Source: Solirubrobacteraceae bacterium
Lineage (GTDB): Bacteria; Actinomycetota; Thermoleophilia; Solirubrobacterales; Solirubrobacteraceae
Assembly: GCA_029263125.1 (NCBI GenBank)
Contig: JAJCYD010000002.1
Coordinates: forward strand, 1-32,195
DNA: 32,195 bases
Reading direction: 5' to 3'
Part shown: in pieces, positions 1 to 32,195 of the stretch
Layout of the letters: the number at the start of each line of letters is the position of its first letter
Numbering within the stretch: the stretch's first letter is position 1
Position numbers and translations under genes: made by a program
Notes under the pieces: generated by a model
The model's input: only the letters and a program-made list of their open reading frames with translations
Databases searched by the model: none
Told to the model about the DNA's origin: nothing

Positions 1-165
1 TGCGTGTCGGTCATCGTGGTGCTCCTCTTCATCGATCGATTGGTTGTCGACCGACGAGTCTCAGAGCCCGCGATGACCGGCGCCTCACGCGACCCCGGAA
101 CCTCCGCGAACTTCCGTTACACCACTTCTACCGACATGACCGTTGTGCATCACCTGGATGCATAA
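1..165 (+). CDS. Possible 3' end of a membrane protein gene (partial)
   Basis: Reading frame 1 is open from the window edge to a TAA at 163-165 (54 codons). The first ten or so residues are strongly hydrophobic (VSVIVVLLFI), like the last half of a membrane helix, followed by a basic and then hydrophilic tail. The first dozen codons have the GC-rich third positions expected here; later codons are more mixed. The frame could therefore be the C-terminus of a membrane protein or chance. The stop codon lies inside the inverted repeats at 146-209. No family is recognisable. Confidence 0.33.
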   Translation, partial: CVSVIVVLLFIDRLVVDRRVSEPAMTGASRDPGTSANFRYTTSTDMTVVHHLDA

Positions 166-209
166 CTGCCGTATCGGCGGCTGGCGTCGAACGAGACGTC
201 AGTTATGCA
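146..209. repeat. Nested inverted repeats built on TGCAT
   Basis: TGCATC (146-151) and GATGCA (157-162) form a perfect 6-bp hairpin with a 5-nt loop. The second arm is shared with a larger repeat: TGCATAACTG at 159-168 and its exact complement CAGTTATGCA at 200-209, separated by 31 nt. The two structures are mutually exclusive. Neither is followed by a T-run. It may end the partial gene at 1-165 or be a protein-binding site. Confidence 0.45.
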
Positions 210-522
210 CGGGTCCGACGACCCCGGGATCCGGGCGATGCACGCGACGCGTTCTCGACGGTCGCAGTGCGGTCGCGCTCGGTTACGCAGTGGACGACCA
301 GGAGTAGCCGCACGCGACTGGTGCAAGCCCCCCTTGGGCGATCTCCGCGACGCTCGACCACGTAACGCAATGGCGATCTCAGGGTGTGTCGAAGATGAAC
401 CGGCCGGCGGCACGTGTTCGCCACAGGCCCATTGCACGTCCGAGCGTTTCGCTCCTCAACGAACGAGCGCTCGCTGGGACACGCGACGGCGGGGAAGCGA
501 CCACGCCACCCCGAACCCGCGC
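210..522. other. Non-coding stretch between the partial left-end gene and the ydcZ-like gene
   Basis: About 310 nt with no credible gene on either strand: the open frames here have no recognisable domains and lack typical codon bias. No tRNA-like fold or insertion-sequence end is visible. The one structured element is the hairpin at 441-473, described separately. Confidence 0.5.
441..473 (-). terminator. Candidate hairpin downstream of the ydcZ-like gene
   Basis: CGAGCG (441-446) pairs with CGCTCG (468-473), and the inner TTCG (448-451) pairs with CGAA (460-463), giving a 6+4 bp stem with bulges. It lies about 50 nt beyond the stop of the minus-strand gene at 523. There is no U-tract, so an intrinsic terminator is only tentative. 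Local alternatives such as GAGCG-TTT-CGCTC (442-454) compete with it. Confidence 0.28.
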
Positions 523-966
523 TCACTTGCGCACGATCAGGTAGGTCCCCAGCGCCAGCAGCGCCACACCGACGAGCTTCAGCACGCTGACCGGATCGCG
601 CGAGACGCCGAGCAGGCCGAAGTGATCGACGACGACCGACATCGTCAGCTGGCCGGTGATCGTCGCCGCCACGACGGCGCCGGCGCCGAGTGAGCGGACG
701 GTGACGAGCACCGTCGTGACGTAGATCGCGCCGAGCAAACCGCCGGTGAGGTAGTACCAGGACAGGTGGCGCGCCTCGCCGACCGTGCCGAAGCCGCCCT
801 TGACGAGCCCCACGATGAGCGACAGCGCGACCAACCCCAGCGCGAAGGAGAGAAACGCGGCCTGGAAGGTCCCGATCTGGCGGCCGAGCGTCGAGTTGAT
901 CGGCGCCTGCAGCGCGACGAAGCCGCCCGCGATCGCGGTCATGCCGATCGCCATGCCGCGGTCCAC
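523..966 (-). CDS. YdcZ/DUF606-type DMT-superfamily membrane protein
   Basis: A 147-residue integral membrane protein of the YdcZ (DUF606) type within the drug/metabolite transporter superfamily. It has about five hydrophobic helices. The N-terminal GGFVALQAPINSTLGRQIG block and the later PSVLKLVGVALLALGTYLI helix fit that family. Members have one half of the ten-helix DMT fold and probably act as dimers; the substrate is unknown. The start is GTG at 966, which directly abuts the polA TAG. A GGAGG lies 8 nt upstream inside the polA end, which favours this GTG over the ATG four codons later. The gene is therefore expected to be co-transcribed with polA. Confidence 0.8.
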   Translation of the reverse strand: MDRGMAIGMTAIAGGFVALQAPINSTLGRQIGTFQAAFLSFALGLVALSLIVGLVKGGFGTVGEARHLSWYYLTGGLLGAIYVTTVLVTVRSLGAGAVVAATITGQLTMSVVVDHFGLLGVSRDPVSVLKLVGVALLALGTYLIVRK

Positions 967-3543
967 CTACTTGGCCTCCATCCATGTCGGGCCGATGCCG
1001 ATGTCGACGACCAGCGGCGGGTCGTGCTCCCACACGCCGCACATCTCACGGCGGATGACGTCGCTGGCCGCCGCGACGTCTGTGGCCGGCCCTTCGAAGA
1101 GCAGCTCGTCGTGGACGGTGAGGATGAGCCGCACCGGCGAGCCGCGCAGCGCACGGTCGACCGTCACGATCGCGAGCTTCATGACGTCCGCCGCCGTGCC
1201 CTGGATGACGGTATTGACCGCCAGGCGCTCGCCGAGCGTTCGCACCTGGTAGTTGCGCGCCTTCAGCTCGGGGATCTGGCGCCGGCGGCCCCACAGCGTC
1301 GTGACATGCCCATCGGTCGTCGCCTGCGCGATCGTCTCGTCGATGAACGCCTTCACGCGCTCAAAGCGGGCGAGGTAGGCGTCGATGAACGCCTTGGCTT
1401 CGGAGCGCTCGATGCCGAGGCGCTCGGCGAGGCCGTAGTCCGACAGGCCGTAGACGATGCCGTAGTTGACCATCTTCGCCTTCGAGCGCATGCCGTGCGT
1501 GAGGTCCTCGGGCGCGGTCTGAAAGACCGTCGAGGCGGTCGCGGTGTGGACGTCCTCGCCGCGCACGAAGATCTCCTTGAGCACCGGCTCGTCGGCGATG
1601 TGAGCGAGCACGCGCAGCTCGATCTGGGAATAGTCGGCGCTGAGCAGCACGTTGTCCGGCGCGGCTTCGAAGCAGCCGCGCACCTCGCGGCCGAGATCGG
1701 TGCGGATCGGGACGTTCTGCATGTTCGGATCGGTCGAGGCCAGGCGCCCGGTCGTCGCCGCCGCCTGCAGGAACGTCGTGTGGATGCGCGACTCGGGGTC
1801 CGCGGCGGCGAGCTGGGGCAGCACGGAGAAGTAGGTCTTGTCGAGCTGGTTGAGCTCGCGCCAGCGTTCGATCAGGGGGATGATTTCGTGCTCGTCGCGG
1901 ATCGCCTGAAGGACGCGAGCGTCGGTCGAGAAGCCCGTCTTGCCGCGACGCTTCTTGGACAGGCCCAGCTTCGTGAAGAGGATCTCGCCGAGTTGCTGGG
2001 GCGAGCCGATGACGAACTCCGTATCCGCCAGGCGCCAGACCTCGAGCTCCAGCGAGTGCACCTCTTCGCGCACGCGCGTCGTGATCTCCTTCATGCGGTC
2101 GGTGTTCAGCCGCACGCCGGCGACCTCCATCGAGCGCAGCACCGCGACCAGCGGCAGCTCGATCTCCTCCATGACGACCGTCAGCTCGCGCGCGACGATC
2201 TGCTCGCGCTGCCAGGCCGCGAGCTCTGAAACGAGCAGCGCTTCGGCGGCGAGCTCGTCGTCCAGGCCGCACGCGAGGCCGCGTTCCTCCAGCAGCTCGC
2301 GCAACGGGTAGCCACGACGGGCCGGCTCGAGGATGTAGGCGCCGATGAGCGTGTCATGCACGAGGTTCGACGCAACCACGCCGAGCGCCTTGGCGTCGTG
2401 GGCGACGACGGCGCGCTCGCCTGCGGCCTCGACGAGCTCCGACGGGTCGTCCATCGTCCCGGTGAGGATCGCGTCGGAGGTCGCGACCGCGAAGCGCCAC
2501 GTCGGATCGACGGCGAGCAGCTCCCCCTCGGCGACCTCGGGCGCACGCACCGCGAGCACCAGTTCCCCGTTCAGCGCAGCGATGTCAGCCAGCGATCCGG
2601 CCCGGACCGGTGCGGACAACGTCGTGTCCGCCTCCGGCGACGGGGCCGCCGCCTCGGCTCCGAGAAACTCCTCCAGGCGGCGCAGCGGGTCGCGCAGCTC
2701 GAACTCGCGGAAGACCTCGCGCAGCTTGGAGCGATCGGGCGCACGGCCGGCCTCGGCCGCGACATCGAGGTCGACGTGCAGGTCGCGCCGCATCGTCGCG
2801 AGGATCTTCGAGACGCGCGCGTCCTCGGCGTGGTTGACGAGGTTCTCCTTGCGCTTGGCGCCCGTGATCTCATCGACGGCGCCGAGCACGCCCTCCAGAT
2901 CGCCGTGGGCCTGCAGCAGCGCGGCGGCGGTCTTGTCGCCGATGCCCGGGACGCCGGGGATGTTGTCGCTCGTGTCGCCCTTGAGGCCGTAGAAGTCGGG
3001 GATCAGCTCGGGCGCGATGCCGTAGCGGTCGATCACCGCGGGGTGGTCGTAGAGCTTGGTCTCGGTGATGCCGCGCGCGGTCGCCATGACCTTGACGATG
3101 CCCTCGGGGTCGATCAGCTGGAAGGCGTCGCGGTCGCCGGTGACGATGACGACGGGGATGCGCTGCTCGCGCGCGCGCTCGGCGAGCGTCGCGATGACGT
3201 CGTCGGCCTCGAAGCCGTCGAGGTGGACGTTCGTGTAGCCGAAGGCGTCGACGAGCGGCTCGAAGTGCGGCCACTGCTCCTTGAGCAGGTCAGGCCGCGT
3301 CGAGCGCGTGCCCTTGTAGGGCGGATAGACCTCCTTGCGCCCGCTGGAGCCCGCGTCCCAGACGACGACGGTCGGCTTCGTGCCGTGCTCGGTGAGGATC
3401 TTCACGAGCATCGACGCGAAGCCGAAGATCGCGTTGGTGGGGAAGCCCGTCGACGTCGCGATCGACTCGGGCAGCGCGAAGAACGCCCGGTACACGAGCG
3501 AGTTGCCGTCGATGAGAAACAGCTCGTCGGGGCGATCCGCCAT
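967..3543 (-). CDS. polA: DNA polymerase I
   Basis: Family A DNA polymerase of 858 residues, acting in Okazaki-fragment maturation and excision repair. Residues 1 to about 290 form the 5'-nuclease domain: the first acidic residue is D12 in LIDGNSLVYRAF, followed by GFEADDVIA, VTGDRDAFQLID and the helix-hairpin-helix GDTSDNIPGVPGIGDKTA. The middle region (about 310-480) sits where the 3'-5' exonuclease should be but lacks the DxE metal site, so proofreading is probably absent. The polymerase domain has motif A (DYSQIELRVLAH, D637), motif B (KMVNYGIVYG, K690 and Y694) and motif C (VHDELL, D812). The residue equivalent to E. coli Phe762 is Tyr694. The ATG at 3543 has no Shine-Dalgarno sequence but a TAGAGT hexamer 9 nt upstream. 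Confidence 0.97.
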   Translation of the reverse strand: MADRPDELFLIDGNSLVYRAFFALPESIATSTGFPTNAIFGFASMLVKILTEHGTKPTVVVWDAGSSGRKEVYPPYKGTRSTRPDLLKEQWPHFEPLVDAFGYTNVHLDGFEADDVIATLAERAREQRIPVVIVTGDRDAFQLIDPEGIVKVMATARGITETKLYDHPAVIDRYGIAPELIPDFYGLKGDTSDNIPGVPGIGDKTAAALLQAHGDLEGVLGAVDEITGAKRKENLVNHAEDARVSKILATMRRDLHVDLDVAAEAGRAPDRSKLREVFREFELRDPLRRLEEFLGAEAAAPSPEADTTLSAPVRAGSLADIAALNGELVLAVRAPEVAEGELLAVDPTWRFAVATSDAILTGTMDDPSELVEAAGERAVVAHDAKALGVVASNLVHDTLIGAYILEPARRGYPLRELLEERGLACGLDDELAAEALLVSELAAWQREQIVARELTVVMEEIELPLVAVLRSMEVAGVRLNTDRMKEITTRVREEVHSLELEVWRLADTEFVIGSPQQLGEILFTKLGLSKKRRGKTGFSTDARVLQAIRDEHEIIPLIERWRELNQLDKTYFSVLPQLAAADPESRIHTTFLQAAATTGRLASTDPNMQNVPIRTDLGREVRGCFEAAPDNVLLSADYSQIELRVLAHIADEPVLKEIFVRGEDVHTATASTVFQTAPEDLTHGMRSKAKMVNYGIVYGLSDYGLAERLGIERSEAKAFIDAYLARFERVKAFIDETIAQATTDGHVTTLWGRRRQIPELKARNYQVRTLGERLAVNTVIQGTAADVMKLAIVTVDRALRGSPVRLILTVHDELLFEGPATDVAAASDVIRREMCGVWEHDPPLVVDIGIGPTWMEAK

Positions 3544-3552
3544 CGCGCGGGC

Positions 3553-3558
3553 ACTCTA
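3553..3558 (-). promoter_or_regulatory. Candidate -10 element for polA
   Basis: TAGAGT on the minus strand ends 9 nt before the polA ATG, predicting an mRNA with at most about 3 nt of leader. No recognisable -35. Confidence 0.35.
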
Positions 3559-3584
3559 CGCGCCGCGCGCCCGGGGCCCGGCCG

Positions 3585-3947
3585 TCAGTACTGCGACAGC
3601 ACGAACCCCCACAGCAGCCCGGCTCCGGCGACGACCATGCCGATGATGAAGCCGATGACGAAGATGTCCAGGCGCTGGCGCCACGGGACCTGCCAGATGA
3701 GCGCGATCCACAGGGGCAGCCGGTAGCCGGCCCAGTAGTAGTCGAAGTCCTCGTCGTAACGGTCGACCTGCTCGGTGGCGTAGTCGTCGCTACGGGCCTC
3801 GCAGACCGGACACTTGTACTCCGCCCCGCTGGGTGGGCGGTCGATCGTCTCGACGCTCTGCGGCGGATCCTCCAGCGAGGGACCGCTCAGACCCGCAAGC
3901 AGACGCTCGATGCTCGATCCAACGCCGTCCCCTGATCGCGCGGACAT
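3585..3947 (-). CDS. Hypothetical membrane-anchored protein with CPVC motif
   Basis: A protein of 120 residues that I do not recognise. It has a hydrophilic N-terminal half ending in a single CPVC knuckle (too few cysteines for a complete zinc ribbon), then an acidic/tyrosine-rich stretch (DRYDEDFDYYW), and finally two hydrophobic segments (LPLWIALIW and IFVIGFIIGMVVAGAGLLWGF) near the C-terminus. It is probably membrane-anchored. The frame is open further upstream, but the ATG at 3947 is preferred because TACAGT stands exactly 6 nt before it, the leaderless pattern seen repeatedly in this window. It runs towards polA with a 41-nt gap. Confidence 0.62.
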   Translation of the reverse strand: MSARSGDGVGSSIERLLAGLSGPSLEDPPQSVETIDRPPSGAEYKCPVCEARSDDYATEQVDRYDEDFDYYWAGYRLPLWIALIWQVPWRQRLDIFVIGFIIGMVVAGAGLLWGFVLSQY

Positions 3948-3953
3948 ACCTCG

Positions 3954-3959
3954 ACTGTA
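3954..3959 (-). promoter_or_regulatory. Candidate -10 element, leaderless start of the CPVC protein
   Basis: TACAGT followed by 6 nt (CGAGGT) and ATG. The 6-nt spacing places transcription start at or next to the A of the start codon. Confidence 0.45.
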
Positions 3960-4065
3960 CCTCAGACGAGCGCCGATCGAGAACGTTGCGGCGATGCTCG
4001 AGAATTTGACGCGCAGGCCGCCGCGCACGGAGACCAAGCCCCTCCCCCGGCCGTACCCCTGGGCA

Positions 4066-4071
4066 TATGCT
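4066..4071 (+). promoter_or_regulatory. Candidate -10 element upstream of the epimerase
   Basis: TATGCT followed by 7 nt and an ATG at 4079. That ATG is not in the epimerase frame; it opens the 11-codon ORF described next. Confidence 0.42.
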
Positions 4072-4078
4072 CGCGCTC

Positions 4079-4114
4079 ATGCCCCCCGCTTCATGCCCGG
4101 TCGCCCCGCGATGA
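4079..4114 (+). CDS. Putative 11-codon leaderless upstream ORF
   Basis: The ATG at 4079 lies 7 nt after TATGCT and opens a short frame encoding MPPASCPVAPR. Its TGA (4112-4114) overlaps the epimerase ATG at 4111 as ATGA. The epimerase start has no Shine-Dalgarno sequence, so ribosomes loading on the leaderless mini-ORF and re-initiating at the overlap would explain its translation. The peptide itself matches nothing I know. The in-frame ATG at 4093 is an alternative start that would make this ORF incidental. Confidence 0.35.
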   Translation: MPPASCPVAPR

Positions 4115-5019
4115 AGCGGGTGACCGTCACCGGCGCCACGGGGCGCATCGGCAGCCGGCTCGTCGAGGCGCTGAAGGATCGCGGCGATGACGTCTGCGTC
4201 CTCTCGCGCAACGCCGATCGCGCGAGCACGGCGCTCGGCGTCGAGGCGGTCGGATGGGATCCGAAGGCCGGCGACGCCCCATCGCAGGCCCTGCAGGGCC
4301 GCGACGCGGTAATCCACCTCGCCGGCGAGGACGTGGGCCAGCGCTGGACGGACCGCGCCAAGGCGGAGATCCGCTCCAGCCGCGAGCAGGGCACGCGCAA
4401 CCTCGTTGCCGGCATGCTCGCCGCGCAGCCGCGACCGAGCCTGCTCGTGAGCGCGTCGGCCTCCGGCTACTACGGCCCGCGCGGCGACGAGATCGTCGAC
4501 GAGTCCAGCCCGCCGGGCCGTGACTGGCTGGCCGACGTCTGCGTGCGCTGGGAGCAGAGCGCCGACTCGGCGGCGCGGGGCGCCCGGGTCGTGAAGGTTC
4601 GCACCGGCATCGTGCTCGATGCCGAGGGCGGGGCGCTGGCGAAGATGCTGCCACCGTTCAAGGCCGGTGTCGGCGGCCCGGTCGCCGGCGGCAGGCAGTA
4701 CATGCCCTGGATCCATCGCGACGACCTCGTCGGGATCTACCTCGCGGCGATCGACTCCGAGGACTTCGACGGCCCGGTCAACGCCTCGGCGCCCGACCCC
4801 GTCACCAACAAGGTCTTCGCCAAGGCGCTTGGCACGGCGCTGCATCGCCCGGCGGTCGCCCCGGTGCCCGGCCTCGTCATCAAGGGCATGTACGGCGAGA
4901 TGTCGCAGATCGTGCTGACCGGCGTGCGCATGGTGCCCGGCCGAGCGCCGCAGCTCGGGTACGCCTTCCAGCACCCAGATCTCGCCGAGGCGCTGCGCGA
5001 CACGCTCGCCGGCGGCTGA
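4111..5019 (+). CDS. NAD(P)-dependent epimerase/dehydratase, TIGR01777 (YfcH/SDR39U1) family
   Basis: A 302-residue atypical short-chain dehydrogenase. The N-terminal Rossmann motif is TGATGRIGSRLVEAL. Downstream features typical of the family are VIHLAGEDVGQRW, a SASGYYGPRGDE block with the active-site-region tyrosines, and the conserved PWIHRDDLVGIYLAAI segment. The C-terminal domain (DUF1731-like) follows, ending in GYAFQHPDLAEALRDTL. The physiological substrate of this family is not established. Start ATG 4111 gives the glycine motif at the usual distance from the N-terminus; 4093 would add six residues. The stop TGA abuts the stop of the convergent gene at 5020 with no intervening base. 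Confidence 0.88.
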   Translation: MKRVTVTGATGRIGSRLVEALKDRGDDVCVLSRNADRASTALGVEAVGWDPKAGDAPSQALQGRDAVIHLAGEDVGQRWTDRAKAEIRSSREQGTRNLVAGMLAAQPRPSLLVSASASGYYGPRGDEIVDESSPPGRDWLADVCVRWEQSADSAARGARVVKVRTGIVLDAEGGALAKMLPPFKAGVGGPVAGGRQYMPWIHRDDLVGIYLAAIDSEDFDGPVNASAPDPVTNKVFAKALGTALHRPAVAPVPGLVIKGMYGEMSQIVLTGVRMVPGRAPQLGYAFQHPDLAEALRDTLAGG

Positions 5020-5247
5020 CTACCGCGCCTTGCGGGCGGACTTGCGGCGCCCCCAGTCCGACGTCGCCTTCGACGGCATGACGATCCAGATCAGCACCGC
5101 GACGCCGGACAGCAGCAGTCCGCACGCCAGCCCGAGCCGCTCGCCGTAGCCCTTCTTGGCCGACAAGAACGACGCGACGATCGCCGACAGCAGCCATCCG
5201 TAGAGCAGGAACAGGGCCTTCGCGCCGATGACAGCGAGGATCGTCAT
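5020..5247 (-). CDS. Small two-helix membrane protein coupled to livF
   Basis: 75 residues with two predicted membrane helices (residues about 4-28 and 38-57) and a basic C-terminal tail (WGRRKSARKAR). Its ATG overlaps the livF stop as ATGA, so it is the last gene of the liv transcript and probably translationally coupled. No family is recognised. A function in the transporter complex is possible from position alone, but nothing in the sequence proves it. Confidence 0.6.
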   Translation of the reverse strand: MTILAVIGAKALFLLYGWLLSAIVASFLSAKKGYGERLGLACGLLLSGVAVLIWIVMPSKATSDWGRRKSARKAR

Positions 5248-5951
5248 CCGCCGAGATAGGCCTTGCGCACTTCGGGGTTCGTCCGCATCTTGTCCGACGC
5301 GTCGCTGAGCACGACGACCCCGGTCTCCAGCACGTAGGCGCGCTGGGACACCGACAGGGCGTAGTTGGCGTTCTGCTCGACGAGCAGGATCGTCGTCCCC
5401 TGGCGGTTGATCTCTCCGATCGTCTCGTAGATGCGCTCGACGAGGATCGGCGCGATGCCCATCGAGGGCTCGTCGAGCAGCAGCAGCCTGGGCCTGGCCA
5501 TCAGCGCGCGGCCCATCGCGAGCATCTGCTGCTCTCCGCCTGACATCGTGCCGGCCTTCTGCTTCTCGCGCTCCAGCAGCCGTGGGAACAGGTGAAACAC
5601 CCGGTCCATGTCCTCCTCGATGCCCTTGTCGCGACGCAGGTAGGCGCCCATGTCGAGATTCTCGCGCACCGTCATGCGCGAGAAGCAGCGCCGCCCCTCG
5701 GGCGACTGTGAGATGCCGAGCTTGACGATCTCCGCGGGCGGCGTGCGCGTGATGTTCTGGCCATCGAAGCGGATGTCGCCGGTGCGCGGCGGCGTCAGCC
5801 CGGAGATCGAACGCAGCGTCGTCGACTTGCCGGCGCCGTTTGAGCCGATCAGGGTGACGCACTCGCCCTCCTCGACGGTCAGCGAGATCCCCTTGAGGGC
5901 TTCGATGTTGCCGTAGAACGTGTGGATCTCGTCGACCTCGAACATCGCCAT
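5244..5951 (-). CDS. livF: Branched-chain/hydrophobic amino-acid ABC transporter ATPase LivF
   Basis: A 235-residue cytoplasmic ATPase of the HAAT (LIV) importer. Walker A is GSNGAGKST (36-44), the signature is MSGGEQQ (about 136-142) and Walker B is LLLLDEPS (about 157-163); LLVEQNANYAL is the LivF-typical switch-histidine region, here with a glutamine. The length is standard. Its ATG at 5951 overlaps the livG TGA by one base (TGATG), and its own stop overlaps the next small gene. With LivG it should form the heterodimeric engine beneath LivH/LivM. Confidence 0.95.
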   Translation of the reverse strand: MAMFEVDEIHTFYGNIEALKGISLTVEEGECVTLIGSNGAGKSTTLRSISGLTPPRTGDIRFDGQNITRTPPAEIVKLGISQSPEGRRCFSRMTVRENLDMGAYLRRDKGIEEDMDRVFHLFPRLLEREKQKAGTMSGGEQQMLAMGRALMARPRLLLLDEPSMGIAPILVERIYETIGEINRQGTTILLVEQNANYALSVSQRAYVLETGVVVLSDASDKMRTNPEVRKAYLGG

Positions 5952-6766
5952 CAGCCTTCACCGCTCTCTTGCCGCTGGCGTTCGCTCTCCTGCTTGCCGA
6001 GGTAGGCCTCCACGACGAGCGGGTCGTTGCGGACCTCCGACGGCGCGCCCGCGGCGATGCCCTCGCCGTGATCGAGCACCGTGACGTGCTCCGAGACCCC
6101 CATGACGACCTTCATGTCGTGCTCGATCAGCAGGATCGACAGGCCCACGTCGTCGCGCAGGCGCTGCATGAAGCGCGTGAGATCGGCCGACTCCTGGGCG
6201 TTCATCCCCGCCGTCGGCTCGTCGAGCAGCAGCAGCTTGGGCTCGGAGACCAGCGCGCGCGCGATCTCCACGCGACGCTGGTCGCCATAGGCCAGGTTCG
6301 TCGCGAGCTGGTCATGCAGCGCGGGCCGCAGGCCGACGTAGGAGAGCGTCTCGACAGCCTTCGCGCGAACCTCACGCTCTTCCCTGCCGACCCGTGGCGG
6401 GCGCAGGATGCTGCCCAACAGGCCCGCCTTCATCCGCGAGTGCGCGCCGACCATGACGTTCTCCACGGCGGACATCGTCCCGAACAGGCGGATGTTCTGG
6501 AATGTCCGGGCGACGCCGAGGGCCATGATCTTGTCGGGTCGCCCGCCCGTGATGTTCGTGCCATCGAAGCTCACGCGGCCCTCGGTGGGCTTGTACAGGC
6601 CGGTCAGGATGTTGAAGAACGTCGTCTTGCCGGCGCCGTTGGGGCCGATCAACGAGACGATCGCCTTGCGCGGGATCGAGAAGGAGATCTCGCTGACCGC
6701 GGTCAGGCCGCCGAAGCGCTTCGTGATGCCCGTCGCTTCGAGCAGGTTGTCCTGGGTCGTGCTCAT
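5951..6766 (-). CDS. livG: Branched-chain/hydrophobic amino-acid ABC transporter ATPase LivG
   Basis: 271-residue ATPase subunit. Walker A is GPNGAGKTT (41-49). The signature loop reads LAYGDQRRVEIARAL, the usual LivG variation on LSGGQ. Walker B is LLLLDEPTAGMN, followed by LLIEHDMKVVMGVS with the switch histidine. The C-terminal LVVEAYLG motif is typical of LivG. The reading frame extends far upstream of the true start. The ATG at 6766 was chosen because it overlaps the livM stop (ATGA) and gives the normal family length. Confidence 0.95.
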   Translation of the reverse strand: MSTTQDNLLEATGITKRFGGLTAVSEISFSIPRKAIVSLIGPNGAGKTTFFNILTGLYKPTEGRVSFDGTNITGGRPDKIMALGVARTFQNIRLFGTMSAVENVMVGAHSRMKAGLLGSILRPPRVGREEREVRAKAVETLSYVGLRPALHDQLATNLAYGDQRRVEIARALVSEPKLLLLDEPTAGMNAQESADLTRFMQRLRDDVGLSILLIEHDMKVVMGVSEHVTVLDHGEGIAAGAPSEVRNDPLVVEAYLGKQESERQRQESGEG

Positions 6767-7944
6767 GGCTGCTTCTCGGTGTCCTCGTCGACCACGAGAC
6801 CCTCGATGCCCGCCTTCAGCTCGATCTTTCGTCGCCGCTCGGGTATCAGGCCCTCGGGACGCAGCACCATCATGATGACCAGCAGGAATCCGAAGATCCC
6901 GAATGACAGCTCCGTGAGGTCGAAGTCCAGGCCGATCTTGCCGGGAACGTCGTTGAGCACGTCGGGGATCAGGCGGTTGTTGATGAACGACAGCGCGATC
7001 GCGCCGACGACGACGCCCCAGATCGAGCCCAGGCCGCCGAGGATGACCATCGCGAGCACGAAGATGGAGAACGAGAACTGAAACTGGTCGGCGTTGACCG
7101 TGTTGAGATAGGAGCCCAGGAAGGCGCCCGACACGCCGCCGAACGCCGCGCCCGTGCCGTAGGCCAGCAGCTTCGTCTTGACCTGTGGCACGCCCATGCT
7201 GACGGCCGCGACCTCGTCCTCGCGCAACGCGATCCAGGCACGGCCCAGGCGCGAGTCGCGCAGGCGGAAGTTCACGAACACCGCGATCAGCACGAGCACG
7301 AACGCCGTCCAGTACCACGGTCTGAGCTCCAGCGAGTTGAAGGTCTCAAGGAACGGCAGGTCGATCTTGTCGACCGGCGTAATGCCCTGACGGCCGGCGG
7401 TCAGCCGCGTGTCGAGGAACTTGATCTCGTCGCCGTTGATCGCGATTCGTCCGACGATCTCCCCGAAGGCCAGCGTCACGATCGCGATGTAGTCCCCGCG
7501 CAGGCGCAGGGTGGGCAGCCCAATCAGCATGCCCGCGATCGTCGTCGCGGCGATCGCCAGGACGATGATGATGAAGAAGTTGAAGTGCAGGCCGGGCAGC
7601 TGCGCCGCTGGACCGGCGACGAGGATGTGGACGCCCTCGCCGCCGTTGGCCGTGATGTGAAACAGCGACCCGAAGTAGCCCATCGTGTACGCCCCGATGG
7701 CGAAGAACGCCACATAGCCGAGGTCCAGCAGCCCGGCGAAGCCCACGATGATGTTCAGCCCGAGCGCCATCATCACGTAGGCGAGCGCGACCGTCGCGTC
7801 GTCGATGAAGCCGCCACCGCCGTCGACGAACAGCGGCAGCAGCCCGCCCGCGATCAGCGCTGCGGCGGTGATCCCGACGCGCACCCGGTGCGACAGCTCG
7901 AAGCGGTCGCGAAAGGACGGGCCGGCGGTCGAGGCGGCCCTCAT
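6763..7944 (-). CDS. livM: Branched-chain/hydrophobic amino-acid ABC transporter permease LivM
   Basis: A 393-residue integral membrane permease. The family hallmarks are present: LGLNIIVGFAGLLDLGYVAFFAIGAY near residue 70, LPTLRLRGDYIAIVTLAFGEI in the middle, the cytoplasmic EAA-like loop RAWIALREDEVAAVSMG, and AMVILGGLGSIWGVVVGA. After residue 355 there is a short hydrophilic tail (ERRRKIELKAG onward). The ATG at 7944 shares one base with the livH stop (TGATG). It forms the membrane channel with LivH. Confidence 0.95.
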   Translation of the reverse strand: MRAASTAGPSFRDRFELSHRVRVGITAAALIAGGLLPLFVDGGGGFIDDATVALAYVMMALGLNIIVGFAGLLDLGYVAFFAIGAYTMGYFGSLFHITANGGEGVHILVAGPAAQLPGLHFNFFIIIVLAIAATTIAGMLIGLPTLRLRGDYIAIVTLAFGEIVGRIAINGDEIKFLDTRLTAGRQGITPVDKIDLPFLETFNSLELRPWYWTAFVLVLIAVFVNFRLRDSRLGRAWIALREDEVAAVSMGVPQVKTKLLAYGTGAAFGGVSGAFLGSYLNTVNADQFQFSFSIFVLAMVILGGLGSIWGVVVGAIALSFINNRLIPDVLNDVPGKIGLDFDLTELSFGIFGFLLVIMMVLRPEGLIPERRRKIELKAGIEGLVVDEDTEKQP

Positions 7945-9002
7945 CAGCCGGCCTCGCGCGTCTGCTCGCCGAGCAGGCCGGAGGGCTTGAAGACCATGAT
8001 CAGCACGAGGTAGGCGAACACCACCGCGGGCGTCCACTGGCTGCCGATGCGGTTGTCGGAGAGCTGCTGGATGAAGCCGATGATCAGGCCGCCGAGCACG
8101 GCGCCACGGATGTTGCCGATGCCGCCCATCACCGCCGCCGTGAAGGCGATCAGCCCGGCGGTGAAGCCCTGGAAGAACCAGATCGTCGTCTGGTAGAGGG
8201 CGTAGATCAATCCGGCCGCGCCCGCCAGCAGGCCGCCGATCATGAACGTCGCCGAGATCGTCGTGTCGACGTTGATGCCCATCAGCCTCGCGGCATCGGG
8301 GTCCTGGGCCGTCGCGCGCATGGCCTTGCCCAGGCGGCTGCGACTGATGAAGATCGTCATCCCCAGCACGAGCGGGATCGTGACCGCGATCGCCAGCAGG
8401 TCACCCCGCGTGATGTTGACGCCCGCGATGCTGACCAGCAGCGCCTGCGAGTCGATGAGGTTGGGGATGCTCCTCTGCGATCCCCCGCGCCACAGCAGCC
8501 CGACGTTCAGCAGGATGAACGAGAAGCCGACGGCGGTGATCAAGGGCGCGAGCTTGGGCGCGTTGCGCAGCGGGCGGTAGGCGACCCGTTCGATCATCGT
8601 GTTCAGGGTGCCCAGCGCGAACATCGTGACCAGCAGCGTCAGCAGCAGTCCCGCCACGAGCCCGGGTATGCCGGTCGCGACGGTCAGGCCGATCGTCGAG
8701 AAGAAGCTGACCGACACGAACGAGCCGAGCATGAACACCTCGCCGTGGGCGAAGTTGATGAGCTCGACGATGCCGTAGACGAGCGTATAGCCGATCGCGA
8801 CGAGCGCCCAGATCGAGCCGTTGGACAGGCCGTCGACGAGGTTGTTGCCCAGGCGCGAGAGGTCGCCCTCCGTGCGCAGGTCGTGGAACGCGAACGCCAG
8901 CGGCATGATCAACAGCACGCCGATCAGCCCGTTTTGGGCGAGGAACCTACGCACCGAGCTCACGGCGCCCGACGTCGATGCAGGAAGACCTGCGGCTGCC
9001 AT
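7944..9002 (-). CDS. livH: Branched-chain/hydrophobic amino-acid ABC transporter permease LivH
   Basis: A 352-residue membrane permease. It carries the LivH hallmarks GLSNGSIWALVAIGYTLVYG, ELINFAHGEVFMLG, a GKAMRATAQDPDAARLMGI loop that would dock on the ATPases, and AAVMGGIGNIRGAVLGG. It is longer than the usual 290-310 residues because of an N-terminal extension with an extra hydrophobic segment (GVLLIMPLAFAF). The ATG at 9002 is well supported by an AGAGAGG ribosome-binding site about 9 nt upstream. It is separated from the binding-protein gene by 81 nt containing a strong hairpin. Confidence 0.94.
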   Translation of the reverse strand: MAAAGLPASTSGAVSSVRRFLAQNGLIGVLLIMPLAFAFHDLRTEGDLSRLGNNLVDGLSNGSIWALVAIGYTLVYGIVELINFAHGEVFMLGSFVSVSFFSTIGLTVATGIPGLVAGLLLTLLVTMFALGTLNTMIERVAYRPLRNAPKLAPLITAVGFSFILLNVGLLWRGGSQRSIPNLIDSQALLVSIAGVNITRGDLLAIAVTIPLVLGMTIFISRSRLGKAMRATAQDPDAARLMGINVDTTISATFMIGGLLAGAAGLIYALYQTTIWFFQGFTAGLIAFTAAVMGGIGNIRGAVLGGLIIGFIQQLSDNRIGSQWTPAVVFAYLVLIMVFKPSGLLGEQTREAG

Positions 9003-9034
9003 GCCTGGAGACCTCTCTGCCGTTTGCGGTCATA

Positions 9035-9069
9035 CATGTCCGGGGGCGGGCGACCTGCCCCCGGACATG
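9035..9069 (-). promoter_or_regulatory. Strong intercistronic stem-loop between livK and livH
   Basis: A perfect 13-bp inverted repeat: CATGTCCGGGGGC (9035-9047) and GCCCCCGGACATG (9057-9069) around a 9-nt loop. It lies between the stop of the substrate-binding protein gene and the livH ribosome-binding site. No U-run follows on the minus strand, so it is more likely an mRNA 3'-end stabiliser or partial attenuator than a full terminator. It would give more binding protein than permease. Confidence 0.7.
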
Positions 9070-9083
9070 CTGGTGGTAGTGCG

Positions 9084-10349
9084 CTAGACGTCCGCCTTGA
9101 CGGTCTCGAGGAAGACCTGCTCGCCGTCCTTGATCTCATAGACGCCGTAGTCGGTCAGCGTCGTGTCCCCGTTCTCGTCGATCGAGTAGGTGCCCAGCGG
9201 GCTCTCGCGATCCTTGGTGGCGAACAGCGCCTTGACGATGTCCTCGCGCGTGCCCGTGCCCGAGCGCTCGATCGCGTCGAGTGCCAGCGACATCGCCTCA
9301 TAGCCGTAGATCGAGTACGGGTTGGGGTTCTTCTCGCCGTACTCCTTCTCGTAGTCGGCGAAGAACTTGTTGCCGACCTCGCCGTAGCTGTCGGGTGACA
9401 GGGTCGCCACCGTGAGCTTGACCTTCTGGGCGACCTTCGCCGGCACGCCGCCCTCCTTCGGATCGAAGAACGCAGCCTCTGCCACGCCGTCGGGGCCGTA
9501 GAGCTTGGCGTTGGGCAGCGCCGCCTCGAAGTCCTTGTAGATCTGGACTCCGTTGTTGGACGTGATCCCCGCGTAGACGAAGCAGTCCGCGCCCTGGGAC
9601 TTGGCCCGCGACGCGACCGAACGGTAGTTCGCGGCCTTCGGATCGATGCCCTGGTTGAAGGCGAGGTTCAACGACTGGGCTTTCGCGGCGATCTCGATGT
9701 TGCGTGCCAGCCCTGCGCCGTAGACCTCCTTGTCGTTGGCCATCGCGACCTTCTCGCAGCCGTCCTTCTTCATGATCGTCGCCAGCGCCGCGCCCTGGAT
9801 GGTGTCCTTGGGCACGATCCGGACGTAGTTGCGGTACCCCGACGGGTAGTACTTCGTGGGCTCGCCCTTGTCGGCGCCCGGCGCGTCGGAGGTCAGTCCG
9901 ACGGCGGTGTTGGCCGGCGAGATCTGCGGCACCTTGGCCTCGCTGAGGATCGGGATCGAGATCGCGCTGGCGCCCGAGTTGAACTCGCCGATGACGGCCA
10001 CGACGCTGTCGTCCTGAGCGGCTGAGCGAGCATTGGCCGATACCTGCTCGGCCGTCCACTGCCCCGCCTGCGCGCTGGAGTCGTCCTTGGACTCGTACTT
10101 GATCGTGAACGGCCCGGCCTTGTTGCCGGCCTGCTTCAGCGCCAGCTTGATGCCGTTGACCAGGTCCGTGGTCTGCGGGCGCGCGGCGCCCTGCAGCGGC
10201 AGGCTCGAATACACCGTGAGGGTGCCGCCGGCGGGTGCACCGCTCGTGTCGCCGCTGGAGGCCGTGTCGTCGTCGTCGCCGCAGGCGGCCACGCCGATCG
10301 CCAGCGCCGACAGCAGCATGCCGATCGGGATTGCTCGATTCATGCGCAA
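9084..10349 (-). CDS. HAAT-family ABC transporter substrate-binding lipoprotein (LivJ/LivK-like), copy 1
   Basis: A 421-residue periplasmic-binding fold type I lipoprotein. The signal peptide ends in a lipobox (IGVAAC, Cys23), followed by an acidic/serine linker and then TLTVYSSLPLQGAARP, the first ligand-site loop of this subfamily. FNSGASAISIPILSEAKVPQISPANTA is the second conserved region. It delivers an amino acid to LivHMGF; the ligand is not assignable. A GAGGAGG lies 7 nt before TTG 10349 and 13 nt before ATG 10343, so TTG is the better-spaced start. A -10-like TAGCAT upstream suggests its own promoter in addition to read-through. Confidence 0.92.
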   Translation of the reverse strand: MRMNRAIPIGMLLSALAIGVAACGDDDDTASSGDTSGAPAGGTLTVYSSLPLQGAARPQTTDLVNGIKLALKQAGNKAGPFTIKYESKDDSSAQAGQWTAEQVSANARSAAQDDSVVAVIGEFNSGASAISIPILSEAKVPQISPANTAVGLTSDAPGADKGEPTKYYPSGYRNYVRIVPKDTIQGAALATIMKKDGCEKVAMANDKEVYGAGLARNIEIAAKAQSLNLAFNQGIDPKAANYRSVASRAKSQGADCFVYAGITSNNGVQIYKDFEAALPNAKLYGPDGVAEAAFFDPKEGGVPAKVAQKVKLTVATLSPDSYGEVGNKFFADYEKEYGEKNPNPYSIYGYEAMSLALDAIERSGTGTREDIVKALFATKDRESPLGTYSIDENGDTTLTDYGVYEIKDGEQVFLETVKADV

Positions 10350-10388
10350 GGTGTTCCCTCCTCGATGGGACTGAAGCAGATCGGCGCG

Positions 10389-10394
10389 ATGCTA
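10389..10394 (-). promoter_or_regulatory. Candidate -10 element for the first binding-protein gene
   Basis: TAGCAT in the 99-nt gap between the two binding-protein genes. It would give a leader of about 33 nt that includes the GAGGAGG ribosome-binding site. No clear -35 at 17-18 nt. Confidence 0.3.
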
Positions 10395-10448
10395 CACCCG
10401 TCAACTGGCTCAGGCGCACAACGGTGGCGGGCGTGCACGGCACCCGGC

Positions 10449-11684
10449 TCAGCGCTGGACATCGAGCACCTTGTCCAGCACGAGTCGCGAGTTGCGCAGC
10501 TTGTTGCCCGCGAAGCGCCTGAGGCTCGTGTCTCCATAGCGGTCGATCGAGTACGTGCCAAGCACCGAACGGCGATTTTCGATGTCGAAGAACTTGTTGA
10601 TGACCACCGCGCGCTTGTTGCCCTTCGTGCCCGCCGCGGCGATCGAGCTGAGGACTGCCTGCGTCGCCTCATAGGCCAGCAGGGCCTCGGGCGCGGGCCG
10701 GCGGCCGAACGTCGTCCGGAAGCGAGCCTCGAACGCCCCGGCGGTCGCGGGCAGCTCACGCGTCGGCAGCGCCGCCGTCGTGATCCGCATGCGTCGCTGG
10801 ACCTGCGGACGCAGCTCCTTGATGACCGCCTGGTCGGCGGCGGCGCCCGGCGCGAACAGCAGCATCTTCGTCGTCACGCCCGCGACGGCCCCGAAGATCC
10901 GTTCGGCGCCGGTGTCGCCGTCGCCGGCGAAGAGGAAGGCGTCGGCGCCGGTCGCGGCGACGTCGGCGGCATCGCGACCGAGGTCGCCCTTGCGAGCATC
11001 GATGCGACCCAGGTCGTCGACCGCGATGCCCTGGAGCTTGGCCGCCTTGGACACCTGATCGGCGATGCCGCCACCGACGAGCTCGCGGTCCCCGAGCATC
11101 GCGAGCGTCTTGACGCCTTCGTCCTTCATGTATCCCACGAGCGCCGAGGCCTGAACGTTGTCGGCCGGGACCATGCGCCCGAACGTGCGCTTGCCCGACG
11201 GGTAGAACCGCTCCGGCTCGCCGGTGCGCACGCCGCCGGGCCGGGTCAGGCCGTCGTAGGCGCTCGTCGGGCTGACCTGCAGGATGTCGCCTTCGTTGGT
11301 CAGTGGCAGCGACAGCGCGGTCGCCGCGGACTCGCGGTCACCGATGTAGGCGATCGTGTTGATGTCCCGGACCGCCTGGCGCGCGTTGTCGAGCACGCGA
11401 TCACTGGTCCACGTGCCCTCCTCGCGCGTGGAGGAGTCCAGCGAGACGTAGGTGACGTTCAGCTCGCCGGCCTTGCCGCCGGCGTCCTGGAGCGCGAGCT
11501 TGATCGCGTTGACCATGTCCTGCGAGCTCATGCGGTCCGAGCCGTGCATCGGCAGGCTCGAGTAGATCGTCACGGTGCGGCTGCCCTCCAGGGGACCGCC
11601 GTCTTGGGACTCGTCGGCGCCGCATCCCGCGAGGGCGAGCACCAGGGCGCTGGCGGCGCAGGCCAGGACGGCCCGGGGGCCCAT
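10449..11684 (-). CDS. HAAT-family ABC transporter substrate-binding lipoprotein, tandem paralogue (copy 2)
   Basis: A 411-residue lipoprotein with lipobox LALAGC (Cys21), clearly paralogous to the neighbouring binding protein. Shared landmarks include TIYSSLPMHG near the mature N-terminus, MVNAIKLALQDAG, a GEPERFYPSGKRTFGRMVP block matching GEPTKYYPSGYRNYVRIVP, and LGTYSIDRYGDTSL near the C-terminus. Ligand-loop residues differ (SLPMHGSDR against SLPLQGAAR; RESAATALSLP against FNSGASAISIP), so the bound ligand may differ. The ATG at 11684 follows the stop of the small upstream gene by 10 nt, with only a weak GGGAG-type ribosome-binding site. Confidence 0.9.
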   Translation of the reverse strand: MGPRAVLACAASALVLALAGCGADESQDGGPLEGSRTVTIYSSLPMHGSDRMSSQDMVNAIKLALQDAGGKAGELNVTYVSLDSSTREEGTWTSDRVLDNARQAVRDINTIAYIGDRESAATALSLPLTNEGDILQVSPTSAYDGLTRPGGVRTGEPERFYPSGKRTFGRMVPADNVQASALVGYMKDEGVKTLAMLGDRELVGGGIADQVSKAAKLQGIAVDDLGRIDARKGDLGRDAADVAATGADAFLFAGDGDTGAERIFGAVAGVTTKMLLFAPGAAADQAVIKELRPQVQRRMRITTAALPTRELPATAGAFEARFRTTFGRRPAPEALLAYEATQAVLSSIAAAGTKGNKRAVVINKFFDIENRRSVLGTYSIDRYGDTSLRRFAGNKLRNSRLVLDKVLDVQR

Positions 11685-11694
11685 CGTGTGAGCC

Positions 11695-11853
11695 CTACTC
11701 CCGGCCGGGCAGGTACGGCTTCAGGATCCGGCCCGTCGCTCCGACGGTGATGATCACCAAGGCGACCAGGAAGGCATCGAACCCGCTCGCGCCGATCGAC
11801 CACAGGATGACCCAGACGATGAGCGCGGCCGTGGTGGTGAGAACGAGACCCAT
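11695..11853 (-). CDS. Small (52-residue) two-helix membrane protein
   Basis: 52 residues consisting almost entirely of two hydrophobic helices (TTTAALIVWVILWSIGAS and DAFLVALVIITVGATG) and a short basic tail. It lies 13 nt after the trpA stop and 10 nt before the second binding-protein gene, so it bridges the trp and liv transcripts. A longer reading frame exists upstream but is a shadow of trpA. A TAGGCT ends 10 nt before the ATG at 11853. Such tiny membrane proteins are common in actinobacteria; I cannot assign a function. Confidence 0.55.
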   Translation of the reverse strand: MGLVLTTTAALIVWVILWSIGASGFDAFLVALVIITVGATGRILKPYLPGRE

Positions 11854-11866
11854 TGAGCGCGGCAGC

Positions 11867-12686
11867 CTAACGGATGAGACCGGCCGAAAGCTGCGCAACG
11901 AGGTCGCCGACGGCGGTTGCGGGAGCATCGGACTCTGCGGCGGCACGCACGAGCCGCGTCCCGACGATGACGCCGTCGGCTCCCGCGTCGGCGGCGGCAC
12001 ACGCCTGATCGGGCGCTGAGATGCCGAATCCGATCGCCACCGGCACCCGGGCGTGGGCCCGGACGCGGTCGAGGATCTCGCGGTATCCGCCGTCGCCGCC
12101 GGCTCGTTCGCCGGTCGTGCCGACGACCGAGACCGTGTACACGAAGCCGCGCGCCTGCTCGCCGATCGCGCGCAGGCGATCATCCGGCGTGGTCGGCGCG
12201 ACGAGCGGCACGAGGGCGACGCCATGCTCGTCGCACGCGGCGCGGATCTCCGTCGCCTCCTCCAGCGGCAGGTCGGGCACGATCAGGCCGCTGACGCCGG
12301 CCTTCGCGAGATCGCGCGCGAAGCCGTCCGGCGTCCGCGCGAGGACGAGGTTGACGTAGCACATGAGCACGACCGGCAGGCGACGAGACAACTCCTCGCC
12401 GACGCCGAGCACGTCGCCCATCCGGACTCCCGCGCGCAGCGCAGCGGTACCGGCGGCGTGGATCACCGGCCCGTCGGCCAGGGGGTCTGAGTAGGGGACG
12501 CCGAGCTCCACGAGATCGGCCCCGTTGTCGGCGCACGCGAGCCCGATGCTCAGCGACTGCGGCACGTCGGGGAAGCCGCCCATCAGGTAGGGCATCAGCG
12601 CCGCGCGGCCCTGCCGCGCGGCGAACGCCGTCGCGATCTGGTCCTCGCCGGTCGTGTGGACCTCGGGAACGCGATCCCTGGCCGGC

Positions 12687-12694
<8 letters not shown>
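11867..12694 (-). CDS. trpA: Tryptophan synthase alpha subunit
   Basis: A 275-residue TIM-barrel enzyme that cleaves indole-3-glycerol phosphate to indole and glyceraldehyde 3-phosphate. The catalytic pair is E63 in [11 protein letters not shown] and D74 in LADGP, with the spacing of Salmonella E49/D60. PYLMGGFPD and [14 protein letters not shown] (phosphate-binding region) are also conserved. The ATG at 12694 overlaps the trpB end by 8 nt. There are a few extra residues at the N-terminus compared with typical 265-270-residue homologues. It works as a complex with TrpB and is last of the trp genes. Confidence 0.96.
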
Positions 12695-13864
<1,170 letters not shown>

Positions 13865-13868
<4 letters not shown>

Positions 13869-14593
13869 GCGACCGCCTTCGGCTCGGGCTCGGGCGGGGC
13901 GCCTTCCTGCTCGCGGGCGGCGCGCGCCGCCTCGGCGGCCTGCGCGGCCAGCTCGTCCTCCGGGGCCCACGTCGCGCGGACCGCGCGAGCGAAGGCGATG
14001 AGCTTGTCGGGATCCTTGACGCCTGGTGAGGACTCCGTGCCGCTGGCGGCGTCGACGGCGAACGGCGCCGCGGTCTGGATCGCGGCGCCCACGTTGTCGG
14101 GGTTCAGCCCGCCGCTGAGGATCACCGGAGCGGTCAGATGGTGGCGGCGCACGAGCTCCCAGTCGATCGTCTGGCCGGTGCCGCCCGGAACGCCCTCGAC
14201 GTGCGCGTCGAGCAGGTGGAAGTCGCCGTGGAACGCCGCCGCGGCCTGCAGCGTGGCCTTCGAACGCACGCGCGAGGCCTTGATGACCTTCGCACCGGTC
14301 CGCCGCGCCACCTCGTTGCAGAAGGCAGGGCCCTCGTCGCCGTGCAGCTGGACCATCGATAGGCCACAGGACTGCACGGTCGCGTCGATCTCCTCGAAGC
14401 TGGCGTTGACGAAGACCCCGGTCAGCGCGACCGTCCGCCGCAGCGACGCCGCGATGCGCTGCGCCTCGTCGAGCTCGCAGCGGCGCGGCGAGCCGGGCCA
14501 GAAGATCATCCCCAGCGCCCAGGCGCCTGCCTCGGCGGCCCGGTGGGCGTCGTCGAGGTTCGTGATCCCGCAGTGCTTGATGCGCGTGGGCAT
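13865..14593 (-). CDS. trpF: Phosphoribosylanthranilate isomerase
   Basis: A 242-residue enzyme that isomerises phosphoribosylanthranilate to CdRP. The catalytic cysteine is C8 in IKHCGITN and the catalytic aspartate is D129 in [15 protein letters not shown] and [10 protein letters not shown] complete the barrel motifs. About 35 residues beyond the family core ([20 protein letters not shown] then a proline/glutamate tail) form an unusual charged extension. The ATG at 14593 has no Shine-Dalgarno sequence, but TACGAT stands 7 nt upstream, suggesting an internal leaderless promoter for trpF-B-A. Many actinobacteria lack trpF and use PriA instead. Confidence 0.94.
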
Positions 14594-14600
14594 GCGCCCA

Positions 14601-14606
14601 ATCGTA
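14601..14606 (-). promoter_or_regulatory. Candidate internal -10 element before trpF
   Basis: TACGAT, then 7 nt, then the trpF ATG, in the 39-nt gap after the protease gene. It could drive trpFBA separately from the upstream genes. Confidence 0.4.
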
Positions 14607-14632
14607 GTGGCGCGCCCGCGGTGCCCAGCCTG

Positions 14633-15754
14633 CTAGCGGGCGCCGTCGCCCGGCCGCCGGCCGAGGGTGACGGTGATCGTCTTCTTGTCGTCCCCGCGCA
14701 GCACCTCGATCTCCACCTTGTCGCCGGGTCGCTTCACCGTGATCAGCTGCGCGATGTCGTTGCTGGTCTTGACCCGCTTGCCGTCGATCGCGCGAATGAT
14801 GTCGCCGCCGACCGCGACCGTCTCCCCGCCGACGGACGTGCGGCGGCTTCCGGCGCGGATCCCGGCGCTTGCTGCGGGGCCGCCGGCCTCGACGGTCTGC
14901 ACGAGGGCGCCGTCGTCGGCGGGGAGGTCGAGCCTGTCGAGCCCGTTGTCGATCGTGCGCGTGCCGACGCCGAGAAAGGCGCGCTGGATCGAGCCGTCCT
15001 TTCGCAGCCGGGGGATCACCTCCTTGAGCGTGTCGACGGGCACCGCGAAGCCGATGCCGAGGTTGCCGCCGCTGGACCCCGGCTCGATCTGGGAGTTGAC
15101 GCCGATGATCCTGCCGAGCGCGTCGAGCAGCGGACCGCCCGAGTTGCCCGGGTTGATCGCCGCGTCGGTCTGCAGGGCGTTGCCGATCGTGAATCCCTTC
15201 TGCAATGACGGGATGTCGCGTTTGGTCGCCGAGATCACGCCCGTCGTCAGGGTCCGCTCCAGACCGAACGGGTTACCGATCGCCAGCGCCTGGTCGCCGA
15301 CCTCGACGTCCTTGGAGGACCCGAGCTCCAGGGCGTGCAGGTCCAGTTCGTCGGGGTCGACGAGCAGCAGCGCGAGATCGGTCGACGGGTCCGCCCCGGC
15401 GACCTTCGCCGTGGCGATCTTCTGGTCGCTGAACTTCACCGTGACGCGCTTGGCATCGCCCACGACGTGCGCGTTGGTGACCAGCGAGCCGCCGCGGCCG
15501 ATGACGAACCCCGAGCCCGTCGAGATCCCGGTGCGCCCGCCTTCGGAGATGCGCGCGCGGATGAAGACGACGCCCGGCGCATCGCGCTTGTAGATCGTCC
15601 GCGGGCTGAGCGCCCCCTTCTGCGGGTTGGCGGGGGCGACCCCAGCCGAGTCGACCGTCCTGTCGTCGCCACCTGGGTCGACGAGCAGCAGCACGACGGC
15701 GACGAGGATGCCGCCGAAGAGCGCCGCGAGAAAGGAGCTCAGCGCCTGTGGCAT
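14633..15754 (-). CDS. HtrA/DegP-type membrane-anchored serine protease with PDZ domain
   Basis: 373 residues: a short cytoplasmic N-terminus, one membrane helix (about 9-25), a linker, a trypsin-like domain and a C-terminal PDZ domain. The catalytic triad is intact: H96 in TNAHVV, D126 in PSTDLALL and S205 in [10 protein letters not shown]. The PDZ region begins near residue 270 (FLGVGTRT) and includes [12 protein letters not shown]. The likely role is extracytoplasmic protein quality control. It is placed between trpC and trpF, and its ATG at 15754 shares a base with the trpC stop (TGATG); a GTG one codon earlier would overlap as GTGA. There is no obvious reason for its place in a trp operon. 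Confidence 0.9.
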
Positions 15755-16545
15755 CACACACCGCCCTCGACGCCGGTCAGCGCGCGCAGCGCGGACTCCG
15801 GATCCGGCGCGCGCATCAGCGACTCGCCGACGAGGACGCCGTCGACGCCGACGCGCTCGAGCTCGTCGAGTTGCTCGCGCGTGTGAAAGCCCGACTCCGA
15901 GACGACGATCTTGCCGGCCGGAATGTCGGCGAGCAACTCGAAGGTGCGCTGGATGTCGACGCTGAAATCGGAGAGGTCGCGGTTGTTGATGCCGATGACA
16001 TCGGCATCGATGACCTCCAACGCGAGCGCGAGCTCGCTCTCGGAGTGCACCTCGACGACCACGTCGAGGTCCAGGCCGGCGGCCTCGCCGTGCAACTGCG
16101 CCAAGTCGTCGGCGTCCAGCGCGGCGACGATCAGCAGGATCGCGTCCGCGCCGGCGGCCGCGGACTCATACACCTGGTAGCCGTCCACGATGAAGTCCTT
16201 GCGCAGGATCGGCAGCGTGGACGCGGCGCGCGCGGCGCGCAGGTCGTCGAGCGAGCCGCCGAAGTGACGCCCCTCGGTGAGGACCGACAGGGCGGCGGCG
16301 CCGCCGCGCTCGTAGGCCCCGACGATGTCGGCGACCGTCGCTCCCTCGCGGATCTCCCCGGCCGACGGGGAGCGGCGCTTGTGCTCGGCGATCACCGAGA
16401 CGCCGGGCAGCGTCAGGGCCTCGCAGAACGGGCGGTCGTCGCCGCGGCCCTCGAGCGCACTCTGCAGCGTCGACAGCGGGATCTCGCGGCGGCGGCGGCG
16501 CACGTCGTCGCGCGTGCCGGCCACGATGCGTTCGAGCACGTTCAT
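15754..16545 (-). CDS. trpC: Indole-3-glycerol phosphate synthase
   Basis: A 263-residue TIM-barrel enzyme converting CdRP to indole-3-glycerol phosphate. Catalytic residues are visible as E54 and K56 in IAEHKRRSPS and K116 in LRKDFIVD; VVEVHSESE, GINNRDL and VSESGF supply further active-site and phosphate-binding groups. The ATG at 16545 overlaps the trpD stop as ATGA. The open frame continues far upstream inside trpD, but only this start gives the family's usual length. Confidence 0.96.
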   Translation of the reverse strand: MNVLERIVAGTRDDVRRRRREIPLSTLQSALEGRGDDRPFCEALTLPGVSVIAEHKRRSPSAGEIREGATVADIVGAYERGGAAALSVLTEGRHFGGSLDDLRAARAASTLPILRKDFIVDGYQVYESAAAGADAILLIVAALDADDLAQLHGEAAGLDLDVVVEVHSESELALALEVIDADVIGINNRDLSDFSVDIQRTFELLADIPAGKIVVSESGFHTREQLDELERVGVDGVLVGESLMRAPDPESALRALTGVEGGV

Positions 16546-17582
16546 GCCGGCTGCGCCGCGAGCTCCTGCGTGCGCTGCACGAGGGCGTCGAGCGTGCTCG
16601 ACGCCGCGCCGTCGTCGATGGCCGCCTGCGCGGCCTGCACACCGGACGCGAGGTCGGCGGCGCGTCCGGCGGCATAGATCGCCGCGCCGGCGTTGAGGAC
16701 CGCGATGTCGCGACGTGGACCGCGCTCGCCGGCGAAGATCGCGCGTGTCGTGGCGGCATTGTCCTGCGGCGAGCCGCCGAGGATGGCGCCGGGATCGGTC
16801 GCGGTGGCAAGCCCGACGTCCTCGGGACGCACCGTGTAGGTCGTGATATCGTCGCCGTTGACCTCGACGACGGTCGTGGGGGCGGCGATGCTCAGCTCGT
16901 CGAGCGCGTCCTGCGAGGAGACGACGAGCGCGCGCGTGACGCCGAGCAATGCCAGGGCTCCTGCCATCGTCCGCACGTACCCAGGATCGGAGACGCCGAT
17001 CACCTGGCGTCTGGCGCCTGCGGGATTGGTCAGCGGGCCGAGGAAGTTGAAGATCGTTCGGACGGCGAGCTCCTTTCGCACCGGCACGACGAAGCGCGTG
17101 GCCTGGTGGTGGGAGGGCGCGAACATGAAGCCGAAGCCGACATCGTCGATGCACCGCCCGACGTCCTCGGGCGTGAGGTCGATGCGCACGCCGAGCGCTT
17201 CGAGCACGTCGGCCGAGCCCGAGCGGCTCGTCGCCGAGCGATTTCCATGCTTGGCGACCGCGCAGCCGGCGCCCGCGGCGATCAGCGCGGCGGTCGTGGA
17301 GACGTTGAAGGTCGGGCGCCCGCCACCGGTGCCGGCGGTGTCGACGAGCTCGTCGACAGCGGTCCGCACCGGGGTCGCGAACGAGCGCATCGTCCGGGCG
17401 AGTCCGGCGAGCTCGGCGACGGTCTCACCCTTCGTGCGCAGCGCGATCAGCAGCCCGGCGATCTGCGTCTCCGACGCCTCGCCGGCCATGATGATCGCGA
17501 GCACTTCGGCGGCCTCGTCGGCGCTCAGGTCGCGACCGGAGGCGGCGGCGTCGATCGCGCTGGTGAGGACGGGGTCGGGCAC
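16542..17582 (-). CDS. trpD: Anthranilate phosphoribosyltransferase
   Basis: A 346-residue transferase joining anthranilate and PRPP. Motifs in order: DTAGTGGGRPTFNVST (about 81-96, pyrophosphate loop), KHGNRSATSRSGSADVLE (111 onward) and FMFAPSHHQA, then FNFLGPLTNPA. The GTG at 17582 is chosen because it starts just before the family's N-terminal helix (VLTSAIDAAASGRDLS). The ATGs at 17639 and 17660 would add an arginine/serine-rich stretch unlike the family. No ribosome-binding site precedes the GTG; TAGTCT lies 10 nt upstream. It is divergent from the VapBC pair across 76 nt. Confidence 0.93.
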   Translation of the reverse strand: MPDPVLTSAIDAAASGRDLSADEAAEVLAIIMAGEASETQIAGLLIALRTKGETVAELAGLARTMRSFATPVRTAVDELVDTAGTGGGRPTFNVSTTAALIAAGAGCAVAKHGNRSATSRSGSADVLEALGVRIDLTPEDVGRCIDDVGFGFMFAPSHHQATRFVVPVRKELAVRTIFNFLGPLTNPAGARRQVIGVSDPGYVRTMAGALALLGVTRALVVSSQDALDELSIAAPTTVVEVNGDDITTYTVRPEDVGLATATDPGAILGGSPQDNAATTRAIFAGERGPRRDIAVLNAGAAIYAAGRAADLASGVQAAQAAIDDGAASSTLDALVQRTQELAAQPA

Positions 17583-17592
17583 TGCGCTGCGC

Positions 17593-17598
17593 AGACTA
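17593..17598 (-). promoter_or_regulatory. Candidate -10 element for trpD
   Basis: TAGTCT ending 10 nt before the GTG chosen for trpD, predicting a leader of about 4 nt. Slightly wider spacing than the other candidates here. Confidence 0.28.
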
Positions 17599-17646
17599 CG
17601 GCTTCGGCTGCGTGCTCTGCCGCTCCTGCGCGGACCCATGGCTTGG

Positions 17647-17652
17647 TAATCT
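17647..17652 (+). promoter_or_regulatory. Candidate -10 element, leaderless start of vapB
   Basis: TAATCT, then exactly 6 nt (CGTGCC), then ATG 17659. No Shine-Dalgarno sequence is present, consistent with a leaderless toxin-antitoxin transcript. Confidence 0.5.
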
Positions 17653-17658
17653 CGTGCC

Positions 17659-17904
17659 ATGAGGATCTCCATCGATGCCGTCGGGCGTCTCGTCGTCCCG
17701 AAGGACGTTCGCGAGACGCTTGGGATCACAGGACCGGCGGAGCTCGACCTCACCGCGCGCGACGGCCTGATCGAGCTGTCGGTCTCCGACGTCCCGGCGC
17801 GTGTCGAGACCCGCGATGGCCGTCCCGTGATCGTCGTCGACGAGCCGATGGCCCCGATCACCGCAGAGGACGTGCGTGCGGCGATCGACCGCGTGCGCCG
17901 GTGA
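17659..17904 (+). CDS. AbrB/SpoVT-fold antitoxin (VapB type)
   Basis: An 81-residue protein. The N-terminal half is a swapped-hairpin AbrB-type DNA-binding domain: RISIDAVGRLVVPKDVRETLGI matches the pattern of an alternating strand, GRhhhPKxhRexLGh. The C-terminal half (PVIVVDEPMAPITAEDVRAAIDRVRR) would be the toxin-neutralising segment. Its stop overlaps the toxin start as GTGA. By analogy it should bind its own promoter, which overlaps the start codon. Together with the next gene it is a complete plus-strand module in an otherwise minus-strand trp region. Confidence 0.88.
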   Translation: MRISIDAVGRLVVPKDVRETLGITGPAELDLTARDGLIELSVSDVPARVETRDGRPVIVVDEPMAPITAEDVRAAIDRVRR

Positions 17905-18317
17905 TCGCCGTCGACTCGAGCCTGACGATCGCTGCCGCCGCGCCGTCACATGTCGCACACGAACAAGCCGTCGCCGCACTCAGCAGCCAACCCGCTGCGC
18001 TCATCGCCCACGTGGCGTTCGAGACGACATCCGCCCTGAGCCGCATGCCGCTGGGCCGCCGGCTCGCGCCAGCCGTGGTGCTCGAATGGCTGGCGCGCTC
18101 CTTCCAAGATCCGTGGCTGGCGCTGCCGGGCCCGCAGGCGCAGCATGCGCTGCAGACCGCCGTCGCGGCGGGCATCCGCGGCGGCGCGCTGTATGACGCC
18201 CTGATCGCCGGCACCGCGCTGCACTTCGGGCACGCGTTGCTCAGCGCCGACCGGCGCGCCGAACGCGTCTACGCCGCACTCGGCGCCGACGTGGTGTTCG
18301 TCGAGACCAGCGGCTGA
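17901..18317 (+). CDS. PIN-domain ribonuclease toxin (VapC type)
   Basis: A 138-residue PIN domain. The expected acidic tetrad is present: D5 (VIAVDSSL), E41 (AFETTSAL), D99 (YDALIAGTA) and D117 (SADRRAERVY). VapC toxins cleave specific RNAs, often tRNA or rRNA; the target here is unknown. The GTG start at 17901 overlaps the antitoxin stop, so the pair is translationally coupled. It converges on plsC with a 12-nt gap. Confidence 0.87.
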   Translation: MIAVDSSLTIAAAAPSHVAHEQAVAALSSQPAALIAHVAFETTSALSRMPLGRRLAPAVVLEWLARSFQDPWLALPGPQAQHALQTAVAAGIRGGALYDALIAGTALHFGHALLSADRRAERVYAALGADVVFVETSG

Positions 18318-18329
18318 CCGGCTCCGGCG

Positions 18330-18983
18330 CTACGAGCCGGCGGCGAGCGTGCGCCGGTGCTTGCGCCCCGCGATGGCGATCGGCGCCCGTGCACGGAGAT
18401 CCCCGACGACGCGCACGGCGAGCTCCGTCGGGTCCTCGCCGGGGCGCATCTGACCGCCGCTGGGCTCGAAGAAGACGACGCGCAGGCGCGGACGACGAGC
18501 GCGAGTGATGTCGGTGGTCCCTTCGACCGACGCGCAGATGATCGTCGCCTCGGGAACCGCGGCCGCCATCCGGCCGAGGCCGCTTCGCGCTCGCAGCGTG
18601 CGACCGAGGCTGCGCGTGCCTTCGGGGAAGATCCCGACGCAGGCGCCCTCGCGCAACTCGCTCATCGCGCGGTCCAGCGCGTCGCTGTCCTTCGTGCCGC
18701 GCACGACCGGGATCTGGCGCATCCCGTCAAGCACGAGGTTCATGCCCTTGACCTTCCACAGCGAGGACTTCGACAGCGCCCGGATCTGACGCAGCCTGAT
18801 CGCGGCGATGCCGACCACGACGGGGTCCCAGTAGCTGTCGTGGTTGGAGGCGACGATCAGCGGCCCGGTCGGCGGCACGCACTCCAGGCCCTCGACCTCC
18901 AGGCGGCCCCACCAACGCACCGTCGGGACGCACAGCCCGAGAGCGGCCTTGTAGGTGCGCGTGATGTGCTCGCCGGCGGGCAT
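18330..18983 (-). CDS. 1-acyl-sn-glycerol-3-phosphate acyltransferase (PlsC family)
   Basis: A 217-residue acyltransferase that would make phosphatidic acid from lysophosphatidate, or acylate a related lipid. The catalytic HX4D is NHDSYWD (H48, D53) and the substrate-binding block is FPEGTRS (119-125); IPVVRG is a further family motif. It lacks an obvious N-terminal transmembrane helix. The start ATG at 18983 has a CACAAT 8 nt upstream, only a weak -10 match. It lies downstream of trpG in the same direction after a 76-nt gap containing a hairpin. Confidence 0.9.
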   Translation of the reverse strand: MPAGEHITRTYKAALGLCVPTVRWWGRLEVEGLECVPPTGPLIVASNHDSYWDPVVVGIAAIRLRQIRALSKSSLWKVKGMNLVLDGMRQIPVVRGTKDSDALDRAMSELREGACVGIFPEGTRSLGRTLRARSGLGRMAAAVPEATIICASVEGTTDITRARRPRLRVVFFEPSGGQMRPGEDPTELAVRVVGDLRARAPIAIAGRKHRRTLAAGS

Positions 18984-19006
18984 CGCGGCGATTGTGACAT
19001 CCCCGA

Positions 19007-19024
19007 CGAGCGCGGCGGCGCTCG
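19007..19024 (-). terminator. Hairpin in the trpG-plsC gap
   Basis: CGAGCGC (19007-19013) and GCGCTCG (19018-19024) form a perfect 7-bp stem with a 4-nt loop, 36 nt beyond the trpG stop. No U-run follows, so termination is uncertain; it may separate trpEG expression from plsC. Confidence 0.35.
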
Positions 19025-19059
19025 CCCGGCCTCAGCCGCGCTTGCCGCGCGCGACGCGC

Positions 19060-19626
19060 TCAATCTCCTAGGAAGTTTGCCAGCAGACGGCGGCCCTCCG
19101 CGGTCAGTACGGACTCCGGGTGAAACTGCACGCCCTCGGCCGGCAGCTCGCGGTGGCGGATGCCCATCACGACGCCGTCACCCTCGGCGGAGACCTCGAA
19201 GGCATCCGGTAGCCGCGCGGGGTCGACGACGAGCGAGTGGTAGCGCCCGACGGTGATCGTCTCCGGCAGGCCATCGAAGATCGTGCGCCCGTCATGGGTG
19301 ATCTCGCTGGTCTTGCCATGGATCGGCTGGCCCCGGATGACCGTTCCACCGAAGGCCTGCGCGAGGGACTGGTGGCCGAGGCAGACGCCGAGCGTCGGGA
19401 TCCCCGCCTCGGGGAAGCGGCGCATCGTCTCGACGCTGATGCCGGCGTCGTCGGGCGTGCACGGTCCGGGCGAGACGACGACGCGGTCGGGCCGGCGTTC
19501 GATCAGCTCGTCGACCGACGCGACATCGTTGCGCACGACATCCATCTCCGCGCCCAGCTCGCCCAGGTACTGCACGAGGTTGTACGTGAACGAGTCGTAG
19601 TTGTCGACGACGAGGACGGAGGTCAT
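19060..19626 (-). CDS. trpG: Anthranilate/aminodeoxychorismate synthase glutamine amidotransferase component
   Basis: A 188-residue class I glutamine amidotransferase providing ammonia to TrpE. The triad is C82 (GVCLGHQ), H169 and E171 (QFHPES); the N-terminal VVDNYDSFTYNLVQYLGELG and SPGPCTPDDAG are characteristic of TrpG/PabA. No separate pabA or pabB is in the window, so it may also serve folate synthesis, as the shared TrpG/PabA of some bacteria does. The ATG at 19626 overlaps the stop of the RHH-PIN gene as ATGA, so its translation is probably coupled to that unrelated gene. Confidence 0.94.
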   Translation of the reverse strand: MTSVLVVDNYDSFTYNLVQYLGELGAEMDVVRNDVASVDELIERRPDRVVVSPGPCTPDDAGISVETMRRFPEAGIPTLGVCLGHQSLAQAFGGTVIRGQPIHGKTSEITHDGRTIFDGLPETITVGRYHSLVVDPARLPDAFEVSAEGDGVVMGIRHRELPAEGVQFHPESVLTAEGRRLLANFLGD

Positions 19627-20141
19627 GCGACACCCAGCGTCTGGGCGAATGTGCTCGGCAGGACTCCCCCAGCCGTGATCATCGCCGTGTCGGCAGTGAC
19701 CAGCGTCATCCGGTCTCGGGACGCGACGGCGACGTACGCGGCGTCGTAGAACGTCAAGCCCACCCGCTGCGACACGTCGGCCGCCTCCGCCCAGCCGCGG
19801 CGTTCAATGACGATCCCGGGACCGCAGACCTCGTGCAGGTGGGCGAGGATCTCGGAGACGACCGCCGCGGATCTCCCCGACCGGCGCAGCACGTTGGCGG
19901 TCTCGTAGTAGGTCAGATCGATGACCCGCAGCTCCACGGCGCCATCCTCGGAGGCCAGCGCGATCTGCCGCGCGGCGAGGCTCTCGTCACCCGGCTCGTC
20001 GTGAAACCACTTCATCACGACGTTGGTGTCGCACAGCGCGGCCTCGCGCAGCAGGGCGCTGCGGGACGTTCCGCGCCGCGCGACCTCGTCGTCAATACGC
20101 GCGAGCTCGTCGTCGGGGATCGAGATCATGACCTTGGCCAT
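19623..20141 (-). CDS. Ribbon-helix-helix / PIN-nuclease fusion (VapB-VapC-like)
   Basis: A 172-residue protein joining two parts normally encoded by separate toxin-antitoxin genes. Residues 1-35 (MAKVMISIPDDELARIDDEV then RGTSRSALLREAA) are a typical ribbon-helix-helix antitoxin N-terminus. From residue 36 (LCDTNVVMKWF) it is a PIN domain with all four acids: D38, E80 (LTYYETANVL), D133 (FYDAAYVAVA) and D151 (VTADTAM). The C-terminal part of the antitoxin that would neutralise the toxin, and the toxin's own start, are missing. The ATG at 20141 follows TAGACT by exactly 6 nt. The gene separates trpE from trpG and overlaps trpG by 4 nt. Confidence 0.82.
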   Translation of the reverse strand: MAKVMISIPDDELARIDDEVARRGTSRSALLREAALCDTNVVMKWFHDEPGDESLAARQIALASEDGAVELRVIDLTYYETANVLRRSGRSAAVVSEILAHLHEVCGPGIVIERRGWAEAADVSQRVGLTFYDAAYVAVASRDRMTLVTADTAMITAGGVLPSTFAQTLGVA

Positions 20142-20147
20142 CCTGCG

Positions 20148-20153
20148 AGTCTA
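20148..20153 (-). promoter_or_regulatory. Candidate -10 element, leaderless start of the RHH-PIN gene
   Basis: TAGACT, then 6 nt (CGCAGG), then ATG 20141, in the 28-nt gap after trpE. It could let this gene and trpG be transcribed independently of trpE. Confidence 0.48.
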
Positions 20154-20169
20154 AATCGGCGACCGAGTG

Positions 20170-21684
20170 CTACGACCAGTCCGGCTGCTGGGAGGCGAGC
20201 TCGACGGCGCGCAGGACCGCGCGCGCCTTGGCCTCGGACTCGGCGAACTCATAGGCCGGCACCGCGTCGGCGACGGTGCCACCGCCGGCCTGCACGTGGG
20301 CGCGGCCGTCCTTGATGACGACGGTGCGGATGTGGATCGCGGTGTCGAGATCGCCGGTGTAGGAGAGGTAGCCGATCGCGCCGCCGTAGCCGCCGCGCTT
20401 GACGGGCTCGAGCTCATCGATGATCTGCATCGCGCGCACCTTCGGCGCCCCCGACAGCGTGCCGGCCGGCAGGGCGCTGCGCAGCGCGTCCATCGCCGAG
20501 ACGCCCTCGCGCAGCGTGCCCGACACGTTGGAGACGATGTGCATGACGTGCGAGTAGGTCTCGACGGCCATGAAGCGGTCGACCGTGACCGAGCCGTACT
20601 CGCAGACGCGGCCGAGGTCGTTGCGGCCGAGGTCGACGAGCATCACGTGCTCGGCGCGCTCCTTCTCGTCGGCGAGCAGCTCCTCGGCGATGCGCGCGTC
20701 ATCGGCGATCGTCGCGCCGCGCGGTCGCGTGCCGGCGATCGGTCGCGTCGCGACGTGGCGCCCGGACACCGTCAGCACCGGCTCGGGCGACGCGCCGGCG
20801 ACCTGGAAGTCCATGAAGTCCAGGAAGTACATGTACGGGCTCGGGTTCACGACACGCAGGCCGCGGTAGACGGAGAACGGATCGATGTCGAGGTCCGCCG
20901 ACCAGCGCTGTGACGGCACGACCTGGAAGGCGTCGCCGGCGTGCACGTACTCGACGATCCGCGCGACCATCGACTCGAACTGCTCGCGCGGCATGTTCGA
21001 GGAGAACGTCGGGCGCGCACGGGCGGGCGTCGGCTCGGGGCGCGGGACGGGCCCGGCGAGCAGGTCGCGCGCCTTCTGGATCGTCGCGACGGCGTCCGCG
21101 TACGCCGCGTCGAGGTCGGGGTCGTCGGCGTAGACGTTGACGAGCACGCTGATCGTGTGCTTGAGGTGATCGAAGACGACGAGCACATCCGACAGCATCA
21201 GCGCCATGTCCGGCAGGCCGACCGGGTCGGGGTTGGGGTCGCCGAGCGGCTCGACGGTGCGCACGAGGTCATAGCCGAAGAAGCCCACGGCGCCGCCGGC
21301 GAAGGGCGGCATGTCCGGCCATGGCGCCTGGCGGTAGGCGCCGGTCTCGTCGGCCGCGAGCTGGTAGGGGTCGGCGGGATCGTCGCCCAGCGACCAGCGC
21401 ACGACCTTGCGCGGGCGCACGCCGATGAACGAGTAGCGCCCGACCTGCTGGCCGCGCTCGGCGGACTCCAGCAGGAAGGCCGGGAACTCGGGCGTGCGGC
21501 CGCGCAGCTTCAGAAACGCCGAGACCGGGGTCTCGGTGTCGTCGATGAAGCTGTGGCGCACCGCGATGAGGTTGTAGTCCTTCGCGAGCTCGCGAACCTC
21601 GTCGAGGCTCGGCTGGACAGGCAGGTCCGGGGCGCTGCAGGACCGGCCGGATCGGCGCGCGGGGTCGTCAGCCGCGACGGCCAT
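20170..21684 (-). CDS. trpE: Anthranilate synthase component I
   Basis: A 504-residue chorismate-using enzyme. The N-terminal tryptophan feedback site is visible as LLES (71-74) followed ten residues later by S85 ([17 protein letters not shown]), so allosteric inhibition is likely. The chorismate-binding half contains [44 protein letters not shown] and [10 protein letters not shown]. The ATG at 21684 lies 17 nt inside hisIE, so no leader-peptide attenuator can precede it. A longer upstream frame is a shadow of hisIE. Its partner trpG lies beyond the RHH-PIN gene. Confidence 0.96.
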
Positions 21685-22264
21685 TGAGCACGACCCCCGC
21701 GTCGCCGAGGGAGCGCTCACGACCTCGCAGCAGGACGGCGAGATGAAAGAGCACGTCGGCGGCCTCGTTGTCGACGCGCTCGTCGGTCTCCTCCCGAACC
21801 GCCCGCACCACCTCCTCGGCTTCCTCTTGGACCTTCTCACCAGCGAGCCCGGGGTCGTTGAGCAGCGTCACGACGTAGGAGCCCTCGGGCCGTTCGCGCG
21901 CGCGTTGGCGCATCGTGCGCTCAAGGATCGCCAGCGCCTCGTGCGGCGCGGGCGGCTCGAGCTGGCCATGGTGAAAGCACGTGCGCTCGCCGGTGTGGCA
22001 GGCCGGCCCGGCGGGCTCGACGAGCGCCAGCAGCGCATCGCCGTCGCAGTCCAGGCGCAGCGCCCGGACGGCCTGCGTGTTGCCGCTCGTCGCACCCTTG
22101 TGCCACTGCTCGGCGCGCGAGCGGCTGTAGAGATGCAGCTCGCCGCTCTCGCGCGTGCGGCGCACCGCTTCGGCGTTGGCGTAGGCGAGCGTGAGCACCT
22201 CGCCCGAGTGCCAGTCCTGCACGATGACGGGCACCAGGCCGCGTTCGTCGTAGGCGATCTCCAT
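21668..22264 (-). CDS. hisIE: Bifunctional phosphoribosyl-AMP cyclohydrolase / phosphoribosyl-ATP pyrophosphatase
   Basis: A 198-residue fusion covering histidine steps 2 and 3. The N-terminal cyclohydrolase has [36 protein letters not shown], an LDCDGDALL metal site and the [11 protein letters not shown] cysteines. The C-terminal MazG-like pyrophosphatase has [14 protein letters not shown] and [10 protein letters not shown]. Most actinobacteria I know of keep hisI and hisE separate. The ATG at 22264 has TAGACT 9 nt upstream and no ribosome-binding site. It overlaps trpE, physically joining histidine and tryptophan synthesis. Confidence 0.93.
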
Positions 22265-22273
22265 GGGTCGTGG

Positions 22274-22279
22274 AGTCTA
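22274..22279 (-). promoter_or_regulatory. Candidate -10 element for hisIE-trpE
   Basis: TAGACT ending 9 nt before the hisIE ATG, giving at most a 3-nt leader. It lies in the 24-nt gap after the DUF4328 gene and could head the his/trp transcript. Confidence 0.38.
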
Positions 22280-22288
22280 TGGCCGCGC

Positions 22289-22942
22289 TCAGGGCGTGGG
22301 CAGCAGGGCCTCTGGCTCCGGCGGCTGCGGCTGCGGCTGCCGCGCGACCTCACGCCGCTTGGTCTCCATCGCATCGGTCGTCCGCCGGACGACGATGATC
22401 GCCAGGAACGCTCCCGCGATAAGAATGCAACCGCTGGTCGCGTGGACGATCGTCGACGACCGCGCTAGCTCGAGCGTGTTGGCGTCGGAGAAGCGCCTTG
22501 CAGCGACGTTGGCGACGAACGAGCCGACGAGGAAGAGGATCCACCACCAAGACGCCCACCAATGCCGCTTGCGCTCGCCGAGGGCACAGGCAAGCATGTC
22601 GTTATGGATCTGCTTGGGGCGAAAGAGCCCCATGATCGGAATAATCCAGCTGGTGATCGACCACCACGTCTCATGTCGGCGTACCCCGGGACACAGGGCG
22701 TCGAGGTTGCGATGTGCAGCGTTGAACCAGCGGACGAAGACGATCGCCGCAACGACCAGCGCGAGGTACTGGGCGCCTGCAGACAGGAGCGTGACCGTGT
22801 CAAACCGGTCGAGCGCGTCTGAGTCGGTGACGTCATCGAGCCACTGCAGCGCGACGACGTCGACGACGACGGCGACCAGATGAACGACTTGGACGACCGC
22901 CAGCGCCACGATCGCGATGCGCGCTCGTCCGACGATCTCCAC
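22289..22942 (-). CDS. DUF4328-family integral membrane protein
   Basis: A 217-residue protein with four to five hydrophobic helices and the features of DUF4328: FVRWFNAAHRNLDAL after the second helix, ITSWIIPIMGLFRPKQIHNDM, and a tryptophan-rich WWASWWWILFLVGSF. It ends in a proline/glutamine tail (ARQPQPQPPEPEALLP). The family has no established function. The start is GTG 22942 (MEIVGR); an overlapping ATG at 22944 is in another frame. TACGGT at 22967-22972 could be its -10, giving a leader of about 18 nt. It is head-to-head with the gene at 23029. Confidence 0.8.
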   Translation of the reverse strand: MEIVGRARIAIVALAVVQVVHLVAVVVDVVALQWLDDVTDSDALDRFDTVTLLSAGAQYLALVVAAIVFVRWFNAAHRNLDALCPGVRRHETWWSITSWIIPIMGLFRPKQIHNDMLACALGERKRHWWASWWWILFLVGSFVANVAARRFSDANTLELARSSTIVHATSGCILIAGAFLAIIVVRRTTDAMETKRREVARQPQPQPPEPEALLPTP

Positions 22943-23015
22943 ATAGCGGCCAGTCGGGATCCGGGCACCGTATTCGCGGCGCCATGCGCCTGCCAGATAC
23001 CCATCGGCAACCCGC

Positions 23016-23021
23016 TACGGT
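23016..23021 (+). promoter_or_regulatory. Candidate -10 element, leaderless start of the 23029 gene
   Basis: TACGGT, then 7 nt, then ATG 23029. The same hexamer occurs on the opposite strand at 22967-22972 in front of the divergent DUF4328 gene. Confidence 0.42.
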
Positions 23022-23028
23022 GGCGACG

Positions 23029-23466
23029 ATGAAGCTCATCTCACGACTGCTCCTGCTGGCCGGCGCAGCGGGCATGGGCCTGGCCGCGCTGCTTCCGTGG
23101 GTCACGATCGGCGGGGTCACGCTGGACCTCGGGCTCATCAGCGCCCAGGTCGCGCCCGGCGCGAAGACCGTCAGCGGTACCGACACCTCGATCTGGCCGG
23201 TGCTGATCGGAGTCGCGGCGCTCGTCGCGCTGCTGGCCATCCTGAACGTCGCCCGCAAGCTCCTGCTCGCGCTTGGCTTGCTCGTCATCGCCGCCGGGGT
23301 CGGACTGCAGTACTACGTCTCGAACGCCGTCGAGATCGAGACTGACGGCAGCGGCGTGATCCAGGAGACGCTCGCCAACGCGCTCGTCACGAACTCGGCG
23401 GGCCCTGGCCCGCCGGTGCTGATCGCCAGCGGCGTCGCGATCGTCGTCGGTGCGCTGCTGAGCTGA
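23029..23466 (+). CDS. Small four-helix membrane protein
   Basis: A 145-residue membrane protein with about four hydrophobic helices (residues 4-22, 54-71, 73-92 and the C-terminal VLIASGVAIVVGALLS) and an external loop (APGAKTVSGTDTSIW) between the first two. The helix pattern and the nearby tryptophan genes recall the actinobacterial Trp-operon-associated membrane protein family, but I see no diagnostic motif and treat it as unassigned. ATG 23029 is chosen because TACGGT lies 7 nt upstream; the frame is open to an ATG at 22984. The stop TGA and the opposing stop at 23467 together form the palindrome TGATCA. Confidence 0.65.
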   Translation: MKLISRLLLLAGAAGMGLAALLPWVTIGGVTLDLGLISAQVAPGAKTVSGTDTSIWPVLIGVAALVALLAILNVARKLLLALGLLVIAAGVGLQYYVSNAVEIETDGSGVIQETLANALVTNSAGPGPPVLIASGVAIVVGALLS

Positions 23467-24696
23467 TCAGGCCAGACCGGCGAGCATGCCACGCACGCGC
23501 TCGGCGTTCGCGCCGGCGACGATCAGCGCCGACGCCCGCTCGATGTCGTCGGTGCGCCCGACGGCGAGCGCCGCCCGCAGGCGGTCCTCATGCAGATAGA
23601 AGACGCTGAACGCGCCTGATGATGGGTCGCCGTGGAGGATCTCCTCGTCCCACCGCGCGGCAGGCCCGACGTACTCGAGCGTCGTCCAGTCCGCGAGGTC
23701 TGACCAGAAGTAGGGCACCTCGGCGAACGGCTCGTCGGAGCCGAGCATCGCGCGCGCGGCGTGGCGGCCCTGTGCCGCGGCGACCTCCTCGTGCTCGATG
23801 CGCAACTGGCGGCCATGCAGGGTGCTGTCGTACTCGCAGATGTCACCGGCCGCGAAGACGTTGGGCTCGGAGGTGCGCAGCGTGCGGTCGCAGACGACAC
23901 CGCCGCCATCGCCGATCACGAGGCCCGACTTGCGCGCCAGCATGACGTCGGGCAGCGCGCCCGCGCCGACGATGACGAGATCGCCCTCGATTCGGCGGCC
24001 GTCCTCGCAGACCACGGCGCCGACCGGTCCGTCGTCATCGCCGTCGCCGTCGAAGCCGACGACGTCCGCGCCGCCGACGATCTCGATGCCGTGACCGGTC
24101 AGCAGATCGTGCACGAACTGGCCGGCGACCGGCCCGAAGCCGCGCTCCATGGGCAGGTTCTCCTGCATCACCAGCGTGCAGGTCTTCCCAAGCAGCGTCA
24201 GCGAGGCGGCCACCTCCGTCGCGATGTACGAGCCACCGACGACGACGATCCGCTCGGCCTGCTCGACGGCCTCGCGCAGCGTGTCGGCGTTGCCCAGCGC
24301 CCGCAGGTAGTGGATGTTCTCGCGCGTCGCGCCGTCGACGCGCAAGCGGCGCACCATCGCCCCGGTCGCGAACAGCGCCTGGCCGAAGCGCACCTCCTCG
24401 CGCCCGACCTTCGCCGTGCCCGCCGCGAAGTCCACGGACATCACCGGGGTGCGCGTCAGCAGCTCGACGTCGTGCTCGGCGTACCACGCCGGCGGATGGA
24501 TCAGCGTCGAGTCGCGGTCGTCTGCGCCTTGGAGGTAGCCCTTGGTGATCGGCGGGCGGTGGTACGGCGGGTCCTGTTCGCGCGTCACGAGCGTGATCGA
24601 GCCCGCGAAGCTCTGCTCGCGGAGCTCCTCGGCGGCGCTGGCGGCGGCGATGCCGCCGCCGATCAGCAGGACGTCGATGCTGCGCAGATCAGTCAT
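23467..24696 (-). CDS. FAD/NAD(P)H-dependent oxidoreductase, ferredoxin/rubredoxin reductase family
   Basis: A 409-residue two-dinucleotide-fold flavoprotein. The FAD motif is DVLLIGGGIAAASAAEEL at the N-terminus. The reductase-family YHRPPITKGYLQG follows, then the NAD motif RIVVVGGSYIATEVAASLTL, then the second FAD motif NVFAAGDICEY. The order and length match reductases that transfer electrons to ferredoxins of oxygenases or P450s, or AIF-like proteins. No ferredoxin or oxygenase gene is adjacent, so the partner is unknown. The ATG at 24696 follows TAGGCT by exactly 6 nt. Its stop abuts that of the convergent gene. Confidence 0.88.
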   Translation of the reverse strand: MTDLRSIDVLLIGGGIAAASAAEELREQSFAGSITLVTREQDPPYHRPPITKGYLQGADDRDSTLIHPPAWYAEHDVELLTRTPVMSVDFAAGTAKVGREEVRFGQALFATGAMVRRLRVDGATRENIHYLRALGNADTLREAVEQAERIVVVGGSYIATEVAASLTLLGKTCTLVMQENLPMERGFGPVAGQFVHDLLTGHGIEIVGGADVVGFDGDGDDDGPVGAVVCEDGRRIEGDLVIVGAGALPDVMLARKSGLVIGDGGGVVCDRTLRTSEPNVFAAGDICEYDSTLHGRQLRIEHEEVAAAQGRHAARAMLGSDEPFAEVPYFWSDLADWTTLEYVGPAARWDEEILHGDPSSGAFSVFYLHEDRLRAALAVGRTDDIERASALIVAGANAERVRGMLAGLA

Positions 24697-24702
24697 CGCT
24701 TC

Positions 24703-24708
24703 AGCCTA
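24703..24708 (-). promoter_or_regulatory. Candidate -10 element, leaderless start of the flavoprotein reductase
   Basis: TAGGCT, then 6 nt (GAAGCG), then ATG 24696, in the 21-nt gap after era. Confidence 0.47.
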
Positions 24709-24717
24709 TCCCGCGGG

Positions 24718-25614
24718 CTATTCGATCCCGAGCCGGTCCAGCAGCGCGTCGTCGGCGCGCCAGTGACGGCGCACGCGCACGGAGAGATCGAGATGGACCT
24801 TGGTATCCAGGTGACGCTCGAGCTCGCGGCGCGCGGCGGTGCCGATCGCCTTGATCATCTTGCCCTGCGCGCCGATGAGAATCCCCTTCTGAGACTCCGC
24901 CTCCACCCACGCGAGCGCGGTCACGCGGATCAGATCGTCACGGGTCGTGTCGTCAACGTCGTCGACGATCACCTCGACGGCATGGGGCACCTCCTGAAAG
25001 GTCCGGCGCAGGATCTGCTCGCGGATCAGCTCGGCGAGCATCACGGACTCCGGCTGGTCGGAGGCGTCCCCGGCGCCGAACATGAACGGGCCCTCGGGCA
25101 GCAGCGACGCGAGGTGCTCGACGAGCTCTCCCACGCCCGTGCCCCTGCGCGCGGAGATCGGGAAGATCTCGTCTGCGACCGCGAGGTCGGCCGCCGCCTG
25201 GAGCATGGCGAGCGTGTGGGCCTGGTCGATGCGGTCGACCTTGTTGACGGCGATCACGACCGCCACCTCGGCCTTGGCCAGCGCGGCGGCGATGAAGCGG
25301 TCGCCGGGACCGACGCCCTGCTCGGCGTTGAGCATCAGCAGCGCGACGTCCGCGTCGCCGAACTCGCGCTCGACGCGACTCTGCATGCGCTGGGTCAGGG
25401 CGTCGCGCGGGCGCTGCACGCCCGGCAGGTCGACGAGCACGAGCTGTGCGTCTGCGCGCACCGCGACGCCGCGGATCGCGCGGCGGGTCGTCTGGGGCTT
25501 GTCGGAGACGATCGCGACCTTCTCGCCGACGATGGCGTTGACAAGCGTCGACTTGCCGACGTTCGGGCGACCCGCCAGCGCGACGAAGCCGGCGCGCGAC
25601 ACGCCGTCGCTCAC
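24718..25614 (-). CDS. era: GTPase Era
   Basis: A 298-residue ribosome-assembly GTPase that acts on 16S rRNA maturation. The G1 motif is GRPNVGKST (15-23), the switch region has TTRRAIRGV, and G3 reads DLPG rather than the usual DTPG; G4 is NKVD and G5 is SAR. The C-terminal KH domain contains GILIGAQGKMIKAIGT. The start is GTG 25614, with GTGA overlapping the ybeY stop; no better start exists. It ends the hrcA-to-era block. Confidence 0.95.
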   Translation of the reverse strand: MSDGVSRAGFVALAGRPNVGKSTLVNAIVGEKVAIVSDKPQTTRRAIRGVAVRADAQLVLVDLPGVQRPRDALTQRMQSRVEREFGDADVALLMLNAEQGVGPGDRFIAAALAKAEVAVVIAVNKVDRIDQAHTLAMLQAAADLAVADEIFPISARRGTGVGELVEHLASLLPEGPFMFGAGDASDQPESVMLAELIREQILRRTFQEVPHAVEVIVDDVDDTTRDDLIRVTALAWVEAESQKGILIGAQGKMIKAIGTAARRELERHLDTKVHLDLSVRVRRHWRADDALLDRLGIE

Positions 25615-26032
25615 GGCGTGACCCAGGTCATGATCTCACGCTGCACCGCGAGCATCTCGCCGTCGTCGGTCTCGTGATCCATGCCCGTCAGGTGCAGCGC
25701 GCCGTGGACGATCGCCTCGCGCAGATCGGCGGTGTGCTCGGGGCAGATGACGATGTCGCCGAGCTCGCGCGGCCCCGGCGACGGATCGGCGCCGTCGATC
25801 GGAAACGACAGCACGTCGGTGGGATCGGCCTCGTCGCGGTGCTCGGCGTTGAGCTCTGCGATCCGCTCGGCGCTGACGAACTCGACGGCCACGTGCCCGC
25901 CGTCGATGCCTCCCGATGCGAGCGCCAGCGACAGCAGCCGCTCGATCTCCTCCAGCGGCACGCGGCTGACGCCGAGCACGTCGACATCGAGCTGCTCGGC
26001 ATCAGATCCTGGCTCTGGCGGATCCAGCGGAC

Positions 26033-26036
<4 letters not shown>
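25611..26036 (-). CDS. ybeY: Endoribonuclease YbeY
   Basis: A 141-residue metal-dependent RNase involved in rRNA processing and ribosome quality control. The zinc ligands form the HGALHLTGMDH motif (H111, H115, H121), and the upstream DPTDVLSFPID is the other conserved block. The start is TTG 26036: TTGA overlaps the phoH stop and no ATG or GTG is available without losing the N-terminal domain. The coupled order phoH-ybeY-era is widely conserved. Confidence 0.94.
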
Positions 26037-27002
<966 letters not shown>

Positions 27003-27010
<8 letters not shown>

Positions 27011-27434
27011 CGAGTTCCTCGCGCACGAGGGTCGACACGCGTTTGCCGTCCGCCCTGCCGTCCACCTTGGCCATCGCGGCCTTCATGACCTGGCCGAGGT
27101 CCTTCGCCGACGACGCGCCGACCTCGGCGATGCACTCGCGCACGATCCCGCGCAGCTCACCCTCGGGCATCTCGGCCGGAAGGTAGACCTCGATGATCCG
27201 CGCCTCGGCTTCCTCGCCGTCGGCCAGCTCGTCGCGCCCCGCCCCGCGAAAGGCGCTGGCGGACTCCATCCGGCGCTTGCGCTCTCGCCTGAGGACCGCG
27301 ATCTCGTCGCCGTCGCCCTCCTTGACGGACTTCTGCAGCTCGCTGAGCACGAGGCGCAACGCGCCCACGCGGTCGGCCTCGCGGGCCTTCATCGCCGTCG
27401 TGAGATCCTGCTTGACCGTGTCGACCAGCGTCAT
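27003..27434 (-). CDS. yqeY: GatB/YqeY-domain protein
   Basis: A 143-residue helical protein with a complete YqeY domain: TLVDTVKQDLTTAMKAREAD, ALRLVLSELQ, then EAEARIIEVYLPAEMPE and LGQVMKAAMAKVDGRADGKRV. The domain resembles the tRNA-binding tail of GatB; the free-standing protein has no firmly established function. The ATG at 27434 has TATGCT 9 nt upstream and no clear ribosome-binding site, so a near-leaderless transcript for yqeY-phoH-ybeY-era is plausible. Confidence 0.92.
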
Positions 27435-27443
27435 CTGGACTTG

Positions 27444-27449
27444 AGCATA
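27444..27449 (-). promoter_or_regulatory. Candidate -10 element for yqeY-phoH-ybeY-era
   Basis: TATGCT ending 9 nt before the yqeY ATG, in the 37-nt gap after the NADH dehydrogenase gene. Confidence 0.38.
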
Positions 27450-27471
27450 GGGGGAGCGTCAGGCGAACTCG

Positions 27472-28788
27472 TCAACGCGGCGTCACCGGGACGCCGGCGT
27501 CGTGGGTGGCGGGTGCCTTGACCGCCGCGACGCCCCCGAGCTCGGCGGTATCGCGGCCGAACAGCAGGCCGATGTTCCAGTCGACGAGCAGCCGCGCGCG
27601 GCGGCCGGCGCCGGGCATCATCGCCAGGTGATAGGAGCGGGCGAGGATCCAGGCGGGCGTCCCGCTCCAGCGGATCGGACCGGTCATCGCGACGGCCTCG
27701 CGGCGTCCCATGTCGACGAAGACGCCCTTGGTCTTGTAGCGAAACGGCTGCTTTGAGCCGCCGGCGCCGAGTGCCGCCGCGACGTTGCGCGCGACCACGC
27801 GACCCTGGCGGATGGCGTGCTGGGCGGTCGGCGGGCAGGGCTCGCCCGTGCGAGCGGGATCGGGGACCGCGGCGCAGTCGCCGATCGCCCAGACGTTCTC
27901 GTTGCCCTGCACCTGCATGCAGGCATCGGTGACGATCCGTCCGCGATCGGTGAGCGGGAGGCCGAGCTCGGCGACGACCGGCTGGGGCTTGACGCCCGCC
28001 GTCCAGACCAGCGTTCGCGTCGGGACCTGCTCGCCATCGGACAGGAAGGCGTGGTGCTCGGTGACGCTCTGAAGCGTCGTGTTCGTGCGGATCTCGATGC
28101 CGCGCCCGCGCAACTCACGCTCGGCGAAGTCGCCGAGCTTGCGCGGGATCTCGTGCATGACCCGCTCGCCGGCCTCGACGAGGATCCAGCGGATTCCCGT
28201 GACGCGGCAGCGCGGGTAGAAGTCGAGGATGTCGGCGACGAAGTCCTGCAGCTCGGCAAGGCCCTCCAGGCCCGCATAGCCGGCACCGATGAAGACGTAG
28301 GTCAGATACTCGCGCCGTGCCGCGCCGTCCTCCAGCGTCTCGGCATGCTCCAGCGTGCGCAGCACGTGGTTGCGCAGCTCGATCGCCTCGGGCAACGAGT
28401 TGAAGCCTCGCGCGTGCTCGGCCAGGCCGGGCACGGGCAGGCGGCGGCTGACGGACCCGACGGTCACGATCAGCTGGTCGTAGAGGAGATCCTCGACCTC
28501 GCCCTCGAGGTTCTCGACGTGCAACGTGTTGCGTTCTGGCGCGGCGCCCGTGATGCGCCCGAGCCGCAGGTGCACCGCTTCGGGCAGTTGCTCACGCAGC
28601 GGCACGACGACGTGGCGCGGCTCCAGCGTGCCGGCGGCCGCGCCGGGCAGCAGCGGCGTGTAGAGCATGAAGTTCACGTCGTTGACGAGGCGGATGCGGG
28701 CGCTGTGGGGCGGCAGCAGCCGCCCCAGCGTGCGGGCGGCGTAGAAGCCCCCGAATCCCCCACCAGCGATGACGACGTTCCAGGCGAT
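27472..28788 (-). CDS. ndh: Type II NADH dehydrogenase-like flavoprotein, apparent ATC start
   Basis: A flavoprotein of the NDH-2 family (about 438 residues), which would oxidise NADH and reduce membrane quinone without pumping protons. The N-terminal FAD motif NVVIAGGGFGGFYAART lies just after 28788. The NADH motif YVFIGAGYAGLEGLAEL (GAGYAG at 168-173), VWAIGDCA and AQHAIRQG (close to the quinone-site AQxAxQ) follow. In frame, the codons between the TAG at 28800-28798 and the FAD motif include no ATG, GTG, TTG or CTG. The first canonical start (GTG 28677) would delete the FAD site. ATC at 28788 lies exactly 6 nt after TAGCCT, the leaderless spacing of this genome. A sequence error at that codon is the main alternative. 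Confidence 0.8.
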   Translation of the reverse strand: MAWNVVIAGGGFGGFYAARTLGRLLPPHSARIRLVNDVNFMLYTPLLPGAAAGTLEPRHVVVPLREQLPEAVHLRLGRITGAAPERNTLHVENLEGEVEDLLYDQLIVTVGSVSRRLPVPGLAEHARGFNSLPEAIELRNHVLRTLEHAETLEDGAARREYLTYVFIGAGYAGLEGLAELQDFVADILDFYPRCRVTGIRWILVEAGERVMHEIPRKLGDFAERELRGRGIEIRTNTTLQSVTEHHAFLSDGEQVPTRTLVWTAGVKPQPVVAELGLPLTDRGRIVTDACMQVQGNENVWAIGDCAAVPDPARTGEPCPPTAQHAIRQGRVVARNVAAALGAGGSKQPFRYKTKGVFVDMGRREAVAMTGPIRWSGTPAWILARSYHLAMMPGAGRRARLLVDWNIGLLFGRDTAELGGVAAVKAPATHDAGVPVTPR

Positions 28789-28794
28789 GCAGCG

Positions 28795-28800
28795 AGGCTA
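28795..28800 (-). promoter_or_regulatory. Candidate -10 element for ndh
   Basis: TAGCCT, then 6 nt (CGCTGC), then the ATC at 28788. The spacing equals that of four clear leaderless candidates in the window. A perfect TTGACA occurs upstream (28834-28829) but is 28 nt away, too far to be its -35. Confidence 0.38.
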
Positions 28801-28816
28801 CAAGGGTCTGACCGTG

Positions 28817-29635
28817 CTACGCCACGAGTGTCAAAGCGATCCACTCGTTGCCGTGGCGGCGATCGCGCTCACGCAGACCGTGGGGTGCGAACGCGGCCGC
28901 GACCTCGTCGGCCTCGTGTGCCAGCAGGCCGCTGAGCACGAGCGTGCGCGGCGACTCGCCGGCGAACCCCGCCGCGGCGATGTGCAGCAGCAGCGGGCGC
29001 ATGAGGTTCGCCACGGTGGTCGGCGCGCACGGCACCGGACCGCCCGCAAGCAGGTCCAGCTCGGCGGTCGTGACGGCGACGCCGTTGGCGGCGGCGTTGT
29101 CGCGCGTCGCCGCGACCGACTCGACCTCGTGGTCATAGCCGACCACCGGCTCCCAGCCCAGCTTGCACGCGGCGATCGCCAACACGCCCGACCCACAGCC
29201 GACGTCGACGAGCGGGCCCTGCGGATCGAGCTCAAGCAGCGCTTGCAGGCACAGCCGGGTCGTGGCGTGCGCGCCCGTGCCGAAGGCCTGCGCCGGGTCG
29301 ATCGCGACGTCGAGCACTCCGGCGGCCCGGTCGGGCCGATCGTGCCACGGTGCCCGCACGTGCAGTCGCCCGCCGATCGTGACCGGCTCGTGGAAGCTGC
29401 GCCAGCGCGACGCCCAGTCGTCGGCGATCTCGCTCGTCGCGATGTCGACGAGCGCGTCGCCGGCGGCCGCGCGCAGTGCCGGCAGCGGCGGAAGCTCACT
29501 CTGTGCACCGTAGAGCGCGTACTCGACGCGGTCTCCGAGGTCGACCTCCTCGACACCCGCTGGGACGAGCTCCAGCAGCTCGGCCAGCACGAGCTCGGCG
29601 TCTGCGGTCGCGACGCGCAGCGCCAGGCGGATCAC
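28817..29635 (-). CDS. prmA: Ribosomal protein L11 methyltransferase
   Basis: A 272-residue SAM-dependent methyltransferase that would methylate ribosomal protein L11. The N-terminal substrate domain (about 1-90) is followed by the diagnostic DPAQAFGTGAHATTRLCL (113-130), SAM motif I VDVGCGSGVLAIAA (143-156), a VANLMRPLLLH motif in place of the usual NILA, and LSGLL. The start GTG 29635 has only a weak ribosome-binding site, 22 nt after the dnaJ stop. The dnaJ-prmA neighbourhood is conserved in many bacteria. Confidence 0.93.
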   Translation of the reverse strand: MIRLALRVATADAELVLAELLELVPAGVEEVDLGDRVEYALYGAQSELPPLPALRAAAGDALVDIATSEIADDWASRWRSFHEPVTIGGRLHVRAPWHDRPDRAAGVLDVAIDPAQAFGTGAHATTRLCLQALLELDPQGPLVDVGCGSGVLAIAACKLGWEPVVGYDHEVESVAATRDNAAANGVAVTTAELDLLAGGPVPCAPTTVANLMRPLLLHIAAAGFAGESPRTLVLSGLLAHEADEVAAAFAPHGLRERDRRHGNEWIALTLVA

Positions 29636-29657
29636 CCGTGATCCGTCGGATGGCCCA

Positions 29658-30779
29658 CTAGACCCCGAGCGTGCGCTTGAGCTTGGAGAACATCGACTCG
29701 TCGGTCTTGAGGTTCGCGTCGGTCATCGACGAGGCGAGCTCCTGGAGCAGCCCGCGCTGGGTCTCGGAGAGCTTGCGCGGGATGACGACGTTGACGACGA
29801 CGCGTAGGTCGCCGCGCCGTCCGGGCCGGCGCAGGATCGGCATGCCCCGTCCGCGCAACTCGATCATCTCCCCCGGCTGGGTCCCGGGTCGCACGTGGAT
29901 GTCCTCGGGACCCTCGAGCGTCGGCACCTCGAGCTTCGCGCCCAGCGCCGCAAGCGGCGCGGGCACGTCGAGCACCGTCACGAGGTCGTGTTCGTCGCGG
30001 ACGAACTGCTCGTGGCGCTTGACGGACACCTGCACGTAGAGATCACCGGAGTGCGCGCCCGCCTCGCCCGCGTGGCCGCGGCCGCTGACGCGGATGCGCT
30101 GGCCCTCGGCGATGCCGGCCGGGACGTCGATCGAGACGGCGTGCGTGAGCAGCTCGCGCCCGCGACCCTGACAGCGCGAGCACGGCTTCTCGGCCTGCTT
30201 GCCGTCGCCACCGCAGACGTCACAGGTGACGGTGCGCGCCATCTGCCCGAACGGCGTGCGGCTGACCGCCTGCAGCACCCCGTTTCCCGCACAGCGCTGG
30301 CAGGTCGTGATCGGCGTGCCGGGCTCGGCGCCGTTGCCACGGCAGCGCTCACAGCGATCGACGACCTCGTAGGTGACGTCGACGGCCGCCCCGGCGGCTG
30401 CCTGCTCGAGGTCGATCTCGATCGAGACCTCCGCATCGGCGCCGCCGCGCGGCCCGCCGGCCGCGCCGCCGAAGCCGGCACCGCCGCCACCGAAGAACGC
30501 CGAGAAGAGGTCGTTGATCGATCCGAAGCCGTCGAAGTTCGGGCTCTGCCCGCCCTGCTTGAGGCCCTCGTGGCCGTAGCGGTCGTAGGTCGCGCGGCGA
30601 TCGGCGTCAGAGAGGATCTCGTAGGCCTCGGCGGCCTCCTTGAACTTCTCCTCGGCCTGCGGATCGTGGTTGTTGACGTCGGGATGCAGCTCGCGCGCGA
30701 GCTTGCGAAAGGCCTTCTTGACCTCGCTCTCGTCGGCGGTACGGCCGACGCCCAGCACCTCATAGGCGTCGCGCTTCAC
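29658..30779 (-). CDS. dnaJ: Chaperone DnaJ (Hsp40), hrcA-linked type
   Basis: A 373-residue co-chaperone. J domain residues 1-70 with HPD at 32-34, glycine/phenylalanine-rich linker (about 80-112), then four CxxCxGxG zinc repeats (CERCRGNG, CQRCAGNG, CDVCGGDG, CSRCQGRG at 143-207) and the two-part substrate-binding C-terminus. The start is GTG 30779, which overlaps the hrcA stop (GTGA); longer frames upstream are shadows of hrcA. It corresponds to the DnaJ2 type that accompanies hrcA in actinobacteria; no dnaK or grpE is nearby. Confidence 0.96.
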   Translation of the reverse strand: MKRDAYEVLGVGRTADESEVKKAFRKLARELHPDVNNHDPQAEEKFKEAAEAYEILSDADRRATYDRYGHEGLKQGGQSPNFDGFGSINDLFSAFFGGGGAGFGGAAGGPRGGADAEVSIEIDLEQAAAGAAVDVTYEVVDRCERCRGNGAEPGTPITTCQRCAGNGVLQAVSRTPFGQMARTVTCDVCGGDGKQAEKPCSRCQGRGRELLTHAVSIDVPAGIAEGQRIRVSGRGHAGEAGAHSGDLYVQVSVKRHEQFVRDEHDLVTVLDVPAPLAALGAKLEVPTLEGPEDIHVRPGTQPGEMIELRGRGMPILRRPGRRGDLRVVVNVVIPRKLSETQRGLLQELASSMTDANLKTDESMFSKLKRTLGV

Positions 30780-31792
30780 GCGTCGTAGACGTCTTCGACG
30801 AAGTGCGAGAGCTGCAGCGCGGCGTCGCGGACGACGCCGATCGTCGCGGCGTAGTCCATCGCGACCGGGCCGATCACCGACACGGTGCCCAGCGAGCGCT
30901 GCGGCAGGCCGTAGCCCGCGGTCACCATCGCCAGCGACTGCATCGCGGGCGCGGTGTTCTCCGAACCGATCCGGACGATCACCTCGCGATCGTCCAGCGC
31001 CCTGCGCAGCATGTCGAGCAGGACGACCCGCCCTTCCAGCATGTACATCAGCGCGTTGATCTGCGACAGGTCCGCGAAGCGGTGCTCGGACAGCAGGCGC
31101 GCCGCGCCGTCGACGTAGAGGCTGTCTTCCGCGGACTCCGCCAGCTCGGTGAAGACCGGCACGAGGCTGTCGAGGAACGTGCGCTCGGTGTGCCCCATCG
31201 ACGGGTCGGCGAGGCGCGTGCGCAACTTGCGGGCACCGAGGCCCAGGCCGACGAGCTCCTCGTTGAGGAACTCCGACGCCCATGCGACGAGGCCGTTGTC
31301 GACGGGCGAGTCGAACGCCAGCACGCGCTTGGACACGCCACCGGTCGACGTGATGATCACGACCATCACGATCTGCGATTGCAGGCGCAGGACCTCGACG
31401 TGGCGGATCGTCGCGGTCTCAAGCGGCGGCGCCGACACGATCGCCAGCAGGTTCGTCACCTGCGACAGCGTCTCGGTCGTGACGCGCATCGCCTCGTCGA
31501 CCTCGCGGCGCGTGAGGGCGAGCTCGATCGTCCGCGCGCTGGGCCGAGTGGCAGGCAGCAGCCGGTCGACGAAGTAGCGATAGCCCGAGTCGGTGGGGAC
31601 GCGGCCCGCGGACGTGTGGGGGTGTGCCAGCAGCCCGTGCTCCTCGAGCATCGCGAGCTCGTGGCGCACCGTCGACGGGCCAGCCATCAGCTCGGGATCG
31701 GCCGCCAGCGTGCGCGACGCCACCGGCTGCACCGTCGCCTGGTGGGCGAGCACGACCTTGCGGAGGATCAGCTCCTGGCGTGGCGTCAGCAT
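30776..31792 (-). CDS. hrcA: Heat-inducible transcription repressor HrcA
   Basis: A 338-residue repressor of chaperone genes. The N-terminal winged helix is LTPRQELILRKVVLAHQATV to AGPSTVRHELAMLEEHGLL, with the PHTSAGRVPTDSGYRYFVD motif that follows it in the family. The middle and C-terminal GAF-like dimerisation regions include VLRLQSQIVMVVIITSTGGV and SVIGPVAMDY. The ATG at 31792 has no Shine-Dalgarno sequence; TACAAT lies 8 nt upstream. No CIRCE operator is visible in its upstream region. Confidence 0.95.
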   Translation of the reverse strand: MLTPRQELILRKVVLAHQATVQPVASRTLAADPELMAGPSTVRHELAMLEEHGLLAHPHTSAGRVPTDSGYRYFVDRLLPATRPSARTIELALTRREVDEAMRVTTETLSQVTNLLAIVSAPPLETATIRHVEVLRLQSQIVMVVIITSTGGVSKRVLAFDSPVDNGLVAWASEFLNEELVGLGLGARKLRTRLADPSMGHTERTFLDSLVPVFTELAESAEDSLYVDGAARLLSEHRFADLSQINALMYMLEGRVVLLDMLRRALDDREVIVRIGSENTAPAMQSLAMVTAGYGLPQRSLGTVSVIGPVAMDYAATIGVVRDAALQLSHFVEDVYDA

Positions 31793-31800
31793 CGCCGAGG

Positions 31801-31806
31801 ATTGTA
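31801..31806 (-). promoter_or_regulatory. -10 element of the hrcA-dnaJ transcript
   Basis: TACAAT, one mismatch from TATAAT, ending 8 nt before the hrcA ATG. Predicts a leader of 0-2 nt. No TTGACA-like -35 at 16-18 nt; AAGGAG occupies that position. Confidence 0.5.
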
Positions 31807-31828
31807 CGAGCGGCCGGCCCAGGCTCCT

Positions 31829-31857
31829 TTATGCGGGCCATACGCCCGCCGACATAA
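31829..31857. promoter_or_regulatory. Inverted repeat upstream of hrcA
   Basis: TTATG-CGGGC (31829-31838) and GCCCG (31844-31848) plus CATAA (31853-31857): two nested arms with a 5-nt loop and a 4-nt bulge. Lies just upstream of the hrcA -10 and could be a repressor site. Confidence 0.35.
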
Positions 31858-31864
31858 CATGTCG
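31850..31864. promoter_or_regulatory. 15-bp dyad CGACAT-AAC-ATGTCG
   Basis: Perfect 6-bp arms around a 3-nt spacer between the divergent hrcA and metE-like promoters. Shape and size suit a dimeric regulator; the regulator is unknown. Confidence 0.42.
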
Positions 31865-31870
31865 CGTACC

Positions 31871-31882
31871 GCCTTGCAAGGC
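31871..31882. promoter_or_regulatory. 12-bp palindrome GCCTTGCAAGGC
   Basis: Perfect palindrome ending 7 nt before the TTGACG -35 of the metE-like promoter, a typical activator or repressor position. Confidence 0.42.
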
Positions 31883-31889
31883 CGACGGG

Positions 31890-31919
31890 TTGACGCGGGC
31901 GACCGCGCGCAGCTATGTT
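31890..31919 (+). promoter_or_regulatory. Housekeeping-type promoter of the metE-like gene
   Basis: TTGACG (31890-31895), an 18-nt spacer and TATGTT (31914-31919). The best full -35/-10 pair in the window. Predicted start about 31926, giving a leader of roughly 142 nt. Confidence 0.6.
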
Positions 31920-31925
31920 CGAGCA

Positions 31926-32067
31926 TGCGAGGAAGACGGGTCTGTCTCGCTCGCTCCACGGGTGAGGGTCAGGGTGCAGTCCCGGCGAGGTCGAGTCCCA
32001 TCTCGCCGCCGTCAATCCGATGGCGGCCAGCGCCCCTTGCGGCGAGTCAACAGCGAGGAGACAACGC
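31926..32067 (+). ncRNA. Structured 5' leader of the metE-like gene, candidate riboswitch or attenuator
   Basis: About 142 nt with no ORF of note and several stems. CGGCGAG (31983-31989) pairs with CTCGCCG (32002-32008). GCCGCC (32005-32010) pairs with GGCGGC (32022-32027); these two stems share bases and exclude each other. GGCGAG recurs at 32041-32046, and GCGAGGAG (32053-32060), which contains the ribosome-binding site, is complementary to CTCGC (32002-32006). The layout would allow the ribosome-binding site to be masked or freed. It does not match the SAM, SAH or cobalamin riboswitch consensus as far as I can judge by eye. Confidence 0.42.
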
Positions 32068-32195
32068 ATGTCAGATTACGATCCGAGGACTGACACGGGT
32101 ATTCCCACCGAGCCCGTCGGTTCACTGCCACGGCCGGCCAAGCTTCAAGAGGCCTACGCCCAGTACGACGCCGGAGACATTTCCCAGGACGACCT
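32068..32195 (+). CDS. Cobalamin-independent methionine synthase (MetE) family protein, 5' end only
   Basis: The first 42 residues of a protein cut off by the window edge. IPTEPVGSLPRPAKLQEAY matches the N-terminal strand and SLPRP/SFPRP motif of MetE C-terminal-domain-like methyltransferases (COG0620), which transfer a methyl group to homocysteine or a related thiol. The ATG at 32068 has a clear GAGGAG ribosome-binding site 7 nt upstream, unlike most first genes in this window. Whether it is a full-length MetE or the short core form cannot be told here. Confidence 0.7.
   Translation, partial: MSDYDPRTDTGIPTEPVGSLPRPAKLQEAYAQYDAGDISQDD

What the first reader, a model, noticed from the sequence alone, without database searches (positions are those of the whole stretch)
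28675..28800. NADH dehydrogenase gene with no canonical start codon upstream of its FAD-binding motif; probable ATC start
The in-frame codons from the TAG at 28800-28798 to the GGGFGG motif include no ATG, GTG, TTG or CTG. GTG 28677 would remove the FAD-binding fold. The ATC at 28788 sits exactly 6 nt after TAGCCT, the same spacing as the leaderless ATG genes here. This predicts an mRNA that begins with AUC, which would be very unusual. The other explanation is a miscalled base (ATC for ATG) or a disabled gene.
Basis: partly seen in the sequence, partly recalled or inferred. Interest (0 to 1): 0.55.

Follow-up and report, generated by a model that had tools for sequence, protein, structure and literature searches.

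The report
Leaderless genes that start at AUC
A flavoenzyme gene in this bacterium seems to begin with the codon AUC at the first base of its messenger RNA, and relatives show the same for this gene and for a purine-synthesis gene, which suggests that AUC can work as a start signal in a setting where it was thought to be dead.

Summary
The minus-strand flavoprotein gene (27472-28788) has no ATG/GTG/TTG/CTG between the in-frame TAG (28798-28800) and its GGGFGG motif; ATC 28788 follows TAGCCT by 6 nt. Orthologues start exactly on this codon: of 89 rows in register 67 have ATG, 15 GTG, 7 ATC. The six other ATC rows are five genomes forming one clade of another genus and one genome of another family; the tree needs three changes. 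All seven ATC have TAnnnT 6-7 nt upstream. In 232 genomes of the order every HTH codon found at this place was ATC (7 of 7). A second gene, purH, repeats this: 20 of 63 readable loci, in six genera and 7 of 7 genomes of the window's genus, have TAnnnT-N6/7-ATC; four have no ATG/GTG/TTG between upstream stop and conserved core. A base error or dead gene does not explain this in general, though a miscall in this one genome cannot be excluded. Best reading: AUC is a rare, gene-specific start codon on leaderless mRNAs of this order. Transcript ends, N-termini and the initiating tRNA are inferred. Published mycobacterial reporters found only AUG/GUG active at this position. ATC starts are not common genome-wide.

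The parts
27472..28788 (-). Flavoprotein gene (Pyr_redox_2, probably type II NADH dehydrogenase-like), 438 codons from ATC to stop
   Evidence: Open frame; Pfam PF07992, 162 bits against a cut-off of 26.1; orthologues in 80 of 146 genomes of the family
28786..28788 (-). ATC, inferred start codon and inferred first base of the mRNA
   Evidence: On the start column of orthologues; no ATG/GTG/TTG/CTG between the in-frame stop and the GGGFGG motif
28795..28800 (-). TAGCCT, inferred -10 promoter element, 6 nt before the ATC
   Evidence: TAnnnT 4-11 nt before the start in 77 of 89 orthologous rows, shuffles mean 4.3
28798..28800 (-). TAG, in-frame stop that closes the frame three codons before the ATC (overlaps the -10 element)
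   Evidence: Sequence
28817..29635 (-). Upstream gene on the same strand, ends 28 nt before the ATC; looks like PrmA (ribosomal protein L11 methyltransferase; name from my reading of the translation, no search)
   Evidence: ORF lists

Best explanation
The gene is transcribed from a promoter with -10 element TAGCCT, so that its mRNA begins at the A of ATC 28788 (inferred from spacing). Ribosomes start on this 5'-terminal AUC, most likely with the ordinary initiator tRNA (anticodon CAU), which pairs with the first two bases and leaves a mismatch at the third (inferred). I think the leaderless route allows this: an undissociated 70S ribosome binds the 5' end and IF3 checks the codon less strictly (known in outline from other bacteria, not tested here). 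Few genes of the order use AUC in this way, at least this flavoenzyme and purH; it is exchanged with ATG or GTG at the same site between relatives and has been kept for long in some lineages. Low expression is a likely consequence (inferred). Shown here: position, conservation, promoter-like spacing, absence of other starts in several genomes. Not shown: transcript end, initiating tRNA, N-terminal residue, expression.
For: ATC on the start column with the protein conserved from this codon on. Seven ATC genomes (G000; G057, G073, G075, G077, G082; G353), three changes on the tree, the five g16 rows one clade with SH-aLRT 97. All seven at 6-7 nt from TAnnnT. Of nine HTH codons searched in 232 genomes only ATC occurs, 7 of 7, reversed-pattern control 0. 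purH: 20 of 63 readable loci with TAnnnT-N6/7-ATC in genera g1, g4, g10, g14, g17, g22; no ATG/GTG/TTG from the upstream stop to the core in G015 (132 codons), G014 (45), G013 (29) and G046 (21). Initiator tRNA arm is CAU in 11 of 11 matches in 9 genomes, among them all seven with ATC at the flavoprotein.
Against: In M. smegmatis a 5'-terminal ATG or GTG was needed and ATC served as negative control (PMC4633059, passages); E. coli workers used AUG to AUC as a knock-out of 5'-terminal starts (PMC4965119, passages). ATC starts are not enriched genome-wide: a strict scan of 1.35 Mb of G000 and G014 gave ATC 1, the window gene itself, against 0-5 for 15 other non-ATG/GTG codons, and in G014 ATC lay below background. 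Three of five g16 genomes have conventional codons further upstream in frame. In G000's own purH an ATG lies inside the -10 element, and 12 of 20 ATC purH loci have a GTG three codons before the core, where purH starts outside the order.
Confidence: 0.75

Rival explanations
1. Translation does begin at this AUC, but the mRNA is not leaderless: it is a longer transcript from the upstream gene, and ribosomes that finish that gene 28 nt upstream restart at the AUC.
For: Upstream gene on the same strand ends 28 nt before the ATC. In a mycobacterial selection ATC with a Shine-Dalgarno sequence on a leadered mRNA kept low activity, 0.2% of reads (PMC4633059, passages).
Against: TAnnnT at 6-7 nt in 67 of 89 orthologues and in all seven ATC rows; no Shine-Dalgarno-like sequence before the ATC; the same spacing at purH.
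Confidence: 0.12
2. The ATC in this genome is a miscalled base for ATG.
For: The five other genus members that hold the gene have ATG; the window's genome is a draft of 53 contigs and no reads are held.
Against: ATC at the same column in six other assemblies and at purH in 20. It would leave those cases unexplained.
Confidence: 0.07
3. The gene has lost its start and is on the way out, or is expressed only as a truncated protein from GTG 28677.
For: No conventional start upstream of the motif.
Against: Open frame of 438 codons; differences from five genus orthologues concentrate on third positions, for example 66, 56, 146 against G014; ATC kept in a g16 clade. Truncation would remove the GGGFGG motif.
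Confidence: 0.03
4. A special initiator tRNA that reads AUC exists in these genomes.
For: Only AUC is seen, not AUU or AUA; but high G+C explains that too (ATC 1241, ATT 100, ATA 54 in the sampled 5' regions of G000).
Against: A pattern that would also match an NAU form of the initiator anticodon arm found only CAU, 11 of 11 in 9 genomes. A tRNA of another sequence is not excluded.
Confidence: 0.03

Closest known systems
Leaderless genes of Actinobacteria (PMC3160421, PMC4633059; passages seen)
   Same: TAnnnT about 12 bp before the start, no Shine-Dalgarno sequence, start codon at the inferred 5' end
   Different: The start codon is AUC, not AUG or GUG; in mycobacteria AUC at this place was the negative control
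Near-cognate AUN starts such as AUU of E. coli infC (recalled; PMC9094748 states in a passage, that AUC, AUU and AUA starts occur rarely)
   Same: A codon that differs from AUG at the third base, kept by evolution in a particular gene
   Different: infC has a Shine-Dalgarno leader (recalled); here the mRNA is inferred to have none
ATC start codons of animal mitochondrial genes (search listing only)
   Same: AUC as start codon
   Different: Mitochondrial code and initiation apparatus; here a bacterium with the usual CAU initiator tRNA

Membership tests
Leaderless genes of the actinobacterial type | TAnnnT so placed that transcription starts on the start codon | tested here: met
   6 nt in the window; 67 of 89 orthologues at 6-7 nt, shuffles mean 4.3 for the wider 4-11 range
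Leaderless genes of the actinobacterial type | 5' end of the mRNA on the start codon | not testable with these tools
   No transcript data
Leaderless genes of the actinobacterial type | ATG or GTG as first codon (rule from mycobacterial reporters, PMC4633059 passages) | tested here: not met
   ATC; same codon in six other assemblies
Near-cognate start codon genes (infC type) | Non-AUG codon conserved at the start of one gene | tested here: met
   Five g16 genomes, one clade; purH in 7 of 7 genomes of g1
Near-cognate start codon genes (infC type) | Expression controlled through the codon by initiation factors | not testable with these tools
   No expression data
Type II NADH dehydrogenase | Pyr_redox_2 fold with N-terminal GGGFGG nucleotide-binding motif | tested here: met
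   PF07992 162 bits; motif in sequence
Type II NADH dehydrogenase | Curated model above its cut-off, or measured activity | tested here: inconclusive
   22 NCBIfam models at E<=0.001, none at its cut-off; best TIGR03169 124 against 310 bits; activity not testable

The most novel reading that the evidence does not exclude
5'-terminal AUC is an evolved, gene-specific translational control element in Solirubrobacterales: a handful of leaderless mRNAs, among them a type II NADH dehydrogenase-like enzyme and purH, use it so that their translation follows the supply of undissociated ribosomes, initiator tRNA or IF3, and so ties respiration and purine synthesis to the state of the translation machinery, as AUU does for infC.
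Probability: 0.22. Interest if true: 0.86.

Novelty: new variant of a known kind. Interest (0 to 1): 0.72.

Why it matters
The rule that leaderless mRNAs need AUG or GUG rests, as far as I saw, on reporters in E. coli and mycobacteria, where AUC was used as a dead codon. Natural genes that are conserved and yet seem to start at 5'-terminal AUC, one of them for purine synthesis, would show that the rule is not general and would offer natural material for asking how ribosomes choose the first codon without a leader. Gene finders that accept only ATG, GTG and TTG would cut 37 codons, with the nucleotide-binding motif, off the window's gene.

Tried and rejected
Upstream start or frameshift: frame closed by TAG three codons before the ATC, and nothing conserved as protein upstream in orthologues; rejected. 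Special initiator tRNA: only CAU found with one pattern. General use of ATC starts: of 121 gene pairs between samples of G000 and G014, 65 share an ATG/GTG/TTG in ungapped register within 15 codons of the alignment start; in 102 pairs G014 has such a codon within 20 codons, and in 6 of these G000 has none from -25 to +20; only the window gene has its stop right there, the other five are open for 14 to 342 codons upstream, so their alignments begin inside a longer frame. In a tighter test (80 pairs) 26 have another codon in exact register, mostly where the G000 start looks shifted by some codons; only the window gene shows ATC. Codon enrichment: G000 ATC 6 of 1241 against a background of 0.28% (3.5 expected); G014 1 of 1130 against 0.24%. 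Strict scan: see evidence against. In the orthologue loci, chosen for these two genes, 16 ATC sites were found, of which 12 are the flavoprotein or purH and 4 are others, probably chance. The ATC at 22960 in the window has no partner among the G014 pairs and is probably chance. G305, an ATC pattern match in another family of the class, was not counted, since a GGAGG-preceded ATG lies 29 nt upstream out of frame. purH outside the order: 30 loci from 33 genomes, 16 readable, no leaderless ATC. For the GTG three codons before the core in 12 of 20 ATC purH loci, the TxPGxV stretch upstream of it is shared with ATG-started orthologues; this argues that the start lies upstream but does not settle it. 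No structure was predicted, since it does not bear on the start codon.

Rows left out before counts: L066 and L135 (no N-terminal hit), and repeats merged to 90 rows, L133 and L134 left out, eight rows moved to the nearest ATG/GTG within four codons, L167 added, giving 89, L168, L172 and L180 (cut short), seven of 70 loci without the anchor motif (L280, L282, L283, L284, L317, L319, L325), 14 of 30 loci, L280, L282, L283, L284.

Full report
Observation. On the minus strand the frame reads TAG (28800-28798) CCT CGC TGC ATC GCC TGG AAC GTC GTC ATC GCT GGT GGG GGA TTC GGG GGC. No ATG, GTG, TTG or CTG precedes the GGGFGG motif; the first listed start, GTG 28677, lies behind it. TAGCCT is at 28800-28795 and ATC begins six bases after it. 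The protein matches Pyr_redox_2; 'NADH dehydrogenase' is plausible, but no NCBIfam model reached its cut-off.

Orthologues. In the family 80 of 146 genomes have a match at E<=1e-60; a scan of named genomes gave 38 loci, most of them titled Solirubrobacteraceae or Solirubrobacterales. Near relatives begin M/V-A-W-[N/H/D and others]-V/I-V/I/L-I-A-G-G-G just where the window has ATC-GCC-TGG-AAC. I read 90 distinct N-terminal regions and set 89 in register: 67 ATG, 15 GTG, 7 ATC. The five other genus members with the gene have ATG (G013-G017); the sixth, G012, has no match in an assembly 77% complete.

ATC elsewhere. Five genomes of genus g16 (G057, G073, G075, G077, G082) have ATC-AGC/AGT-CAG-CAC at this column, and G353, of another family, has ATC-GCC-TGG-GAC. 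In G082 a TAG lies three codons before the ATC; in G057 only a CTG stands between stop and ATC; G073, G075 and G077 have conventional codons further upstream in frame, in sequence that is not conserved between them. In G353 the nearest ATG/GTG/TTG in frame is 92 codons upstream. Of 12 clear g16 orthologues 5 have ATC. A search of 399 genomes of the class for ATC before the motif gave 8 matches: these seven and G305, which I do not count. A search of 232 genomes of the order for nine HTH codons gave seven matches, all ATC, and none for the reversed pattern. The same search with xTG matched in 131 of 232. On a quick tree of 60 proteins the ATC label needs three changes, which starred branches force, and the five g16 rows are one clade (SH-aLRT 97).

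Promoter-like spacing. TAnnnT lies 4-11 nt before the start in 77 of 89 rows, 67 of them at 6 or 7; 200 shuffles gave a mean of 4.3 and at most 11. All seven ATC rows are at 6 or 7. This resembles the spacing described for leaderless genes of Actinobacteria (PMC3160421, passages). If so, the mRNA begins with AUC; this is inferred.

A second gene. A scan of 714,900 bases of G000 for this spacing gave six ATC sites in coding-like frames where about 3.5 were expected. One was purH (AICARFT/IMPCHase and MGS domains). In G000 an ATG lies inside its -10 element TATGCT, so G000 alone is ambiguous. In 7 of 7 genomes of the genus TAnnnT-N6/7-ATC is present. Over the family, 63 of 70 fetched loci could be read: at the leaderless position 20 have ATC, 14 ATG, 5 GTG, 11 another codon with ATG one or two codons further, and 13 no such TAnnnT. 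The 20 fall in genera g1 (7), g10 (6), g17 (4), g4, g14 and g22 (1 each). Within g22, G130 has ATG and G131 ATC at the same place. From the upstream stop to the conserved core there is no ATG, GTG or TTG in G015 (132 codons), G014 (45), G013 (29) and G046 (21); in G016 and G017 the nearest lies 33 and 31 codons before the ATC. Twelve of the twenty have a GTG three codons before the core, where purH often starts outside the order. The TxPGxV stretch upstream of that GTG is shared with ATG-started orthologues, so I think the start lies upstream, but for those twelve it is an argument only. On a tree of 29 PurH the label needs two changes and one origin is not ruled out.

Results that limit the claim. 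In 102 gene pairs with G014 the window gene is the only one without a usable start next to a closed frame. A strict scan of 1.35 Mb of G000 and G014 found ATG 29, GTG 27, ATC 1 (the window gene), and 0-5 for each of 15 other codons; by that measure ATC is not above chance in the genome as a whole. In G014 ATC at this spacing lay below background. So ATC is confined to few genes, or else the two found here are special. Outside the order no leaderless ATC purH was seen in 16 readable of 30 loci.

Mechanism. The initiator anticodon arm is CAU in 11 of 11 matches in nine genomes: the seven with ATC at the flavoprotein, G014 and G079. The simplest mechanism is then fMet-tRNA on AUC with a mismatch at the third base. 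In a purified system IF3 favours strong third-base pairs (PMC10158994, passages; the AUC/CAU pair itself was left out of at least one of its series). Leaderless mRNAs are mostly bound by 70S ribosomes, and raised IF3 represses some of them (PMC9031893, passages). A leaderless AUC could thus escape the check. Against this stands the mycobacterial study: at the 5' end ATG or GTG was needed and ATC was the negative control, although ATC kept 0.2% of reads behind a Shine-Dalgarno sequence (PMC4633059, passages). E. coli workers used AUG to AUC to knock out 5'-terminal starts (PMC4965119, passages). Either ribosomes of this order differ, or low activity is enough, or the transcripts differ from what the DNA suggests.

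Known or new. Nine searches of the held library listed mitochondrial ATC starts and general work on leaderless mRNAs and start codons; I saw no report of natural leaderless AUC genes in bacteria in those listings, of which several were capped. One paper's introduction says AUC, AUU and AUA starts occur rarely in bacteria (PMC9094748, passage). Subscription papers and preprints were not searched, and a paper that measured all 64 codons in E. coli was not held. I rate the finding a new variant of a known kind: near-cognate starts and leaderless mRNAs are known, their conserved combination seems not to be.

Noticed in passing
G000:C19:14272 (L205:14272) and relatives L260-L266, L270, L276, L278, L293, L308, L310, L315, L318, L320, L321, L323, L326: purH has ATC at the leaderless start position in 20 of 63 readable loci of the family; now part of the argument.
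   Followed up: yes
L046, L048, L051 (upstream of the flavoprotein gene): These orthologues lack the TAnnnT element and have a Shine-Dalgarno-like GGGAG or GAGGAG instead, as if leaderless starts had turned into leadered ones.
   Followed up: no
L062, L064 (upstream of the flavoprotein gene): An inverted repeat TTGTAAC-N5-GTTACAA lies just upstream of the promoter; it may be an operator of a redox repressor (guess).
   Followed up: no
G123:C1:2241747-2243357; also G121, G124, G125, G126, G128: In genus g20 purH matches are broken: six genomes match at best only from about residue 195 of the query on, and G123 shows two neighbouring pieces. The gene may be split there.
   Followed up: no
G110:C122, G097:C27, G137:C4, G138:C892: Flavoprotein matches with one in-frame stop codon each (TAG or TGA).
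   Followed up: no
G305:C270:532-572 (L160): A related flavoprotein with GGAGG and ATG 29 nt upstream of the ATC but out of frame with the conserved N-terminus, as if a base had been gained or lost; cause unknown.
   Followed up: partly
window 22289-22960, minus strand: Another ATC (22960) 6 nt after TACGGT heads an open frame of 223 codons with a coding-like base pattern; a GTG lies at 22942 and no G014 partner was found, so probably chance.
   Followed up: partly
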